Source: Acidobacteriota bacterium | GTDB taxonomy: Bacteria > Acidobacteriota > Holophagae > Holophagales > Holophagaceae | DNA length: 64,000 bases | Assembly (NCBI GenBank): GCA_016192145.1 | Contig: JACPUT010000018.1 | Location: forward strand, 186,001 to 250,000 | Direction of reading: 5' to 3' | Part shown: positions 1 to 64,000 of the stretch, in pieces | Position numbering within the stretch: the first letter of the stretch is position 1 | Layout: every line of letters begins with the position of its first letter | Program-made: the position numbers and the translations under genes | Notes under the pieces: model-generated | Databases searched by the model: none | Told to the model about the DNA's origin: nothing | Seen by the model: the letters and a program-made list of their open reading frames with translations, nothing else

Positions 1-542
1 GTAAGCCAAGCGGTGCCTCGGCGGAGGATCTCTTCGGTATCGATGGGCTGGAAGGCGCCGCTGACGCAACCGAAATGGATGAGGCTCGCCGCGCCCACCT
101 TGCTCAGCTTGTCGCAGTCCCAGAGGCAGGCGGTCTCCAGCGGTTCCAGGCGCTTCGTGAGACGCAGGCCCACGTGGTGCTCGATGGCGTGGCGCACGGC
201 CGGGATCTTCTCCATGGGGAAGTCCGTGCCCGCCAGGATCTCCGCCACGGCGGCACTGGCATCCTGCGCGTGGGTGTCCTTGTTTTCCGGATCCTTCAGC
301 CGTTTCCGCACGTCATGGAGCCAGGCGGCGCATTCCACCACGTCCAGATCCGCGCCCACGAGGGGGCAGAGCCAGCGGGTCAGCTTCACCGCGGCGAAGG
401 TGTGCTCGAAGCGGTAATTGAAGACGGGCTTCGGGCCCTCTGCCGTGTCGTGGCCCACGCGCCAAAATCGCAGGGCGTCCGCGTCCGAATAGGATCGGAG
501 GGCCACTTCGCATGCTTGGCGCCAGGGCTTCAGGAGGTTCAC
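1..542 (-). CDS. HD-domain hydrolase, C-terminus cut by window edge
   Basis: Reverse-strand frame open from the window edge back to a GTG start; the protein's C-terminus lies outside. It shows an HD-superfamily metal-hydrolase pattern: a His in YRFEHTFAAVKLTRW near residue 48, the WLHDVRK doublet near 73, a further His pair (AIEHHVG) and a later Asp (WDCDKLSK). The family binds divalent metals and usually hydrolyses phosphate esters or nucleotides; the substrate here cannot be told. A stop codon lies just upstream of the GTG, so the start cannot move out, but the purine-rich TTGGAGGG sits very close to it and a start slightly further in is possible. No other in-frame reading of this stretch gives a recognisable protein. 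Confidence 0.7.
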   Translation of the reverse strand, partial: MNLLKPWRQACEVALRSYSDADALRFWRVGHDTAEGPKPVFNYRFEHTFAAVKLTRWLCPLVGADLDVVECAAWLHDVRKRLKDPENKDTHAQDASAAVAEILAGTDFPMEKIPAVRHAIEHHVGLRLTKRLEPLETACLWDCDKLSKVGAASLIHFGCVSGAFQPIDTEEILRRGTAWL

Positions 543-607
543 CCCTCCAACCTACACGGAGGCGTAGGGTTGGGCTAGAAGCGGATCGATGCTGCTGATC
601 ATCTCTG

Positions 608-2365
608 CTACGTGGGGGAGGACGTTGGTGCGGGCTCCCCGGCAGGCCTGGATCCTTTCAGGATGCGGGGGGCCACCACCAGCGCGATGCCAAAGCATGC
701 GAAGGTGATGGCGAGGGGCAGGGGCTTTCCCGCAGGTAGGTCCTGCAGCAGCACCTTGAGGGCCGTGAGGCCGAGGAGGGGGTAGACGAGCCACCAGGTC
801 TCGGACGTCGGCACCCACCGGGGCAGGAAGGCCGCACCCACGGTGACGAGGGCCAGGATGGCGGTCCTCAGGGCGGCGAGGGCGGAGGGCTCGGGGAAGG
901 CGCGGGCCGTTCCGAGCACCACCAGCGAGGCCAAACCGAGGCCGGCCCAGAGGGCGAGGGCGAAGGAGGGGAGCTTGCGCCACCACACCAGGGGAGTCCG
1001 GGCCCTCTGGGTGGCCGTGTAAACGTGGGCCAACGCCATGCCACCGCCGAAGGCGGCCAGCGCCAGGGGCTGCTCGAGGGGCGCCAAGGGCAGCGATCCC
1101 CAGAAAGCCGCCCCCGCGAGCGCGGGGATTCCCAGCGTGATGGCCATGGAGGAGTAGTACACCGCGCCATGGGTACGTAGGATCCAGCGGTTCTGGCGCA
1201 CCCCGAGGATCAGGGACAAGGTGCCCAGGGTGGCCAGGGTGGGGACCAGACCGGTCCGGGGCACCACGAGGATGCTCCCCAGGAGGGTGAAGACCAGCGC
1301 CAGGGTGGTGAAGAAGAAGAAATTCACCACCGCATCCTCCTCCTTCTCCATGAAGGCGAAGGCCACTCCGTAGCAGGCGAGTCCGGTGATGAGGGCGGCG
1401 ATGCCGAAGGGGATGAGGGTGGAACCCGAGGCCAGGGCGATCCGGATGGCGCCGCCGAATCCGACCACCACGGCGAGGCTGCTCTGGGTGATCTCGAAGA
1501 CGTTCACCTTGCGGTTCTTCTGCAGGGTTCTGGCGGCGATGCTGCCCACGTAGACCACCACCAGGCCCAAGGCGAGGGCCATGGAGCCGCCGATGGAGAG
1601 GTCCCGGTACGCCTCCGGCGGGCCACCGGGCGTCGCCGCGATGCTGGTCAGCACGAGCACGGCCAGATCCGCCACGAGGGCGGCGGGCCAGCGCAGTCCA
1701 TGCCACTTGCGGCCGTAGGTGAGCCAGAGGATGCAGCCCCCGATGGCCAGGAAGAGGGCCGTGTAGGGGATGGGCGCGGTGGTGGTGGCCATCAGGGCGA
1801 AGCCGGTGGCCAGGGAGGTCAGCAGTGCCACCCAGGCGGCGGTGCGGAGGTCGCCACGCCAGGAGATCCAGAGGAGCCCGGCGGTGGAGGCGCCGATCCA
1901 GAGGGCGGCCAGGAGCGGCGATAGAACTCCGAACCGGGTGGTGGATTCGAACAGCAGGGGGTAGATGAGAAAGGCCGAGAGCACCGTGTAAAGGCTGGCC
2001 ACGGCGCCCTGGCTGCGGAGGGCGGCGATGGCCCAGACGGCCGCGTAGAGGATGCCGAGGAGCACGCCCAGGCCCTTGGGCAGTGTGCCGCCCTCCGTGA
2101 GCGCGCGGATGAGGAAGGCCCCGCCCAGGATGAGGAAGGCCCGCCCCGCGAGCCCGAGGACGTTCACCGTGGTGGGGGTCTGGTCTCCAGCGATTGAGGA
2201 TGCCGCGGCCGCTCCGGGGGCGCGCTGGACGTTCTCCACCCCGAAGATGGCCACTTCCATCTGGCCCATTCGGCGCTGCAGATCGACGAGGGTTGCCTCC
2301 AGGGCTTGCAGGCGGTCCTCCGGCGACGCGGGCTGCGAGGCGGGGACGACCTCGTCTTTGGCCAT
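608..2365 (-). CDS. Polytopic membrane protein, DUF2339-like
   Basis: A 585-residue inner-membrane protein. Residues 1-40 are soluble and include a short coiled coil (DRLQALEATLVDLQRRMGQ); the rest is an almost unbroken series of about 16-18 hydrophobic segments. The architecture (N-terminal coiled coil followed by very many transmembrane helices) resembles the DUF2339 family, whose function is unknown. No catalytic motif is visible. The ATG is preceded by GGAG about 9 bases upstream. It lies alone on its strand between the HD gene and a small unknown gene. The family name is a guess from architecture; that it is a multi-pass membrane protein is clear. Confidence 0.75.
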   Translation of the reverse strand: MAKDEVVPASQPASPEDRLQALEATLVDLQRRMGQMEVAIFGVENVQRAPGAAAASSIAGDQTPTTVNVLGLAGRAFLILGGAFLIRALTEGGTLPKGLGVLLGILYAAVWAIAALRSQGAVASLYTVLSAFLIYPLLFESTTRFGVLSPLLAALWIGASTAGLLWISWRGDLRTAAWVALLTSLATGFALMATTTAPIPYTALFLAIGGCILWLTYGRKWHGLRWPAALVADLAVLVLTSIAATPGGPPEAYRDLSIGGSMALALGLVVVYVGSIAARTLQKNRKVNVFEITQSSLAVVVGFGGAIRIALASGSTLIPFGIAALITGLACYGVAFAFMEKEEDAVVNFFFFTTLALVFTLLGSILVVPRTGLVPTLATLGTLSLILGVRQNRWILRTHGAVYYSSMAITLGIPALAGAAFWGSLPLAPLEQPLALAAFGGGMALAHVYTATQRARTPLVWWRKLPSFALALWAGLGLASLVVLGTARAFPEPSALAALRTAILALVTVGAAFLPRWVPTSETWWLVYPLLGLTALKVLLQDLPAGKPLPLAITFACFGIALVVAPRILKGSRPAGEPAPTSSPT

Positions 2366-2546
2366 GGGGCACGCTCCGAGGACATGGATGGATGTACTCA
2401 GCCCAGTTCAAGTCCCGAGGCGCCCCTGGTCAAGGGAAGGCCCTGTGATGCTCGACACTAATCGGATTTAAAGATCCGAATGATCTCGCTGGACCCCAGG
2501 GGAAAGCGGTTGACCCTCCGTCCAGCGGCATCCCCAGGATCCACCC

Positions 2547-2984
2547 TCAGGAGGCCACCGAGAGCCGGTCGTCAGCGGGCAGCTGCGTCTGCAGGCCCGT
2601 GATGCGGGTGAACTCCGGTTGCACCAGGTCGGGGAAGAGGCAGTAGAGCGTCTCCACGGGGGTGACTTTGAAGCCCGATCGGGGCCCCCCTATCTTCATG
2701 AAGGTGAGGGTGTAGAGATCGTTAGCGTCGATGGCCACCTCCACCGCATTGATGCCCTCCTTCACGAAGAGGGGGGTGCTCGGCAACCGGAAGTGGAGGG
2801 AACGCTCCCCGGCCTTGAGATGCTTGGCGCCGGTCATCACCTGGAACCACACGCCCCCCAGCTGATTGAGGATGGCCTCCGCGGCGGTTCGCGTCGCGGC
2901 GCTGGCCGTGGCGAAATCCTCGTGGATCTCGGAATTCCGGGGGCCCTGGTTTGCCGCGTTCGTGCTCGGGGTGCCTGCGCTCAT
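2547..2984 (-). CDS. Conserved-looking small protein of unknown function
   Basis: A 145-residue soluble protein that I do not recognise. There is no signal peptide, membrane segment or metal motif. The N-terminal 25 residues are Ser/Thr/Asn-rich and probably disordered; the middle alternates beta-like and helical stretches. ATG 2984 is chosen because GGGAGGG lies 6 bases upstream; a GTG 18 bases further out is the alternative. It sits between the membrane protein and hutH on the same strand, with 168 bases to hutH, so a functional link to histidine use is not shown. Confidence 0.6.
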   Translation of the reverse strand: MSAGTPSTNAANQGPRNSEIHEDFATASAATRTAAEAILNQLGGVWFQVMTGAKHLKAGERSLHFRLPSTPLFVKEGINAVEVAIDANDLYTLTFMKIGGPRSGFKVTPVETLYCLFPDLVQPEFTRITGLQTQLPADDRLSVAS

Positions 2985-3152
2985 GGTCAGCCCTCCCACC
3001 ACGAGACCTTTATCGGAATCCGCCCCGCGGGGCCTTCGCCCTCATCCCTCGGGGCCCTTTGAGGGCGCCGAAGGAACGGGGGATCTGGCCGACCGGCCAA
3101 GATGAATGGCTGGGGCGCCGGGTGGCTTCCAGGATCGCCGCCTCAGGCCCGA

Positions 3153-4637
3153 TCAGCGGGCGGTGTGAGCCCGAAGGGCTTCGATGGTGGACTCGATCTC
3201 AGCGTACATGGCCCGGTCCTGCCAGGGGCCGCAGGCGGCGGCGAGGCGGTCCATCAGCGGCTTGAGGCCCGCGGCGGGGGCCTTACCCAGGATGCGGACG
3301 CCTTCCAGCGCCATGCGGGCCTCGATGGCGAGCACCTGTTCGAAGGCGTCCACGGCGCGCAGCAGTTTGCGGGCCGCGATGGGGCCCATGCTCACGTGGT
3401 CCTCCTTTCCGGCGCTGGTGGGGATGGTGTCCACGCAGGCGGGGTTCGCGAGGCCCTTCATCTCCGAGACGAGGGCCGCTGAGGTCACGTGGGCCATCAT
3501 GAAGCCCGACTCCAGGCCGCCCTGCTGGGTGAGGAAGGCGGGCAGGTCGGAGTAGGCGGGGTTCACGAGGCGCTCTTGGCGGCGCTCGCTGATGGAGGCG
3601 AGGTCGGCCGTGGCGATGCAGAGCACGTCGCAGGCGAAGGCCGGGTACTGGCCGTGGAAGTTGCCGCCGCTGCGGCTCTCCTCCGTGTCCGTGAAGATCA
3701 TGGGGTTGTCCGTGGCGCTGTTCAGCTCGCGCTCGAGGATGTCGCCGGCGAAGCGGAGGGCGTCGCGGCCCACGCCGTGCACCTGGGGGATGCAGCGGAG
3801 GCTGTAGGCATCCTGCACGCGGTTGCAGTCCTTGTGGCTCTCGGCGATCTCGCTGGTCTCGCCCAGCAGCTCGCGCATGCGCGCGGCCACGGCGATCTGG
3901 CCGGGGTGGGGGCGCACGGCGTGGATGCGGGGATCGAAGGCGGCGCGGGTGCCCTGCAGGGCTTCGAGGCTCAGCGCCGCGATCTCCTCGCTGAGGCCCA
4001 TGAGCGCCTGCAGCTTGTGCAGGGCCAGGTTGCCGAGCGACGTGATGAGCTGGGTGCCGTTGATGAGGGCGAGGCCCTCCTTGGCTTCCAGCGTGATGGG
4101 CTTCAGCCCCGCCTTGGCCAGGGCCTCACCGCCGGGGATGTGCTTATCCCCATCCCAGGCCAGCCCTTCACCCACGAGCAGGAGCGCCATGTGGGCCAGG
4201 GGGGCCAGGTCGCCGCTGGCGCCCACGCTGCCCTGGCTGGGGATCACGGGCAGCACCCCCTGGTTGAGGCAGTCCATCAAGAGCTGGATGGGCTCGACGC
4301 GGATGCCGCTGTGGGCCTTGAGCAGGCAGTTGATGCGGGCGGCCATGAGGGCCCGGGTCTGGGGCTTCGTGAGGGGCTCGCCCACGCCCGCCGCATGGCT
4401 GCGCACGAGGTTCAGCTGCAGCTGCCGGAGCTGGTCGGGGGGGATGACGACGGTGGCGAACTGCCCGAAACCCGTGTTGATGCCATAGACCGTGCGCCCC
4501 TCGGCGAGGATGCGGTCGATGACGCCCCGGTTGGCGGTGACGGCGGCCAGGGCCTTTTCGTCCAGGGACACTCTCTCGCCGGCGGCGATGGCCGACAGGC
4601 GGGCGGCGCTGAGGGAGGAACCGGTGAGTTGGATCAT
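3153..4637 (-). CDS. hutH: Histidine ammonia-lyase
   Basis: Removes ammonia from L-histidine to give trans-urocanate, the first step of histidine degradation, in the cytoplasm. The 494-residue protein has the family hallmark GSVGASGDLAPLAHM, where Ala140-Ser141-Gly142 cyclise to the MIO electrophile, plus YGINTGFG near residue 51, which carries the catalytic Tyr. Length fits the family (about 500). It is transcribed divergently from hutU, with 196 bases between the starts holding an inverted repeat and a probable HutC operator. Assignment is secure. Confidence 0.97.
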   Translation of the reverse strand: MIQLTGSSLSAARLSAIAAGERVSLDEKALAAVTANRGVIDRILAEGRTVYGINTGFGQFATVVIPPDQLRQLQLNLVRSHAAGVGEPLTKPQTRALMAARINCLLKAHSGIRVEPIQLLMDCLNQGVLPVIPSQGSVGASGDLAPLAHMALLLVGEGLAWDGDKHIPGGEALAKAGLKPITLEAKEGLALINGTQLITSLGNLALHKLQALMGLSEEIAALSLEALQGTRAAFDPRIHAVRPHPGQIAVAARMRELLGETSEIAESHKDCNRVQDAYSLRCIPQVHGVGRDALRFAGDILERELNSATDNPMIFTDTEESRSGGNFHGQYPAFACDVLCIATADLASISERRQERLVNPAYSDLPAFLTQQGGLESGFMMAHVTSAALVSEMKGLANPACVDTIPTSAGKEDHVSMGPIAARKLLRAVDAFEQVLAIEARMALEGVRILGKAPAAGLKPLMDRLAAACGPWQDRAMYAEIESTIEALRAHTAR

Positions 4638-4656
4638 GGGAGCTCGCTTGATGAAG

Positions 4657-4757
4657 GGCTATGGGCTCTGGGCTTTGGGCTTTGGCTGGCGCCGACCCAT
4701 TCGCGGGGGTCAGGCTGGGTCGGACTGAGCCAGAGCCTAAAGCCCAAAGCCCATAGC
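4657..4757. repeat. Inverted repeat of 7-base units, agagccc family, copy 1
   Basis: The left arm (4657-4700) and right arm (4714-4757) are about 44 bases each and pair with few mismatches across a short spacer. Arms consist of degenerate 7-base units gggctct/gggcttt. The core (ggctctggct plus cgaccca) matches the larger copy at 49060-49196. It lies in the hutH-hutU divergent region, upstream of the proposed hutU promoter and close to the hutH start. Confidence 0.85.
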
Positions 4758-4775
4758 CTCCCGATCGAAACAGGG

Positions 4776-4812
4776 TTGCACAGGGTTCCAAAGTTGTATA
4801 GACAGGTATGAT
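4776..4812 (+). promoter_or_regulatory. Probable hutU promoter with overlapping HutC operator
   Basis: TTGCAC (4776-4781) and TATAGA (4797-4802) make a possible sigma-70 pair with a short 15-base spacer; TATGAT at 4807 is an alternative -10. Overlapping them is TGTATAGACA (4795-4804), nine of ten bases identical to the TGTATATACA-type core recalled for HutC operators in proteobacteria. HutC is encoded three genes downstream, so urocanate-relieved repression of both divergent arms is the natural reading. GGGAGG 7 bases before the hutU ATG is the ribosome site. The assignment is by motif only. Confidence 0.45.
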
Positions 4813-4833
4813 CAACTTGTTTGGGAGGCACCC

Positions 4834-6543
4834 ATGGCCCTGGCCGAAACCCGCATCGACCCCCGCCGCGACGAGACCCGCGTGATCCGGGCCCCCCGGG
4901 GCACGGAGCTCAGCTGCAAGAACTGGCTCACGGAGGCCGCCTATCGGATGATCCAAAACAATCTGGATCCCGAGGTCGCCGAAAATCCCAAGAGCCTCGT
5001 GGTCTATGGCGGCATCGGCCGCGCCGCCCGGGACTGGGCCTGCTACGACCAAATCCTCGCCTCCCTGCGGGAGCTGAACGAGGACGAGACCCTCCTCATC
5101 CAGTCCGGCAAGCCCGTGGGCGTGTGGAAGAGCACGCCCGACAGCCCCCGCGTCCTGCTCGCCAACTCCAACCTGGTGCCCAAGTGGGCCACCTGGGAAC
5201 ACTTCCACGAACTCGATCGGAAGGGCCTCTTCATGTACGGCCAGATGACGGCCGGCAGCTGGATCTACATCGGCACCCAGGGCATCGTGCAGGGCACCTA
5301 CGAGACCTTCGCGGAAGCGGGCCGCAAGCACTACGGCGGCGACCTCGCCGGCAAGTGGATCCTCACGGCGGGCCTGGGCGGCATGGGCGGCGCCCAGCCC
5401 CTGGCCGCCACCTTCGCCGGGGCCGTGAGCTTGAACATCGAGTGCCAGCAGGCCTCCATCGACTTCCGCCTCCGCACCCGCTACGTGGACAAGCAGGCCC
5501 GGGACCTGGACCACGCCCTGGAACTGATCCAGGAACACACCGCCAAGAGGGAAGCCATCTCCATCGCGCTGCTGGGCAATGCGGCCGAGGTGCTGCCGGA
5601 GTTGGTGAAGCGCGCGAAGGAGGGCGGCCTGCGCCCCGACCTCGTCACCGATCAGACCAGCGCCCACGACCTCATCAACGGTTACCTTCCCATCGGTTGG
5701 ACCGTGGACCAGTGGAAGGCCGCGCAGCTGGATGAGTCCAAGCACCTGGAGCTAAAGACCGCCGCTGGGAAGAGCTGTGCCGTGCACGTGCAGGCCATGC
5801 TCGACTTCCACGAGATGGGCATCCCCACCGTGGATTACGGCAACAACATCCGCCAGGTGGCCAAGGACAACGGCGTGACGAACGCCTTCGACTTCCCCGG
5901 CTTCGTGCCCGCCTACATCCGTCCCCTCTTCTGCGAAGGCAAGGGTCCCTTCCGTTGGGTGGCCCTATCGGGTGATCCCGAGGACATCCGGAAGACCGAC
6001 GCCAAGATCAAGGAGCTCTTCCCCGCCAACAAACACGTGCACCGCTGGCTCGATATGGCCGGCGAGCGCATCGCCTTCCAGGGCCTGCCCGCCCGCATCT
6101 GCTGGCTGGGCCTCGGCGAGCGCCACCTCGCGGGCCTCGCCTTCAACGAGATGGTGAAGAACGGCGAGCTGAAGGCCCCCATCGTCATCGGCCGCGATCA
6201 CCTGGACACGGGCTCCGTGGCCAGCCCCAACCGCGAGACGGAAGGGATGATGGATGGCACGGATGCCGTGTCCGATTGGCCGCTGCTCAACGCCATGCTC
6301 AACACCGCCGGCGGCGCCACCTGGGTGAGCCTCCACCACGGCGGCGGCGTGGGCATGGGCTACAGCCAGCACAGCGGCGTCGTCATCGTGGCCGATGGTA
6401 CCGACGCCGCGGCGAAGCGGCTGGCGCGCGTGCTCTGGAACGACTGCGGCACGGGCGTCATGCGCCATGCGGATGCGGGCTATCCCCTCGCCCAGGCCAC
6501 GGCCAAGGCCAAGGGCCTCAAGCTGCCCATGCTGCGCGGATGA
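4834..6543 (+). CDS. hutU: Urocanate hydratase
   Basis: Adds water to urocanate to form imidazolone propionate using tightly bound NAD+ as an electrophile; second step of histidine degradation. The 569-residue sequence follows the family throughout: [13 protein letters not shown] near the N-terminus, [13 protein letters not shown], the [14 protein letters not shown] dinucleotide-binding loop, and the C-terminal [15 protein letters not shown]. Length matches the usual 555-570. The ATG has GGGAGG at good spacing. The stop overlaps the hutG start (ATGA), so the two are translationally coupled. Confidence 0.97.
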
Positions 6544-7496
6544 ACGGGATCCGGTTGGAGACGGGCCTGGAGGCCTGGGAGGGCCGCGTGGATGCGGCGG
6601 AGGGGGAACTGGCCCTCCGATGGCACCAGGTGGTCCACGCCCTGCCCACGGAGCCCGCCCGGGGCGCCGCCATCGTGGGCTTCGCCTGCGACGAGGGCGT
6701 GCGCCGCAACCAGGGCCGCCCCGGCGCCGCCGAAGCGCCGGAGGCCCTGCGCCGCGCCCTCTCCAACCTGCCCGTGCGCCGCTGCCGGGATCTCTTCGAT
6801 GCGGGCACCGTCCGCCTCGAAGGCGAGGACCTCGAAGGCGCCCAAGCCGCCTACGCCCGCCGCATCACGGAAGTGCTGGACCTGGGCCTCCTGCCCCTGG
6901 GCCTCGGCGGCGGCCACGAGATCGCCTGGGGTGCCTTCCTGGGGCTCGCCGAGCATCTGGCGCAGCGCGAACTGAAGCCCCGCATCGGCATCCTGAACCT
7001 CGACGCGCACTTCGATCTGCGCGTGTCCGAAGAAGCCACCTCCGGCACGCCCTTCCGCCAGATCGCGGAGGAGTGCTTCCGCCGCGACTGGCCCTTCCAC
7101 TACTGCGTGCTGGGCATCAGCCCCTTCGCCAACACGGAGGCCCTCTTCGAGCGGGCCCGCGCCTGGGGCGTGCGCTTCCGCTTGGATGAAGAGATGACTT
7201 CGGCGGATCTGCCCGCCACCCTCGCGGACGTTGAGGCCTTCCTCGCCACCGTGGATCACGTCTACCTCACCTGCTGCCTGGACGTGCTGCCCGCCGCCAG
7301 CGCGCCCGGCGTCAGCGCCCCTGCCGCCCGGGGCGTGGCGTTGGAAATCCTGGAGCGAGTCATCGATGCCGCCTGCGCCTCGGGCAAGGTGCGCATGGCC
7401 GACGTGGCCGAGCTGAACCCGCTGCTGGATGAAGATGGCCGCACCGCCAAGGTGGGGGCGCGGCTCATCGGGCGTATCGCGGAGCGGTTGGCATGA
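6540..7496 (+). CDS. hutG: Formimidoylglutamase (arginase fold), with a metal-ligand change
   Basis: Hydrolyses N-formimidoyl-L-glutamate to glutamate and formamide, the last step of the short Hut route. It is a 318-residue arginase/ureohydrolase-family protein with the HutG signatures [22 protein letters not shown] (His126) and DAHFD (Asp155, His157, Asp159). The C-terminal metal motif, normally T-I-D-L-D in HutG, reads T-C-C-L-D here (Cys246, Asp248), so the first bridging Asp appears to be Cys. The rest ([15 protein letters not shown]) is intact. The start overlaps the hutU stop by 4 bases. hutI, which makes its substrate, is not in the window. Confidence 0.92.
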
Positions 7497-7503
7497 AAGG
7501 ATC

Positions 7504-7591
7504 AACGCAGAGGCGCAGAGGCGCAGAGACGCAGAGCCAAATGGCCCCCGCGGCCTTCCTCTGCGCCTCCGCGCCTCTGCGCCTCTGCGTT
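7504..7591. repeat. Inverted repeat of 8-base units, cgcagagg family, copy 1
   Basis: Arms 7504-7536 and 7559-7591 (33 bases each) match at 31 positions across a 22-base loop. Each arm is four degenerate copies of cgcagagg. It begins 8 bases after the hutG stop and ends 57 bases before hutC, so it could form a stable hairpin in the hut transcript and reduce read-through into hutC. It is the same family as 16718-16801. Confidence 0.9.
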
Positions 7592-7647
7592 AAGCCTTTG
7601 GGGCGATCCGGTGTGCACCCCTCTGCAATCCTGGGAGGCGCAATCCG

Positions 7648-8391
7648 ATGAGCCCCTCGCCCCTAAAGCCCGGCTCCGCCCTCTACCTTGCCGTGAAGGA
7701 GCACATCCGGGCGCGCATCCAGGATGGCACCTGGAAGGTGGGCGACCGCATCCCCTCCGAGCATGAGCTGGTGGGAACGCTCAAGGTTTCGCGCATGACC
7801 GTGCACCGCGCCCTGCGGGAGCTGGCGGAGCAGGGGGCCCTCACCCGCGTGGCGGGCGTCGGCACCTTCGTGGCGGAGCCCAAGGCCCAGTCCGGCCTCA
7901 CGCAAGTGGCCAACCTCGCCGACGAAGTGCGCGCCCGGGGCCACCGCTACGAGTGCCGACTCGTGGCCGCCACGCGCGAACCCGCCACCGCCGAACTGGC
8001 CGCCCAGCTGGAACTGCAGCCCGGCGATTCCGTCTTCCACGTCGTGTGCATTCATCTCGAAGAGGGCGTGCCCATGCAACTGGAGGATCGCTGGGTGAAC
8101 CCCGAAGCGGTGCCCGACTTCCTCACCTGGGATTTCCAGGCCTCGCCTCCGGGTGAACAGCTCCTTCGCGCCATCCCCCTCGACGAAGTCGAACACATCG
8201 TCGACGCCGTACCCGCCTCCAGCACCGAAGCCGAGTGGCTCCAGATCCATGAAGGCGACCCCTGCCTCGTCCTCACCCGCCGCACCTGGAGCCGCAATCG
8301 ACCCGTGACCTGGGTGCGCTGCATCCATCCCGGGTCGCGCTACCGGTTGGGCACGCGGTTCAAGGTGGGGTCGCAGCCCATGGCGGGGTAG
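7648..8391 (+). CDS. hutC: Histidine utilisation repressor, GntR/UTRA family
   Basis: A 247-residue GntR-family regulator: an N-terminal winged helix (residues about 8-75; IPSEHELVGTLKVSRMTV recognition region, GVGTFVAE wing) followed by a UTRA effector domain from about 95 to 240 (QLEDRWVNP, the HutC-type sequence). HutC-type UTRA domains bind urocanate and then release the hut operators. It is placed last in the hutUGC arm. GGGAGG precedes the ATG by about 9 bases. An operator candidate lies upstream of hutU. Confidence 0.93.
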   Translation: MSPSPLKPGSALYLAVKEHIRARIQDGTWKVGDRIPSEHELVGTLKVSRMTVHRALRELAEQGALTRVAGVGTFVAEPKAQSGLTQVANLADEVRARGHRYECRLVAATREPATAELAAQLELQPGDSVFHVVCIHLEEGVPMQLEDRWVNPEAVPDFLTWDFQASPPGEQLLRAIPLDEVEHIVDAVPASSTEAEWLQIHEGDPCLVLTRRTWSRNRPVTWVRCIHPGSRYRLGTRFKVGSQPMAG

Positions 8392-8424
8392 GCTTGACAG
8401 GAACTATTGATGCTTAGTGAAAGC

Positions 8425-9471
8425 TCATCCTGGGCCATGCACGGGGACAGGATGAGTGGTCGCGGCTGGTGGCACGAGAATATCTACGATCACTGGGAAG
8501 TGATCTGAGGCCACATCACCTCCTACGCGTCGCTCAACGACCGAAATGTCCGGGGTGTGAAGGACGTGATCGATGGGAATTCGGAGAAACCAATTGTTGT
8601 TGGGCCAGGTTGGATGGAATCCTCGCCCCTTGGATGAGTCCAGGAGGCCAGTGCGTTGGGTGAGCCTCCGGAAGTGGCTGCTCCATGGCGTCACATTGAG
8701 ATCCCCCACCAGGAGTAGAGGCCATGGCGAGCCGAGGATCCGTGGAAGCTGATCGAGTTGCTTGTCGCGCCACCTCGAGTAATCCCGGCTCGTCGGCGGT
8801 GTCGGATGGGTGGCCACGATCCTAAGGGAATTCCCTGAGGTGTGAATGGAGGCACGAATGGAAGGAATGTTCATTCCGATATATTCGATTTTCCCTTCAA
8901 TCAACGGTTGCTTGCTGAATAAGCCTATCCCGAAGTTGTCCTCTCTCGGCTGCGCGATGGAATAGGGGTGAGAGGTCTTTATCCAAGAGAGATCCTCAAG
9001 CCATCGCGCACTGATTTCTTCCAGCACAAGAATGTCCGGATCGGCCTCCTGAATAGCTTTCTTAACCAATACGGGGTCACCTGTATTGGTGTTCACATTG
9101 AGCAGCATGACTCTCAGTGTCGGAAGGCCGGTTGGCTTCGGTTGTTGACCGCCCAAAAACAATGGCAGCACCAACGCGCCATTCAGACCTGCGAAAAGCA
9201 GGAACCCAAAAGCCGTTTTGCGGCAGCGGAGCATCAATAGAAGGGCGCATACCAGGAGCAGGGCAATCACATACTGGATTCGGAAATGGGAGCAAAGATC
9301 GAGGACCCAATGGAATTGTCCTAGGAACCCAAGCAGCGATAGCGCAGAGATGGTGGCGCCAGCTAGAACGACAATGACACGTAGGCCGCGTATGAGAGGG
9401 GGTAAGCGTTCTGAATCAAAGCTCGTCATTCGTTGACCGCCATCAGGTCCCCCGGGATTAGGGGCATTCAT
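8425..9471 (-). CDS. Membrane-anchored endonuclease/exonuclease/phosphatase-family protein
   Basis: A 348-residue protein with three hydrophobic segments in the first 110 residues and an EEP-superfamily domain from about 118 to the end. The EEP pattern is visible: LLNVNTN (Asn), LVLEEIS (catalytic Glu), GDLNVTPW and ASDHFPVIVD (metal and base residues). Such N-terminally anchored EEP proteins (YafD-like) act outside or at the membrane on phosphodiesters; the substrate is unknown. ATG 9471 is used; ATG 9429 is also possible. The gene and its upstream flank use many more A/T-ending codons than neighbours, suggesting separate ancestry. It converges on hutC with a 33-base gap. Confidence 0.85.
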   Translation of the reverse strand: MNAPNPGGPDGGQRMTSFDSERLPPLIRGLRVIVVLAGATISALSLLGFLGQFHWVLDLCSHFRIQYVIALLLVCALLLMLRCRKTAFGFLLFAGLNGALVLPLFLGGQQPKPTGLPTLRVMLLNVNTNTGDPVLVKKAIQEADPDILVLEEISARWLEDLSWIKTSHPYSIAQPREDNFGIGLFSKQPLIEGKIEYIGMNIPSIRASIHTSGNSLRIVATHPTPPTSRDYSRWRDKQLDQLPRILGSPWPLLLVGDLNVTPWSSHFRRLTQRTGLLDSSKGRGFHPTWPNNNWFLRIPIDHVLHTPDISVVERRVGGDVASDHFPVIVDILVPPAATTHPVPVHGPG

Positions 9472-9726
9472 CAATCGGATTCAACCGTCATCATATCGAT
9501 CCAGTCAGTTGCCACCTCCAATGGCGCATCTCAAAGAATCGAAGGATCGGCAGGGCATGAGGAGGGGCTTTCTAGAGTCCGAGGCGAAGGGGGGGGGTAG
9601 ACATGACCTCCTAACCCCTGAAATGGGCCGGCCTGTCATGGCAGGCCCAGCCCTTGGTATCCTAGGGTTCCGTCCGCTTCGAGCCCGCCCGTGGGTGCTG
9701 ATCCGGCGAGTTCGCAGGAGGCCAGC

Positions 9727-11175
9727 ATGTGTGGCGTAGCCGGAGTCTTTGGGATCGAGGGGGCCTCGAGCCACGTGGCGTCCATCCTGTTCGCCATCCA
9801 GCACCGGGGCCAGGAGAGCTGTGGCGCCGTGGCGCGGGATGCGCGGGGGCGCATGCACGGGCACAAGGGCATGGGGCTCGTGAAGCAGGTGCTCAATGAG
9901 GATGTGCAGGCGCGGTTGTCGGGCTCCACGAGCATCGGGCACGTGCGCTACCCCACCGCCGGCTGCAGCGATGAATTGAATTCCCAACCCCACATCATCG
10001 AGCTGGATCACGGGCCCATCATGGCCATCGCCTCCAACGGCGACCTCATCAACTACGGCGAGCTGCGCCAGCGCCTGGAGGGCGACGGCGTGGTGTTCAA
10101 GAGCGACAACGACGCGGAACTCATCGGCCGCATCATCGCCCTCTATCACGTGCGCGACGGCCTCAGCATGGAGGAGGCCATCGCGCGGACCCAGCGCGAA
10201 CTCAAGGGGGCCTTCTCCACGGTGGTGATGTACCGGGATCTGCTCTACGCCTTCCGGGATCCCCATGGCTTCCGCCCCCTGGTGATGGGCCACATCCCGC
10301 GCACCGGCAGCGGCGAACCCACCAGCGAGGGCACGGTGTTCGCCTCGGAATCCTGCGGCCTCGGCATCATCGGCGCCCGCCTGCTGCGAGAGGTGAAACC
10401 CGGCGAGATCCTGCGTCTGGAGGCCGGCAAGCCCGTGGTCTCCGTCAGCCACGCGCCGCTGGAACCCAAGCACTGCGTGTTCGAGCTCATCTACTTCTCC
10501 CGCCCCGATAGCCAGGAGTTCGGCGAGACCGTGTACCAGACCCGGGAGCGCATCGGCGCCTGCCTGGCGGCCAAGGATGACCACCTGCCCAACGGCGAGG
10601 ATCTGGTGGTGATGCCTGTGCCCGACAGTTCCAACTTCATCGCCCTGGGCTACGCGAAGGCCAAGGAGGCGGAGTTCGGCATGGGCCTGCTGCGCAACCA
10701 CTACGTGGGCCGCACCTTCATCAAGCCCACCCAGGCCAGCCGCGATGAGGGCGTGAAGCAGAAGTTCAACCCCCTGCCGGATTTCTTCCCCGGCAAGCGG
10801 GTGGTGCTCATCGATGATTCCATCGTGCGCGGCACCAGCCTGAAGAAGATCGTCTCCATGGTGCGCGGCGCCGGCGCGAAGGAGATCCACCTCCGCATCG
10901 GCTCCCCCAAGGTCATCGGCCCCTGCTATTACGGCATCGACACGCCCACCCGGGATGAGCTCATCGCCAACCGCATGACCGGCGAGGAGATCCGCGCCTA
11001 CCTGGGCGCCGACAGCCTCGAATGGCTGGAAGTGGGCGACTTCGAGGGCCTGCTCCCCGGCCGTCGCAAGGACTTCTGCACCGCCTGCTTCGACCTGGAT
11101 TACATCTATCCGCCGGAGGGCTTCGCGGAGAAGACGAACGTTCCCTCGGCTCGGGCTGAGGAAGCGATTCCCTAG
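9727..11175 (+). CDS. purF: Amidophosphoribosyltransferase
   Basis: First committed step of purine synthesis: PRPP plus glutamine to 5-phosphoribosylamine. The 482-residue protein begins Met-Cys-Gly-Val, so removal of Met exposes the Cys2 nucleophile of the glutaminase domain. GVAGVFG, HRGQESCG and HVRYPTAG follow, and the PRPP loop VVLIDDSIVRGTS is in the C-terminal phosphoribosyltransferase domain. The start is fixed by the Cys2 requirement and by GCAGGAGG just upstream. The 250 bases before it hold only a small GGCCTG...CAGGCC hairpin and no gene that I can support. Confidence 0.97.
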   Translation: MCGVAGVFGIEGASSHVASILFAIQHRGQESCGAVARDARGRMHGHKGMGLVKQVLNEDVQARLSGSTSIGHVRYPTAGCSDELNSQPHIIELDHGPIMAIASNGDLINYGELRQRLEGDGVVFKSDNDAELIGRIIALYHVRDGLSMEEAIARTQRELKGAFSTVVMYRDLLYAFRDPHGFRPLVMGHIPRTGSGEPTSEGTVFASESCGLGIIGARLLREVKPGEILRLEAGKPVVSVSHAPLEPKHCVFELIYFSRPDSQEFGETVYQTRERIGACLAAKDDHLPNGEDLVVMPVPDSSNFIALGYAKAKEAEFGMGLLRNHYVGRTFIKPTQASRDEGVKQKFNPLPDFFPGKRVVLIDDSIVRGTSLKKIVSMVRGAGAKEIHLRIGSPKVIGPCYYGIDTPTRDELIANRMTGEEIRAYLGADSLEWLEVGDFEGLLPGRRKDFCTACFDLDYIYPPEGFAEKTNVPSARAEEAIP

Positions 11176-11235
11176 AACTGAGCCCTTATCTGCCGCGGCA
11201 TGCGGCCGAAAAGGGGAGGGGCGCCGAGGCTTGGA

Positions 11236-11770
11236 TCAGCCCCGACGTCCCTGCCGGATTTTCTCGTTTTCGCGCTTGAAGATCTCCCGGATCACCTCTC
11301 CCGTTGAGGGTTCTTCCTGGCGCGTTTCGGGATTCCATTGGCTCCGGGTGGTGGCGAAAAAATCGCCGCCATTGATATGGATTCCGCCTGTGAATCGGGG
11401 CAGCGGGTTCGTCACCGAGTGGATCACATCCAGGGGCAGGGCCGTAGCATCTCCGGCGAAGAGGGCCTTCGCGCCGAAGGCCTCGAATGGCCGCCTCCTT
11501 GGGCTCGCCCAGAGCGGAGAGCAACGCCCGGGGAGACCGGACGGCCCGGGCAAGCACCTCAAGCACGGCGGCTTGGGGATCGGCCTCTTGGTTCGCGGTG
11601 ATGCAGTCCTCAACAAACCGATCGAGGTCCGTGGTTGCCCGTCCTCCTGAACTCCGGCCAGGGAGAGTCAGGGCCCCGGGCACCACCAGCGTGCAGGCGG
11701 CCCCTGTGGCAGCGCCGAGGAACCTCCGTCGCGAGGGATCGATCGAGTGTTTCGAATGAATGGATTTCAT
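11236..11770 (-). pseudogene. Broken Tat-exported cupin-type protein (internal deletion plus frameshift)
   Basis: ATG 11770 with GGAGGGG upstream starts a protein with a twin-arginine signal (SRRRFLGAATGAACTLVVPG) and the helical N-terminal part TTDLDRFVEDCI...LGEPKEA. At about 11465-11495 the frame is lost. A reading shifted by one base then continues as EAFGAKALFAGDATALPLDVIHSVTNPLPRF...IHINGGDFF up to the stop at 11236. Both halves resemble the start and end of one family, the predicted metal-dependent double-stranded beta-helix (cysteine-dioxygenase-like cupin) proteins. The expected core with the metal-binding His residues, some 60-70 residues, is missing between them. The family assignment is from memory of its motifs. 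Confidence 0.7.
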
Positions 11771-11961
11771 GGGAACCCCTCCGCTGAAATATCCGGGGGG
11801 GCAATATAGCCCTCGAATCCTGCCGGGGAAGGCCGCGGCGGGGGAGGGCGGCAATCTCGGGCCCACGCCGGTGGCCCGGAGGGATGAGGAGGCTGGGGTC
11901 CCAAATTGGACGCCCAAATCAGGCGACCATGGCGTGGGGCCCCTTCAGGGGAGTTGAGGCC

Positions 11962-13218
11962 TCAGGCTGTCGCCCGCCTGCCGTGGGCCCCCATGACCAG
12001 CACCAGCGCCACCAGCACACAGCCCGTGGCGACGTTGTAGGGGGAGAGGTAGCCCCACTTGGCGAAGCAGAGGGTGCCCAAGAAGGGGCCGATGATGCGG
12101 CCGAGGCCCTGCATGGCGTTCATGACGCCGAAGACGCCGCCCTGTTCCTCCATGGGGGTGAGTTGGCTGGCGAGGGCGAGGGTGGCCGTGCCGTTCATGC
12201 CGCTGCCCCAGGCGAGGGGCACGAGGAGGAGGAGGAAGGGTGCGGCCCAGGGCGCGCGGGGCAGGAGGTAGAGGGCTACGGCCATGGCGGCGAGGCCGGT
12301 GCCCATGGCGACGCGCTCGGGGATGCGCTTGGCCACCACCCGCACGAGGCCGCCCTGGTAGATGACGATGCAGACGCCTACGAAGGCGAAGAGCCAGCCC
12401 ACCTGCTTGGGGCCGAAGCCGAAGCGGGCCTGGGCCATGAGGCTGAAGGTGCCTTCCATCATGGCGAAGCCGCTCATGGCCAGCAGGGCGATGAGGAGCA
12501 GTGCGGGCATGCCGGGCCGGGCGAAGGCGCGCTTGAGGGCATGGCCGCGGCTCTCCTCGTTGCGGGCGCGCTCGCGGGCTTCAGGCGTGATGGTTTCCGG
12601 CAGCCAGGCGATGACGAGCATGGAAGCGATGAAGCTGAGGCCCGCGGCCACCAGGAAGGGCAACTGCACGCCCTTGGCGGCGAGGGTGATGCCATAGTGG
12701 CTCCCGCTGAGGATGCCGGCGAGGGCGGGGCCGAGCACGAAGCCCAAGCCGAAGGCGGCCCCGATCATGCCCAGGGCCTTGCTGCGCTCCTCGGGCGCGG
12801 AGCTGTCCGCCATGGCGGCCTGGGCCACGGCGATGTTGCCCCCGGTGATGCCATCGATGATGCGGGCGAGCAGCACCCACTCGTAGTGCATGGTGAGCCC
12901 CAGCATCAGGTAGCCCAGGGCGCTGCCCAGGAGGCTCATCCAGAGCACGGGCCGGCGGCCCACGAGATCGCTCAGGCGCCCCAGCAGGGGCGAGGCGATG
13001 AACTGCATCACGGAGAAGCTCACGAAGGCCACCCCGGCCCAGAAGGCCCCGGGGTCCCTCAAACCGAAGGCCGTGTTGACGTGGGCCATCCACCCGCTGG
13101 GGTTCTCCGCCACATGGTGGGCATAGAGGGGTAACAGGGGGATGACGATGCCGAAGCCCAGCAAGTCGACGAATACGGTGAGGAAAATGGCGATGCGCGC
13201 GCGCTTTGGATCAGGCAT
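11962..13218 (-). CDS. MFS drug-proton antiporter, TetA/DHA1-like
   Basis: A 418-residue, 12-helix major facilitator protein of the inner membrane, likely exporting a small hydrophobic compound in exchange for protons. Helix 1 has VDLLGFGIVIPLLPLYA, typical of TetA-like DHA1 pumps; the loop 2-3 motif GRLSDLVGRRPVL is intact; helix 5 has the antiporter motif C region GFVLGPALAGIL. ATG 13218 is chosen because GGAG lies 8 bases upstream; an ATG 15 bases further out is the alternative. It is a lone gene and the substrate cannot be read from sequence. Confidence 0.9.
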   Translation of the reverse strand: MPDPKRARIAIFLTVFVDLLGFGIVIPLLPLYAHHVAENPSGWMAHVNTAFGLRDPGAFWAGVAFVSFSVMQFIASPLLGRLSDLVGRRPVLWMSLLGSALGYLMLGLTMHYEWVLLARIIDGITGGNIAVAQAAMADSSAPEERSKALGMIGAAFGLGFVLGPALAGILSGSHYGITLAAKGVQLPFLVAAGLSFIASMLVIAWLPETITPEARERARNEESRGHALKRAFARPGMPALLLIALLAMSGFAMMEGTFSLMAQARFGFGPKQVGWLFAFVGVCIVIYQGGLVRVVAKRIPERVAMGTGLAAMAVALYLLPRAPWAAPFLLLLVPLAWGSGMNGTATLALASQLTPMEEQGGVFGVMNAMQGLGRIIGPFLGTLCFAKWGYLSPYNVATGCVLVALVLVMGAHGRRATA

Positions 13219-13341
13219 GACGACTCCAACCATCTACCTTAGCCCGGGACCAAGCGTATTGGACCCAGGGAGGTTCTGGCGGGGGTCGGATCTGGAGATC
13301 CCGTTCTTCGCCTTCCCATACCCTGCGCCGATGAGCGGGAA

Positions 13342-15453
13342 ATGCGCCTCCAGGCCACGGTTCGCTTCTCTACCACCCGGATCCTCCAGGGCCTCGGAGT
13401 AGTCGCCGGGCTAATCGGGGGGGCGGCCTTGGTGGGTTGGTACCTGGGCTTCGTGGCGCCGGTTCAATGGAGCCCGAATTTCCCCCTGATGGTGTGCGAC
13501 ACCGCCTGGGGGGTGACCGCGGGAGGAGCCGGTCTCCTGGCTCTTGCGGCGGGACGGCGGAGGATGTCCCGGGGCCTCGGGCTGGCCCTGCTGGGGCTGG
13601 GCCTAAGTCATTTCCTTCTGGATGGGCTGGCCGGCCAGGCCTACCGGGACTTCATACCCCACCCTGAGGTTGGGGGCCTTTCCATCCTGGCGCGGGGGCC
13701 CACGGTCCGCATGGCGCCCAGCACGGCCGTGGCCTTCGGCCTCCTGGGCTTGGCCTTCGCCTTCGGGGGGGCTGGGCGGTGGCGGGCTTGGATCGGGGCC
13801 ACCGCGGCATCCTTGGTGCTCCTGGTGGCTTGCACCTCCTTCCTGGGCGTTGTGACCGGCTTCGGGTTCTACTTTTGGGGTGGGATCTTCCTGGGGATGG
13901 CCCTTCCCACGGCGACCGCCTTCGGGGTTTTGGGCGGCGGCCTCCTTGCGTGGGAGTGGGAGCACACTCCGGAACGGTGGGGGGGGTGGCCCGCCTGGGT
14001 CCCGATGCCTGCGGCGGCCCTCGTTCTGAGCTGCGCGTTGGTGCTGGGGCAGTCCCACCAGGCGGAGCTGCGCTTGATCCAGAAGGCGCGGGAGGTGGAG
14101 CGAGCGGCGCGGGGCGCGGCGCACCTCCGGGACGAATGGCAACGCCTGTCCCTCCAGCTTGAGGACCTCTCGCGGGACCTTGCCTTGCGGGGGCCGCGCG
14201 ACGGAGGCTCTCCAGCGGAGAAGATCGGCCGATTCTTGAATCATCACCCCGGCGCGAGGTCCCTGACCTGGGCACCCGCCGCGGAGGCCGATGGCGGATG
14301 GGCCGAGCAGGACCACCTGACGCTCTTCTCGTCCGCGAGGGAAGGGAGGCGTCTCAAGTTGGGTCTCGAGGCGGAGGTCTGGGCGGGATACATGCTGCGT
14401 CCGATCCTGCCCTCGGGGGTGACGGCGCGGATCCACCCCCGAAGGCCGGTGGAACTTCCCCCTGCAGAGGGCGCGGGGGGGACCACCTTCCAGTCCTTCG
14501 ATGCGGATGGTTTTTCCGGCGTGCTGGAGCTGGGGCCAGATCCGAGAGCCTGGGTGGCCGGCCGAAGCAACGCCCTTGGGGGATTGATTACCGGGCTGCT
14601 GCTGGCCTTCCTCGTCGGAGGGTTGGTGCGCAGCGTCCAGGGCGGACGCGAGCGAGCCGCCCGCCTGGGCGTTGAAATGAAGGCGCGTTTGAAGGCGGAA
14701 CAGCGACAGCAGGAGTTTCTGGCCGTCGTGAGCCACGAATTGCGTACGCCCCTGACGGCGATCCAAGGGGCCCTCAAGCTGTTGCGGCACCTGGCCGCGG
14801 GGACCCTGGGCCCCAAGGACATGGAACTGGTGGACATGGCCGACCGAAACAGCATGAAGCTGCTGCGCCTCGTGAATGACCTGCTGGACATGGAGAAGCT
14901 GAACCGGGGCCGGACCACCCTCGTGCCCAAGGTGATCGAAGTGGGCGCATTGGTCCAAGTCGCCTTGTCCAACCATGAGCCCACCTTCCGCGCTCGGGGG
15001 ATCCGTGGTCTTTTCGACGGCCCGGGTGGCGAAGCCTGGATTCAAGGTGATCCCGACCGGCTGGAGCAGGTGGTGGCCAACCTCCTTTCCAACGCCACCA
15101 AGTTCTCCCGGTCGGGAGGAGAAGTCGTGGCGACCGTGCGGGTGGCGGCCGACGAAGCCCGCCTTGAAATCCGGGATCAGGGACCCGGGATCCCCGAGGC
15201 CTTCCGGGACCAGATCTTCCAGCCCTTCACTCAAGCCGAGGGCGCCAATGTGCGGCGGGAGGGAGGTACGGGTCTCGGGCTCGCCATTTCGAAGGCCCTT
15301 GTCGAGGCCATGGGCGGGCGCATCGGGTTTGATAGCGAGGAAGGGAAGGGAACGACCTTCTGGTTGACCTTCCCGGCCATGGCACCACCGACCCAAGGAG
15401 TGCCGGAGGGTGGGCCCTCCTCCAGGCCAGCCTCGCCGTGGGTTTCGCCATGA
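13342..15453 (+). CDS. Membrane sensor histidine kinase
   Basis: A 703-residue kinase. An N-terminal membrane region (residues about 10-235, seven or eight helices, with [15 protein letters not shown]) is followed by an extracytoplasmic stretch of about 170 residues, one further helix (about 415-435), a HisKA domain with [11 protein letters not shown] (His465), and a HATPase domain with N box [19 protein letters not shown] and [10 protein letters not shown]. No response regulator is adjacent. The last 25 residues after WLTFPA are Pro/Ser-rich and overlap, in another frame, the remnant of a mipA/ompV gene, so the native C-terminus was probably altered. The start has a weak ribosome site. Confidence 0.9.
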
Positions 15454-15578
15454 CGGATCACTGGCGCGTGGGCCTCACCATCCTTCAGCAGGAAGTCCAG
15501 GGCGATGCCCGGCACAGCCCCCTGGTGCTGCAGCCGCGCAGCCAGGGGACCGTGATCGGGTTCTCCTACCAGCTTTGA
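15405..15578 (+). pseudogene. C-terminal remnant of a MipA/OmpV-family outer-membrane protein
   Basis: Reading the frame that ends at TGA 15576-15578 gives [20 protein letters not shown], then [17 protein letters not shown] and a terminal GFSYQL. This is the closing part of a MipA/OmpV-type beta-barrel (strand, a GDAxxSP turn, final strand ending in a hydrophobic residue). Only about 57 residues remain, and the 5' part overlaps the end of the histidine kinase gene in a different frame. A short ORF from ATG 15450 (42 residues) is possible but has no ribosome site. I read it as a decayed gene left after a deletion; the family call rests on motif memory. Confidence 0.6.
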
Positions 15579-15585
15579 TGGGAGG

Positions 15586-16644
15586 TCAGGCGAAGCGGAA
15601 GCGCCTCACGGCGATGAGGAAGGATCCGAGCGCCCAGGCCCCCACCACGGTGAGGCCGAGGCCATGGCCCTGGAGCCCGGCCCCATCGTTGAAGACCGCC
15701 CGCAGCGCCTTGAGGTAGGGGCCCAGCGGCATCAACTGCACGCTGTCCTGGAGCCACTTCGGCGCGCCCTCGAGGCTGAAGTAGACCCCGCCCAGGAACA
15801 TCATGGGGAAGAAGAGCAGGTTGCTGATGGCCGCGTAGGTCTCGCTCGTGTTGGCGAAGCTCGACAGCGCGAAGCCCAGGGCCATGAAGGTGGCCGTGCC
15901 CAGGAAGATGAGCAGGGTCAGGAGCAGGTAGCTGCCCTGGTTGCTGATGCCGAAGGCGAGCCTGCCGGCGATGAGCACGAAGATCACCGAGAGGGCCGCC
16001 ACGGTGAGGCGGTGCAGGATCTGGCCGCCCAGGAAGATGCTCTTGGGCAATGGGGTCACGCCCAGGCGCTTGAACTTGCCCTTCTCGCGATAGGCCACGT
16101 TCACCATGCCCACGGCGAAGAGACCCATGCTCATGAGGTTCATGCCCAGCAGGCCCGGCAGCAGGAAGGCCGCGTAATTCGTCGCCTTGGCCTTGCCGGG
16201 GCTCTCCACGCTCATGGGGAGGCGGCGCGGTTCCGGCTGGCCCGATAGCTTGGCCTGGGCGAGGAGGCTCGCCTGCTGCACGAGGCTGGCGCCCTGCATG
16301 CCCTGGGCCATCAGGTAGGCGTTCACGCGAAGGCGGGGGGCCTCGTCGGAGCCCTCCACCAGCACGGCCGCCTTGCCATCCTTCCACTTGGCCTCGGCGG
16401 CCTCGGGGGAGAGGCGCTCCACCGTCACGTGCTGGGCCTCGATGGCCTCGCGGAGAGCGGCATCCCTGGCGGATTCGGCCCCGGCTTGGACGCGCACGAT
16501 GGTGACCTTGGGACCGCTGCCATCCCGGAAGATGGTGCCAAAGCCCAAGAGCATCAGGACGGGAAAGGCGAAGGTCCAGAACATCGCTCCCTTGTCGCGG
16601 GAGTAGAGCTTCCATTCCATCAAGAACTGGCGCCAGAGAAGCAT
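15586..16644 (-). CDS. ABC-2 type exporter permease
   Basis: A 352-residue ABC-2 permease: one N-terminal helix ([17 protein letters not shown]), a periplasmic domain of about 130 residues, then five helices in the C-terminal half, including the ABC-2 region [20 protein letters not shown] and [14 protein letters not shown]. It pairs with the ATPase gene upstream on the same strand; a repeat element lies between them. The substrate is unknown; related two-gene systems move drugs, polysaccharides or sodium. ATG 16644 is used; three GTG codons just upstream are alternatives, and no strong ribosome site is seen. Confidence 0.88.
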
Positions 16645-16717
16645 GTTCACCACCACATCGCGACTGGGGAATTGAATACAAACGGGATTGAGCTGACGGA
16701 GATCGCGGACTCATCCC

Positions 16718-16801
16718 CTCTGCGTCTCCGCGTCTCTGCGCCTCTGCGATCGGCTTTTATTAAGGCATGACGCAGAGGCGCGGAGGCGCAGAGGCGCAGA
16801 G
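16718..16801. repeat. Inverted repeat of 8-base units, cgcagagg family, copy 2
   Basis: Arms 16718-16748 and 16771-16801 (31 bases) pair with a few mismatches around a 22-base AT-rich loop. The units are degenerate cgcagagg/cgcggagg, as in 7504-7591. It lies between the ABC ATPase gene and its permease gene, so a hairpin here could set their relative expression. Confidence 0.85.
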
Positions 16802-16837
16802 AAGGAGTGGGATTATCGGTGCGTGGGATCATCGGGT

Positions 16838-17758
16838 TCAATCCCTCAAGCTCCGCCCAGTCAACTGGAGGAACACGTCTTCCAGCGTGGGACGCCGCAA
16901 GTGGAGCTGGGCGTAAGGGACGGCGAGGCGATCTGCGGCTTCGAGGATGCCGGGCAGCTGCCCCTTGGGATCTTCCAGGTGCATGTCCCAGCGGTCCTCC
17001 ACGATGTCCACGGGGCGGCCGATGGCCGTGGAAAAGGTGCTGGGATCCGGCGGCGCCTGATCGAAGGCCAGCTCGGCGACGCTGGGCAGGCCCAGTTCGG
17101 CGATGAGCTGGCGGGGGGTGCCCACCTGGAGCACCTTGCCGTGATCCACGATGGCGATGCGATCGCAGAGCACTTCGGCTTCATCCATGTAGTGGGTGGT
17201 GAGGAGCACCGTGCGGCCCTCGGCCTTCATGCGGCGCACCACTTCCCAGAGGCCGCGGCGGGCCTGGGGATCGAGGCCCGTGGTGGGCTCATCCAGGAAG
17301 ACGAGCTCGGGGTCGTTGACGAGGGCCAATGCGAGCGCGAGCCGCTGCTGCTGCCCGCCGCTGAGGCCTACGTGGTAGGCGTCGGCCTTCTCGTTGAGCT
17401 GCACGAGATCCAGCAGTTCCTGGGTGGGCCGCGCCTTGGGGTAGTAGCCCCCGAAGAGCTCGATGGCCTCCCGGGGCGTGATCTTGTTGAAGAGGCTCGT
17501 GCTCTGCAACTGCACGCCGATGCGGGCGCGGATCTCCTGGGCCTTGGTCTTCCAGGGCATGCCGAGGATCTCGATTTCGCCGGCATCTGCTGTCTGCAGG
17601 CCTTCGATGATCTCCAGGGTGGTGGTCTTGCCCGCGCCGTTGGGGCCGAGCAGGCCGAAGACCTCGCCCCGGCGCACCTCCAGATCCAATCCATCCACCG
17701 CCAGCACGCCTGGGAATTGCTTTCTCAGGCCGCGAATGCGGATCGCCAGTTCACTCAT
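16838..17758 (-). CDS. ABC exporter ATP-binding protein
   Basis: A 306-residue ATPase partner of the downstream ABC-2 permease. Walker A GPNGAGKTTT (near residue 39), Q-loop IGVQLQ, signature LSGGQQQRL, Walker B LVFLDEPTTGLDP and the switch His in LLTTHYMDEAE are all present. A C-terminal extension of about 80 residues follows, as in the CcmA/DrrA-type exporter ATPases. ATG 17758 is the first start of the frame with a sensible N-terminus (MSELAIRIRGLRK). Confidence 0.94.
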   Translation of the reverse strand: MSELAIRIRGLRKQFPGVLAVDGLDLEVRRGEVFGLLGPNGAGKTTTLEIIEGLQTADAGEIEILGMPWKTKAQEIRARIGVQLQSTSLFNKITPREAIELFGGYYPKARPTQELLDLVQLNEKADAYHVGLSGGQQQRLALALALVNDPELVFLDEPTTGLDPQARRGLWEVVRRMKAEGRTVLLTTHYMDEAEVLCDRIAIVDHGKVLQVGTPRQLIAELGLPSVAELAFDQAPPDPSTFSTAIGRPVDIVEDRWDMHLEDPKGQLPGILEAADRLAVPYAQLHLRRPTLEDVFLQLTGRSLRD

Positions 17759-17847
17759 GTTGACCTCGGAGACCCAGGATCAACGACCGGGCCCCCGCAG
17801 GGGAAGGGGAAAGCGGCGAAGGGTGGATCCCCGCCGACGGAAGGCGA

Positions 17848-18045
17848 TTACCGGGACCCGAGGATCTGAAATGCGGCCCAGAGAGGCAGCCCAATCGCGC
17901 CGACCACCAGGGTGGGGAAGGCCAGGGCGAGGAATTTCGGCAAGCGATCCGCCGGGGGGTGTCGCCGCAGCAACTGGGTGGAGGCCGCGAACACGAAGAG
18001 GGCAGGAGCTTCGAGGGCGAGGAAAATCAACAAGGTGCGGTCCAT
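17848..18045 (-). CDS. Small two-helix membrane protein
   Basis: A 65-residue protein with two predicted transmembrane helices (about residues 4-24 and 40-62) separated by a short basic loop (LLRRHPPADRLPK). It has a good ribosome site, GGAGG six bases before the ATG, which argues for a real gene. I do not recognise a family. It lies between ispE and the ABC ATPase gene on the same strand, with gaps of about 55 and 90 bases. Confidence 0.6.
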   Translation of the reverse strand: MDRTLLIFLALEAPALFVFAASTQLLRRHPPADRLPKFLALAFPTLVVGAIGLPLWAAFQILGSR

Positions 18046-18100
18046 GGAAGACCTCCATGCCCAAGGTGGGGCGGCGGAAGCGGACGCGCCAGGGCTGGAA

Positions 18101-18928
18101 TCAGACGGCCCAGCAGCCCCATTCCGGGTGGCTTCCCGTTAGCGTCGCTAGGGCCGAGTCCCGGGATTCCACGGAGGCGTACCGCGCCGCCCAGGCGCTG
18201 CCGCTGCCACATAGGAGGGGGTCGCCCCCGGTGGCACGAAGAGTCTCGCGGATGCCTGCAAGTGCGGGATTCACCTCGATGGCAGGGGCTTCGAGATCGT
18301 TGTGCCAGGGTGCCTGGCCGGGATCCGCCAGGGCCTGGGTGCCTGGAAGGCCCGTGCGGGCCAGGGCGCCGTAGACCCCCGCCGTGGGCTGGTGGAGGCG
18401 GGGGTGCACGAGCAGGAGGGGGGGAAGGGAGGGGGCCCCGATCGCCCGGACCTTCTCCCCTCGGCCCGTGCCATGCACGGTGCCGCCCAGCAGGAAGAGG
18501 GGCACGTCGGAGCCCAGTTCCGCCCCGAAGGCCAGGAGCACTTCTTGAGGCAGTTCCAGGGCCAGGCACTGGTTCGCCAGCTTCAAGGCCGCGGCGGCAT
18601 CGCTGCTGCCACCGCCCAGCCCGGCGCCGTGGGGGATGCGCTTGTGCAGGATCAGGCGGGCGGGGCAGGGGCGCCCCACATAGGACTCCACCAGGCGCCA
18701 GGCCTTCAGTACGAGATTGGATTCATCGGCCACGAGGCCTTCGGAGGTGGGGCCCTCCAGGCGCAACTCTAGGCGGTGGTGGGGCTCCCAGGTGAGGGTG
18801 TCGCAGAGCTCCGGCACCTGGGCCAGCACCGTCGTCACCAGCTCCACCTCGTGGAAGCCGTCGGGCCTGCGGCCCAGGACGCCCAGGTAGCGGTTGAGCT
18901 TGGCGGGGGCGGGGACGGGAAAGGACAT
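18101..18928 (-). CDS. ispE: 4-diphosphocytidyl-2-C-methyl-D-erythritol kinase
   Basis: Phosphorylates CDP-methylerythritol in the MEP isoprenoid pathway. The 275-residue GHMP kinase has PAKLNRYLGVLGRRPDGFHE at the N-terminus, the ATP-binding PHGAGLGGGSSDAAAAL near residue 95, LGSDVPLFL, and a C-terminal LCGSGSAWAA. The Asn of PAKIN is kept, while the residues after it differ somewhat from the usual PAKINLFL. No other MEP gene is nearby. The start is 23 bases from the divergent thioesterase gene. Confidence 0.95.
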   Translation of the reverse strand: MSFPVPAPAKLNRYLGVLGRRPDGFHEVELVTTVLAQVPELCDTLTWEPHHRLELRLEGPTSEGLVADESNLVLKAWRLVESYVGRPCPARLILHKRIPHGAGLGGGSSDAAAALKLANQCLALELPQEVLLAFGAELGSDVPLFLLGGTVHGTGRGEKVRAIGAPSLPPLLLVHPRLHQPTAGVYGALARTGLPGTQALADPGQAPWHNDLEAPAIEVNPALAGIRETLRATGGDPLLCGSGSAWAARYASVESRDSALATLTGSHPEWGCWAV

Positions 18929-18951
18929 CCCTACACGGTAACCTGGAGGGC

Positions 18952-19437
18952 ATGAACCTGCTCTTCCGCCTGGTCTGGCTCCTGCTCACGGTGAAGTTCC
19001 GCTCCCGGCTGGGAATCCTGGATGATTCCATGCGCCGCTTCATCGTGTGGCCCAATGACCTGGATCTGAACCTGCACATGAACAACGGTCGCTACCTCAC
19101 CGTGATGGACCTGGGCCGCTTCGACCTCACCTTCCGCACGGGGCTGGGGCGGCTGCTCTTCCAGCGCCGCTGGCGGCCCGTGGTGGGCGGGGTGCGCATC
19201 ACCTACCGGCGCAGCCTCGATCCCTTCCAGCGCTATGAGTTGCACACCCGGCTCCATGCCTGGGATGCGAAGTGGGTCTACCTGGAGCAACGCTTCATCC
19301 GGAACGGCCAGGTGCATGCCGAGGCCATGGTGAAGGCGATCTTCCTGGGCCCCGCCGGTAGCGTTCCCTCGGACGTGGTGGGCGCGGCGCTGGGTCTGCC
19401 GGCGGAGTCCCTGAATCCGGTGCCGGACTTCAGCTGA
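18952..19437 (+). CDS. Acyl-CoA thioesterase-like protein, hot-dog fold (THEM6 type)
   Basis: A 161-residue protein with a hydrophobic N-terminus (MNLLFRLVWLLLTVKF) and a 4HBT-type hot-dog domain: WPNDLDLNLHMNNGRYLTVMDLGRFDL carries the conserved Asp and the His-x-Asn-Asn-x-x-Tyr pattern. This matches thioesterases related to THEM6/DSCD75 and to 4-hydroxybenzoyl-CoA thioesterase. The substrate is unknown. Its last 8 bases overlap the end of the converging inositol-phosphatase gene. Confidence 0.85.
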   Translation: MNLLFRLVWLLLTVKFRSRLGILDDSMRRFIVWPNDLDLNLHMNNGRYLTVMDLGRFDLTFRTGLGRLLFQRRWRPVVGGVRITYRRSLDPFQRYELHTRLHAWDAKWVYLEQRFIRNGQVHAEAMVKAIFLGPAGSVPSDVVGAALGLPAESLNPVPDFS

Positions 19438-20206
19438 GCAGGGCCACGGCGGGCCCGTGCAGGGGGCCATTGGAAGCGAGGAAGGGGCCGGGATCCAGCA
19501 AGTCGAGCCGCCCCCCGTCCTCCGCCGTGAGCAGGCCACCGGCCTCCCGGAGGATGAGGGCCCCGGCGCAGAGATCCCAGGCTTTGCAGCCCTCGTTGGC
19601 GTAGAGCTCCAGCTCCCCGGCGGCGACGGCTACCAACTCCAGGGCGGCGGAGCCGAGGATGCGAACGCTCTGGCAGGCCTCCGCCAGGGTGACGAACCGG
19701 GCGCGGGCGGTTCCGTGGCGGAGCTTCAAATCGTAGGGCAGGTCCGTGGCGGCGAGGGCTTCCCCCAGGTGGCGCACTTGGGAGGTGGCCAGTCGCCTTC
19801 CTCCCCGGTAGGAACCGCCACCGCGCTCGGCATGGGTGGCTTCGCCGAGGATCGGCACGATGGCGCCGGCCACGGGCTCGCCATCCTTGAGCAGAGCCAG
19901 GCTCACGGCCGCGTGGGCGCCCCCGTGGGAGAAATTGAGGGTGCCATCCAGGGGATCCGCCACCCACAGCCAGCCGCTGCGGCTGGATTCCGGCGCACCC
20001 TCCTCGCCGAGGAATCCATCCCCCGGGAAGTGGCCCAGCAGCTCGCGGCGGAGCAGGGCCTCCGCATTCCGATCCGCCTGGGTGACGGGGTCCAGGGTCG
20101 TGCCCTGGGCCAGATCCTTGTAGTCCGCCCGTACCTTGCCGCGCAGCTCCCGCAACAGCGCCGCGGCGGCCTCGGCCGCTTCAAAGCAGGCTCGGGTACG
20201 GTTCAC
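19430..20206 (-). CDS. Inositol monophosphatase-family phosphatase
   Basis: A 258-residue member of the lithium-sensitive phosphatase family (inositol monophosphatase, histidinol-phosphatase HisN, CysQ). Metal-site motifs are present: FLGEEGAP (Glu), WVADPLDGTLNF (Asp-Pro-Leu-Asp-Gly-Thr) and the late CKAWDLCAGALIL (Trp-Asp). Sequence alone does not decide the natural substrate. GTG 20206 overlaps the map stop (GTGA), so the gene is coupled to map. Confidence 0.9.
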   Translation of the reverse strand: MNRTRACFEAAEAAAALLRELRGKVRADYKDLAQGTTLDPVTQADRNAEALLRRELLGHFPGDGFLGEEGAPESSRSGWLWVADPLDGTLNFSHGGAHAAVSLALLKDGEPVAGAIVPILGEATHAERGGGSYRGGRRLATSQVRHLGEALAATDLPYDLKLRHGTARARFVTLAEACQSVRILGSAALELVAVAAGELELYANEGCKAWDLCAGALILREAGGLLTAEDGGRLDLLDPGPFLASNGPLHGPAVALLS

Positions 20207-21000
20207 AGCCCGTCTTCGAGCTCGAATTCGGGATCGGGGATGCTGAGGATCTCAGGGCCGTCCTTGGTGATGTGGATGTCGTGCTCGAACTGGGCGGAGA
20301 GGCTGCCGTCCTTGGTGCGCACGGTCCAGCCATCGGGCTCCACGATGCACTTGTGGCTGCCGATGTTGAGGATGGGCTCGATGGTGATCGTCATGCCGGG
20401 CTCGAAACGGAAGCCGGTGCCGGGCCGCTGCTCGGCGAAGACCACCTGGGGATCCTCATGGAGATCGCGGCCGATGCCGTGGCCGATGTATTCGCGGACG
20501 ATGGAATAGCCCCGTTCCTCGGCGAATTTCTGGACGGTGGTGCTCATGTCGCCGAGGCGGTTGCCGGGGCGGCTGTGCTCGATGCCCAGGTACATGGCCA
20601 GCTGCGCGGTCTGGATGAGCATCTTGGCCTGTTCGCTGATCTGGCCAACGCCCACCGTGAGGCAGGTGTCGCCGTGATAGCCATCCAGTTTGGCGCCGCA
20701 GTCGATGGCGATGATGTCCCCTTCCTGCAGGACGTAGTGCGAGGGGATGCCGTGCACCACCTTGTCGTTCACCGAGGTGCAGAGGGTGCCTGGGAAGCCG
20801 TGGTAGCCCTTGAAGTTGGGCGTTCCGCCGTTCTGGCGGATGTAGGTCTCGGCGATCTTGTCCAGTTCCAGCAGGCTGATGCCGGGTTTCACGGATTTGG
20901 CCGTGAGCCGCAGGGCGTTGGCGGCGAGGCGTCCCGCCTCCCGCAGCTTTTCGACTTCCTTGCGGGACTTATATCGGATCTGTTCGCGGAGCAGCACCAT
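20203..21000 (-). CDS. map: Methionine aminopeptidase, type I
   Basis: Removes the N-terminal Met from nascent proteins. The 265-residue enzyme has the five metal ligands in order: Asp in IAIDCGAKLDGYHGD (two Asp), His in EYIGHGIGRDLHEDP, Glu in MTITIEPIL and Glu in AQFEHDI. The type I length is normal. It is followed directly by the inositol-phosphatase-like gene (4-base overlap). Confidence 0.96.
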   Translation of the reverse strand: MVLLREQIRYKSRKEVEKLREAGRLAANALRLTAKSVKPGISLLELDKIAETYIRQNGGTPNFKGYHGFPGTLCTSVNDKVVHGIPSHYVLQEGDIIAIDCGAKLDGYHGDTCLTVGVGQISEQAKMLIQTAQLAMYLGIEHSRPGNRLGDMSTTVQKFAEERGYSIVREYIGHGIGRDLHEDPQVVFAEQRPGTGFRFEPGMTITIEPILNIGSHKCIVEPDGWTVRTKDGSLSAQFEHDIHITKDGPEILSIPDPEFELEDGL

Positions 21001-21062
21001 GGGCTCCCAGTCTAGCCTGGCCGGGGCGCATTGGCGGCTAGAATGGTGTTCCGGAGACCCCC

Positions 21063-21386
21063 TTGCGAACCCTGCGCGCCCTGCCTGTCCTCCTGCTCAT
21101 CGCCTGCCACGGCGAGGTGCAGGCGCCCGAGCGGCCCGCCACGGTGCCGCCGGACGCGGTTTGGGTGGGCGGCTCCGAGGCGGGGGCCTTCCTGCGCATC
21201 CGCCCCGCCGGGGCCACGGAGTGGCAGGTGGAGTTGTACAACGATGCCACCGGGGCGCCCCTGGAATCCGGCCGCTTCAGCCTGAGGGGGGCCCCCCTGG
21301 ATGAGGTGAAGGCCCAGGACGCCACGGGCTGGGATGGCCGCAAGATCCTCCTGCGCAACGGCGGCTGGCTGGAGCGATCCCGCTGA
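21063..21386 (+). CDS. Small lipoprotein of unknown function
   Basis: A 107-residue protein with a short lipoprotein signal (LPVLLLIAC, lipobox LIAC with Cys at 15) and a compact hydrophilic remainder. No family is recognised. TTG 21063 is taken as start because it gives the signal peptide and has CGGAGA about 7 bases upstream. Its stop overlaps the next start by one base (TGATG), making it first in a four-gene operon with the sterol-desaturase-type gene. Confidence 0.65.
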   Translation: MRTLRALPVLLLIACHGEVQAPERPATVPPDAVWVGGSEAGAFLRIRPAGATEWQVELYNDATGAPLESGRFSLRGAPLDEVKAQDATGWDGRKILLRNGGWLERSR

Positions 21387-22006
21387 TGGCGTACTCCCCC
21401 GAGGAGATCGAGTGGCTGGAGCGGGAGTGGGCCTACCGGGCCTACGGCCGCGCCGGTTTCATGAGCCCCGAGGACTACCGGGCCTGGAAGGTGTGGGAGG
21501 CCGAAGGCGTGCCCATGGATGCCCTCGTGGCCTCCCTCAACGCGTTCTTCGACCGCCGCGACAAGCGAAGCAAGCCGCGCTCCTTCGTGGCCCTCAAGCA
21601 GATCGAAAAGGACGTTCAGAAGGCCATGAAGCTGCGGGAGGCCCTGCGGCGAGCCGGCCCGGAACTGGTGCCCGTGAAGGGCTGGGAGGGCGTTCGGGAA
21701 CCCTTCGCTTCGGATCCCACCGGGCGCCTGGCCTTCGAGGCTTGGATGCGGGCCCGGGCGGCGCTGCCCAGCCCGGAGGATCCGGGCTACCTGGCCCGCT
21801 TCGACGAGGAGCGCCAGGCCTTCGCCAAGCTGGCGGAAGGCGCGGAAGTCGCCTTGGGCGCGGCTGGAGAGCCCCTGAAGGAAGCCCTGCGCACCCGCCT
21901 GCTGGAAGCCCAGCTCAAGGAGGGCGGGGCGGTCTGGAACCGGGCCTGGCGCCACCACTGGGGCCGCGCCGTGTTGGAATACTGGAACATTCCCGTTGAG
22001 GCCTGA
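21386..22006 (+). CDS. Unknown soluble protein in oxygenase operon
   Basis: A 206-residue, largely helical, charged protein without signal peptide or membrane helices; I do not recognise a family. It begins YSPEEIEWLEREWAYRAYGRAG and continues with several amphipathic helices. It is coupled to the lipoprotein (1-base overlap) and ends one base before the start codon of the oxygenase gene, which indicates joint expression. Confidence 0.65.
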   Translation: MAYSPEEIEWLEREWAYRAYGRAGFMSPEDYRAWKVWEAEGVPMDALVASLNAFFDRRDKRSKPRSFVALKQIEKDVQKAMKLREALRRAGPELVPVKGWEGVREPFASDPTGRLAFEAWMRARAALPSPEDPGYLARFDEERQAFAKLAEGAEVALGAAGEPLKEALRTRLLEAQLKEGGAVWNRAWRHHWGRAVLEYWNIPVEA

Positions 22007-22007
22007 G

Positions 22008-23117
22008 ATGAATGGATCCCTCGCTGAATTCCGCCTGGGCGAAGGCCGCGTGAGCGGTGCGCTCGGCCTGCTCTTCGCGGGCCTGGCCTTGGGCGGTGCC
22101 CTCTGCTTCCGCTACCCCGCGATGCTCACCATGCCCGAGACAGGCGCCTTCTATGCCGCGCACCTCGGCCTGTTCCGCGGACTGCTCCATGCCCTGCTGG
22201 CCCTGGGCTTCGCCCTTGCCGCCACCAGCGTGGTGCTGAGTCGCTCGAAGCGCGCAGGGCTTGCGGGCGTCGCCGTCGCCGTGGCCGCCGCCCTGTTGGG
22301 CGGCATCCAGGCCCGGGTGGGCTCCACGGAGGGCCGCGCCGTGTTCGCAGGGCTCGACTACTTCCTGCTGGAGCTGCTCGCCCTCACCCTCGTGTTCATC
22401 CCCCTGGAGCGCATGTTCGCCAGGATTCCCACCCAGCGCGTGCTGCGCGACGAGTGGTGGCTGGATATGAAGCACTTCTTCCTGGCCCACGTGGGCATCC
22501 AGATCCTGAGCTTCCTCTCCTACTTCCCCGCCAAGGCCTTCTTCGGCTGGGCGGTGAGCGCGTCCCTGCAGACCAAGGTGGCCGCTCAGCCCTTCTGGAT
22601 CCAGGTGGCCGAGATCATCCTCGTGGTGGATCTCTTCAGCTACTGGACCCACCGGGCCTTCCACACGGTGCCCGCGCTCTGGCGCTTCCACGCGGTGCAT
22701 CACAGCCCCGAGCACATGGATTGGCTGGCGGGCTCCCGCAGCCACCTGGTGGACACCCTCGCCAACCGCGCGGCGGGCTATATCCCCATCTTCATCCTCG
22801 GCTTCGCGCCGGGCCCCTTCCTCGTGTGGGTGAGCCTCATCTCCTTCCAGGCGGTGTTCATCCACGCCAACGTGAGGTGGACCTTCCCCGGGCTGCGCTG
22901 GATCCTGGCCACTCCCGAGTTCCACCACTGGCATCACGCCAAGGATGCCGAGGGCATCGACAAGAACTTCGCCGTGCTCTGCCCCATCTGGGACACGCTC
23001 TTCGGCACCGCCCACCTGCCGGGCCACTGGCCCAAGGCGCTGGGCGTCGTGGGCGAAACCCTTCCCAAGACTTACCTCGGGCAGCAGGCCTGGCCCTTTC
23101 GCCGGAGCAATGGATGA
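22008..23117 (+). CDS. Sterol desaturase / fatty acid hydroxylase-family membrane oxygenase
   Basis: A 369-residue integral membrane di-iron protein. After about five N-terminal helices it shows the superfamily histidine boxes HRAFH, HAVHHS and, after two more helices, FHHWHH, which bind the two irons. Members hydroxylate or desaturate sterols, fatty acids or carotenoids; the substrate is not evident. ATG 22008 follows the previous stop by one base. The stop overlaps the next start (ATGA), so the downstream gene is coupled to it. Confidence 0.9.
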   Translation: MNGSLAEFRLGEGRVSGALGLLFAGLALGGALCFRYPAMLTMPETGAFYAAHLGLFRGLLHALLALGFALAATSVVLSRSKRAGLAGVAVAVAAALLGGIQARVGSTEGRAVFAGLDYFLLELLALTLVFIPLERMFARIPTQRVLRDEWWLDMKHFFLAHVGIQILSFLSYFPAKAFFGWAVSASLQTKVAAQPFWIQVAEIILVVDLFSYWTHRAFHTVPALWRFHAVHHSPEHMDWLAGSRSHLVDTLANRAAGYIPIFILGFAPGPFLVWVSLISFQAVFIHANVRWTFPGLRWILATPEFHHWHHAKDAEGIDKNFAVLCPIWDTLFGTAHLPGHWPKALGVVGETLPKTYLGQQAWPFRRSNG

Positions 23118-24385
23118 CCTGGATCGCCCAGCTGGAGCGCCCCGACGCGGGCTTCTTCCCCGCCTTCGCCGCCCGGATCCGGGAGGAGGAGGGGCTGCGG
23201 GAAGCGGTGCGCGATGCGGTGAAGGTGCTCACGCCCTGGGTGGATTGGGAGTCCTATCAGCCCCACGTGCCCCACGCGCTGTTGGGCCTGCGGGCCGCCT
23301 ATCGCTTGCGCCCCCTCCTTGCGGAGCAGTCCTTCCATCGGCTTCTCGCCACCCAGATCCACGCCTTCGCCCATGAGGGCCGCAAGGTGAAGCCCGCCGC
23401 GCCGGCCCAGGGCGCGGGCAGCTGGCGCAACCTGGAGAGCTTCATCCAGGCCCGCAAGCCCGGCCTCGCCTGGATGGAGGCGGCCTCGTTCGAGCAGCCC
23501 GGCCCTGAGGATTTCTCCCGCCTGGGCCGCCTCGTGGAAGCGGACATGGCCAACATCGGCCACAAGGCCGTGTTCGCGCATCACCTGGGGGGCTTGCAGG
23601 AAGCTCTTGATCGACCCAAGGCCACGGGGCGGCGCCTCCTGGGCATCACCGCCTGGCTGGCGGCCACGCCCGAGGATCGCTTCTGGCACCTTCGAGCCGC
23701 GAAGCGGCTCGAAGGATTTGAAAAGCAATTGGAAGGAGGACCGGCCCAGTTGGATGAGACCGGTCAGTGGGAGCTCGTCCGGGAAATCTGCGACTGCGGC
23801 CTCGTAGAGTTGTTGAACGTCCTCGCGGCGAAGGCCCGCCAGGGCCTGCGGCGCGAGGATCTGAACCTGGCCCTGGTGCGCGCCGCCTCGGAAAAGCTCA
23901 TGGATGCCCGCCGGGATCTGGAGGGCAAGACGGGCTGGAACTTCGTCTTCCTGGCCACGCAGATATTCAAGCAGGGCGGCGACCCCCGGCTGGCCTGCCA
24001 GGCGGCGGCCCTCGTGAACCTCTTCCCCACCGAGGAAGCGGAGGATCGCCTTCAACCCATTCCGCCCAAGGGGGAGGTATCCGAGCGCTCGCTCACGGAC
24101 GCCATCCTCGACGTGGAACCGCCCGAGGCCTACGGGCTCGCGCTGGCCCTCTTGGAAGCCCAGGGCCCCGAAGCCGTGCTGCGGGCCTTGGCCGAAGCCG
24201 CCAGCGCCAACGACCCCGCCTTCAACCATGCCCACCAGACGATGCTCGTGGCGGCGGCCGTGGACCTGGTGCCGTTGCTTCCCGGTTCGATCCAGGCCGA
24301 GATGCTCGGGGCCATGGCGAAGAGCCTGGCGAACTCCCAAGGCTCTTCGGACCTCTCGCGATTGGCGGACAGAGCGCTGGCCTGA
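23114..24385 (+). CDS. Unknown protein coupled to the oxygenase; possibly questin-oxidase-like
   Basis: A 423-residue, soluble, mostly helical protein rich in His (HVPHALLGLRAAYRL, NIGHKAVFAHHLGG, FNHAHQTMLVAAAVDL). The repeated helices with paired His residues, and overall size, recall the questin oxidase (DUF4243) family of cofactor-free or metal-dependent monooxygenases, but the match is weak and I would not name it so. The start overlaps the stop of the sterol-desaturase gene by 4 bases. A perfect 29-base inverted repeat follows 13 bases after its stop. Confidence 0.6.
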   Translation: MTWIAQLERPDAGFFPAFAARIREEEGLREAVRDAVKVLTPWVDWESYQPHVPHALLGLRAAYRLRPLLAEQSFHRLLATQIHAFAHEGRKVKPAAPAQGAGSWRNLESFIQARKPGLAWMEAASFEQPGPEDFSRLGRLVEADMANIGHKAVFAHHLGGLQEALDRPKATGRRLLGITAWLAATPEDRFWHLRAAKRLEGFEKQLEGGPAQLDETGQWELVREICDCGLVELLNVLAAKARQGLRREDLNLALVRAASEKLMDARRDLEGKTGWNFVFLATQIFKQGGDPRLACQAAALVNLFPTEEAEDRLQPIPPKGEVSERSLTDAILDVEPPEAYGLALALLEAQGPEAVLRALAEAASANDPAFNHAHQTMLVAAAVDLVPLLPGSIQAEMLGAMAKSLANSQGSSDLSRLADRALA

Positions 24386-24398
24386 ACTGAAAAGCTCG

Positions 24399-24471
24399 CC
24401 GGAGATGAACAGAGATGAACGGAGATGGCCTTTGCGGGCTCTCATCTCCGTTCATCTCTGTTCATCTCCGG
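24399..24471. repeat. Perfect 29-base inverted repeat of gagatgaac units
   Basis: Arms 24399-24427 and 24443-24471 are exact reverse complements (29 of 29) around a 15-base loop. Each arm holds three units of the type ggagatgaac/agagatgaac, a period of 10 bases. It lies between the convergent ends of the 423-residue gene and the Lrp-type regulator and may serve as a terminator for both, although no T-run follows on either strand. Confidence 0.92.
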
Positions 24472-24499
24472 TTTTGCTTTTTCCATTCATTCCGGTATC

Positions 24500-24973
24500 T
24501 CAGCCTTCGCCGTAGTCCGGCCACTGGTCCTTCCAGACCGTGTCAAAGAGCATGGCCGTCTGGAGGCTCTGCACTTCCGGTCGTGAGGTGAAGGCATCCA
24601 GGGCGAGATCTCGCAGGTGCTCGGGGCCGCGCACGGCCACATGCACCTGGAAATCGAAGGCCCCGGTGACGTGGTAGAGGGCCACCACCTCCCGCAGCCC
24701 CAGCAGGTGCTGGGTGAAGGCCTTCACCTTGGCCCGGGAATGCTGCTTGAGCTGCACGCCGATGAGGGCCTGTAGGCCGACGCCCAGGGCCGCAGGGTTC
24801 ACGAAGGCGTGGAAGCCCCGGAGGATGCCCTCCCGTTGGAGGCGCTGCACGCGCACCAGGCAAGAGGATGGAGCAAGTCCAACGGCTACAGCCAATTCCT
24901 TATTGGATAGGCGAGCATCCTTCTGCAACTTGGCCAGGATGGCGCGATCGGTTCGGTCAAGAGCGGGTTTCAT
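24500..24973 (-). CDS. Lrp/AsnC-family transcription regulator
   Basis: A 157-residue regulator with an N-terminal helix-turn-helix (LDRTDRAILAKLQKDARLSNKELAVAVGLAPSSCLVRVQRL region) and a C-terminal RAM ligand domain (VVALYHVTGAFDFQVHVAV). Such proteins sense amino acids and usually control the adjacent gene. It is divergent from the gamma-lyase-type gene, with 85 bases between starts containing TTCGGT-13-ACCGAA. ATG 24973 is chosen (GGAG upstream) over a start 36 bases further out. Confidence 0.92.
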   Translation of the reverse strand: MKPALDRTDRAILAKLQKDARLSNKELAVAVGLAPSSCLVRVQRLQREGILRGFHAFVNPAALGVGLQALIGVQLKQHSRAKVKAFTQHLLGLREVVALYHVTGAFDFQVHVAVRGPEHLRDLALDAFTSRPEVQSLQTAMLFDTVWKDQWPDYGEG

Positions 24974-24992
24974 GGGCAATCTCCGAAGACAA

Positions 24993-25017
24993 TTCGGTTT
25001 TGAAAGCATGGACCGAA
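24993..25017. promoter_or_regulatory. Candidate Lrp-type operator (inverted repeat)
   Basis: TTCGGT (24993-24998) and ACCGAA (25012-25017) form a 6-base inverted repeat with a 13-base AT-richer centre in the intergenic region between the Lrp/AsnC gene and the PLP-lyase gene. Position and symmetry suit autoregulation and control of the lyase. It is based on symmetry only. Confidence 0.35.
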
Positions 25018-25058
25018 CTTCAATCTGAATCCACCTTTAGATGACGAAGGAGGTTGCC

Positions 25059-26249
25059 ATGAACCCGAACACCCGTTTCGAGACGCTCGCCGTCCACGCC
25101 GGCCGGGAGGACTTCGAGGCCCTGGGGGTGCACGCCTCTCCCCTCGACCTCTCCAGCACCTATCCCATCCGCGACCTGGAGGCCGGTGGCGCCTCCCTGG
25201 AGGCCATGGCCCTCGGCGGCCTGCCCCAGGGCTCCAGCGTCTACGCCCGCCTGCACAACCCCACCGTGGCCCGCTATGAAGGCGCGCTGGCCCAGCTCGA
25301 AGGGGCCGAGGAGGCCGTGGCCTTCGCCAGCGGCATGGCCGCCGTCACCGCCATCCTCATGGCCGCGGCCCAGAAGGGCAGGCACGTGGTCGCCGTGCGC
25401 CCCCTCTACGGCGGCACGGATCACCTGCTCGCCTCGGGGCTGCTGGGCCTGGACGTGACCTTCGCCGAGCCCCACGAGATCAGGGCGGCGATCCGCCCCG
25501 ACACGAGCCTCGTGCTCGTGGAGACGCCCGCCAACCCCACCCTGCAGCTGGTGGACATCGCCGACGTCGTGGCCCAGGCGGGGACGGTGCCCGTGATGGT
25601 GGACAACACCTTCGCCACCCCCGTGCTGCAGCGCCCCCTCGAACAGGGCGCCACCCTCGTCCTGCACAGCGGCACCAAGTTCCTGGGCGGCCATGGCGAC
25701 GTCATCGCCGGCATCGTGGCCACCAACGGCGAATGGGCCATCGAGCTGCGCAAGGTGCGCGTGATCACCGGCAACATCCTGCACCCCCTGGCCGCCTACC
25801 TGCTGCATCGCGGCCTGCCCACGCTGGCCCTGCGCGTGAAGGCCGCCCAGGAAGGCGCCGCCTTCATCGCCGAGCGCCTGAAGAGCCATTCGGAAGTGGG
25901 CGAGATCCACTGGCCCGGCTTCGACACCACGGGCATCGCGCAGAAGCAGATGTCGGGTCCCGGTTCCGTGCTGGCCTTCGAACTGAAGGGCGGCTTCGAG
26001 GCCGCCAAGGCCCTCATGGCCTCCGTGAAGCTCATGACCCCCGCCGTCAGCCTCGGCAGCACCGACACCCTGATCCAGCACCCCGCCGCCCTCACGCACC
26101 GCGTGGTCAGCGAGGCGGGCAAGAAGCAGGGCCACATCTCCATGGGCCTCGTCCGCCTCAGCGTGGGCCTCGAGCACCCCGAGGACCTGTGGGCGGATCT
26201 GAACCAGGCCCTCGTGGCCGCCGAAAAGGCCGCGGCCATCCTGGCCTGA
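25059..26249 (+). CDS. Cys/Met-metabolism PLP enzyme (gamma-lyase/synthase type)
   Basis: A 396-residue fold-type I enzyme: YARLHNPTV (phosphate-binding Tyr and Arg), PLYGGTDHLL, the VDNTFATP Asp and the Schiff-base Lys207 in SGTKFLGGHGD. These belong to the cystathionine gamma-synthase/lyase, methionine gamma-lyase and homocysteine-desulfhydrase group. The Cys typical of methionine gamma-lyases after LYG is Gly119 here, so classical methionine gamma-lyase activity is not assured. ATG 25059 has GGAGG six bases upstream. It is likely controlled by the divergent Lrp-type protein, which suggests an amino acid inducer. A terminator follows. Confidence 0.9.
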   Translation: MNPNTRFETLAVHAGREDFEALGVHASPLDLSSTYPIRDLEAGGASLEAMALGGLPQGSSVYARLHNPTVARYEGALAQLEGAEEAVAFASGMAAVTAILMAAAQKGRHVVAVRPLYGGTDHLLASGLLGLDVTFAEPHEIRAAIRPDTSLVLVETPANPTLQLVDIADVVAQAGTVPVMVDNTFATPVLQRPLEQGATLVLHSGTKFLGGHGDVIAGIVATNGEWAIELRKVRVITGNILHPLAAYLLHRGLPTLALRVKAAQEGAAFIAERLKSHSEVGEIHWPGFDTTGIAQKQMSGPGSVLAFELKGGFEAAKALMASVKLMTPAVSLGSTDTLIQHPAALTHRVVSEAGKKQGHISMGLVRLSVGLEHPEDLWADLNQALVAAEKAAAILA

Positions 26250-26270
26250 GTCCAACCCCTGTGTTTGAGT

Positions 26271-26305
26271 CGCGCCGGGCTTGGTCCCGGCGCGGATTCT
26301 TTTTC
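26271..26305 (+). terminator. Rho-independent terminator after the PLP lyase
   Basis: A 9-base perfect GC stem (cgcgccggg / cccggcgcg) with a 6-base loop is followed by a T-rich run (attcttttt). It starts 22 bases after the stop of the PLP-enzyme gene. Confidence 0.85.
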
Positions 26306-26365
26306 GTCGCACCGTCAGGGCCCACCTGGGAATCCGCCCCCGAGTTATGCCAAAATCAGGGGCAG

Positions 26366-26442
26366 GGTCCCGTAGCTCAGCTGGATAGAGCGTCCCCCTC
26401 CTAAGGGGAAGGTCGTACGTTCAAATCGTATCGGGACCACCA
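26366..26442 (+). tRNA. tRNA-Arg (anticodon CCT)
   Basis: Full cloverleaf: acceptor GGTCCCG/CGGGACC, D arm GCTCAGCTGGATAGAGC, anticodon stem TCCCC/GGGGA with loop CTCCTAA (anticodon CCT, reads AGG), a 5-base variable loop, T arm GTACG-TTCAAAT-CGTAT, discriminator A and an encoded CCA. AGG codons are rare in this GC-rich genome. No integrase or attachment-site duplication was seen at its 3' end. Confidence 0.95.
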
Positions 26443-26476
26443 AACTTCTTTCTCCGAAGCTCCCAATCGAGGGAAT

Positions 26477-26612
26477 GGGGCCGGAATGAACGTGCTCTCC
26501 ACCGTCCTGATCGTGGGTCGGCGGAGAGTTCCGGAGCCTTCCGGCCCCGAGGATGAACCAGCCTCCTGATTTGTTCCCCGTCACACGCCAAAGTGACGGA
26601 TTCCTCGATCCG
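26477..26612 (+). other. Intergenic region dense in hairpins upstream of the lipoprotein-ResB-CcsA genes
   Basis: A perfect 10-base stem ggggccggaa (26477-26486) / ttccggcccc (26539-26548) encloses a second stem (ctctccaccg with cggcggagag, one mismatch). Two more short hairpins follow: GTCAC/GTGAC, then acggat-ttcctcg-type loop-atccgt, shortly before the lipoprotein start. No T-run marks a terminator. It could be a structured leader of the cytochrome-maturation operon or processing structure of the tRNA transcript. No known riboswitch class is recognised. Confidence 0.4.
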
Positions 26613-26659
26613 TCCCGTGAATGCTGGGATTCCCCTTGAATCCCCCTACAATTCAGACC

Positions 26660-27265
26660 ATGCGAACCCTCTGGCTCCTCCCTCTCCTCATGGTCGGATG
26701 TTCTAAGTCCTCGGATGTGAGCATCTATAAGGTTCCGAAGGAGCAGCCGAAAAACGCCGCGGCGGATTCCCACGAGGGCCACAACCATGCTCCGGGTGAG
26801 GGCCATGGAGCCCCGGCCCCGGGAGGGTCCATGGCGCCCGATCCGAGCCAGGCGCCGGCCTCCCCGGCCATGGATTGGAAGGACCCCGCGGGCTGGAAGC
26901 GGGAGGCCGGCTCGGGATTCCGGGTGGCCAGCTTCAATCTGCCCGGTGGCGCTGAGTGTTCGGTGGTCTCCCTGTCCGGCGCGGCCGGTGGAGAGCTGGC
27001 CAACGTGAACCGTTGGCGCGGTCAGATGGGCCTGGGGGATGTCACCTCCCTCCAGGGTCTGGCCAAGCCCGCCAAGACCCCCCTCGGCCCCGCCACCCTG
27101 GTGGAGTTCGATGGCGGCGGAACCCACAAGGGCCGCCGGATGGTGGGCGCGATCCTTGTGGATGGCTCCACGAGCTGGTTTTTCAAGTTGACCGGTCCCG
27201 CCGGGGCCGTGGAAAAGGCCAAGCCCGGCCTCATCCAATTGTTGGGGACGTTGCGCCGTGGCTAA
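26660..27265 (+). CDS. Lipoprotein with His-rich spacer, upstream of resB
   Basis: A 201-residue lipoprotein: signal MRTLWLLPLLMVGC (lipobox MVGC), then a low-complexity tether with HEGHNHAPGEGHG that could bind metal ions, then a compact C-terminal domain of about 120 residues (from about residue 85) that I do not recognise. ATG 26660 gives the lipobox; no good ribosome site is seen. Its last 8 bases overlap resB, which places it in the cytochrome c maturation operon and suggests a role outside the cytoplasmic membrane. Confidence 0.7.
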   Translation: MRTLWLLPLLMVGCSKSSDVSIYKVPKEQPKNAAADSHEGHNHAPGEGHGAPAPGGSMAPDPSQAPASPAMDWKDPAGWKREAGSGFRVASFNLPGGAECSVVSLSGAAGGELANVNRWRGQMGLGDVTSLQGLAKPAKTPLGPATLVEFDGGGTHKGRRMVGAILVDGSTSWFFKLTGPAGAVEKAKPGLIQLLGTLRRG

Positions 27266-28397
27266 CACTACCTGGAAGACCTACCTCAAGCCGCTGGCCT
27301 CGCTTCAGCTCACCATCGTCCTGCTGGCCCTCCTCATGGGGCTCGTGGTGGCCTGCACCTTGGCCCAGGTAAACCTCGGCATCTTCCGCGCGGTGGAAGT
27401 CTACATGCGCAGCTTCCTCGTGTGGTGGGGCCCCGCTTCCGCCACGTGGGAGATCCCCGTGTTCCCCGGCGGCGCGCTGGTGGGTGGGGCCCTCCTCATC
27501 AACCTCACGGCCGCCATGTTCGTGCGCCTGGAGGCCTCCTGGCGCAAGGGTGGCCTCTGGCTCTCGCACATCGGCCTGATCGTGCTCTTCCTCGGCGAGT
27601 TCGTCGCCGGGGGATTCCAGGTCGAGACGATGATGCCCGTGGAAGTCGGGCAGACCATGAACTACGCGGAGTCCAACCGCCACGCGGAGCTGGTCTTCAT
27701 CGAGGATGGCGCCACGGAGGACACCGTCTATTCCATCGCCCCGTCGAGGGTGGTGGAGGGTGGCCTGATCCAGGACGCGGCGCTGCCGGCCTCCGTGAAC
27801 ATCGTGGAGTACCACCGCAATTCCAAGGTGATGACGGCCCCCGTGCTGGCGGCGAAGAGCCGCGCCAACGCGGGCTTCGGCCAGCAGGTGGTGGCCCAGG
27901 CGGCGGATCCCGCTCCCTCCGAGGAGCAGAACATCCCCTCGGCCTACGTGGAGCTGAAGTCCAGCAAGGGGGTGAACCTCGGCACCTGGCTCCTCTCCAC
28001 GGCCCTGGAACCCCAGCCCATCGACATCGACGGCAAACCCTATCGGGTGGCCCTGCGGCAGTGGCGCAACTACATGCCCTTCAGCCTCACCCTGAAGGAA
28101 TTCCGCCACGACAAATACGCGGGCACCGAGATCGCCAAGAATTTCGCCAGCCTCGTCCGGTTGACCGATCCCGAGACCAAGGAGGACCGTGACGTCCTCA
28201 TCTATATGAACCACCCCCTCCGCTATCGGGGCCGCACCTTCTTCCAGGCCTCCTTCGGCAAGGGCGACACGCTCTCCATCTTCCAGGTCGTCGAGAACCC
28301 CGGCTGGCAGATCCCCTACTGGGCCTGCGTCATCGTGAGCCTGGGCCTGGCCTGGTACTTCATCGCCCGCATGCTTCCCGCCCGGAGGTCCGCATGA
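27258..28397 (+). CDS. ResB-like cytochrome c biogenesis protein (System II)
   Basis: A 379-residue membrane protein of the ResB/CcsB family, which with CcsA/ResC carries haem across the membrane and attaches it to apocytochromes c. N-terminal helices at about 12-35, 70-87 and 98-116, a large periplasmic domain (about 120-345) with NHPLRYRGRTFFQASF near its end, and a last helix at about 350-372 match the family. The start is GTG 27258, overlapping the lipoprotein gene. The stop overlaps the ccsA start (ATGA). Confidence 0.88.
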   Translation: MANTTWKTYLKPLASLQLTIVLLALLMGLVVACTLAQVNLGIFRAVEVYMRSFLVWWGPASATWEIPVFPGGALVGGALLINLTAAMFVRLEASWRKGGLWLSHIGLIVLFLGEFVAGGFQVETMMPVEVGQTMNYAESNRHAELVFIEDGATEDTVYSIAPSRVVEGGLIQDAALPASVNIVEYHRNSKVMTAPVLAAKSRANAGFGQQVVAQAADPAPSEEQNIPSAYVELKSSKGVNLGTWLLSTALEPQPIDIDGKPYRVALRQWRNYMPFSLTLKEFRHDKYAGTEIAKNFASLVRLTDPETKEDRDVLIYMNHPLRYRGRTFFQASFGKGDTLSIFQVVENPGWQIPYWACVIVSLGLAWYFIARMLPARRSA

Positions 28398-30229
28398 TCC
28401 GCGCCTGGTTTGCCAAGCTCCTCATCCTGGCCCTGGCCCTCACCGGACTGCAGGCCCAGGGGCCGCGCCCCGACGCCAAGGCTTTCGGCGCCCTGCCCGT
28501 GCTCCACAATGGCCGCGTGAAGCCCCTGGATACCGTGGGACGCAGCACGCTCCTCATGATCCGGGGCAAGCAGACCGTCCGCCACGAGGGCCAAACCCTC
28601 ACGGCCAACACGTGGATGCTGGATCTGATGTTCAACCCGGAGCTCGCCGACAAGTACCAGGTCTTCATGATCAATGACGCCGACGTGGTGGCCATGCTCG
28701 GCAAGCGCCCCGACGAGCAGCGCTTCTTCTCCCTGAAGGACCTCGAGCCCAAGCTCAGCGAGATCATGGAGCAGTCGGAGAAGGCCCATCAGGTCGAGAA
28801 CGCCGTGCGGGATCGCTTCCAGCGGGCCATCTCCAGCCTGGGCGAGAAGATCACCGCCTACCAGCGGCTGAAGAACTCCCTGCAGGTGGAGGACACCACC
28901 GACCTGCGCATGGAACTCTCCGCCTTCGGCACGGCCCTCTCGGAGGGATCCAAGGCCTTCCAGGCCCAGCAGGCCGGACAGAAATTCGATCAGGGCGCCA
29001 TGGATCGCGTGATGCCCTTCATCCAGCGCTACCAGTTCATCGCGGGCGCCGCCTCCTTCGCCTTCCTTCCCCCCGCCAAGGGCGGAAGCGATCACGACTG
29101 GGTGAACGTCGGCAACTCCCTCCTGGAATCCGCCAAGACCGGGGCCCCGCACCCCTCGGTGCTCCCCCTGGCGGAGGCATCCCACGCCTGGAAGCAGGGG
29201 GACAAGGCCGCCTTCGACAAGGCGACCGCAGCCCTGCAGGGCATCTTGAAGGAACGCCTCCCGGCGCAGACCTTCAGCAAGGCCAGCCTGGAAGTGACGT
29301 TCAACGCCCTGGAGCCCTTCTACAAGTCCACCCTCCTCTACCTTGTCGCGTTCCTCATGTACTGCTTCTCCTGGATCATGTACGAGAAGCCCCTGCAGAA
29401 GGCCGCCTGGTGGGTCATGCTGGGCACCCTGGCCCTGCACACCTTCGGCATGGTCACCCGCATGTACCTGGAGGGCCGCCCCCCCGTCACAAACCTCTAC
29501 TCCTCCGCCGTGTTCATCGGCTGGTTCGCGGTGCTCCTCGCCGTGCCCTTCGAGCGCTACAGCAAGCGGGGCTTCGCGGCCCTGGGCGGCTGCGTGGTCG
29601 GTGCGGCCACGCTGGTGATCGCGCAAAGCCTCACCGGCAGCGGGGACACCATGGGCGTGATGGTGGCGGTGCTGGACAGCAACTTCTGGCTGGCCACCCA
29701 CGTCACGACCATCACCATCGGCTACAGCGCCACCTTCCTGGCCGGCCTGCTGGCCCACATCTACATCCTCCGGGGTCTGCTCTCCTCCAGCTTCACCAAG
29801 GAGGAGGCGGGGGTGCTGGTGAAGTCCGCCTATGGCGTGATCTGCTTCGCCCTCTTCTTCAGCTTCGTGGGCACCGTGCTGGGCGGCATCTGGGCCGACC
29901 AGAGCTGGGGCCGCTTCTGGGGCTGGGATCCCAAGGAGAATGGCGCCCTGCTGATCGTGCTCTGGAACGCCCTCATCCTCCACGCCCGGTGGGCGGGGAT
30001 GATCCGGGACCGGGGCCTCATGATCATGGCCATCGTGGGCGGCATCATCACCAGCCTCTCCTGGTTCGGCGTGAACATGCTGGGGATCGGCCTCCACTCC
30101 TACGGCTTCATGGACCAGGCTTTCTACGCCTTGGTGGGATTCGCCGCCCTCGAGCTCCTGATGATCGGCCTGGCGTGCCTCCCCCCGCACATCTGGCGCA
30201 GCAAGATCATCCCGCTGTCCAAGAACTGA
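28394..30229 (+). CDS. ccsA: CcsA/ResC cytochrome c synthase subunit, long form
   Basis: Haem-handling partner of ResB. The 611-residue protein is about twice the usual CcsA. A signal-like helix (1-22) and a periplasmic region of about 290 residues (beginning GALPVLHNGRVKPLDT) precede the canonical membrane part, which has the WWD-type motif GGIWADQSWGRFWGWDPKENG and flanking His residues (LHTFGMV, HVTTITIGYS, LHARWAG). The long N-terminal extension occurs in some System II lineages. It is coupled to resB by a 4-base overlap, and a terminator follows. It is needed for the multihaem cytochrome encoded at 47 kb. Confidence 0.92.
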   Translation: MIRAWFAKLLILALALTGLQAQGPRPDAKAFGALPVLHNGRVKPLDTVGRSTLLMIRGKQTVRHEGQTLTANTWMLDLMFNPELADKYQVFMINDADVVAMLGKRPDEQRFFSLKDLEPKLSEIMEQSEKAHQVENAVRDRFQRAISSLGEKITAYQRLKNSLQVEDTTDLRMELSAFGTALSEGSKAFQAQQAGQKFDQGAMDRVMPFIQRYQFIAGAASFAFLPPAKGGSDHDWVNVGNSLLESAKTGAPHPSVLPLAEASHAWKQGDKAAFDKATAALQGILKERLPAQTFSKASLEVTFNALEPFYKSTLLYLVAFLMYCFSWIMYEKPLQKAAWWVMLGTLALHTFGMVTRMYLEGRPPVTNLYSSAVFIGWFAVLLAVPFERYSKRGFAALGGCVVGAATLVIAQSLTGSGDTMGVMVAVLDSNFWLATHVTTITIGYSATFLAGLLAHIYILRGLLSSSFTKEEAGVLVKSAYGVICFALFFSFVGTVLGGIWADQSWGRFWGWDPKENGALLIVLWNALILHARWAGMIRDRGLMIMAIVGGIITSLSWFGVNMLGIGLHSYGFMDQAFYALVGFAALELLMIGLACLPPHIWRSKIIPLSKN

Positions 30230-30246
30230 GGCCCTGGCTCGTATTG

Positions 30247-30276
30247 AAGGCCCCGACCCCACGGCCGGGGCCTTTT
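30247..30276 (+). terminator. Rho-independent terminator after ccsA
   Basis: Stem aaggccccg / cggggcctt with a short loop followed by tttt, 18 bases after the ccsA stop. Confidence 0.85.
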
Positions 30277-30304
30277 CATTCCAGCGCTCTGGCAAACTGA
30301 AGCG

Positions 30305-31072
30305 GTGCCCTCCCTCTTCGACGCCCACTGCCACCTTCAGGACCCCCGCATCGGAGGGGAAGCCGATGGCATGATCCGCCGGGCCCGGGCGGTGGGCGTC
30401 GATCACCTGGTCTGTTGCGGCACGGAACCGGCGGATTGGACGCGGGTGCTCCACCTCGCCAAGCGCTTTCCGCAGGTGATCCCCATGATCGGGCTCCACC
30501 CCTGGCGGGCGGCCGCGGCGCCTTCGGGGTGGCTGGTCCTGCTCAAACAGCTGGCCCGCGCCCATCGCGTGGGCATCGGCGAATGCGGGCTCGACTTCGC
30601 CATTCCCGGGGATCGGGCGGCCCAGGAAGAGACCTTCCGGCAGCATCTGCGGTTGGCGCGGGAACTGAATCGGCCGGTGGCCCTCCACTGTGTGAAGGCC
30701 TGGGAACGCTTCGTGGCGGTGCTCCAGGAGGAGGGACTACCCGAAGCGGGAGGGCTGGTCCATTCCTACTCCGGCAGCGCGGAGCTGGCCGTCATCCTCC
30801 AGGACCTCGGCCTTCACCTCTCCTTCGCGGCCACGGTTGCCCGGCCGGGCAATCGCAAGGCTCCCTTGTCGCTGGCCGTGGTGCGCCCGGAACGCCTGCT
30901 TCTGGAATCCGATGCCCCGGATCAGGCCACGGGCGGCGTCAGCCTCAACGAGCCCGCGCGGATCACGGCGGTGGTGCAAGCGGTGGCCCGGTTCCGGGGG
31001 GAATCGGAAGCCCGGGTGATGGAGCTGGCCTTCACCAATGGGCGAAGGTTGTTCAAGGAGTGGATCGCATGA
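30305..31072 (+). CDS. TatD-family metal-dependent hydrolase
   Basis: A 255-residue TIM-barrel hydrolase with the TatD metal ligands: FDAHCHL (His-x-His), GECGLDF (Glu), LHCVKAW (His), HSYSG (His) and LESDAPD (Asp). Family members act as 3'-5' DNA/RNA exonucleases or deoxyribonucleases. The start is GTG 30305 with a weak ribosome site. The stop overlaps the tcdA start by 4 bases. Confidence 0.9.
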   Translation: MPSLFDAHCHLQDPRIGGEADGMIRRARAVGVDHLVCCGTEPADWTRVLHLAKRFPQVIPMIGLHPWRAAAAPSGWLVLLKQLARAHRVGIGECGLDFAIPGDRAAQEETFRQHLRLARELNRPVALHCVKAWERFVAVLQEEGLPEAGGLVHSYSGSAELAVILQDLGLHLSFAATVARPGNRKAPLSLAVVRPERLLLESDAPDQATGGVSLNEPARITAVVQAVARFRGESEARVMELAFTNGRRLFKEWIA

Positions 31073-31803
31073 GGTGGTACTCGCGCACGGAGCTGTTGCT
31101 GGGGGAGGCCTCCCTGGATCGACTGCGGGGGGCGAAGGTGGCCGTCTTCGGATTGGGCGGGGTCGGGGGCTTCGCGGTGGAGGCCTTGGCCCGGGCTGGG
31201 GTGGGGACCCTGCGGCTCGTGGATCACGACGTGGTGAGCGGCTCCAACATGAACCGCCAGATCTACGCCCTGCGCAGCACCCTGGGGCAAGCCAAGGTAG
31301 ACGTGGCCAAGGCCCGGGTGCTGGACATCAACCCCGACTGCCAGGTGGACGCCCGCCGGGCCTTCATCAACGCGGAGTCCCTTCCCGAACTCCTTGATGG
31401 CGGCTTCGACGTGGTGGTGGATGCCATCGATTCCGTGAGTTGCAAGGTGGCCCTCCTGCATGCGGCCAGTGAGCGGGGCATCTTCACCGTCTCCAGCATG
31501 GGTGCCGGGGGCCGGCTCGACGCCGCCAACGCTCACGTGGCGGACCTCAGCCAGACGCGCATGTGCCCGCTCGCCGCCATCATCCGCAAGAACCTCCGGA
31601 AGCTCGGCCTGCACAAGGGCATCCGCTGCGTCTACAGCCTGGAGCCCGCCGACAACAAGCGGGAGCCCAACCCCTTGGACTACGTGCCTCACGTGGGGCC
31701 AGGCCGGGAGCGGCGCCCCCTGGGCACCATCTCCTACATGCCCGCGATCTTCGGGCTGCGGGTGGCGGAGGAAGTGCTTCGCCACCTGTTGCAGCGCTCC
31801 TGA
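31069..31803 (+). CDS. tcdA: tRNA threonylcarbamoyladenosine dehydratase (TcdA/CsdL)
   Basis: A 244-residue E1-like enzyme that uses ATP to cyclise t6A37 of ANN-decoding tRNAs to ct6A. The nucleotide loop VFGLGGVGGFAVEALARAG, the DHDVVSGSNMNRQ motif, DAIDSVSCKVAL and the C-terminal GTISYMPAIFGL identify the TcdA branch of ThiF/MoeB proteins. It lacks the zinc Cys pairs of MoeB. It is coupled to the TatD gene. Confidence 0.93.
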   Translation: MRWYSRTELLLGEASLDRLRGAKVAVFGLGGVGGFAVEALARAGVGTLRLVDHDVVSGSNMNRQIYALRSTLGQAKVDVAKARVLDINPDCQVDARRAFINAESLPELLDGGFDVVVDAIDSVSCKVALLHAASERGIFTVSSMGAGGRLDAANAHVADLSQTRMCPLAAIIRKNLRKLGLHKGIRCVYSLEPADNKREPNPLDYVPHVGPGRERRPLGTISYMPAIFGLRVAEEVLRHLLQRS

Positions 31804-31828
31804 TCCCTGAGCGACCCTCTCCTTCAAC

Positions 31829-31864
31829 GCCCAGAGGCCCCGGTGTGAGCTGGGGCCCCTGGGC
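31829..31864. terminator. Hairpin between convergent tcdA and the copper-oxidase gene
   Basis: gcccagaggcccc (31829-31841) pairs with ggggcccctgggc (31852-31864) with one mismatch and a 10-base loop. It lies in the 80-base gap between two convergent stops. No long T-run follows, so bidirectional termination is likely rather than proven. Confidence 0.5.
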
Positions 31865-31883
31865 GCTTCAATCTGCACCTTCC

Positions 31884-34800
31884 CTAATGTCCGTGAGGCA
31901 TGGGTGATTCCTTGGATGGGGCCACCACCTGCACCCACTTCGCCACGGACGGCACGCCTTGGTCGCTCACGATGAAGAGCATGTAGTAGCCGGGTGGGAC
32001 GAGGTTCGGATTGGCGGGCATCTCCGTGTGGAGGTGGCAGGCGTGGCGGCGGAAGGGGAGGTCGATGAGGCGCTGCTCGCTGTCATAGGAGTGGGTGGTG
32101 GCCATGGGTTTCACGAGGCTGATCCACTTGATCCGCGAGGCATCGGGCGAGTGCACGGCGAATGCGGCGCCCAGGGCGACCTTCTCCGGCGCCCGTTCCA
32201 GGCAGGGGCGAGGGCCCTTGAACAGGTAAGGCGGGTGGTAGATCTCGATGCGCTTCTCATCGTTGCGGCGGCTGGGGTTGGAGCCGGAGGTCAACACGCG
32301 GCCATCGGGCATCAGCAGGGCAATGGAGTGGTACATCCGGGGCACGCGGGCCCGAGCGCCCGTATGCCAGGTGTTCGTCGCGGGGTCGTAGATCTCCGCT
32401 TCGGTGGAAGCGGTCAGGGCATCCTCGGCGATGCCGCTTCCGCCGGTAGCCACCACGGTGCGATCTGGAAGGATGACCGCGTTCACGTGGATGCGGTTGC
32501 GCAGCATGGAGGGGACCTGGACGTAGGTGGGGGAGGGCGCGTCGGTGTCGATGACATGCACCTTGTTGATGCTCGGGCTCCCGCCGCCCATCACCATGAC
32601 CTTCTGGGTCTGGGCAGGGGGAAGTAGCACGGTGGCCCCCTGATCCCGGGCGCCGAAGTTGAAGCTCGCGGGGACCGCCGCCGCGGGCAATGGGGTGTAG
32701 GCCCCCGTGGTGGGGTTGAGGTAGCCCGGGGCCATGCCTGAACCGCCCAGGCGCATGCCCGAATGGAAGACGCGCCCATCCTTCAGGAGGTGAAGGTGGG
32801 GGTAGAGGGGCCAGCCGATGCCGGGCCCCGCGACGCTCCATCCCGTGGGGGCGTCGTAGATTTCGTTCTCAGGCGATCCGCCACCGGAGGTGGCCATGGG
32901 ATGGCCATTCCCCAATCCGATGAGGGTGGGGTACCAGCGGCCGTTCTTCATGGCCTGGACGAAGGTCCACTGTTCGCTGATGGGGTCGAAGATCAGGGAT
33001 GATTTGAGCCCCACGAAGGGATCGTAACGTTCGGTGCCGCCGGCCACGAAGACGGGGCCATCGGGCAGGAAGCATTGGCCGGCGCAGAAGACGTCCGTGG
33101 GCGTGGGCGGCAGGGTGAAACCGCCGTTCTCATAGTCGTACACGGCGCTGCGCAGGCCCGTGGTGTAGAGCTCATCGTTGCCCGAGCCGGCGAAGAACAG
33201 CACCTTGCCGGTGTGCATGAGGGCCGCGTGCACGGTGAGGATGGGGGTCTCGCAGGGCAGCAGCTCCCAGTAGCCCAGCTTCGCTGCCTCCAGCGGATTG
33301 AAGGCGGGTTGGGCTGGAACCTTCATCGGCATGGGCTTGGGTTCCGGCATGGGGTCATGGGGATGGCTCCCGCCATGCACGTGCTCTTCCATCATCATGA
33401 TGTTTTCGGGAATGCCGTCGATCATCGGCCCCATGCCGCTCATGGGGCCCGTTTCCATGCCGTGGGTGTGCGAACCTCCGCCCGTGGAGCCGGGTCGCTG
33501 ATGCGCCTTGAGGCAGCGGCGCAGATCCACCCAGCCGCACTCGGTGCCGCACCCGCAGGTGGGGAGCACGAAGTCGATCTGCTTGAGGATTTCATCAGTG
33601 ATCCAGACCTTCTGCTTGGACCTCACCAGGCCGGCGAGTCCGGCCATCATGTGTTCCTCGATGTGACAGTGGAACAGGAAGTCCCCGCAGAGGGTGATGA
33701 GGCAGGCATCGGGTGGCGGGGTGCAGCACTGGAGCGCTTCCAGCTCGCAGGGCAGGCGAAGGGCGAGGGGGACCTCGGTGTCGAGGATGAAGGTCTCCAC
33801 GGGGCTCAGCCCATGCACGTCACTGGCGCCGGTGGGGGGATGGGGGAATTGCCACCGGGCGGCATGGGGGTGGAAGTTGTGCCACACGCTGCCCACGTCG
33901 AGGTTGAAGAGGTACCAGCGGATGCGATCCCCGGGCTGGCCCGTGATGATGGGGGTGTTGCCAACGTAGGCGCGGCCGTTGAGGCAGTAGGTCTGGTTGC
34001 CGCCACCGCCGGCGAAGACGATGTGCTGATTGGCGCCATTGTTTTTCCAGACCACCTGGGTGCCCGCGGTGACGGTGACATCCGCGGGGGTGAAGGCGTT
34101 GTCCACGATGCTGATGGCGACGGGAGCGCCAGGGCTGCCCGCCACAACCCGGACCCGGCCGTGCATGCTGGCGCCGTGGATGCGGCAGATGTAATCGCAG
34201 GTCTCGCCGGCATCGGGGAAGGTGGTGCTGTAGGTCTGGCCCGTGGAGAGCATGGGGCTCTCGAACTTGCAGTGGTTCATCACGTCGGCCATGGCGTGGA
34301 TGAAGAGGGGGACTTCGTGATCCGCCCGAGGGGCCTTGGGATCGCGCACGACGAGGCCGCCGAAGAGGCCGCGGTTGATGCTGGCCCCGACCATTCGAAC
34401 GTGATCGTGGAAGGGCCAGGCACCGATCATCTCCTCGGTGATGTCGAAGACGTAGGTCCAGCTCTGTCCGGGCAGGATCTCATCGCTCCGGCGCCCATCT
34501 TTGGTGGCGATGCCCCGGGGCCAAGCGCCGTCGGATTCGATGCCATACCGCAGGCCGTGCACGTGCAGGCTGTGGCACTCGTTGGGATCCGCATTGCGCA
34601 CGTGGATGTAGAGCCGCTCACCGGGCTTCGCCCAGAGCACGGCGCCGGGAACGCGGTGATCCCAGGGCGGCTCGGTGGAATCCGAAGGCGCGATGGGCGA
34701 CGTGTTGGGCACCGCGTAGTCAGGATCCAGGTATTCACGGTAGACGAGCGCATCCACCCGGGCCTGAAGGATTTCATCGGAGGGGATGCGCCCCAGGTCA

Positions 34801-34922
34801 TGGCCCTCGTTCAGCTGGCAATCCCGGCCGTATCGCCGGGCGCAGAGGAGGGGGGCCAGGGGGCTGTAGCCGTCGAGGGGTTCGATTTGCAGGAAGATGT
34901 CGCGGCGGGCGCAGTCGGTCAT
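31884..34922 (-). CDS. Multicopper oxidase fused to a glyoxal/galactose-oxidase-type copper-radical oxidase
   Basis: A 1012-residue fusion. Residues about 95-435 form a multicopper oxidase with all four His-x-His elements of the trinuclear site (HVH 120-122, HDH 172-174, HPH 351-353, HCH 418-420) and type 1 ligands His348, Cys419, His424. Embedded are plastocyanin-like segments, one with His217, Cys246, His249, Met253 and another starting FTPADVTVTAGTQVVWKN. Residues 456-533 are a Cys cluster and a Met/His-rich linker. Residues about 555-1003 are a kelch/DUF1929 radical oxidase keeping Cys613 and Tyr664 (the thioether pair), Tyr864-His865 and His944. No signal peptide is visible from ATG 34922 (GGAAAGG upstream), so location is unclear. 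Substrates are unknown. Confidence 0.9.
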   Translation of the reverse strand: MTDCARRDIFLQIEPLDGYSPLAPLLCARRYGRDCQLNEGHDLGRIPSDEILQARVDALVYREYLDPDYAVPNTSPIAPSDSTEPPWDHRVPGAVLWAKPGERLYIHVRNADPNECHSLHVHGLRYGIESDGAWPRGIATKDGRRSDEILPGQSWTYVFDITEEMIGAWPFHDHVRMVGASINRGLFGGLVVRDPKAPRADHEVPLFIHAMADVMNHCKFESPMLSTGQTYSTTFPDAGETCDYICRIHGASMHGRVRVVAGSPGAPVAISIVDNAFTPADVTVTAGTQVVWKNNGANQHIVFAGGGGNQTYCLNGRAYVGNTPIITGQPGDRIRWYLFNLDVGSVWHNFHPHAARWQFPHPPTGASDVHGLSPVETFILDTEVPLALRLPCELEALQCCTPPPDACLITLCGDFLFHCHIEEHMMAGLAGLVRSKQKVWITDEILKQIDFVLPTCGCGTECGWVDLRRCLKAHQRPGSTGGGSHTHGMETGPMSGMGPMIDGIPENIMMMEEHVHGGSHPHDPMPEPKPMPMKVPAQPAFNPLEAAKLGYWELLPCETPILTVHAALMHTGKVLFFAGSGNDELYTTGLRSAVYDYENGGFTLPPTPTDVFCAGQCFLPDGPVFVAGGTERYDPFVGLKSSLIFDPISEQWTFVQAMKNGRWYPTLIGLGNGHPMATSGGGSPENEIYDAPTGWSVAGPGIGWPLYPHLHLLKDGRVFHSGMRLGGSGMAPGYLNPTTGAYTPLPAAAVPASFNFGARDQGATVLLPPAQTQKVMVMGGGSPSINKVHVIDTDAPSPTYVQVPSMLRNRIHVNAVILPDRTVVATGGSGIAEDALTASTEAEIYDPATNTWHTGARARVPRMYHSIALLMPDGRVLTSGSNPSRRNDEKRIEIYHPPYLFKGPRPCLERAPEKVALGAAFAVHSPDASRIKWISLVKPMATTHSYDSEQRLIDLPFRRHACHLHTEMPANPNLVPPGYYMLFIVSDQGVPSVAKWVQVVAPSKESPMPHGH

Positions 34923-35019
34923 GGGGCACCTTTCCAAAAGGGGGGAGTCAGGGCGTGGCCGGCCCCCCCTGGCGGAAGGCGCAGCTCATTCCCATCTCGG
35001 TGGACGATCCGCCTTAAGG

Positions 35020-35102
35020 TAGGTCAAATTGAATCAATCACAATATCAAAAATCTTTTTTTAACCAGCAGCGATATGCGAGGTAAGCCCTTTGGCTACCT
35101 CG
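35020..35102 (-). promoter_or_regulatory. AT-rich stretch and hairpin upstream of the copper-oxidase gene
   Basis: The only strongly AT-rich patch in this area (35025-35065) lies about 100-140 bases upstream of the copper-oxidase start and probably holds its promoter; TTGATA and TTGTGA are -35 candidates but no convincing -10 pairs with them. Beside it is a hairpin, cgaggtaagccc / ggctacctcg (35078-35102, one bulge), with no T-run on the minus strand, so it is more likely an operator or leader structure than a terminator. Confidence 0.3.
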
Positions 35103-35151
35103 GAGGAAGAATTACTCTCTCGATTCAACCCCTTGGGTCTGGCCGCGGCCC

Positions 35152-36399
35152 TTAGGGCGTGACGAGCCCATCCATCCGCACCACCTCGAAGGCGCTGCCC
35201 TTCACGGCGCCCAACTCGCTGTTGAGCCTGCCGTTGTCCCACCGGGGATCCGGGGCGCCGCTGATGTACCAGTCGCTGCCGTTGTCGGCCACCATCATGC
35301 CGAAGGTCTTCAGGGCCTGGAGGATGGCCTTGGTTTCCGGCGATTGGCTAGCGGGGATCACGAAGGAGGCTTTCAGCCTTACCCGCATGCCCATGGGGGG
35401 GCGGTTCACGTCCGTGCTGCTGGACGCCCAGTGGGTGGCGGGGGGCACGTAGGCCCGGCGGCTGAGGTTCACGGTGAAGCGCAGGGCGTGGCGGATGGCG
35501 CCGCTGGCGGCCTCCTCGTAACGGACGAGGCCGGGGAAAATGGGCAGGCCCGCGGCGTCGGTGCTCGTCCAGCCCGGCTGGGCCGTGGGGCGCGCCACGA
35601 GGCCGTCCAGGGTGAAGATGGAGCCTCCGCTGGCCTGCCAGCTGCCGTTGGCCTGGGGATAGGCGTTGCCGAGTTCGTAGAGACGGTTGGCGTCGCGGTC
35701 GATGACGAGCACGTGCCGGTCGCCTCCGAAGGCGCTGCCGTCGGCCATCTGGCCTTCGATGGGGGCGTTGGGGGGAACGGGGTAGGGGCCCGGGTCGCTC
35801 TCGTCGGCGTAGGCGCCGAGGGTGATGGGGACCTTGGGCTGGGTGCCCGCCACGACCACGTAGGGGATGCCGATGGGCGCGCCCTGGTACAGGCCGGAAC
35901 CGAAGTCGGGGTGGAGGCCCTTGCTGAGCCCGAGGGTGGCGATGAGGTTGGCGCTGTTGGGATCCACCGGAGCGCCGGAGATGTCCTGGTTCCACGCATT
36001 GGCGGCGGTGAAGGCGATGGCTCCGTTCAGATTGGCGCCTGCGCCGAGGTCAGCGCCGTGGAAATCCCCGAACTTCGGGGCTTGGGTGCCGACGGTGACC
36101 GTCACCGAAGCGGAGGCTTGGCCGCCGGGTCCTTCGGCCACCAGGGTGTAGCCCGTGGTGAGGGTGGGCGCGACCGGGGTGGAGGCGGATGCGATCGCCG
36201 TGCCCTGCAGCTTCAAGGTCGTGGCGCCCGTCACCACCCAGGCCAGGGTGGAGGATTGCCCGGCGGTGATCACGGAGGGCGTGGCCGTGAAACTGGCGAT
36301 CACCGGCTTGGCGGGAGTTGAGTCCGCGGGGTGGGTGCCTCCACCCCCGCCGCAGGCGAGGAACAGGGGCAGGGCCAAGGCGATGCACGGGGGTCGCAT
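35152..36399 (-). CDS. Large lipoprotein, Ig-like N-terminal domain plus unknown domain
   Basis: A 415-residue lipoprotein. The signal ends with lipobox LFLAC followed by a Gly run; then comes an Ig-like/PKD-type beta domain (about 35-115; FTATPSVITAGQSSTLAWVV) and a C-terminal domain of about 280 residues with DRHVLVIDRDANRLYELGNAYP, which I know only as an uncharacterised secreted family. ATG 36399 is chosen for the signal peptide; the ribosome site is weak. It is upstream of, and on the same strand as, the copper-oxidase gene, with a 229-base gap, so joint function is possible but not shown. Confidence 0.75.
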   Translation of the reverse strand: MRPPCIALALPLFLACGGGGGTHPADSTPAKPVIASFTATPSVITAGQSSTLAWVVTGATTLKLQGTAIASASTPVAPTLTTGYTLVAEGPGGQASASVTVTVGTQAPKFGDFHGADLGAGANLNGAIAFTAANAWNQDISGAPVDPNSANLIATLGLSKGLHPDFGSGLYQGAPIGIPYVVVAGTQPKVPITLGAYADESDPGPYPVPPNAPIEGQMADGSAFGGDRHVLVIDRDANRLYELGNAYPQANGSWQASGGSIFTLDGLVARPTAQPGWTSTDAAGLPIFPGLVRYEEAASGAIRHALRFTVNLSRRAYVPPATHWASSSTDVNRPPMGMRVRLKASFVIPASQSPETKAILQALKTFGMMVADNGSDWYISGAPDPRWDNGRLNSELGAVKGSAFEVVRMDGLVTP

Positions 36400-36559
36400 G
36401 GATTCAGGATGGACCGGATCCCGGGGGCAAGAAGGCCTGCCTTCCCACCGGTCCTGAAGGCCGTCCCAGCGGTGGGAAGCCATCAGCCGAACAGGAGGGC
36501 CCAGAGGAGGGAGAAGAACTGTCGCATGTCCCCATCATCGGACGGGACTCGATGGGGGA

Positions 36560-38071
36560 TCAGGGGGTCGGCCGAACGGGCATGGCCTCCCCCCCAGTGG
36601 TTCGGAGGAGGGGCCGCAGGGCTTCGGCCATGCGCTCGCAGGCTTCGTTCTGCTCCTCAAGGTCGTGGGCTGCGAAGCCCAGGCAGAGTCGCTGCAGGGG
36701 CTGGCGGTGGAAGTCGTAGAGCCGCCCGGGATAGAAGATCACGCCCTTGGCCGCGCAGCGTTCCGTCCAGGCATCCACGGAGATGCCCTCGGCCACTTCC
36801 ACCCAGAGGGAAAGGCCCTCCTTGGGGTTTTCGATCCTGACGTGCGGGTGGAGGTGGAAGAGGAGGCGATCCACCAGGTTCGCCCTCCGCTCCTCGTTCA
36901 CCTTCCGGATGCGCGCGAGGTGGCGGTGCATCTCGCCGTCCCTGAACAGCTCCTCGATGGTGGCTTCCTGCACCTGGTTGCCGGGCCAATCGATGAGTTG
37001 GCGCTCCTTGGCCATGGACTTGATGAGCGGGGCGAAGCCCGCGAGGAACCCCACCTGCAGGCCCGGGGCGAGGATCTGCTCGAGGGCGCTGAAGTACACC
37101 ACGGCGCCGGAGCGGTCCTCGCTGGCCAGGGGAAGGGCGGGGGCCTGCTCCCGCTGGAAGCCCAGGGTGAGATCCCCTTCGAGGATGCGGAAACGGTGGC
37201 CTTCGGCGAGGGCGAGCAGCCGGGCCCGGCGGGGGGCGCTCAGGATGGCGTGGGTGGGGTGCTGGGGCGCGGTGGTGGTGTACATGAGCCGGATGGGTTC
37301 CCGGGCGATCAGGGCTTCCAGGGCGTCCACAACCAGCCCCTCGGCATCCACGGGGATGGGCACGAGCCGAGCCCCCGCGGCGCGGAAGGCCTCCAGCACG
37401 CGGAAAGCGGCGGGCGTCTCCACGGCCACGAGGTCTCCGGGGTTGAACAGCGTCCGTGAAACGAGGTTGAGGGTGCTCATGAGCCCCCGGGTGAGCACCA
37501 CGTTGCCGGGTTCGAGGGCCAGGCCGCGCAGTTCCCGAAGGAGGCGGCACAGGGAGATGCGGAGGTCGAGCAGCCCCCGGGGATCCCAGCCGGGCTGGAG
37601 GATCCGCTGCTGCTGGAGGTTCAGGACGCGGCCGTTGGCGCGGTGGATGGCGGAAACGGGAGCCAGGCGCACATCCGGCAGGTCGGGGATGAGGCGGAAG
37701 CCCTCCCGATCCGTGGCCTGGGGCTGGAAGAAGGGCTCGGACATCGAGGTGGGCGAGGTCCAGGAGCCGGAGTCGGAGGCCGCGATGGATTCCTCCGCTT
37801 CAAGCGCCCCGATGGGTCGCTGCTCGGCGACGAAGGAACCCCGATCCGGCTCGCAGGTGATCCAGCCCTCGGCCTCCAGCTCCTGGTAGGCGGCGAGGGT
37901 GGTGTTGCGGTTCACGCCAAGGCTCTCGGCCAGGCTGCGGGTTCCAGGCAGCGCGTCTCCGGGCCGCAGCCTGCCCTTCCGGATATCGGCCACCACGGCG
38001 CCCACGATCTGGAGGTAGAGCGGTTCGCTCTGGGTGCGATCCAACTCGATGGCCGGGGACCACTGCGTCAC
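36560..38071 (-). CDS. MocR/PdxR-type regulator with a degenerate aminotransferase domain
   Basis: A 503-residue GntR-MocR protein: a winged helix at about 12-82 (LPGTRSLAESLGVNRNTTLAAYQELEAEGW) and a fold-type I aminotransferase-like domain from about 120. The PLP lysine motif, normally SK-[ST]-L-x-P-x-L-R, reads E-Q-I-L-A-P-G-L-Q: the Schiff-base Lys is Gln332 and the phosphate-binding Arg is also Gln. It therefore probably does not form an internal aldimine and may sense something else. GTG 38071 is chosen because AGGAG lies 6 bases upstream. The nearest divergent gene is the Ig-like lipoprotein at 38230. Confidence 0.85.
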   Translation of the reverse strand: MTQWSPAIELDRTQSEPLYLQIVGAVVADIRKGRLRPGDALPGTRSLAESLGVNRNTTLAAYQELEAEGWITCEPDRGSFVAEQRPIGALEAEESIAASDSGSWTSPTSMSEPFFQPQATDREGFRLIPDLPDVRLAPVSAIHRANGRVLNLQQQRILQPGWDPRGLLDLRISLCRLLRELRGLALEPGNVVLTRGLMSTLNLVSRTLFNPGDLVAVETPAAFRVLEAFRAAGARLVPIPVDAEGLVVDALEALIAREPIRLMYTTTAPQHPTHAILSAPRRARLLALAEGHRFRILEGDLTLGFQREQAPALPLASEDRSGAVVYFSALEQILAPGLQVGFLAGFAPLIKSMAKERQLIDWPGNQVQEATIEELFRDGEMHRHLARIRKVNEERRANLVDRLLFHLHPHVRIENPKEGLSLWVEVAEGISVDAWTERCAAKGVIFYPGRLYDFHRQPLQRLCLGFAAHDLEEQNEACERMAEALRPLLRTTGGEAMPVRPTP

Positions 38072-38229
38072 TCGGTACTCCTGGGGGTGGGTTCCTTCCA
38101 ACCTTGTGGAGCCTGGCCACCCGCGTCAAGAACGATCCGGATCCGGATGGGTCGGTATTTCGGGACCGGATCTGGGGGGAACCGCCTCGTGCTTCCACGT
38201 TGGTGCAAACCACCCCGATGGAGGACTTC

Positions 38230-38712
38230 ATGGTCCAGCTCCTGAAACCGGTACTGGGATTGGCGGCGCTCGCCTGCATCGGGTGCAGCGGGGGGTACAG
38301 CTCCCCCTCGGGCGGTCCCACGGCGGGGACGGTGCTTTCCACCGGGATCACGGTCGTGGCCACGGCGGGAACCACGCCCCAGTCGACGCCTGCCGGATCG
38401 CCCTTCGCTTCCAACCTCTCCGTGAAGGTGAGCCAGGTGGAGACCGTGAGCGACGGGGATGGCTACGGCGGATCCCACAAGGTGACCACGCCCAAGGCGG
38501 GCGCCTCCGTCACCTTCACCATCGTCGCGGGGGGCGGTGGGGCCTCGGGCACCTTCCCCGGAGGCGTCACGACGGTGACGGCCACCTCCGATGCCACCGG
38601 CCTCGCGGTGGCTCCCGACCTCACGGCCAACGGGACCACGGGCACGTTCACCGTCACCGCGACGGTGACGGGAGCGCCATCTCCCGCCACCTTCACGCTG
38701 ACCAATTCCTGA
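38230..38712 (+). CDS. Ig-like domain lipoprotein
   Basis: A 160-residue lipoprotein: signal with lipobox CIGC, then a Ser/Thr/Gly-rich beta domain that looks like a bacterial Ig-like (Big-type) fold, with SVTFTIVAGGGGASGTF, a Thr/Val stretch and NGTTGTFTVTATVTG. Such domains are structural. ATG 38230 is preferred over ATG 38218 because GGAGG stands 6 bases before it. It is divergent from the MocR-like gene (158 bases between starts). Confidence 0.75.
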   Translation: MVQLLKPVLGLAALACIGCSGGYSSPSGGPTAGTVLSTGITVVATAGTTPQSTPAGSPFASNLSVKVSQVETVSDGDGYGGSHKVTTPKAGASVTFTIVAGGGGASGTFPGGVTTVTATSDATGLAVAPDLTANGTTGTFTVTATVTGAPSPATFTLTNS

Positions 38713-38731
38713 TCAGGCCATGGTTTTCTGA

Positions 38732-40339
38732 TCAGGCCTTGGTGAGGAACTCGTCGTAGGTGCCCTGGAAATCCGTGATCTTGCCGTGATCGAAGCTCCA
38801 GATGCGGGTGGCCACTTCGTCGATGAGGTCCTCATCGTGGGTCACGAGCAGGAGGGTGCCGGGGTAGGCCTGGAGGGCCGTGTTCACCGCGATCACGGCC
38901 TCCAGGTCCAGGTGGTTCGTCGGTTCGTCGAACACGAGGACGTTGGGTTTCTGCAGCATGAGCTTGCAGAACATGAGGCGGCAGGCCTCGCCGCCGGAGA
39001 GGACTTCCGTCTTCTTGGTGCCCTCTTCGCCCCGGAAGAGCATCTGGCCCAGCACGCCGCGGATCTGCTCGATGGTGGCGTCGGGATCGAACTGGCGGAG
39101 CCAATCCACCATGGTGTAGCCCTTGGGGATGCTCTCCTTGAAATCTTGGGCGAAGTAGCCCACGGAGACCTCGTGGCCCCATTTCACGGTGCCCGCCTCC
39201 AAGCTGAGGTTGGGTTCGGTGACGCCGGGGGCGTTGGCGAGGAGCGCGTTGAGCAGGGTCGTCTTGCCGACGCCGTTGCGGCCCATGATGGCGATCTTCT
39301 CGCCGCGGGACACGGAAGCGGTGAAGCCCTTGATAACGTCGAGGCGCTTGCCTTCGGCGTCATAGCCCTTCACGACGCCCTCGAACTCCACGGCGTGGCG
39401 GCCGCCGGGCTTGCGCATCTCGAACTTGATGAAGGGGCGCTGGATGTTGCTGCGGGCGAGGTCGCCGGGGGCCAGGCGTTCCACTTCCTTGCGGCGGCTG
39501 TTCACCTGGCTGCTTCGGGTACCGGCGGCGAAGCGGGCGATGAACTCGTTGAGCTGCGCGATCTTCTTCTCCCGCTGCTCGTTCTCGCTCTCGATGCGCG
39601 AGCGGAGCTGGGTCTTGGCCATGACCATGTCGTCGTAGCCGCCCGTGTACTGGATGATCGTGCGGTAGTCGATGTCGGCGATGTGGGTGCAGACGGCGTT
39701 GAGGAAGTGGCGGTCGTGGGAGATCACGATCACGGTGCCGTCGTAGTTGTTGAGGAACTCCTTGAGCCAGTGGATGGATTCGAGATCCAGGTGGTTCGTG
39801 GGCTCGTCCAGCAGCAGGGCCTGGGGGTGGCCGAAGAGGGCCTGGGCGAGCAGCACGCGCACCTTCTGGCCGCCTTGGAGCTCGCTCATCTTGCGCTCGT
39901 GCAGCTCCTCGGGGATGTCGAGGCCATCGAGCAGGATGGCGGCGTCGGCTTCGGCGGTGTAGCCGTCCTCGTCACCGACGATGCCCTCGAGCTCACCGAG
40001 GCGCATGCCATCCTCGTCGGTCATCTCGGCCTTCTCGTAGATCCGGTCCCGCTCCTCGAGGGCGGCCCAGAGGGGCTTGTTGCCCATGATCACCGTGTCG
40101 ATGACGCGGAACTCATCGAAGGCGAACTGGTCCTGGCGCAGGATGCCCATCTTGCGGGGGCGCTGGACGGTGCCCGTCTGCTGCTCCATCTCCCCGGCGA
40201 GGATCTTCATGAACGTGGACTTGCCCGCCCCGTTCGGTCCGGTGAGGCCATAGCAGCGCCCGGGGTTGAAGGTGGTGGTGACGTCCTCGAAGAGGACCTT
40301 GGCGCCGTAGCGCATGGTGACGTTTTGGACCGCGAGCAT
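38732..40339 (-). CDS. ABC-F ribosome-associated ATPase (YbiT-like)
   Basis: A 535-residue protein with two ABC domains and no membrane part. First domain: Walker A GPNGAGKST, signature SELQGGQ, Walker B LLLDEPTNHLDLES, VISHDRHFLN. Then the linker and the second domain: GRNGVGKTT, LSGGEACRL, VLVFDEPTNHLDLEA. This is the ABC-F arrangement, closest by motif to YbiT. Such proteins bind the ribosomal E site and adjust translation or antibiotic sensitivity. ATG 40339 has GGGGAG upstream. It converges on the lipoprotein gene. Confidence 0.94.
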   Translation of the reverse strand: MLAVQNVTMRYGAKVLFEDVTTTFNPGRCYGLTGPNGAGKSTFMKILAGEMEQQTGTVQRPRKMGILRQDQFAFDEFRVIDTVIMGNKPLWAALEERDRIYEKAEMTDEDGMRLGELEGIVGDEDGYTAEADAAILLDGLDIPEELHERKMSELQGGQKVRVLLAQALFGHPQALLLDEPTNHLDLESIHWLKEFLNNYDGTVIVISHDRHFLNAVCTHIADIDYRTIIQYTGGYDDMVMAKTQLRSRIESENEQREKKIAQLNEFIARFAAGTRSSQVNSRRKEVERLAPGDLARSNIQRPFIKFEMRKPGGRHAVEFEGVVKGYDAEGKRLDVIKGFTASVSRGEKIAIMGRNGVGKTTLLNALLANAPGVTEPNLSLEAGTVKWGHEVSVGYFAQDFKESIPKGYTMVDWLRQFDPDATIEQIRGVLGQMLFRGEEGTKKTEVLSGGEACRLMFCKLMLQKPNVLVFDEPTNHLDLEAVIAVNTALQAYPGTLLLVTHDEDLIDEVATRIWSFDHGKITDFQGTYDEFLTKA

Positions 40340-40436
40340 CGATTCTCCCCAACCTTTCATGATAGCGACCGGGGGAGATTTCCCGAAGTCATTGAATCGA
40401 CGGGGATGCTCGATAGGCCGTTTTATGCCAACCTAG

Positions 40437-42278
40437 ATGACGCCACCCCGGACCCAAATGAAGCCCGATCCCGCCACAGTCGGTCGATACCAGGTCATTT
40501 CCCTGCTGGGCCAGGGGGCCATGGGGCGTGTGTACCTCGCCCAGGATCCCCTCCTGAAGCGCAGGGTGGCCATCAAGGTCGTGGTCGAGGGGGGGTCCGA
40601 CCAGGAGCATGCCTTGGAGCGGTTCCAGCGGGAAGCTGAGATCAGCGCCCGCCTCAACCACCCGAACATCATCACCGTCTACGACGTGGGCGAGGATGAG
40701 GCCGTGGGGCCCTTCCTGGCCATGGAATTCGTGGATGGGGTGAGCCTCGCCAAGCTCATCCGGGAGCGGCGGCTGGATGGCGAAACGATCATGCGGTTGA
40801 TGCTCCAGGCGGCCCATGCCCTCACGGCGGCGGCGAAGGGCGAGATCGTGCACCGGGATGTGAAGCCCGAGAACATCCTCGTCTCCCAGGACGGCCGGCT
40901 GAAGCTCATGGACTTCGGCATCGCCAACCAGGCTGATCAGACCCGCCTCACGGCCCTGGGGACGGTGGTGGGCACGCCCTCCTACACGGCCCCGGAGCTG
41001 CTCATGGGCGGCGAAGCCACCGCCGCCACGGATCGCTACGCATTGATGGTGACGGCCTATGAGTGCTTCACCGGCACGCTGCCCTTCGTGGGGGAGACGG
41101 TGGGCGCCACCCTGCTCAAGGTGGTGAACGAGCCACCCCACATGCCGGACAGCCTCAGCGAGGCGCTGCAGGAAGTCTTCCACATCGCGCTGATGAAGGA
41201 TCCGATGCAGCGGTACCCCGATCTGCACTCGTTCCTGAATGCTCTGTTGGAGGCCATCCATCTGCCGTCCGCGACCCAGAGCCGCCTCCAGACCGCGTTG
41301 GATGGGGAGGGCACGCTCTCCGGGCTCGGCAGCGGTCCCATGGCCCTCCCGGGGCTCGGCAGCCACCCGGGTCTCCCCCTGCAGATTGGGGCCAAGGCGC
41401 AGGATGAAGGTACCCATGCCCTGGAGCTGCCCGCCCCCCGGCGCACGCCGAAGGTGCCCATCCCGCTGCTCCCCACCCAGGCCATGAGCTCCGAGGCCTC
41501 CCTTCAAGGGGTGGGTTCCACGACGGGGGCCGAAGAAAACCCCCTGGCTTTCCTCGATTTCGAACCGGCGGTCCCCCTCCCGGGCCCCACCGTGGATCTG
41601 GAATCCACCCAGGCGGGCCAGCTGGCCCAGGTGCCGGAGGCCCGGCCCGTGTTGTCCCGCTCCGAAGGCGAACGCCTGGATCAGGCTCACCTCGGGCGCA
41701 GGTTGGACGTGGTGCCCGAATCCCGCGAGCTCGGCACGGGCACCCCGGTAAGGACATCGTCGGGGCCGAACCGCTGGCTCCTGGCCGGGGTCGCCGCCCT
41801 GGTGCTAATGGCCGGGGGGGCCTTCCTCACCAGGGGGGCGGGGGCCCGGCAGATCCAGGTGCAGAGCGATCCCCCCGGCGCCGAAGTGTGGGTGGCCGGG
41901 ATCGTCCTCGGGCGCACGCCCTTCCGGGGAGAAGTGGCCAAGGAAGCCAAGGTGCTCCAGGTCCGCCTCGCGGGGCATCGCCCTTTCGAGGGGCCGCTGC
42001 CTGAAGGGACGGAGCCCATGAAGGTCCGCTTGGAGCCCGAGGGCACCCTGATGACCATCCTCAGTGAGCCCGAGGGCGCCAAGGTCTATGTGGACCGTGA
42101 GCTGGTGGGGGCGACACCCCTGCGGGATTTCCGCCTAATGAAGCCGCGTCCCACCCTGATGCTGGAGAAGGAGGGCTTCATCTCCTACGTCGGCACTCTT
42201 GAGAAGGGAAAGGACCTGGGAACCATCACGCTCAAACCCCAGGTTGCCGTGGAGCCGACGCGCCAGCGGCGGAACTAG
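40437..42278 (+). CDS. Hanks-type Ser/Thr kinase with PEGA domains
   Basis: A 613-residue kinase. Catalytic domain about 17-275: LLGQGAMGRVYLA, Lys47 in VAIK, HRDVKPEN (139-146), MDFG (158-161) and GTPSYTAPEL. A Pro/Ala-rich linker runs to a transmembrane helix at about 445-465. Two PEGA repeats outside the membrane follow (QSDPPGAEVWVAGIVLGRTP and SEPEGAKVYVDRELVGATP). The layout suggests signalling from the envelope to cytoplasmic targets. The start is ATG 40437; ATG 40458 is possible, and neither has a clear ribosome site. It converges on glycerate kinase with an 8-base gap. Confidence 0.93.
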   Translation: MTPPRTQMKPDPATVGRYQVISLLGQGAMGRVYLAQDPLLKRRVAIKVVVEGGSDQEHALERFQREAEISARLNHPNIITVYDVGEDEAVGPFLAMEFVDGVSLAKLIRERRLDGETIMRLMLQAAHALTAAAKGEIVHRDVKPENILVSQDGRLKLMDFGIANQADQTRLTALGTVVGTPSYTAPELLMGGEATAATDRYALMVTAYECFTGTLPFVGETVGATLLKVVNEPPHMPDSLSEALQEVFHIALMKDPMQRYPDLHSFLNALLEAIHLPSATQSRLQTALDGEGTLSGLGSGPMALPGLGSHPGLPLQIGAKAQDEGTHALELPAPRRTPKVPIPLLPTQAMSSEASLQGVGSTTGAEENPLAFLDFEPAVPLPGPTVDLESTQAGQLAQVPEARPVLSRSEGERLDQAHLGRRLDVVPESRELGTGTPVRTSSGPNRWLLAGVAALVLMAGGAFLTRGAGARQIQVQSDPPGAEVWVAGIVLGRTPFRGEVAKEAKVLQVRLAGHRPFEGPLPEGTEPMKVRLEPEGTLMTILSEPEGAKVYVDRELVGATPLRDFRLMKPRPTLMLEKEGFISYVGTLEKGKDLGTITLKPQVAVEPTRQRRN

Positions 42279-42286
42279 GAGCGCCC

Positions 42287-43165
42287 CTAGATCATCGGAA
42301 GCAGCCGTTCCTCATTCCGGGGGTCGCCGAAGTGGAGTTCGTCGAAGGCCTCCGCGGCCGCTTCCCACCCGGGGCCGTAGCCGCCGAAGTGGCCGATGAC
42401 GGGAAGGCCGTGGACGTGGGCCCGCCCCGCCACGCGCCAGGGCAGTTTGCCGCGGAGGGTGGTGGCATCCAGCTGGCCCTCGCCGGTGATCACGGCGTCG
42501 GCATCGTGGCAGGCCTCGTCGAAGTGCACGACCCGCATGAGCTCCTCGGCACCATCCACGAGGCGCGCACCGAGCTGCTTGAGTTTGGCCCCGAGGCCGC
42601 CCGCGGCGCCGGTGTGGGGGCCTCGGGGCAGGCCCAGCGCCTTCAGCCGGTCCACGAGGATGGGGATGTCGGGCAGCTGGGCGCCCTTCTGGGCGCCGAA
42701 GAGGCGGGGGGCCTCCAGGAGGTCGGCATCCACATCGCAGAAGGCGAGGGTGGGCGGGAGCTTCAGCGCGGGCCACTCGGCGCCACCGTCCATCGTGGCG
42801 GTGCCGCCCAGGCCGATCCAGAGGCGGGGCGCATCCTGGAGTTGAGCCAGGAGATCGCCCAGGCCCTTGGAGCTGGCGAGGAAGGGGTCGAGGTGGTCGA
42901 GGCCCGCCATGCCGATGACCTTGGCGCTCTCTACGACGATGGTGCCGTCGCTCAGTTCGAGTACGGACACGTCGCGCACCCGGCCGAAGGGATCCGCCGC
43001 GGGCAGGCTCCGGAAGGTACCCCCGAGATCCGCGTGGATGCAGTCCAGGAACCCATCTCCGCCATCCGAGAGGGGAAGGAGGAGATCTCCCGGCTCCATG
43101 AGCAGGCGCGCCGCTTCCGCGGGGCTCAGCGTCCCTTTGAAGGCGGTGGGGCAGACAAGGCGCAT
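42287..43165 (-). CDS. Glycerate kinase (GarK/GlxK-like), short
   Basis: A 292-residue protein of the glycerate kinase family (phosphorylates D-glycerate, feeding photorespiratory-type or serine-cycle carbon into glycolysis). Motifs: CPTAFKGTLSPAEAA, PLSDGGDGFLD, GLGGTATMDGGA, HTGAAGGLGAKL, AVITGEGQLDATT. It is about 80 residues shorter than typical members, mainly through reduced loops, and the C-terminus looks complete. ATG 43165 gives the canonical N-terminus; the upstream 63 bases in frame look non-coding. Confidence 0.88.
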   Translation of the reverse strand: MRLVCPTAFKGTLSPAEAARLLMEPGDLLLPLSDGGDGFLDCIHADLGGTFRSLPAADPFGRVRDVSVLELSDGTIVVESAKVIGMAGLDHLDPFLASSKGLGDLLAQLQDAPRLWIGLGGTATMDGGAEWPALKLPPTLAFCDVDADLLEAPRLFGAQKGAQLPDIPILVDRLKALGLPRGPHTGAAGGLGAKLKQLGARLVDGAEELMRVVHFDEACHDADAVITGEGQLDATTLRGKLPWRVAGRAHVHGLPVIGHFGGYGPGWEAAAEAFDELHFGDPRNEERLLPMI

Positions 43166-43304
43166 GGGTGCTCGCAGCACGGCTGGTGGCCGGGACTGTA
43201 TGAATCGGCCATTCCCCAGGGAAGTCAACTCCTGGTTTTCAACGGTTCGATTTTGTGGAAGCCATCACGCACTCAGGCAGGATCGCGTCGGCAATCCTTC
43301 CCGC

Positions 43305-44333
43305 TCAGGCCTTTCCGGGGCTGGGGAGGAGCACCTTCCGCCGGGCGCCCTCCGGAGGCTGCTCGAGGGCGCGCAAAGCCTGCTTCCAGGCGGCCTGATC
43401 GAGGTCGGTGCCGATCAGGACGGCGAGCATCGCCGGGGCTCCGCCTTCGGGATGAAGGGGCAGGGGACTGATCTCGATCCGGCCGTCGGCCACCTGGAAG
43501 GCCCAGCGATCAGATCCATCCGCCCTTGGGGCCCAACCCGCGAAGGCGCATACGCCCTTGGCGCGAAGCAATTCACCCGCGGCCAGCCTTTCCGGCCGTG
43601 GGGGCAGGAAGAGGGCCTCCAGGGCGGCTGGATCCACGGGGTGGTCGAAGGCGAGGCTGAAGCTGCGGGTATCGGCGAAGCTCAGTTCGGTGCTATCCGC
43701 CCAGCCTGCGGGGCGCGCCGGATCGCCGGACCAGGGATCCGGGCTGCCTTCGGGGGACAGGCCATGCCGGGAGTGGACCATGGCGAGGGCGGGGAGGGCC
43801 GCCCGGAGCTGGCTCTCCCAGGCCATCGCCGCCGATGGATCCAGATCCGCCTTGCTCAGGTACAGCAAACTGGCGAGGCCCACCTGCCGCTTGAGCAGGT
43901 CGCGCTGCTGGAGGTGGTGCAGGGGGCTGAGGCAGCTGAGGACGGTGAGGATGCCGTTGATGCGGATGCGCCCCTGCAGGGCGGGCTCCAGCTCCAGATC
44001 CAGCAGATCCGTGGGATCGGCGAGCCCGGTGGTCTCCAGCACGATGCGATCCGGGCGCTGGTCGCCCGGGGCGTCGGCCCAGGCCAGCAGGGTGGCCACC
44101 ACGTCTTCCCGGAGGCTGCAGCAGACGCAGCCGTTCACCAGGCTGGCGATGCCGGCGACCTCGGGACGCTCCGCCGCCACGAGGGTGCCATCCACATCCA
44201 CGGCTCCGAACTCGTTGATGAGCACGGCGACCTTCCGTCCTTCGGTCAGGGCGGATCTCAGCAGGGTGTTGACGGTGGTGGTTTTTCCGCTGCCCAGGGG
44301 GCCGGTGACGATGAGGATCTCGAGCGCGTCCAT
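43305..44333 (-). CDS. CobW/COG0523-family GTPase (metal insertase type)
   Basis: A 342-residue G3E GTPase: P-loop TGPLGSGKTTTVN, the metal-binding Cys-x-Cys-Cys in NGCVCCSLRED, ETTGLADP (switch), LSKADLD (base recognition) and a C-terminal CobW_C-like region. Family members carry zinc, cobalt or other metals to client enzymes. The client is not evident. The start at ATG 44333 is set by the P-loop position; no strong ribosome site. It is divergent from waaA by 47 bases. Confidence 0.9.
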   Translation of the reverse strand: MDALEILIVTGPLGSGKTTTVNTLLRSALTEGRKVAVLINEFGAVDVDGTLVAAERPEVAGIASLVNGCVCCSLREDVVATLLAWADAPGDQRPDRIVLETTGLADPTDLLDLELEPALQGRIRINGILTVLSCLSPLHHLQQRDLLKRQVGLASLLYLSKADLDPSAAMAWESQLRAALPALAMVHSRHGLSPEGSPDPWSGDPARPAGWADSTELSFADTRSFSLAFDHPVDPAALEALFLPPRPERLAAGELLRAKGVCAFAGWAPRADGSDRWAFQVADGRIEISPLPLHPEGGAPAMLAVLIGTDLDQAAWKQALRALEQPPEGARRKVLLPSPGKA

Positions 44334-44380
44334 AGGAGGTCCATTGTCGCAGCCCCCGTGGGCAGTCCAGACTGGGGGGA

Positions 44381-45637
44381 ATGGATTTCCTCGATGCGAC
44401 CTACCTGGGCCTGTCCGCCGTGGCGGGCGGTTTGGCCCGGGGGCTGGCGGGAGGGCTGCCCGAAGGCTGGCGGATGAGGCTGGAGGCCGCGCCCTGCGAG
44501 GACCTGCCTCCGGGCCGATGGCTTTGGGTGCACGCGGTGAGCGTGGGGGAGCTGCTGGTGGCCGAGGGACTGGTCGCACGGCTCCGGGATCGGGGGCACC
44601 GGCTTCACCTCACCACGGGCACTCCGGCGGGCATGGCGTTGTTGGCGCGCCGTCTGCCCATCCTGGATGCGGGCACGGGCCTCCTGAGCGGGAGCGCCTT
44701 CCCCTTCGATGATCTGGAGGGCCTCAGGGCCTGGCGGCAGGCCCGGCCGGGGCTCTATCTCGCGCTGGAGACGGAACTCTGGCCCGGATTGATGCGGGCC
44801 CTCGAGGAGGATGGCATTCCCCGGGCCCTGGTGAATGGGCGCCTCACCTCGAAGAGCCTCCGGAATCCCTTCGCCCGCGCCGCGGCCAGGCGGTTCAACG
44901 CGGTCGCCGCCCGGGATGCCGAGAGTGCCGTGGGCTTTCGGGCCCTGGGATCGCCCCGCGTGGAGGTGGCGGGCAACCTCAAGGCGGATCTTCCCGCGCC
45001 AGCACCCTTGCACGGAGGGTGGTCCGGCCTCCTCGCGGCTTGGTCGGGGGATCCGATCCTCGTGGCGGGCAACACCGTGGAAGGTGAGGAATCCATGGTG
45101 ATCGCCCTTTGGCGGAAGCTGGGGGAAGCCCGGCCGGGTCTGAGGCTCATCCTCGCGCCGCGCCAACCGAGGCGCTTCGGAGAGGTGGCTGGCCTGCTGG
45201 AGGGACTCCCCTTCCGCAGGGCCTCGGATCCCTGGCCCGAAGATCAGGGGCCCTGGGCAGACACCTCGGTTCTGCTGCTGGATACCCTTGGAGAGCTGAG
45301 CCGGGCCTACGGCGAAGGTACCTTGGCCCTCGTGGGGGGCGGGTGGGCCTGGTCGGGTGGGCACAACCCCCTCGAGCCGCTCCGGTTCGGCGTGCCGACG
45401 CTCATCGGGCCGGGCTACCGGAACTTCGAAGACCTGGTGAAGCCCCTCCTCGGGCGGAGCGCCCTTCGCGTGGTGGAACCGGGTGAGCTGCCCATGGAGG
45501 TCGGAAATCTCCTCGGAAGGGTTCCGCTGCGAGGGGCCGGGAGGCCGGATCCCGCTCTCGACCTCCTGATGGGGGCCACGGATCGGGTCCTGGGAGTTCT
45601 GGATCCCCTGCTTCCGGCGCCATTCAGAATGTCGTAA
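44381..45637 (+). CDS. waaA: 3-deoxy-D-manno-octulosonic acid transferase
   Basis: Adds Kdo from CMP-Kdo to lipid A precursor at the inner membrane, which implies an LPS outer membrane. The 418-residue GT30 protein shows WVHAVSVGELLVAEGL (with the catalytic Glu), TTGTPAGMAL, ETELWPGLMRAL, NGRLTSKS, AGNTVEGEE, APRQPRRF and GGGWAWSGGHNPLEP, the usual order in WaaA. The N-terminal hydrophobic anchor is short. No other lipid A gene is adjacent. Confidence 0.93.
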   Translation: MDFLDATYLGLSAVAGGLARGLAGGLPEGWRMRLEAAPCEDLPPGRWLWVHAVSVGELLVAEGLVARLRDRGHRLHLTTGTPAGMALLARRLPILDAGTGLLSGSAFPFDDLEGLRAWRQARPGLYLALETELWPGLMRALEEDGIPRALVNGRLTSKSLRNPFARAAARRFNAVAARDAESAVGFRALGSPRVEVAGNLKADLPAPAPLHGGWSGLLAAWSGDPILVAGNTVEGEESMVIALWRKLGEARPGLRLILAPRQPRRFGEVAGLLEGLPFRRASDPWPEDQGPWADTSVLLLDTLGELSRAYGEGTLALVGGGWAWSGGHNPLEPLRFGVPTLIGPGYRNFEDLVKPLLGRSALRVVEPGELPMEVGNLLGRVPLRGAGRPDPALDLLMGATDRVLGVLDPLLPAPFRMS

Positions 45638-45663
45638 TCTCGATCAACCTCAAGGAGACCCGG

Positions 45664-46575
45664 GTGATCACCGCACAGCCGCCGCATGTCCTCGTGATCG
45701 ATGATGACGCGGCTGTGCTTGAACTCGTGGTCGAGGCCCTGACCACGCATGGGATGAAGGTGCACCCCTTCTCGGAGGGGGAGGAGGCCATGAAGCTGCT
45801 GGCTGAACCCATGGCACCGACCTTCGATCTCGTCCTATCGGACATCAACATGGAAGGGATGGATGGTTTCGAGGTCATCCACCGGGTTAAGGGCATGAAG
45901 CCCAACCTCCCGGTGGTGCTCATGACCGGGGCCGCCTCCGTGGAATACACGATCCGGGCTTTGCGCATGGGCGCCAGCAATCTGTTCATGAAACCCCTCG
46001 CCCTCCGCGACCTGGTCAAGAGCGTTTTCCACCTGGTCGAGCTCCATCGGGAATTCCGACTGGCCCAAGCGGGGCTCAAGGGCCTCGTGGGGGAACAGCG
46101 TTCCTTTTCCTTTCGCAGTGACGAGTTGGACATCCCCAGCCTGATCCTCCACCTCACGGATCGGCTGGTGCCCCTGGGGTTTGCCCAGCCCGCGAATCTG
46201 GATGTCATCGCCATGGCCTATCACGAGGCCCTGGTGAACGCCCTGGAACACGGCAACCTGGAACTGCAGAGCACCCTGAAGGGGGACCTCTTCGCGGAGG
46301 AGGATCCCTACACGGCCTTGCGCCGGGAGCGGATGCGCGACGAGAAGTTCGCTTCCCGCCTCGTGGAAGTGCGCACCCGCGTGGAAGGGAACCGCTACGA
46401 GGTGGAGATCCAGGACCAGGGCAATGGCTTCGATGTGCGCAAGCTGGATCCCCGTTCCGCCAGCGATCTCGTGCGCACCTGCGGCCGGGGCCTGCCCCTG
46501 ATTCAAACGGTGCTGGACGAGGTCCGCTTCAACGACAAGGGCAACCAGGTCCGCATGGTGCTGATCAAGAAGTGA
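45664..46575 (+). CDS. Response regulator fused to an RsbW-like ATPase domain
   Basis: A 303-residue protein. The receiver domain (about 8-125) has the acidic pocket IDDDAA, phospho-Asp in LVLSDINMEGMDG, the Thr of VLMTGA and the Lys of MKPLAL. The C-terminal half (about 150-303) is a GHKL ATPase of the RsbW/anti-sigma type: MAYHEALVNALEHGN (N box), DQGNGFD (G1) and GRGLPLI (G2). The fusion lets phosphorylation control a serine-kinase/anti-sigma-like domain, as in partner-switch systems. GTG 45664 with AAGGAG upstream. It lies 26 bases after waaA, and a strong terminator follows. Confidence 0.9.
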   Translation: MITAQPPHVLVIDDDAAVLELVVEALTTHGMKVHPFSEGEEAMKLLAEPMAPTFDLVLSDINMEGMDGFEVIHRVKGMKPNLPVVLMTGAASVEYTIRALRMGASNLFMKPLALRDLVKSVFHLVELHREFRLAQAGLKGLVGEQRSFSFRSDELDIPSLILHLTDRLVPLGFAQPANLDVIAMAYHEALVNALEHGNLELQSTLKGDLFAEEDPYTALRRERMRDEKFASRLVEVRTRVEGNRYEVEIQDQGNGFDVRKLDPRSASDLVRTCGRGLPLIQTVLDEVRFNDKGNQVRMVLIKK

Positions 46576-46580
46576 CGGCC

Positions 46581-46628
46581 CGAAAGGGAAAGCGCCGCCC
46601 GTTCGATGGGGCGGCGCTTTCCCTTTCG
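46581..46628. terminator. Bidirectional terminator between RR-ATPase gene and trxA
   Basis: A perfect 20-base stem (46581-46600 with 46609-46628) and an 8-base loop; arms end in aaaggg/ccctttc, giving T-rich 3' sides on both strands. It sits in the 69-base gap between convergent stops. Confidence 0.9.
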
Positions 46629-46644
46629 GATCGGGGTCGGCTGG

Positions 46645-46965
46645 TTACAGCGCGCTCTCGATGAAGGACTTCAGCTGGGGCTTGGGCTGGCCGCCCACGA
46701 GCTTGTTCAGGGGCTTGCCGTCCTTGAACAGGATCAGGGTGGGGATGCTCATGATGCCGAACTGGCCGGCCACTTCCGGATTGTCATCCACGTTGATCTT
46801 CACGATCTTGGCCTTGCCGCCCAGTTCGCCCGCGAGCTCATCCAGCACCGGGGCGATCATCTTGCAGGGGCCACACCAGGGGGCCCAGAAATCCACGAGG
46901 GTTACGCCCTGGGCGACGGCCGCGGGGAATTCGGCGTCGGAAATGTGCGCCACGAGGTTGGACAT
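46645..46965 (-). CDS. trxA: Thioredoxin
   Basis: A 106-residue thioredoxin with the active site WAPWCGPCK (Cys31, Cys34), the buried Asp in LVDFWA, KINVDDNP and the cis-Pro in MSIPTLILFKDG. Reduces disulfides in the cytoplasm using thioredoxin reductase. Normal length and a single-gene unit; the shared terminator lies 17 bases beyond its stop. Confidence 0.97.
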   Translation of the reverse strand: MSNLVAHISDAEFPAAVAQGVTLVDFWAPWCGPCKMIAPVLDELAGELGGKAKIVKINVDDNPEVAGQFGIMSIPTLILFKDGKPLNKLVGGQPKPQLKSFIESAL

Positions 46966-47178
46966 GGGACTCCTTGATGGGTGCGGTACAAGTGGGAAGC
47001 ACCAGTCTAGCGCGGACGTAGCGGCACGGATCTACCGGCGAAGGGAAGAACGGAAGCCTCGTCGCTAGGTGATTGAATGCATGGGAGTTGACACATCTAC
47101 CCCTAAATCAGACTCGTGACTCCGGTCAACCAGATCAGTGCCGACTCTGGGGGGGCAGTTCTTTCGAGCGAGGGCTCC

Positions 47179-49053
47179 ATGCGCTTCCTCATCGCCGGAC
47201 TTTTCTCCCTGGTGCTTTCGGCTGGACAGCCGACGCCCCAAGACTGCGCGGGCTGCCACGAGGTGGACCTCTCCAAGCGGCCCACGGCCGTTCACGCGTC
47301 GCTCGCCTGCACGCAATGCCATAGCGATATCACCAAGCTCCCGCACGCTGACAAACCCGCACCGGTGAAGTGCGCCTCCTGCCACGCCGGGCAGGCCAAG
47401 GCCTACGCCGGCAGCGTCCATGGCATCGCCAAGAAGAAGGGAATGACGGACGCGGCTACCTGCGCATCCTGCCACGGCCCCGCCCACGAAGTGACCCCCA
47501 AGGCCGAGGCCGACTCCAAGATCGCCAAGAAGAATCTGCCGGATACGTGTGGCTCCTGCCACTCCAATCCCGACTTCCTGGCCAAGCACAAGATCCCCTT
47601 CGCCAAGCCCGTGGAGGCCTACAAGCACAGCGTCCACGGCAAGGCCGTGGCCCGGGGCGAGGAATCCGCGCCCTCCTGCTCGGACTGCCACGGCTACCAC
47701 GACATCATCGCCTCGAGGGATCCGAAGGCTTCCGTGAACCGGGAGAACGTGGCCGGAACCTGCGGCAACTGCCATAGCGATGTGAAGACGGCCTTCGACG
47801 AGAGCGTTCACGGAAAGGCTGTGGCGGCCGGCTTCAAGGGAGCCCCCGTCTGCACCGACTGCCACGGGGAACACAACATCCTGGCCCCGGCGGAAGCCGG
47901 CAGCCTCGTGAACGCCTCCCGCGTGTCCGCCGCCACCTGCGGCCGTTGCCACGGGGACGAACGGATCTCGGCGCGCTACGCCCTCTCCGGCGACAAGGTC
48001 ACCGCCTTCGAGGACAGCTTCCATGGGCTGGCCATGAAGGGGGGCCAGAAGACCGTGGCGAACTGCGCCTCCTGCCATGGCGTGCACAACATCCTTTCCG
48101 CGTCGGATCCCCGTTCCATGGTGAACCCCAAGAACCTCGGAAGCACCTGCGGCAAGTGCCACGCGGGCATCGGGGAGAGCTTCGTGGCGGGGCCCGTGCA
48201 CGTGCGCTACGCGGGGGTGGGTGAGCATGCGTCCGTGAAGTGGATCCGCATCGTCTACCTTTTCCTCATCCCCCTCACCATCGGCTTCATGTTGGTTCAC
48301 AACGGCCTCGACTGGCTGGCCAAGACCCGCCGGAACAAGCATGGCCACCACACTGGCGAACGCATGCCCCGCATGAACCTCAAGTTCCGGATCGCCCACG
48401 GGATGGTGGTGATCAGCTTCGTCACCCTGGTGATCACGGGTTTCGCGCTGAAGTATCCCGACACCTGGTGGGTGAAGACCTTCGTCTCCGATACGATCCT
48501 CCGCGCCTGGGCCCATCGGGTCGCCGCCGTGATCATGCTCGTGGCCACGGGCTTCCACCTGATCCACCTGGCCTTCTTCAAGCGGGATCGCGTGATCATC
48601 CGGGAGCTGATGCCCAACTGGCAGGACGCCAAGGACATCGTGAACATGTTCAAGTACAACCTGGGTTTCAAGGTGGAACGCCCCACCTTCGGGATGTTCG
48701 GTTACGCCGAGAAGATGGAGTACTGGGCCTTCATGTGGGGCACCGTGGTGATGGCCGTGACGGGCGTGCTGCTCTGGGCCGAGAACTGGAGCCTCAGCCG
48801 CTTCCCGAAGTGGGTGCTCGATGCCGCCACCGCGGCCCATTGGTATGAAGCCATTCTGGCCACGCTCAGCATCCTCGTGTGGCACTGGTACCTGGTGATC
48901 TTCGATCCGGACGTCTACCCCATGGATACCGCCTGGCTCACGGGCGACACCTCCGGCGACCACCTCCGGGAGACCCGCCCCGCCTACTACGCGGCCCTCA
49001 AGGCCAAGCAGGAGGCCAAGGAGGAGGCATCGGAGGAGACGGGCGAGGCTTAG
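47179..49053 (+). CDS. Undecahaem cytochrome c fused to a dihaem cytochrome b domain (CbcL-like)
   Basis: A 624-residue quinol-oxidase-type cytochrome. A signal (1-18) is followed by eleven CxxCH haem c motifs between residues 23 and 328, in an extracytoplasmic domain with repeated SVHGKA...CxDCHGxHDI units. Then come five helices (about 353-375, 405-424, 443-465, 515-533, 553-575) with paired His residues (RIAHGMV, RAWAHR, GFHLIHL, AAHWYE, WHWYL) suited to two b haems. This design matches CbcL of Geobacter, an inner-membrane quinol:cytochrome oxidoreductase for extracellular electron transfer. ATG 47179 has GAGGG upstream. Confidence 0.9.
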   Translation: MRFLIAGLFSLVLSAGQPTPQDCAGCHEVDLSKRPTAVHASLACTQCHSDITKLPHADKPAPVKCASCHAGQAKAYAGSVHGIAKKKGMTDAATCASCHGPAHEVTPKAEADSKIAKKNLPDTCGSCHSNPDFLAKHKIPFAKPVEAYKHSVHGKAVARGEESAPSCSDCHGYHDIIASRDPKASVNRENVAGTCGNCHSDVKTAFDESVHGKAVAAGFKGAPVCTDCHGEHNILAPAEAGSLVNASRVSAATCGRCHGDERISARYALSGDKVTAFEDSFHGLAMKGGQKTVANCASCHGVHNILSASDPRSMVNPKNLGSTCGKCHAGIGESFVAGPVHVRYAGVGEHASVKWIRIVYLFLIPLTIGFMLVHNGLDWLAKTRRNKHGHHTGERMPRMNLKFRIAHGMVVISFVTLVITGFALKYPDTWWVKTFVSDTILRAWAHRVAAVIMLVATGFHLIHLAFFKRDRVIIRELMPNWQDAKDIVNMFKYNLGFKVERPTFGMFGYAEKMEYWAFMWGTVVMAVTGVLLWAENWSLSRFPKWVLDAATAAHWYEAILATLSILVWHWYLVIFDPDVYPMDTAWLTGDTSGDHLRETRPAYYAALKAKQEAKEEASEETGEA

Positions 49054-49059
49054 GCCCTA

Positions 49060-49196
49060 GGCTTCAGGCTCTGGGCTTTAGGCTCTGGCTGAGTTCGACC
49101 CATCCCAGGTCTTCGGATGGGTCGAACTCAGCCAGAGCCCAGAGCCCAGAGCCCAGAGCCCAGAGCCCAGAGCCCAGAGCCCAGAGCCCAGAGCCG
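49060..49196. repeat. Inverted repeat plus tandem agagccc array, agagccc family, copy 2
   Basis: A perfect 25-base stem (49081-49105 with 49115-49139) and 9-base loop, extended outwards by degenerate 7-base units. The right arm has grown into eight exact agagccc copies (49134-49189) plus a ninth variant. The core matches the hut element at 4657-4757. It lies between the convergent stops of the multihaem cytochrome and the cNMP-binding gene. Confidence 0.93.
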
Positions 49197-49210
49197 GATT
49201 CTCAAGCCCC

Positions 49211-49705
49211 TCAGGGCATGGGCAGCGGCCCCTCGGGGTTGGAGCCGCCCCATTGGGCGATGGTGAAGATGCTCATGTAGCGCTCGTTGGTCTCGCGGAG
49301 GCGCTGGGCCAGCACTTCGCAGAGGCTGTAGAGGATCTTGAGGGCCAGCTGGTGGTGGCCTTCGATGAGGTTCCGAAGCTCCTTGAGGGGGATGAAGAAG
49401 ACTTCGGTGCCCTCGAAGGCGATGGCATCGGCCGCCCGGGGGGTGCTGTCGATGAGGGCCATCTCCCCGAAGTAGGCGTGGGGCTCCAGCACGGCCAGGG
49501 CCTCCTCGCCCGTGGCGCTGCGCTTGCTGATGCGGATGCTGCCCTTGAGCACGATGTAGAGGCCGTCTCCGGCATCGCCCTCGCGGAAGATGACGGTCCC
49601 ATCCTTCACCTTCTTGACCTGGCCGATGATCAGGATCTGGGCGCGCTCGGTCTCGTCCAGGTTCTGGAAGAGGGGGGACTTGGTAAGAAAGGAGGTATCG
49701 ATCAC
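49211..49705 (-). CDS. Cyclic-nucleotide-binding-domain protein
   Basis: A 164-residue protein that is mostly one CRP-type sensor domain (about 8-130): IFREGDAGDGLYIVLKGSIRI, FGEMALIDSTPRAADAIA (phosphate-binding cassette, with Arg). A C-terminal helix of about 30 residues follows. There is no DNA-binding helix-turn-helix, so it is not a CRP regulator; it may act by protein contact. It lies 21 bases downstream of ribB/A on the same strand. Confidence 0.88.
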   Translation of the reverse strand: MIDTSFLTKSPLFQNLDETERAQILIIGQVKKVKDGTVIFREGDAGDGLYIVLKGSIRISKRSATGEEALAVLEPHAYFGEMALIDSTPRAADAIAFEGTEVFFIPLKELRNLIEGHHQLALKILYSLCEVLAQRLRETNERYMSIFTIAQWGGSNPEGPLPMP

Positions 49706-49726
49706 GGGCCTTCGGTCTTCTGGGAG

Positions 49727-50809
49727 CTAGCAACCTGGGGGCATGGGCACGTTCTGGACGATATCCAGGCCGAATCCGCTGAGGCCAATGTACTTGGTTT
49801 CATGCCTTGAGAGCAGACGCATTTTTCCCACTCCCAGGTGGCGCAGGATCTGGGCCCCCACGCCGAAGTCCCGATCGCTCATGGAGGCCGGGGTGGGGCT
49901 CTGCTCGCCCACCACGCCCGCGGTGCGGCCGTGGCGGCGCAGGTAGACCATCGCACCGCGGCCCTCCTTGGCCAGCATGTCCATGGCCTTGTGGAAGGGG
50001 CCCTGGCCGAAACCGTCCAGATCCTCGGGCAGGGTCTCCAAGTGCACCCGGACGAGGGGGGGCTCGCCGGCGAGGTCGCCCAGCACGAAGGCCAGGTGGC
50101 TGCCGCCATCGAGCAGGCTCCGGAAGCGATGGGCTTTCACGGGGCCCCAGTTGGTCTGGAGTTCGCGGACTTCCTCTTCTTCAACGAGCCGTTCCTTGCG
50201 GAGCCGGTAGTCCACCAGGTCGGCCACGGTGACCATGAGGAGGCCGTGCTGCCGGCAGAAGGGGACGAGGTCCGGCACCCGGGCCATGGTGCCGTCCTCT
50301 TTCATGATTTCGCAGATGACGCCGCTGGGGTGGAGCCCCGCCAGACGGGCGAGGTCGACGGAGGCCTCGGTCTGCCCCGTGCGGGTGAGCACGCCGCCCT
50401 GGCGGGCCCGCAGGGGGAACATGTGGCCGGGCTTCACGAAGTCGTAGGGCCTGGAGGCTGGATCGATGAGGGCCTGGATGGTGCGGGCCCGATCCCCGGC
50501 GCTGATGCCCGTGGTGGTGCCCTCCCGGGCCTCCACGGAGATGCAGAAGGCCGTTTCGAAGGGGCTGGAATTGTCCCGGACCATCATGGGGATCTGGAGC
50601 TTGTCCAGGAGCGGGCCTTCCAGGGAGACGCAGATGAGGCCCCGGCCATGGGTGGCCATGAAGGCGATGGCTTCGGGGGTCACCGCCGAGGCGGCCATGG
50701 TGAGGTCGCCCTCGTTCTCCCGATCCTCGTCGTCCACGACGACCACCATCCGGCCCTGCCGGATGGCTTCGATGGCGTCTTCGATGGGGGCGAAGGGACG
50801 GGCACTCAT
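49727..50809 (-). CDS. ribB: 3,4-dihydroxy-2-butanone-4-phosphate synthase with degenerate GTP cyclohydrolase II half
   Basis: The first 200 residues are a full RibB: DDEDRENEGDLTMAA (metal and catalytic acids), RDNSSPFETAF, GISAGDRARTI, RTGQTEASVDLARLAG and HPSGVICEIM. It converts ribulose 5-phosphate to the four-carbon riboflavin precursor. The C-terminal 150 residues follow the RibA fold (RLRKERLVEEE, VRVHLETL, MSDRDFGVGAQILRHLG), but the zinc Cys triad (C-x10-C-x-C) is absent, as is the GTP loop around it. Cyclohydrolase activity is thus unlikely, and a separate ribA is expected elsewhere. Confidence 0.92.
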   Translation of the reverse strand: MSARPFAPIEDAIEAIRQGRMVVVVDDEDRENEGDLTMAASAVTPEAIAFMATHGRGLICVSLEGPLLDKLQIPMMVRDNSSPFETAFCISVEAREGTTTGISAGDRARTIQALIDPASRPYDFVKPGHMFPLRARQGGVLTRTGQTEASVDLARLAGLHPSGVICEIMKEDGTMARVPDLVPFCRQHGLLMVTVADLVDYRLRKERLVEEEEVRELQTNWGPVKAHRFRSLLDGGSHLAFVLGDLAGEPPLVRVHLETLPEDLDGFGQGPFHKAMDMLAKEGRGAMVYLRRHGRTAGVVGEQSPTPASMSDRDFGVGAQILRHLGVGKMRLLSRHETKYIGLSGFGLDIVQNVPMPPGC

Positions 50810-50988
50810 GCCCCAACTATTGCATCCTCCCGGGCGCCCCGGGTCACGGAACCCTTCCAGGGGCCATCTTTCCGGCTTCTGGGCAGATGGTCCGGAAAGG
50901 TGGCCTTCCCCAGGTAGGGGCTCAAGGGACCTTGGATCGTGCTAGGATTCCCCAATTCCCATTAGCATCTTTTCCCAAAGGAAGTCCC

Positions 50989-52053
50989 ATGTCCGGCGTC
51001 ATCCAAGGGTCCATGCGCGAAGCGCCGCTGCCCGACATCATCCAGCTGGTGTCCCAGGGCAACAAATCCGGCGTCTTCCACGTCCAGATGGACGACCACC
51101 GGGCCAAGATCCACCTGAAGGACGGCCGTCTCGTCCATGCCGTCACCCACAAGGGTGAAGGCTGGGAGGCCTTGCTGGACGTCGCCCTTTGGCTGGATGG
51201 CTCCTACCGCTTCGAGGAGGGCCACCAGGAGGTGCCCACCACGATCACCAAATCGCTGCCCGCCGTGCTCATGGAAATGGGCCAGCGCATGAACGAGTGG
51301 AAGGTCATCAGCCAGAAGGTGCCCAGCCTCGAGCTCTACCCCAACAGCAATCTCCTTCCCGGCGAGTCGCCCCAGGGAGTCAACCCCCGCGAAGCGAAGC
51401 TCTTCGGCCTCATCACGGGGTGGTACTCCGTGGCTGAGCTGGCGGAAGTGCTGCAGCGCCCCGTGCTGCAAGTGGCCAAAGACCTTTACGGCCTAGTGAT
51501 GGCCGGCCACGTGGTGCTCAAGGGCGTCCGCACCGGTAGGGCTCCCAGGGTCGAAGCGGCCGCCCCTGCGCCGGCGACCCCGCCGGTGGCCTCCACGCCA
51601 TCTGCCCCCGACATGGTCGTGCACAACGACCCCCTGGAACAGACGGCCATCGTGAGGCTGCAGGCTCCCCCTCCGCGGCCCATGCCCGGCTTTCCCCTCG
51701 CCGATGAGCCGATGATCGAGACGGTCGGCGGGGGCGTGGCCAGCCCGGGCCCCTTCGTGCCCGCCCCTGGCGCCCCCCCGGCCGCCCAGGCCATGGATCC
51801 CGTCCGCATGGCCAAGCTCACCGCGTTCACCCAGCGCATCGCCCTGGCCGCCAAAGGCGTCCTGCCCGAGGCCCACCACGAGATGGTGAACCGCCTCCAG
51901 GCCCGGGCCACCCAGGCGATCATCTCGGGCGAGGGCCCGGAGGCCGTGAAGAATCTGGCCTTGGCCATCTCCAAGGGGGCGGTGGATTCCGGCTGCGACG
52001 CGGAACTTGTCCGTAACCTCAACGCACAGCTGAAGGCCATCTTCTCCAAATAG
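50989..52053 (+). CDS. DUF4388 (PATAN-type) domain protein
   Basis: A 354-residue protein beginning with a DUF4388/PATAN domain (about 1-95: LPDIIQLVSQGNKSGVFHV, KIHLKDGRLVHAV), typical of Acidobacteria, delta-proteobacteria and cyanobacteria and often tied to signalling or gliding regulation. A winged-helix-like segment follows (about 125-180), then a Pro/Ala-rich linker (about 185-265) and a C-terminal helical domain of about 80 residues. ATG 50989 is chosen for AAGGAAG upstream and the family N-terminus. Confidence 0.8.
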   Translation: MSGVIQGSMREAPLPDIIQLVSQGNKSGVFHVQMDDHRAKIHLKDGRLVHAVTHKGEGWEALLDVALWLDGSYRFEEGHQEVPTTITKSLPAVLMEMGQRMNEWKVISQKVPSLELYPNSNLLPGESPQGVNPREAKLFGLITGWYSVAELAEVLQRPVLQVAKDLYGLVMAGHVVLKGVRTGRAPRVEAAAPAPATPPVASTPSAPDMVVHNDPLEQTAIVRLQAPPPRPMPGFPLADEPMIETVGGGVASPGPFVPAPGAPPAAQAMDPVRMAKLTAFTQRIALAAKGVLPEAHHEMVNRLQARATQAIISGEGPEAVKNLALAISKGAVDSGCDAELVRNLNAQLKAIFSK

Positions 52054-52064
52054 AGGGTCCGTTC

Positions 52065-53126
52065 ATGCTCAAGCGATTGTTCTGTTGCGCGGCCCTCCTG
52101 GGCCTCGTTTCCTGCGTGGATCCCAATTCAGCGTCGGGTTCCACGGGGGACACGACCCTCTATGCCTACGACAACGCGAATAAGCGGGTGCTCTTCTGGG
52201 GGGATCTCCCCAAGGCCTACGACTCCGGCACCTTCACGACCCCCACGGCCACCCTGACCACCAACTTCTTCAACAACGTGACCCCGCTCGCCTGGGGCGG
52301 GATGGCCATGGATCCCAACCGGAACCGGCTCTACCTCATGGGTGAGACGGGCAACATCGTGCGACTGGATTCGGTGCGGAGCCTCACCGGCTCCATCGCC
52401 AGCACGGACGTCGTCACCTTCAAGCTGGATACCTCGGTGCTGCTGAGCGGGGGCAAATTCGGCCAGATCTCCGTGGACTCGAGCAACGACACGCTCTACG
52501 TGACTGAAAATGGCACCACCAGCACCCGCATTTGGGTCGTGAGCAACGCGAGTTCCCGAAGCTCCAATGCCACCGTGACCCTCCAGGAGCTGAAGGCATC
52601 GGGCGATACCGGCGGGTATGGTGTGGCCGCCCATGGCGGGCTCGTCTATGGTTCCTTCACCGATGGAGACAGCGTGGGCACCAGTCCCGTCCTCACGGGC
52701 TATCGCCTGAGGAAGGGCGCGGGCCTCTCCTTCGATCCCAACCAGGTCCTGCTCGGGGATCAGACGGGGTTGGGATCCTTCGCCACCCTGGCCCTGGACC
52801 ACTCGAACGGGATTCTCTACACCGGGGTCAGCGCCGTGGATTTCTCGGGGGCCGCGGACCCCGTGCTGGCCTTCAAGACGGGGCAGTTCGGCGGCACCTA
52901 CAACCAGGCCCCGGATCACATCGTCGGGGATATCACGTTGGTCACGAACCTCCGCGTGCTGGCCCACCCCGGCAACAAGGATTGGCTGGTGGGGCTGAGC
53001 GCCGCCGGGGATGAAACGCTCTGGATCTGGAAGAGCCCCAGCAGCAAGACCAATGTGACGTTCAAGGCACTCGCGGCGGCGTCGGGATCCCAGTTCCGGG
53101 GCGCCGCACTGGATGGAGCGCCCTGA
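52065..53126 (+). CDS. Beta-propeller-like lipoprotein
   Basis: A 353-residue lipoprotein: signal with lipobox LVSC, then repeated four-strand-like blocks (GGMAMDPNRNRLYLMGE, GQISVDSSNDTLYVTEN, TLALDHSNGILYTGV, RVLAHPGNKDWLVGL) that read as blades of a beta-propeller. No catalytic residues are evident. It lies 11 bases after the DUF4388 gene and overlaps the ftsX-like start by one base, so all three may be co-transcribed. Confidence 0.75.
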   Translation: MLKRLFCCAALLGLVSCVDPNSASGSTGDTTLYAYDNANKRVLFWGDLPKAYDSGTFTTPTATLTTNFFNNVTPLAWGGMAMDPNRNRLYLMGETGNIVRLDSVRSLTGSIASTDVVTFKLDTSVLLSGGKFGQISVDSSNDTLYVTENGTTSTRIWVVSNASSRSSNATVTLQELKASGDTGGYGVAAHGGLVYGSFTDGDSVGTSPVLTGYRLRKGAGLSFDPNQVLLGDQTGLGSFATLALDHSNGILYTGVSAVDFSGAADPVLAFKTGQFGGTYNQAPDHIVGDITLVTNLRVLAHPGNKDWLVGLSAAGDETLWIWKSPSSKTNVTFKALAAASGSQFRGAALDGAP

Positions 53127-54052
53127 TGAATTTCCTCCGCCTCCTGGGCCTGCTGCTGCGGGATGTGGCGGCGGACCTCCTGCGGCACCGGGGCCAGAAC
53201 CTGCTGGCCATCCTCACGCTGGCTTCGGGCCTGCTGCTCGCGGGCGGGGGCCTGTTGATGGTCGAGGGCCTGGGCCGCATGGTGTCCCGGATGGAATCCA
53301 TGGCCAAGGTGGTCGTCTTCGCCGCCGAGGGGGCCCATCTGGATCAGGCCGAGGCGACGCTCAAGCGGGATCCCCGCTTCATCGCCATCCGCCGCGTCAG
53401 CGCGCAGGAGAATCAGGCCCGCTTCAAGGAACTCACCCGGGAAGCGGGCGTGCTGCTGGAGAGCGCGGGCCCCGACGCGCTGCCCGAGAGCCTCGAACTT
53501 TCACTCCGCTCGGATCTCCGCACGGGCCATCGCCCGGTGGAGGCCGGCCAGAGCCTCAAGGGCCTGCCCGGCGTGGGCGACGTGCTCGTGGACCACGAGC
53601 GCCTGGAGGCCCTGCAGAAGGGCGCCCAACTCGTGCGCAACGCCCTCTCGACCCTGGGCGTCCTGCTGCTGCTCGCCGCTGGCTTCGCCACGGGGAATGT
53701 CATCCGGATGAGCATCCTGGCCCGGGAAGAGGAGATGGCCATCATGCGCCTGGTCGGGGCCAGCGAGGCCTTCATCCGCACGCCCCTCCTGGTCGAGGGT
53801 GGCGCACTGGGCCTGCTCGGCAGCGGCCTCGCCCTCGCGGGGCTATGGGCGCTCTGGCTGCCGCTCAGCCGGGGCGTCGGCGGGCTCTCCCCGCTGCTCG
53901 TGGAAGTGGCACGCACGGGCTTCTTCTCGGCGACGAGCATCGCGATCCTGGCCGGAGTCGGCGCGGCCACGGGAGCCCTCGGAGCGCTCTGGGGCTTTCT
54001 CGCCACCCAACGGGCTCAGCGCCTCGCGGCGCTCGTCCAAGAGGGCGAATAG
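53126..54052 (+). CDS. FtsX-like cell-division permease
   Basis: A 308-residue protein with the FtsX layout: cytoplasmic N-terminus, helix 1 (about 26-48), an extracytoplasmic domain of about 120 residues, then three helices (about 175-195, 220-245, 268-290) including MSILAREEEMAIMRLVGAS, the FtsX signature for coupling to FtsE. FtsX regulates peptidoglycan hydrolases at division. No ftsE is adjacent; the gene follows a lipoprotein gene instead, overlapping it by one base. Confidence 0.85.
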   Translation: MNFLRLLGLLLRDVAADLLRHRGQNLLAILTLASGLLLAGGGLLMVEGLGRMVSRMESMAKVVVFAAEGAHLDQAEATLKRDPRFIAIRRVSAQENQARFKELTREAGVLLESAGPDALPESLELSLRSDLRTGHRPVEAGQSLKGLPGVGDVLVDHERLEALQKGAQLVRNALSTLGVLLLLAAGFATGNVIRMSILAREEEMAIMRLVGASEAFIRTPLLVEGGALGLLGSGLALAGLWALWLPLSRGVGGLSPLLVEVARTGFFSATSIAILAGVGAATGALGALWGFLATQRAQRLAALVQEGE

Positions 54053-54240
54053 ATCCCCGCGATGGAATCATCAAGAACTTCGATGGGCATCCACCTCAAT
54101 CGGTGACCCTGTCCACAGTCGGCTGGGATTCCACTGAGTCGTCACGACTCCTTCGCCCCCGAGGATCCTGAGGACGGACGGAGCGCTTGACTTGGAGTAA
54201 GCTCAAACATTCGGCGCTTTCAGGTGCCGCAGGAGTTCCA

Positions 54241-56496
<2,256 letters not shown>

Positions 56497-56498
56497 TG

Positions 56499-56573
56499 TA
56501 ACCGCGAATGACGCGAATTTTCGCGAATGGGCATTGGATCCTCATTCGCGTCAATTCGCGTCATTCGCGGTTA
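56499..56573. repeat. Inverted repeat of cgcgaatga units, copy 1
   Basis: Arms 56499-56529 and 56543-56573 (31 bases) match at 29 positions around a 13-base loop. Units are degenerate cgcgaatga / cgcgaattt. It fills the gap between the convergent maeB and SirB1-like genes; the last three bases of the right arm are the stop codon of the latter. Same family as 61138-61221. Confidence 0.92.
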
Positions 56574-57350
56574 TCGTTTCCTGCTTTTCTTGGGTAGCGC
56601 CTGGTCTTGGCCGCGGAGCGCCGCTTCCCGCAGGTCCGCCTTGGCGGCTTCGGCCTCCCCGCGCTCGGCGTGGACTTGGGCCCGGGTGCGCCAGTGGTCG
56701 GGGTCGTCCGGCTCCAGGAGGATCAGGTGGGTGCTCGTCCAGAGCACTTCGTCCCAGGCCTCGGCCTTGAGGAAGCGGGTGTGCAGGTTGCGGACCAGCC
56801 GGCCCAGGACCGCGCGATCCGTGCAGGGGGAGAGCATCTCCAGTCGGAAGGGGATCCGACCCTGGGTCGCGCGATGGACGAGATCGGCAGCGCCTTCGAT
56901 GCCCACGGGAATGCCCTGATTGAAGGGGTCGAAGCAGAGCAGGCCGAGATCGTGGCGCACGGCGCAAATGAAATGGCCCGGGAGGGCGACCCCCACGGCA
57001 TCGAAACCCAGGCGCCGGGCCAGCTCGATCCAGAGGATGGACAGCGCGATGGGCAGGCCGCGATGGCGGCGCAGCACGATGGGGAGCAGGGCGTTGCGCG
57101 GGTCGTCGTAGGTCTCCCGGTCCCCCCGGAAGCCGAGCTCCAGGAAGAGGAATCGGTTCAGCTCATCCAGGGCGCTGTGGAAGTTCCAGGGCAGGGGCAT
57201 CCGCCCCGCCAGGTGGGCGGCCCATTCCTCGAGTTGCTCGAGAATGGGTTCCGGGTCATCGTCGTCGAGCAGGGGAGAGGTGGCGTGGATGGCGCCCTCG
57301 GCGAGCCCCCGACAGGAGGGATCCCGGGTGAGGTAGTCGTGGAGGCTCAC
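56571..57350 (-). CDS. SirB1/transglutaminase-like protein with TPR-like tail
   Basis: A 259-residue protein of the SirB1 (UPF0162, YchA-like) family: LNRFLFLELGFRGDRETYDDPRNALLPIVLRRHRG, GLPIALSILWIELARRLG and the transglutaminase-fold LPGHFICAVR. Family members carry an N-terminal transglutaminase-like fold and a C-terminal TPR-like helical pair (WDEVLWTSTHLILLEPDDPDHWRTRAQVHAERG). The biochemical role is unknown. GTG 57350 overlaps the previous stop (GTGA), linking it to the phosphatase operon. Confidence 0.85.
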   Translation of the reverse strand: MSLHDYLTRDPSCRGLAEGAIHATSPLLDDDDPEPILEQLEEWAAHLAGRMPLPWNFHSALDELNRFLFLELGFRGDRETYDDPRNALLPIVLRRHRGLPIALSILWIELARRLGFDAVGVALPGHFICAVRHDLGLLCFDPFNQGIPVGIEGAADLVHRATQGRIPFRLEMLSPCTDRAVLGRLVRNLHTRFLKAEAWDEVLWTSTHLILLEPDDPDHWRTRAQVHAERGEAEAAKADLREAALRGQDQALPKKSRKR

Positions 57351-57814
57351 CGCCGCCGCAGCCAGGCCCGCAGGATGAGGGACAGGGCGACGATGCCGAG
57401 GGCGATCCAGACCCAGCGGAGCCATTCTGATTCCGCAGCCTTGACCTTCTCCTTCTCCTCCGCGCGCTTGGCAGCTTCGGTGATGGAGAGCTTCTTCTGG
57501 GCTTCCCGGGCATCCTTCACGGCTTTCTGGGCGGATTCCTGGGCGGCCTTGAGCTCCTTGGCGGCGTCCTCTTCCTGGAATGAGGCGGGCCGGAGCTGCC
57601 CCCTGCGGATGCGGCCCCCGCTGGGAGACCAATGTTCCTCTTCACCTCCCTGGGGAGTGGCCGAGTCGATGACCTCCGCCAATTCCTGGATATCCAACCT
57701 GAGGGCCTGCAGTGTCTCCTGCTGGCGGTAGAGCTGGGCCCCCTGGATCCAGAGCAGTCCGAGTTGAAGGATCGACACGACGGCGAGGAGGGAGAGAATC
57801 GTTCGGAGCTTCAT
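57347..57814 (-). CDS. Two-helix coiled-coil membrane protein
   Basis: A 155-residue protein: an N-terminal helix (about 6-24), a charged middle with a long Ala/Glu/Lys coiled coil (about 80-130) and a C-terminal helix (about 132-150) ending in Arg-Arg-Arg. I do not recognise a family. Its ATG overlaps the stop of the SpoIIE-type phosphatase gene, and its stop overlaps the SirB1-like start, so it is the middle gene of a tightly coupled operon and may assist the phosphatase at the membrane. Confidence 0.7.
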   Translation of the reverse strand: MKLRTILSLLAVVSILQLGLLWIQGAQLYRQQETLQALRLDIQELAEVIDSATPQGGEEEHWSPSGGRIRRGQLRPASFQEEDAAKELKAAQESAQKAVKDAREAQKKLSITEAAKRAEEKEKVKAAESEWLRWVWIALGIVALSLILRAWLRRR

Positions 57815-60360
57815 GAGGCGGCTTCCTCGGAGAGATCGATGCCGGCCTCGCGGCCCAGGATGAAGAGGGTTCGATCGTCGCGGTTCTGGGTCTCGTAGTG
57901 GGCCACGTCGGTGAAGATGGCCTCGCAGGCGGCCCGCACGCTGCCGGTGGCCCAGAGGCGCTGCAGCTGGCCCCGCATGCGGTCGAGGCCGTAAAGGTCG
58001 CCCTTGCGATCCATGGCTTCGGTTAGGCCATCGCTGTAGAGGATGAGCCAGCCCCCCGGGGGGAGCTGGCCCCGCTGGACGGCCCAGTCTCCTGGCCCTG
58101 CCGGGCGGAGCCCGAGGCCCCGGCCATGGGGGTAGAGCTCCTCGAAGGATTCCTTGGATTCCATGAGCAGGGCGCCGGGATGGCCAGCCCTCGCCAGGCT
58201 GTAGCAGCCCTCCTCATCCCACTCCAGCACCGCGAGGGTGAGGAAGCCCCGCTGGCCCAGCAGCACGCGGAGGGTCTGGTCGAGGGCTTCCAGCATTTCC
58301 TCCAGGCTCTGGTCCTCCCGGCAGGAGGCCAACTCCAACAGGGCGGTGGCCTGGGCCATGTAGAGGGCGGCGGCGAGGCCCTTGCCGCTGATGTCGCCCA
58401 CGGCGGCGATCCACCTTCCGCTGGGGCGGCGCTTCACGAAGAGCAGATCCCCCCCGGTTTCCATGGCCGGCTCGAGGCGCAGGGCCACCTGGAATCCGGG
58501 GATCTGGGGGACTTTGGGGAGCAGCCCTTCCTGGATGCGGCGGGCGGTGGCCAATTCCTGCTCGATGCGTTCCTGGGCGATGACCTTGTGGTGGAGGAGG
58601 GCCGTTTCCAACATGCCCCCGGCGGCCAGGGCCAGTTCCCTGAGGAGTTCCCGATCCTCCCGGCCGTAACCCAGATCGGCGTACTTGCCCCCGATGAGCA
58701 GGGCCGAGTGGGGCTGATCGTGGGCGAGGAAGAGCACCAGCAACTGAAGGTCCAGGGCATCCACGAGGGCGCGGACTTCCGGTCCCTGCTCCCGGATCCA
58801 ATCCGCCTCCTCGCTTCCTAGCCCCAGCACCAGCTCGCGGTTGTCCCGGGCATGGCGGAGCAGGTTGGCGGGGATGATGAGCACGGCCGGCCCGAGGCGA
58901 AGGGGCTGGCCATCCTCATCCTGGGTATCCAAGGCGGGCAGGGCGAGGGCGGCCCCCTCCACGCGCTGGAGGAGGAGGATCTGGGGGCGGAAGGCCTCCT
59001 TGACGGCTTCCTCGAGGTTGCGCAGCAGGCCCCGGTCGGAGAGGCGCTGTTTGCTCTCCCGCAGGCTCCCTAGGAGGATCTCCCGCGTGGAGGAGATATC
59101 CCGCTTGAAGCGGCGGCGGATGGTGCGGAGGAGGGCGCGCAGGGCCCAGCCCAGGGGCAGGGCCAGCACGCCCACCAGAGCTCCGGCCCAGGCGGGTGGG
59201 ATGAGGGAGAGGCCCTGGCCGAAGAGCAGGGCGAGGCCCGCGAGGTAGAGGGTGAGGGCCGTGCCGAGGACGAAGAAATAGCCCAGCCAGCGGATCAGGG
59301 CCTTCCGTACTTCGAAGAGGCCGTGCCTCACGATGGCCCAGCCGAAGCTCAGCGGGAGCACGGCCATGGGGGCCATGAAGATCCACTGGCGCCGGCCGAA
59401 GAGGAGGCTGTCCTTGAAGGTGACCTGCCCCAGGAAGCCCAGGATGCAGATGTCCACGAGGATGGCATAGGTGAAGGCCAGGGGCAGCGCCATCACCTGG
59501 CGCTGGGCCGGGGAGCTGAGCCGCCAACCCCGGGTGAAGAAGGCCACGCCGAAGCCGACGGCGGCCATGCAGAGGCTGATCACGACCGGAAGGGGGATCT
59601 GGATCTCATTGGCCTTCAGGCCCACGACCTTGGCGACCCCCGGAGCCACGAGCAGCCATAGGCCCAGCAGGACGAAGCCGCCGTAGAGAAGGGCCAGGAA
59701 GGTGCGGTTCTTCCGCAGCTCGAAGGGATGGGGGAAGCGCAGGAAGAAATGCAGGCAGAGGGGCGGGCCCAGGCTGATGACCGTCAGGAGGCAGAGCCCC
59801 GCGAGGATGGCCAGGGGTTGGGGCCATGCGGCGGTGGTCCCCCGGGCGCCCGCGGCCATGAGCAGGCCCATGCAGCCGAGGTAGAAGAAGTGGCGGGAGC
59901 TTTTCCGCTCCGGGGTGCTCATCACCACCAGGAGGCTCACGAACCAGAAGATGATGGCGTTCAGCAGGATGCTGAACTGGTAGCTGTTGAAGGGCTTCAC
60001 CAGCCGCACGGGCACGGAGAGCTCTTCGCCCTCGCGCTTGATGACGTAGCTGAGCACCGTCCCCTCGGGCTTGGAGTCGATGAGGCCCTGGGCCGCGTTC
60101 AATCCAGCTTGGGTGGGGGCCACCCGTCGGCCCTGGATCTTGAGGAGCTCGTCGCCTTCGAGGAGCCCCGCTTCCTCGGCCACGCCGTCCGGGAGGATCT
60201 CGAGGATGATGACCTTGTCGTTGCGCACGCGCCAGGTGCACTGGTCATCGGTTCGGGCGTAGATCCACTGCCCCACGATGAAGGACCCGATGGCCATGAC
60301 GAGGCCCAGGAGGCTCATCCAGATCAGTCGGCTGCGGATGCGTTTGAGGGCAGGATTCAT
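57811..60360 (-). CDS. Membrane PDZ-SpoIIE-type protein phosphatase
   Basis: An 849-residue protein. Helix 1 (about 12-32), an extracytoplasmic PDZ domain (about 45-115; ILPDGVAEEAGLLEGDELLKIQGRRV), about eight helices (125-400), a GAF-like region (about 440-610), a short coiled coil (ERIEQELATARRIQEGLLPK) and a C-terminal PP2C/SpoIIE phosphatase (about 625-835) with GGDLLFV, VGDISGKG, ILYSDGLTEA and RDDRTLFIL. It is thought to dephosphorylate a partner-switch protein in response to an envelope signal. It is first in an operon with the coiled-coil and SirB1-like genes. The divergent SDR gene begins 35 bases away. Confidence 0.92.
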   Translation of the reverse strand: MNPALKRIRSRLIWMSLLGLVMAIGSFIVGQWIYARTDDQCTWRVRNDKVIILEILPDGVAEEAGLLEGDELLKIQGRRVAPTQAGLNAAQGLIDSKPEGTVLSYVIKREGEELSVPVRLVKPFNSYQFSILLNAIIFWFVSLLVVMSTPERKSSRHFFYLGCMGLLMAAGARGTTAAWPQPLAILAGLCLLTVISLGPPLCLHFFLRFPHPFELRKNRTFLALLYGGFVLLGLWLLVAPGVAKVVGLKANEIQIPLPVVISLCMAAVGFGVAFFTRGWRLSSPAQRQVMALPLAFTYAILVDICILGFLGQVTFKDSLLFGRRQWIFMAPMAVLPLSFGWAIVRHGLFEVRKALIRWLGYFFVLGTALTLYLAGLALLFGQGLSLIPPAWAGALVGVLALPLGWALRALLRTIRRRFKRDISSTREILLGSLRESKQRLSDRGLLRNLEEAVKEAFRPQILLLQRVEGAALALPALDTQDEDGQPLRLGPAVLIIPANLLRHARDNRELVLGLGSEEADWIREQGPEVRALVDALDLQLLVLFLAHDQPHSALLIGGKYADLGYGREDRELLRELALAAGGMLETALLHHKVIAQERIEQELATARRIQEGLLPKVPQIPGFQVALRLEPAMETGGDLLFVKRRPSGRWIAAVGDISGKGLAAALYMAQATALLELASCREDQSLEEMLEALDQTLRVLLGQRGFLTLAVLEWDEEGCYSLARAGHPGALLMESKESFEELYPHGRGLGLRPAGPGDWAVQRGQLPPGGWLILYSDGLTEAMDRKGDLYGLDRMRGQLQRLWATGSVRAACEAIFTDVAHYETQNRDDRTLFILGREAGIDLSEEAAS

Positions 60361-60395
60361 GGGAGAGTGGGGGCTTGGATCATGCGGGGGGAAGG

Positions 60396-61106
60396 ATGGG
60401 GCGGCCCAGGTGGATCGTGGTGGGGGGGCGCCGCCGGTTGGGTGCGGCCCTGGCCGAGGATCTGGCGCAGGATCACGCGCTGGTGCTGACGAGCTCCCGG
60501 TCTTGGGAAGGCGACACCTGGCTGGAGGGACTTGGAAAGACCACCGGGGTGGAAGCCTTGGAGTGGGATGCCCGGGATCCCCGGATGGGTTCCCGCATGA
60601 TGGCAGATCTGGAGGATTTGGAGCGCCGGGGGATGGGGTTGTCGGGCGCCATTCTCATGGCCGGGGATTTCCCCGAGATGCCCCTGGGCACGTGGTCGGA
60701 GGGTGACCTCGAAAGCGTGTGGCGGATGCACCTGACCTTCCCATTCCTGGTGGCCCAGGCGCTGGCATCCCACCTGGCACCGGGATCCTGCCTGCAGTTC
60801 ATTCTCGATGCGGCCATCCACAAGCCGCTGTTGAAGCGCCTTCCCTATTCCGCGGCGAAGCTGGGCCAGACCGCGCTGGTGCACGGCTTGGCCCGGGCCC
60901 TGGCACCCGATATCCGGGTGGTGGGGCATGCCCTGGGCACGTTGATGCCCGACGAAGGCAGTGATCCCGCCGTGTTGGCCTCCCGTTCCCTCCTCCAGCG
61001 GAACGGCTCCGCTCAGGATCTGGCCCGGGCCGTGCGGTACGCGGCGGACAGCCCCCACCTGACGGGGGAGATCCTGACCTTGGACGGGGGCTGGCGGCTG
61101 GCCTAG
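60396..61106 (+). CDS. Short-chain dehydrogenase/reductase
   Basis: A 236-residue SDR with a modified cofactor loop (VVGGRRRLGAALA, where an Arg pair suggests NADPH, as in pteridine reductase/FolM types), a short NAG-like strand (ILMAGDF), Tyr and Lys of the active site in PYSAAKLG and a C-terminal GGWRL typical of the family. The substrate is unknown. ATG 60396 follows a G-rich ribosome site closely; TTG 60375 is the alternative. It is divergent from the phosphatase operon. Confidence 0.85.
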   Translation: MGRPRWIVVGGRRRLGAALAEDLAQDHALVLTSSRSWEGDTWLEGLGKTTGVEALEWDARDPRMGSRMMADLEDLERRGMGLSGAILMAGDFPEMPLGTWSEGDLESVWRMHLTFPFLVAQALASHLAPGSCLQFILDAAIHKPLLKRLPYSAAKLGQTALVHGLARALAPDIRVVGHALGTLMPDEGSDPAVLASRSLLQRNGSAQDLARAVRYAADSPHLTGEILTLDGGWRLA

Positions 61107-61137
61107 GAGTCATCAGAGAATCCGGGGCCGAAATACC

Positions 61138-61221
61138 TTGAACCGCGAATGACGCGAATTTGCGCGAATGGAAGGACCCCTCGTTTCCCATTCGCGGCAA
61201 TTCGCGTCATTCGCGGTTCAA
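61138..61221. repeat. Inverted repeat of cgcgaatga units, copy 2
   Basis: Arms 61138-61171 and 61188-61221 (34 bases) match at 32 positions around a 16-base loop. Units are cgcgaatga / cgcgaattt, and the first 22 bases of the arm are shared with the element at 56499. It sits between the convergent SDR and CocE-type genes. Confidence 0.92.
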
Positions 61222-61227
61222 TAACTT

Positions 61228-63387
61228 TTACTTGAGGGTCAGCACTTCCAGGCGCGAAGGCTTGTCGGCGCTGCGGAAGATCCGCTGAGTGGCCTTCCTG
61301 AATTGTTCGGGCTTCGCGTTCGGAATGTCGGTGAAGGTCTGGGGATTCCGGTCCACGAGGGGGAACCAGCTGCATTGGACCTGGATCATCAGGCGATGGC
61401 CCTTCTGGAAGGTGTGCAGCACGTCGGGCAGGGTGAGGGCCACTTCGGTGGGCACGTTGGGCTTGAAGGCCACGGGCGCGGTCCAGTGGTTTTCCCGGTA
61501 CTTGCCGCGGATGGTCTCCCCGCGCACGAGCATCTGATAGCCTCCGGCCCGCCAGCCCCGGGGGCTGTTCTCGATGTCCTTGGCGTCATCGGGGAAGACG
61601 TCCACGAGCTTCACGACGAAGTCGCTGTCCGTGCCGCTGGTGCTCACGTTGAGGATGGCATTCAGAGGCCCCGCGAGGGTGAGATCTTCAGTAAGGGGTT
61701 CGGTCTCGTAGACCATCACGTCGGGACGGCTGCTGGCGAAGCGCTGGTCCTCGGTCATGTAGGTGCGCGCGTACCCGAAGGTCACGTCCTGGGTGTAGGG
61801 CACGGGCTTGTTCGGATCGGCGATGAACTCGTCGAAGGCGGCCTTGGCCTTGGGTTTGTCGAAGCTGACCTTCCCCTTGGCTTCGAAGTAGAGGGATTTG
61901 GGCTTCGCCTCCTTGGGGGGCCAGGTCTCGAATTGGCGCCAGCGATTGGTGCCGGTCTCGAACATCTGGGCCTTCGCCAGCTTGGGGTCCCCTTCGCCCT
62001 TGAGGTGGTGGTTGAAGAACTTCAGCTCCAGCTCCTGCTGGTACCAGGCGGAAGTCTTGGAACCGAACACGGCGTTGCCGATGCGGCTGCCATCCCCGCT
62101 GGCCCACTGGCCGTGGGTCCAAGGGCCCATGACGAGCATCTGGTCCGTGGCGGGGCTCTGGGCGGCCAGGGCGCGGTAGGTGGCCAGCGGTCCGAAGAGA
62201 TCCTCGGCGTCGAACCAACCGCCGACGGTCATCACGGCGGGTTTCACGCCCTTGAGGTGGGGCCGCAGGTCGCGGGCCTGCCAGTAGGCATCGAAGGTGG
62301 TGTGCTTGACGTAGTCCGTCCAGATGGGCTCGTTGCCCTTGAGCACCTTGTCGAAGTTCGCCAGGGACCCCTGCTCCAGGTACCAGCGATAGCCATCCGT
62401 GACGTGGAGACCCAGGGGCTTGGGGCTCTCGGAGCTGGGCTTCTCGCGATTGCTCTGGAAGAAGGTGAAGAAGGAGAAGGTGGCGGCCAGCTGGAAGGCG
62501 CCGTTGTGGTAGGTGTCGTCGCCCTGCCAGAGGTCGATCATGGGGGCCTGGGGGCTCACGGCCACCAGCGCCGGATGGCCGCTGAGCATGCCTTGGATGG
62601 TGTAGTGGCCGGGATAGCTGATGCCCCACTGGCCCACCTTGCCGTTGTGGGCGGGGACGTTGGCGAGCAGCCAGTCGATGGTGTCGAAAGTGTCGGTGCC
62701 CTCGTCGATGTCCTTGCCCACCTTCTTCGGATTCACGGGGCGCATGTCCACGAACTCGCCTTCACTCATCCAGCGGCCGCGCACGTCCTGGTAGACGACG
62801 ATGTAATCCTCGTTCAGGAAGAGCGGAGAGGGACCGAGGCGGCGGGAGAATTTGTCGGCCCCGTACGGAGCCACGCTGTAGGGCGTGCGCTGGATGAGGA
62901 TGGGATGGGGCTTGCTCTTGTCCTTGGGCTCGTAGATCGACGTGAAGAGCTTCACGCCATCGCGCATGGGGATCATCACTTCCCGCTTCGTGTAGCGTTC
63001 CTGCACGGGGTTGGGAGAAGTGGTGATGGGCTTGTCCCGCTCCAAAACGATCGGAAGGGTCAAGCCGTTCTGGGAGGAGGTGCCGGTGAAGGTGCTCCCA
63101 TTGTCGGAGAGCTCGCCCTCGAAGGAGAGATTTCCGGGGATGCCCGGTACGCCGAAGCTCAAGGCCTTGCCCTGGAACTTGATATTGCCGAGGGGCAGAT
63201 CCTGGATGCCCTGATCAGGCACTGAGAAGGTGCCTATCCAGGCACCGGGTCCACCTTGGATGTCGACACGGATCCCCAGGAGCTGCCCGTTGGGGAGCTT
63301 AACCATGCCCCCCCACTTCCCGAGGGGGGTAGGAGCGGCTTGCTGGGCCACCAAGGCGATGCAGATGAAGGGAAGGGCTCGGATCAT
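61228..63387 (-). CDS. Exported CocE/NonD-family (S15-type) hydrolase
   Basis: A 719-residue alpha/beta hydrolase. A signal peptide (1-18), then a beta domain of about 110 residues not usual for the core family, then the CocE/X-Pro dipeptidyl peptidase domain: MRDGVKLFTSIYEP, YQDVRGRWMSEGEF, nucleophile Ser257 in GISYPGH, GGWFDAED, the His of GPWTHGQW, and the C-terminal jelly roll (about 510-710). Acts outside the cytoplasm on esters, amides or Xaa-Pro peptides. ATG 63387 gives the signal peptide; the longer frame upstream looks non-coding. It is divergent from queE. Confidence 0.9.
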   Translation of the reverse strand: MIRALPFICIALVAQQAAPTPLGKWGGMVKLPNGQLLGIRVDIQGGPGAWIGTFSVPDQGIQDLPLGNIKFQGKALSFGVPGIPGNLSFEGELSDNGSTFTGTSSQNGLTLPIVLERDKPITTSPNPVQERYTKREVMIPMRDGVKLFTSIYEPKDKSKPHPILIQRTPYSVAPYGADKFSRRLGPSPLFLNEDYIVVYQDVRGRWMSEGEFVDMRPVNPKKVGKDIDEGTDTFDTIDWLLANVPAHNGKVGQWGISYPGHYTIQGMLSGHPALVAVSPQAPMIDLWQGDDTYHNGAFQLAATFSFFTFFQSNREKPSSESPKPLGLHVTDGYRWYLEQGSLANFDKVLKGNEPIWTDYVKHTTFDAYWQARDLRPHLKGVKPAVMTVGGWFDAEDLFGPLATYRALAAQSPATDQMLVMGPWTHGQWASGDGSRIGNAVFGSKTSAWYQQELELKFFNHHLKGEGDPKLAKAQMFETGTNRWRQFETWPPKEAKPKSLYFEAKGKVSFDKPKAKAAFDEFIADPNKPVPYTQDVTFGYARTYMTEDQRFASSRPDVMVYETEPLTEDLTLAGPLNAILNVSTSGTDSDFVVKLVDVFPDDAKDIENSPRGWRAGGYQMLVRGETIRGKYRENHWTAPVAFKPNVPTEVALTLPDVLHTFQKGHRLMIQVQCSWFPLVDRNPQTFTDIPNAKPEQFRKATQRIFRSADKPSRLEVLTLK

Positions 63388-63489
63388 GGGGGCCTCGGGG
63401 GAATCAATCGTCCCAGCGCCTCGAGGCAAATGCGGGCAGGCCAGGGGCGGGACGTTAGAATCCATACGGGAACCGAACTGCAGGGGTTT

Positions 63490-64000
63490 ATGCGTTTCAA
63501 AGTGAACGAAGTCTTCCACAGCATCCAGGGCGAAGGCCTCCGGGCCGGGCGCCCCTGCCTGTTCATCCGCCTGACCGGGTGCCCCCTGCGGTGCACTTAC
63601 TGCGATACCGAGTACGCGTTCTACGAAGGGACCTTCCGGGAATTGGAGGATTTGCTGGATGAGGTGAGGCGGCGCCTGGGCCCTCCGGCCCACGGCCCCA
63701 ACGCGCCCTTCGTGGAGCTCACGGGTGGCGAGCCCCTGGCCAATCCCCAGGCGCCAGCCCTGCTGAAAGCCCTGTTGGAGCTCGGGTACGAGGTGGCCTT
63801 GGAGACGGCCGGGAGTCACGATCTGGCCCCGGTGCCCCGTGACGTGGTGAAGATCGTGGACCGGAAGACGCCGGGCAGCGGCGAGGTGGGCCGCTGGCTG
63901 GAATCCAACCTCGACCACATGGTGCCGGGGCAGGATGAGCTGAAATTCGTCCTCGCGGATGAGGCCGACTATGCCTGGGCCCGGGCCTGGTGCGAGGAGC
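63490..64000 (+). CDS. queE: 7-carboxy-7-deazaguanine synthase, cut by window edge
   Basis: The first 170 codons of a radical-SAM enzyme that makes 7-carboxy-7-deazaguanine for queuosine and related deazapurines. N-terminal VNEVFHSIQGEGLRAGRPCLFIRLTGC is typical of QueE. The cluster motif CPLRCTYCD (Cys-x3-Cys-x2-Cys) follows, then FVELTGGEPLANP. The right end is outside the window. AGGGG precedes the ATG. No preQ1-type riboswitch was found in the 100 bases upstream. Confidence 0.93.
   Translation, partial: MRFKVNEVFHSIQGEGLRAGRPCLFIRLTGCPLRCTYCDTEYAFYEGTFRELEDLLDEVRRRLGPPAHGPNAPFVELTGGEPLANPQAPALLKALLELGYEVALETAGSHDLAPVPRDVVKIVDRKTPGSGEVGRWLESNLDHMVPGQDELKFVLADEADYAWARAWCEE

Follow-up and report, generated by a model that had tools for sequence, protein, structure and literature searches.

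Does a single reading frame of an Acidobacteriota bacterium hold both a complete multicopper oxidase (MCO) and a complete copper-radical oxidase (CRO), and what could the joining of the two serve? In MCOs single electrons enter at the type 1 copper and O2 is reduced to water. The substrates of CROs are alcohols or aldehydes, which they oxidise with the production of H2O2; a one-electron loss, to an outside oxidant, is first needed for their tyrosyl radical to appear. A peroxidase can provide the one-electron activation on which CROs depend, and in fungi the CRO and peroxidase genes are paired for this purpose (PMC9770985).

The gene that raises this question lies on the minus strand of the window, the whole stretch of 64,000 nucleotides analysed here. 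Its features, with the evidence for each, are the following.

31884..34922, minus strand: whole MCO-CRO gene, 1012 aa, composed of MCO, permuted type 1 copper domain and CRO (ORF, Pfam, full-length homologues)
34929..34935, minus strand: Shine-Dalgarno-like GGAAAGG, 6 nt upstream of the MCO-CRO ATG (sequence)
34335..34922, minus strand: N-terminal strand region and MCO domain 1, residues 1-196, with the HxH pairs His120/122 and His172/174 of the trinuclear cluster (Cu-oxidase_3 at 89-196, invariance, predicted strands)
33999..34316, minus strand: circularly permuted amicyanin/plastocyanin-like type 1 copper domain, residues 203-308, with Cys246, His249, Met253 and then His300 (Pfam/NCBIfam, reordered-profile PDB search, invariance)
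33600..33998, minus strand: C-terminal MCO domain, residues 309-441, with His351/353 and His418/420 of the trinuclear cluster, type 1 His348/Cys419/His424 and Leu429 at the axial position (Cu-oxidase_2, invariance)
33297..33512, minus strand: Met/His-rich linker, predicted disordered, residues 471-542 (composition; pLDDT <50 at 474-477 and 479-537)
31914..33275, minus strand: GlxA/galactose-oxidase-like Kelch propeller and early-set domain, residues 550-1003, with Cys613-Tyr664, Trp663, Tyr864, His865 and His944 (Pfam, NCBIfam, PDB, invariance)

Architecture of the MCO-CRO protein

The open reading frame runs from the ATG at 34922 to the stop at 31884-31886 with no internal stop. The single uninterrupted polypeptide of 1012 residues proposed in the earlier note is thus borne out, with the strand refined to minus, and all residues named there are found at their positions. 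The domains and folds expected from it are also recovered: Cu-oxidase_3, Cu-oxidase_2, Copper-bind, Kelch and GO-like_E_set lie above the curated Pfam cut-offs, and both halves fold as expected in a confident AlphaFold2 model (pLDDT 83.9, pTM 0.82) and its Foldseek comparison. All 19 ligands checked, 15 of the MCO and type 1 sites and 4 copper ligands of the CRO half, are invariant across 46 intact family rows, which include the window protein and in which L026 and L045 are near-duplicates; hence their occurrence by chance is excluded. At the level of sequence, the gene is shown to join two O2-reducing copper enzymes in one chain, and it is likely that both sites are competent in the window protein. 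The gene is single-copy in its own genome. The N-terminus of the protein shows neither a visible signal peptide nor a hydrophobic signal sequence, and residues 5-19 form a predicted strand of the fold, so that the protein begins directly with its domain.

The MCO half carries the HxH motif four times along with a type 1 His/Cys/His site, as seen in Pfam, in the sequence and in the 46 intact rows, where the eight cluster histidines and His348/Cys419/His424 do not vary. It is modelled mostly at pLDDT 85-97, lower at 354-368, and is matched in Foldseek by ceruloplasmin, factor V and two-domain MCOs. The laccase, ascorbate oxidase, CueO and CopA models of NCBIfam match it far below their curated cut-offs. 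Two-domain MCOs (PDB 3GDC, small laccases) and ceruloplasmin share with it the four HxH pairs and the type 1 site and align along most of its length, around the permuted domain. Therefore, the simplest description of the MCO half is an MCO of the two-domain type with the permuted domain inserted between its domains. Unlike in the two-domain MCOs and ceruloplasmin, here a permuted type 1 domain separates the MCO domains and the CRO belongs to the same chain.

In this part of the protein the earlier note had seen extra blue-copper-like segments. They are present, but not as separate pieces, since the profile matches belong to one complete circularly permuted type 1 domain. Cys246, His249, Met253 and His300 are invariant in the 46 intact rows, and their order is unusual, with the Cys, His and Met placed ahead of the His, which in ordinary cupredoxins stands N-terminally. 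In the library profiles of amicyanin and plastocyanin it is the C-terminal part of the models that matches residues 204-259, and the N-terminal part that matches residues 276-302. We reordered the family sequences and searched the resulting profile against the PDB, with the native-order profile as a comparison. With the reordered profile the match to amicyanin is collinear and undivided (profile 5-102 on residues 22-104, E 1e-13), whereas the native-order profile finds separate halves only (3-55 on amicyanin 52-104 and 73-99 on plastocyanin 14-42). Hence, residues 203-308 have the ligand set and the profile match of a cupredoxin without its normal strand order, and are circularly permuted. Two half-cupredoxins originating from different barrels are disfavoured, since the reordered profile corresponds to one whole amicyanin and the strands of the model are contiguous. 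All four type 1 ligands are common with amicyanin and plastocyanin, which have the normal order. In the MCO of Nitrosopumilus maritimus (PDB 9CCK), too, an additional type 1 copper domain is tethered to a multicopper enzyme; however, its cupredoxin is C-terminal and not permuted, and it has no radical oxidase. The same swapped-half matching is displayed by a free-standing cupredoxin-like ORF near the homologue in L056.

The Met/His-rich linker, also pointed out in the earlier note, is real, counting 10 Met and 7 His among 70 residues, and is predicted to be disordered. Its length varies highly among the homologues, and it is never lost; His-rich inserts appear at two different places in different clades. 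Being long and disordered, the linker makes an independent action of the halves possible.

In the CRO half PF13964 (Kelch) and PF09118 (GO-like early-set) exceed the Pfam cut-offs. Cys613, Tyr664, Tyr864, His865 and His944 align to the Cys-Tyr pair, the axial Tyr and the two His ligands of GlxA, and Tyr664/Tyr864/His865/His944 are invariant in the 46 intact rows. Foldseek matches this half to GlxA (E 2e-46), which is the nearest solved structure, and to galactose oxidase. The NCBIfam GlxA model covers residues 636-999 at 6e-105, and the cut-off of the GlxA equivalog NF052501 is not reached (351.8 bits vs 800 required). With GlxA of Streptomyces lividans/coelicolor (PDB 4UNM; AA5) the CRO half shares the Kelch propeller and early-set domain, the Tyr-Cys pair, the axial Tyr, the two His and the Trp beside the cross-linked Tyr, where Trp288 of GlxA is assigned to Trp663 on the ground that the aligned column holds Ala in the W288A entries. 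However, GlxA has a signal peptide (PMC3543389), which is not apparent in the window protein, and an insert of ~110 residues between the Cys and the Tyr, which is absent from the window protein, and it lacks the MCO half to which the CRO is fused here.

Distribution of the family and its two classes

We scanned 84,980 species genomes with patterns loosened by artificial variants of the C-terminal MCO motifs in the alignment, and checked every locus by tblastn against the window protein; the pattern search with the window protein alone gave no matches. The scan yields some 49 genuine homologues of the MCO half from seven phyla, namely Pseudomonadota (many of them ammonia oxidisers), Actinomycetota, Acidobacteriota, Myxococcota, Planctomycetota, Nitrospirota and Bacteroidota, and its other loci are large Nitrospira-type MCOs of weak similarity. 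All homologues free of a contig-end cut or a frameshift continue from the MCO into the CRO. The idea that the design is unique to one protein is thus given up, as more than 40 other bacteria from the seven phyla have the same architecture, and a one-off of the window's genome is rejected by the same homologues. The earlier note had further raised the case of many described homologues. Homologues are indeed many, but none of them is described in the open-access full texts, to which the search was confined, and these hold no description of the fusion or of the permuted domain. The component parts are of known kinds, whereas their combination and the permuted domain are undescribed as far as this literature shows.

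The nearer surroundings of the genome were covered as well. Among 100 related genomes and 297 genomes of the phylum no fused homologue is found at the thresholds used, and one relative carries the CRO alone. The plasmid search returns CRO-only or MCO-only matches and no fusion. PF07250 gives no match anywhere in the window's own genome, controls included, and this family model is therefore a poor probe.

The homologue of Variovorax sp. YR216 spans the join with 73% identity on the MCO side and 78% on the CRO side. This homology rules out an assembly join of two genes, and with the fusion present in many independent genomes such an artefact has practically no probability left. The evolutionary distances of the two halves correlate with each other (Mantel r = 0.89, with 0 of 2000 permutations as high), thus the halves have stayed joined. 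In the tree the window protein is sister to Variovorax (support 100/100), and this placement together with the patchy distribution suggests that the gene was probably acquired laterally in the window's genome; the GC content supports neither side.

Some loci depart from the common pattern. In Nitrosospira sp. Nsp11 (L073:6992-9793) the gene is split over several frames, being either a pseudogene or a sequencing error. Two members from MAGs, where sequence errors are possible, have lost copper ligands: in one the last MCO domain lacks its HCH motif (L054:7001-10087), in the other the permuted domain lacks its Cys/His/Met (L053:3047-5989). On a Sinorhizobium meliloti RRI128 plasmid (L108:2061-5045 and L024:3860-6043) a 994-aa ORF has a start that resembles by eye an animal-type heme peroxidase, joined to an MCO, and a separate CRO gene lies ~2.2 kb downstream; this arrangement is an unfused counterpart.

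The family falls into two classes on opposite sides of one branch with the support of 100/100. In class I, to which the window protein belongs, Cys613 and Trp663 are invariant (26/26). Class II has Ser613 and Phe663 throughout and Trp612 in place of Phe, with the copper ligands retained; it is also longer by ~80 residues in the stretch that separates the permuted domain from the first MCO domain, and has in some members an N-terminal transthyretin-like domain just under the Pfam cut-off. Judged from these residues, the Tyr-Cys radical cofactor cannot form in class II. In GlxA without the Cys-Tyr cross-link the unpaired electron shifts to the second-shell Trp, as mentioned in the part of PMC13094651 that cites Chaplin 2017. 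Since class II has neither Cys613 nor Trp663, it would perform either no radical chemistry or a different one. Decay of its CRO half is disfavoured by the invariant copper ligands and by the high conservation, the mean identity within the class being 65% in the CRO half vs 61% in the MCO half. As class II keeps the whole MCO half, the MCO cannot serve only for charging the Tyr-Cys radical. As natural experiments, the permuted blue-copper domain and the class II site, where Cys and Trp are lost together, bear on electron transfer and on whether the Tyr-Cys cofactor is needed.

Fused and neighbouring oxidases in relatives

In the closest homologue, that of Variovorax sp. YR216 (L027:10001-11491), an ORF of 1497 aa comprises MCO, CRO and a LodA-type quinoprotein oxidase (LodA_N, LodA_C). 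One strand of Acidobacteria gp4 AA26 (L034:3-8140) holds a partial MCO with a C-terminal cupredoxin-like part, an MCO-CRO, two tyrosinase-like ORFs (one of the two checked by Pfam), lodA and a second MCO-CRO, which is cut by the contig end. This stand-alone lodA lies directly upstream of an MCO-CRO member and is close to the LodA domain fused in L027 (2.6e-187). Tyrosinase genes are found at distances of up to 7 kb from nine loci (L034, L042, L047, L048, L050, L064, L065, L074 and L075), which represent about five independent settings. From no more than 56 tyrosinase matches in the ~174 Mb of these genomes we estimate that ~0.2 loci would be expected by chance, a rough figure given that the ammonia oxidisers are related to each other. 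Neither lodA nor a tyrosinase gene is present in the window's own genome, and any role of such a module there thus rests on the relatives. No recurrent copper-resistance gene context is seen around the homologues.

Away from the MCO-CRO gene, tyrosinase and LodA-type matches adjoin at G352:C111, G354:C89, G357:C1, G373:C115 and G347:C496. Subtilase and PatG-like (cyanobactin-type) genes stand near the MCO-CRO gene in Nitrosomonas Nm166 (L063:10232-12343) and Nitrosospira Nl5 (L050:2-1580), which may indicate a link to peptide processing.

Proposed function and alternatives

We tentatively favour, at slightly less than even confidence, a soluble bifunctional copper oxidase with a shared substrate, where the MCO half keeps the radical site oxidised. 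The radical half would oxidise an alcohol or aldehyde with the release of H2O2, and the MCO half would draw single electrons via its type 1 coppers and reduce O2 to water. We suggest that the MCO half may be a built-in O2-driven oxidant, making and restoring the Cu(II)-tyrosyl radical by one-electron activation. This would be the most likely reason for the fusion; the MCO-driven activation of the radical half, taken on its own, is rated as somewhat unlikely. An analogy in the way of working is the tandem CRO-AlcOx/peroxidase pair of the fungus Colletotrichum (PMC9770985), in which the CRO is coupled to its activator, a second redox enzyme. However, these are separate secreted proteins and the partner is a heme peroxidase, whereas the window gene has one chain and an O2-driven MCO. 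With a CRO naturally fused to an O2-driven one-electron oxidase, in a design retained by seven phyla and frequent among ammonia oxidisers, CRO activation becomes testable in one protein.

We also suggest that the bifunctional oxidase would act on protein or phenolic material in concert with enzymes of the lysine-oxidase and tyrosinase types, with the oxidation of lysine, tyrosine, aldehyde and phenol. The protein or phenolic target is proposed because of the fused and neighbouring LodA and tyrosinase genes in the relatives, and the chances for and against an oxidative module shared with LodA/tyrosinase chemistry seem to us evenly balanced. The lack of a visible signal peptide leaves the access to an extracellular substrate and the copper loading unaccounted for, which is a point against the proposed function. 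A single-chain redox relay is a doubtful proposition: electrons would pass between the radical site and the trinuclear cluster by way of the permuted domain, so that the MCO makes and maintains the tyrosyl radical or, alternatively, the electrons of the substrate go to water, sparing H2O2, and the class II site, rebuilt without Tyr-Cys (Ser613, Trp612, Phe663), would perform undescribed chemistry.

Alternatively, two independent oxidases may simply be tethered and act on the same substrate mass, in the oxidation or cross-linking of a protein or phenolic polymer or in H2O2-based antagonism, without electrons passing from one to the other. This is a real possibility of lesser weight, nearly as likely as the reading with MCO-driven activation. 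It agrees with the completeness of both halves, with the disordered linker of ~60 residues, and with the LodA-type fusion and neighbours and the tyrosinase neighbours in the relatives. However, the co-retention of the halves in all intact homologues, the conserved extra type 1 domain and a linker that varies in length yet is never lost suggest more than tethering. A tethered pair of an H2O2-making and a phenol-oxidising enzyme could be of use in biocatalysis.

It is improbable that one half is catalytically dead and remains as a binding or structural module. The best candidate for such a loss is the class II CRO half, given its Ser613 and Phe663 and the missing Trp at 663, the residue type to which the radical moves in GlxA lacking the cross-link according to the passage cited in PMC13094651. 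Yet this half is conserved as well as the MCO half, keeps its four copper ligands and shows a coherent Trp612/Phe663 swap, and the window protein belongs to class I.

The probability is equally low that the protein serves to oxidise metals or to handle copper, in which case the MCO half would oxidise Cu(I), Fe(II) or Mn(II) and the His/Met-rich stretches would supply or buffer copper. The linker composition, the His-rich inserts of different clades and the ceruloplasmin-like fold matches are consistent with it, but it leaves the radical oxidase half and the LodA/tyrosinase association unexplained, and neither a recurrent copper-resistance context nor CueO/CopA matches at the curated cut-offs are found.

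The neighbour genes in the window, named by eye as cytochrome c biogenesis, TatD, ThiF-like and regulator genes, give no functional pointer. A lipoprotein-like protein of 443 aa with no Pfam match is encoded at 35152-36483 of the window on the minus strand, the same as that of the MCO-CRO gene, and lies ~230 bp upstream of it.

Follow-up and report, generated by a model that had tools for sequence, protein, structure and literature searches.

A gene in the 64-kb window (the whole stretch of DNA analysed here, 64,000 nucleotides) appears to encode a regulator of MocR build that works independently of PLP and governs a periplasmic electron-transfer regulon. From sequence comparisons and a structural model we infer DNA binding and, more tentatively, a ligand, and we put the probability of this reading at roughly 0.72. 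The gene, its domains and the former cofactor site lie as follows.

36560–38071, minus strand: MocR-architecture regulator without PLP site (P0001), 503 aa, GTG start
37829–38020, minus strand: GntR-type winged helix-turn-helix (wHTH), residues 18–81, from Pfam PF00392 and helices in the model
36608–37708, minus strand: fold type I aminotransferase-like domain, residues 122–488, from Pfam, AlphaFold2 and structure matches
37046–37081, minus strand: ex-Schiff-base loop EQILAPGLQVGF, residues 331–342, with Q332 at 37076–37078 and Q339 at 37055–37057

The frame 36560–38071 runs uninterrupted from GTG to stop over 503 residues, and a TTG at 38101 offers an alternative start. A first-pass annotation of this DNA had called the DNA-binding domain intact. 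This was borne out by a full GntR wHTH, i.e., all 64 of 64 profile positions of PF00392 were matched (E 2.1e-16) and the AlphaFold2 model has helices at residues 18–31, 44–51 and 55–67. The C-terminal part matched PF00155 (Aminotran_1_2, E 1.4e-12). The model, calculated from 66 of 86 aligned rows, reached a mean pLDDT of 92.0 and a pTM of 0.78, with residues 91–103 as a low-confidence stretch. Its best fold match was LysN (2zyj, Z 45.5, rmsd 3.8, 385 residues). Likeness to GabR and PdxR extends over wHTH and aminotransferase fold, with Z 42.4 and rmsd 2.2 over 358 residues for the GabR C-domain (5t4j), Z 42.3 and rmsd 2.2 over 360 residues for PdxR (7pq9), and Z 43.1 and rmsd 10.6 over 443 residues for full-length GabR (4n0b). 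Judged by sequence and model, the features that mark the MocR branch of the GntR family, a wHTH and a linker-joined fold type I C-domain, are present in the regulator. Among 49 NCBIfam families the PdxR equivalog NF052282 scored highest, with 273.6 bits, which is below its curated cut-off of 320 bits.

The PLP site, by comparison, is gone. The first-pass annotation had read both the PLP-binding Lys and the phosphate-binding Arg as Gln, and alignment with solved aminotransferases and 59 relatives indeed placed Q332 in the Schiff-base Lys column and Q339 in the phosphate Arg column. Homologues carrying the same substitutions, which it had advised collecting, were gathered and aligned: in 29 ortholog rows, some of them near-identical, Lys occurred 0 times, Q332 was found in 28 of 29 with a single Pro, and Q339 in 29 of 29. 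The annotation understated the change, however, as the Asp, the G-S-Q loop and the substrate Arg are lost from the alignment as well. The column of the pyridine-N Asp (GabR Asp279) holds G299 in the regulator and Gly (22), Leu (5) or Ala (2) in the 29 ortholog rows. The phosphate loop, G-S-Q in most Lys-bearing paralogs, has become G-L-M, with L-M at positions 197–198 throughout (29/29). Position 463, in the substrate-carboxylate Arg column, is Cys or Ser in 29/29 rows, and C463 is probably the counterpart of GabR Arg430. In our own alignment, with GabR numbering taken from PMC6677901 (cited, like the other papers below, from excerpts), GabR Phe250 corresponds to H271 and Tyr281 to L301.

A Lys elsewhere in the pocket could have taken over PLP binding. 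The regulator has Lys residues at 32, 351, 355, 390, 417 and 442. Only K351 is invariant in the 29 ortholog rows, and it sits on the helix past the pocket strand, 19 residues after Q332. A substitute PLP lysine, the finding that the first-pass annotation had named as speaking against its claim, was thus found in none of the pocket segments of ortholog alignment or model. That annotation had suggested a PLP-independent sensor. With every alignable PLP contact lost clade-wide and no substitute Lys in the pocket, PLP independence is strongly supported by the sequences; the sensor part is more tentative and is taken up below.

The Lys column also varies among paralogs, where 57 rows showed 40 Lys, 15 Arg, one Pro and one Gln. 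The 15 Arg rows make up a second MocR-like group in Holophagaceae (L019, L037, L039–L047, L060, L079, L080, L194); Pro and Gln are found in L033 and L048, respectively. Most paralogs with Arg, Pro or Gln in place of Lys kept the phosphate Arg. Lys loss in Holophagaceae MocR-like proteins may hence have happened more than once.

Orthologs of the regulator form a sharply bounded group. A search of 60 genomes returned 15 others at 64–79% identity, and all else at or below 46%. Across the phylum, 18 of 297 genomes carried an ortholog, including the window's own, all from one family, and all 29 ortholog rows belong to Holophagaceae (Acidobacteriota); one Geothrix MAG and two Holophagaceae MAGs are among the carriers. 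In a quick tree, the 29 rows formed a clade with support 100 on a long stem (0.97), and the Lys versus non-Lys state changed twice, a count that cannot tell loss from regain. Chance or a sequencing error behind the missing Lys was ruled out by 15 further orthologs, where Lys was absent in 15/15 (14 Gln, one Pro) and Gln replaced the Arg in 15/15. Residues 331–342 ranked first in conservation among 493 12-residue windows, and the dN/dS of the C-domain was 0.02–0.21 in 12 ortholog pairs. Together with the open frames in all 29 rows, these values ruled out a decaying pseudogene. From the clade-wide loss, the conservation of the loop and the low dN/dS we therefore conclude that remodelling of the site was followed by its retention, i.e., on the aligned sequences the loss of the PLP site has become fixed in a single Holophagaceae clade and is maintained by purifying selection.

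The main rival to a remodelled, ligand-binding pocket is a regulator without any ligand, in which a dead aminotransferase domain only dimerises, DNA binding is constitutive and control is exerted via the autoregulated level of the protein itself. That the ex-pocket loop is the most conserved part exceeds the needs of a pure dimer scaffold. This is not decisive, because in fold type I proteins the Schiff-base loop lies near the dimer interface. Moreover, 14 of the 63 sites of the predicted operator described below belong to the promoter of the regulator itself, as autoregulation would have it. The rival owes its rank to EnuR, whose Lys302His mutant, as excerpted from PMC8739950, takes up no PLP, stays dimeric and represses constitutively, showing that a PLP-free MocR protein still represses. 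Whereas this mutant is an induction-dead laboratory product of a protein whose 278 inspected natural representatives all retain Lys302 (PMC8739950), the Lys-less state of the present clade is natural and conserved. We regard a ligandless regulator as unlikely, albeit a serious contender.

DNA binding by the PLP-independent regulator would take place at a predicted operator close to its gene. The first-pass annotation had expected an operator near 38.1–38.2 kb, and a candidate was located there, at 38143–38170, with 0 mismatches to the pattern given below. It lies among the following features.

38143–38170, minus strand: predicted operator TCCGGTCCCGAAATACCGACCCATCCGG, profile match 38137–38179
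38124–38129, minus strand: TTGACG, candidate -35 element for the regulator, noticed by eye immediately downstream of the operator
38230–38712, plus strand: gene for a small lipoprotein-like protein of 160 aa, divergent from the regulator, without Pfam match
35152–36483, minus strand: lipoprotein-like gene downstream of the regulator on the same strand, no Pfam match
31884–34937, minus strand: protein with multicopper oxidase, plastocyanin-like and galactose-oxidase-like parts, second gene downstream of the regulator on its strand

A scan near the operator found no consensus promoter. The element was first spotted by eye as common to the upstream regions of the orthologs. With the copy from locus L067 as seed, a match was obtained in 10 of 18 other upstream regions, which 0, 1 or 2 of 200 shuffles equalled; the remaining 8 of 18 were without such a match on that strand, and one of the loci, L074, has a good match on the opposite strand. 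The operator reads TCCGG-N18-TCCGG: two direct boxes, set 23 bp apart, enclose an inverted GACC box, and the whole element is polar and 28 bp long. A first pattern, with a gap one base too long, had 0 matches in the window; across 10 genomes it hit 65 places, a number exceeded by its reversed control, and it was discarded. The pattern used here, TCCGG N5 ARAT N4 ACCCM TCCGG with up to 2 mismatches, matched the window only at 38143–38170, without mismatch (0.02 expected). Matches occurred in 15 of the 16 ortholog genomes, at 40 sites against 0 for the reversed control. Among 28 genomes lacking the ortholog, 5 also had matches with 2 mismatches allowed, 6 sites against 2 for the reversed control.

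We then built a profile from 29 sites in 14 of 27 ortholog genomes, scored 150 candidates per genome and set a threshold of E ≤ 0.01; two weak matches, L123 and L132, were excluded from profile and site counts. Sites were found in 26 of 27 genomes with an ortholog vs. 0 of 19 Holophagaceae genomes without one. The first set contributed 15/16 ortholog genomes vs. 0/16 family genomes without ortholog (best 0.0155), and 14 further genomes outside the training set gave 11/11 with and 0/3 without. As to the untrained genomes of the first set, G015 matched (E 7e-5), and G001, from the same genus as the window, held a weak site below threshold (E 0.021). The split recurred within single genera, with sites in 16/16 genomes with ortholog vs. 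0/5 without in genus g4, and in 3/3 vs. 0/3 in genus g6. We infer that the regulator protein binds this motif, and from the sequences an operator of direct and inverted repeats spaced by helical turns, a MocR feature, is predicted to be present in its regulon. In this respect it resembles the operators of GabR and PdxR, whose direct and inverted boxes are spaced by two or three turns of the helix; the direct-inverted-direct layout is described for GabR and 85 reconstructed MocR regulons (PMC5320631, in excerpt).

A different regulator, co-occurring with this gene, might instead own the motif, since the link between motif and protein is one of correlation. However, several genera have sites at the promoter of the regulator gene itself, motif and regulator are jointly absent within two genera, and the boxes follow the direct-inverted-direct scheme of a known MocR operator type (PMC5320631). 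All this argues against such a different owner, and we deem it improbable.

Slightly less probable still is a pseudo-subunit, i.e., a heterodimer with a Lys-bearing MocR paralog in which the partner alone would hold PLP in its site. Fold type I active sites are built from two subunits, and the window's genome contains 11 matches to the regulator at E ≤ 0.001 as potential partners. The sites, however, track the ortholog: family members with paralogs of 41–43% identity but no ortholog are without them, and 46 paralog loci (L017–L060, L079, L080) showed no operator within 3 mismatches.

The genes next to the predicted operators suggest what a PLP-independent regulator would control. The window's genome has four sites, before lipoprotein, cupredoxin, cytochrome c and Rieske genes. 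The first, 38143–38170, lies between the regulator and the lipoprotein-like gene, the second (C3:135510) before the cupredoxin (Copper-bind), the third (C6:286362) before the cytochrome c gene, and the fourth, a weak one (C4:141513, E 0.008), before the Rieske gene. All four start codons are 54–66 bp from the site edge. One further pattern match, at C6:85082, has 2 mismatches. Homologues of the 160-aa lipoprotein-like gene stand divergent from the regulator in three further loci (L061, L062, L076). Two arrangements in this genome are worth recording: the multicopper oxidase, plastocyanin-like and galactose-oxidase-like parts at 31884–34937 are fused in a single frame, and on C6 (L234:4119–5391) three tandem cytochrome c-like matches occur with the operator between the second and third.

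Across genomes, sites sharing the same 120 bp were merged before neighbour families and orientations were counted, and neighbour-gene counts took sites with a fetched locus, e.g., 30 of 40 pattern places. Of 62 distinct sites, 58 lay at most 400 bp upstream of a gene from a listed family vs. 0 of 30 control places, which were matches of the discarded first pattern; the figure is partly circular because the family list was drawn up from the same loci. Representatives were assigned by Pfam or NCBIfam to Rieske, Cytochrome_CBB3, Copper-bind (plastocyanin/azurin), CHRD, DUF2231 and TIGR03118, with Cu-oxidase_3 slightly under its cut-off. Further site-adjoining sequences we take to be M64 and DUF5777 members. 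No Pfam match was obtained for OMPc2, a protein of 353 residues that in our reading resembles an outer-membrane barrel, or for the window's lipoprotein.

The sites lie in divergent promoters, and over 63 sites operator orientation was fixed per family. Behind the operator were Rieske (17/17), TIGR03118 (9/9), CHRD (8/8), cupredoxin (8/8) and cytochrome c genes (6/7), and in front of it OMPc2 (15/15) and DUF2231 (11/11). The regulator gene itself took either orientation, 8 in front and 6 behind, with the operator 48–88 bp from its start when in front.

OMPc2 (L125:1570–2628 and relatives), exported and barrel-like, is tied to the presence of the regulator: 26 of the 27 genomes that carry the regulator have its gene, the exception being G033 (76% complete), vs. 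0 of 19 without. Adjacency of the two genes is not universal, as the OMPc2 relative is located elsewhere in the window's genome and in G005, G011, G019 and G030, and these relatives had no site in the stretch examined. In L074 (10143–13015) the OMPc2 gene stands beside genes for a cupredoxin-like protein and for a membrane protein that is Ser/Thr-kinase-like in part; this trio is conserved near the regulator in L068, L069, L072, L075 and L077 as well. The cupredoxin-like assignment is our own reading of a sequence without Pfam match.

Amine-metabolism or PLP genes were not recognised among the genes adjoining the sites. The regulon would hence consist of exported redox proteins rather than amine metabolism, an element absent from the picture drawn by the first-pass annotation. 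That annotation had also considered binding of PLP-amino acid adducts formed elsewhere; although the aminotransferase fold is retained in model and structure matches, non-covalently held PLP, PMP or such an adduct is very improbable because the loss of the Lys is accompanied by that of the Asp, the phosphate loop and the Arg residues for phosphate and carboxylate, and the genes beside the sites do not point to amines either.

We therefore return to the PLP-independent regulator with its redox regulon and propose the following mechanism. A protein with intact wHTH and aminotransferase fold would no longer use PLP. Comparative genomics suggests that it would bind the polar 28-bp operator in divergent promoters, its own among them, and that a head-to-tail dimer is the probable binding form. 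In this way exported electron-transfer and surface proteins would come under its control, i.e., Rieske, c-type cytochrome, cupredoxin, multicopper oxidase, CHRD, TIGR03118 and the barrel-like OMPc2. In the weakest steps of the proposal, the remodelled pocket (L197/M198, Q332, Q339, C/S463) might bind a ligand non-covalently, and this ligand might report electron-acceptor, redox or copper status.

We file the protein as a PLP-less variant of the MocR architecture, because it is predicted to be MocR-like at the DNA yet fails the cofactor features of the family. MocR regulators are described as PLP-dependent throughout the literature covered, in excerpts. GabR holds PLP on Lys312 with Asp279, where the present clade has Gln and Gly, Leu or Ala. 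A survey of 1331 MocR domains found Asp and Lys conserved across all clusters, with Acidobacteria not among its tabulated phyla (PMC6677901). MpaR from Pseudomonas aeruginosa likewise controls a respiratory protein, ccoN4; in contrast to the present regulator it requires its Lys, and K314A led to undetectable reporter activity (PMC10790758, in excerpt). Suvorova and Rodionov (2016) note that MocR factors often regulate cytochromes and oxidoreductases (PMC5320631). The excerpts of that paper contain no Rieske-cupredoxin-CHRD-TIGR03118 set, and 'Acidobacteri' had no match in its text. We found no report of a natural Lys-less MocR protein in the open-access literature searched, although an earlier mention of Lys-less sequences elsewhere is possible, and a literature search for Geothrix regulators gave no useful match.

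At somewhat less than even odds, we suggest that a natural MocR lineage dropped PLP and rebuilt its pocket as a sensor for something other than an amine, e.g., a quinone, copper or a redox cue, and runs a periplasmic electron-transfer regulon via a polar operator. If so, the fold type I domain should be viewed as a module for binding ligands in general instead of one dedicated to vitamin B6. Sensing by the aminotransferase fold in the absence of its cofactor would be demonstrated by a PLP-less clade that is conserved and has both a concrete operator and a small regulon. Geothrix and its kin are metal-reducing bacteria, and Holophagaceae would gain a candidate regulator for their exported electron carriers.
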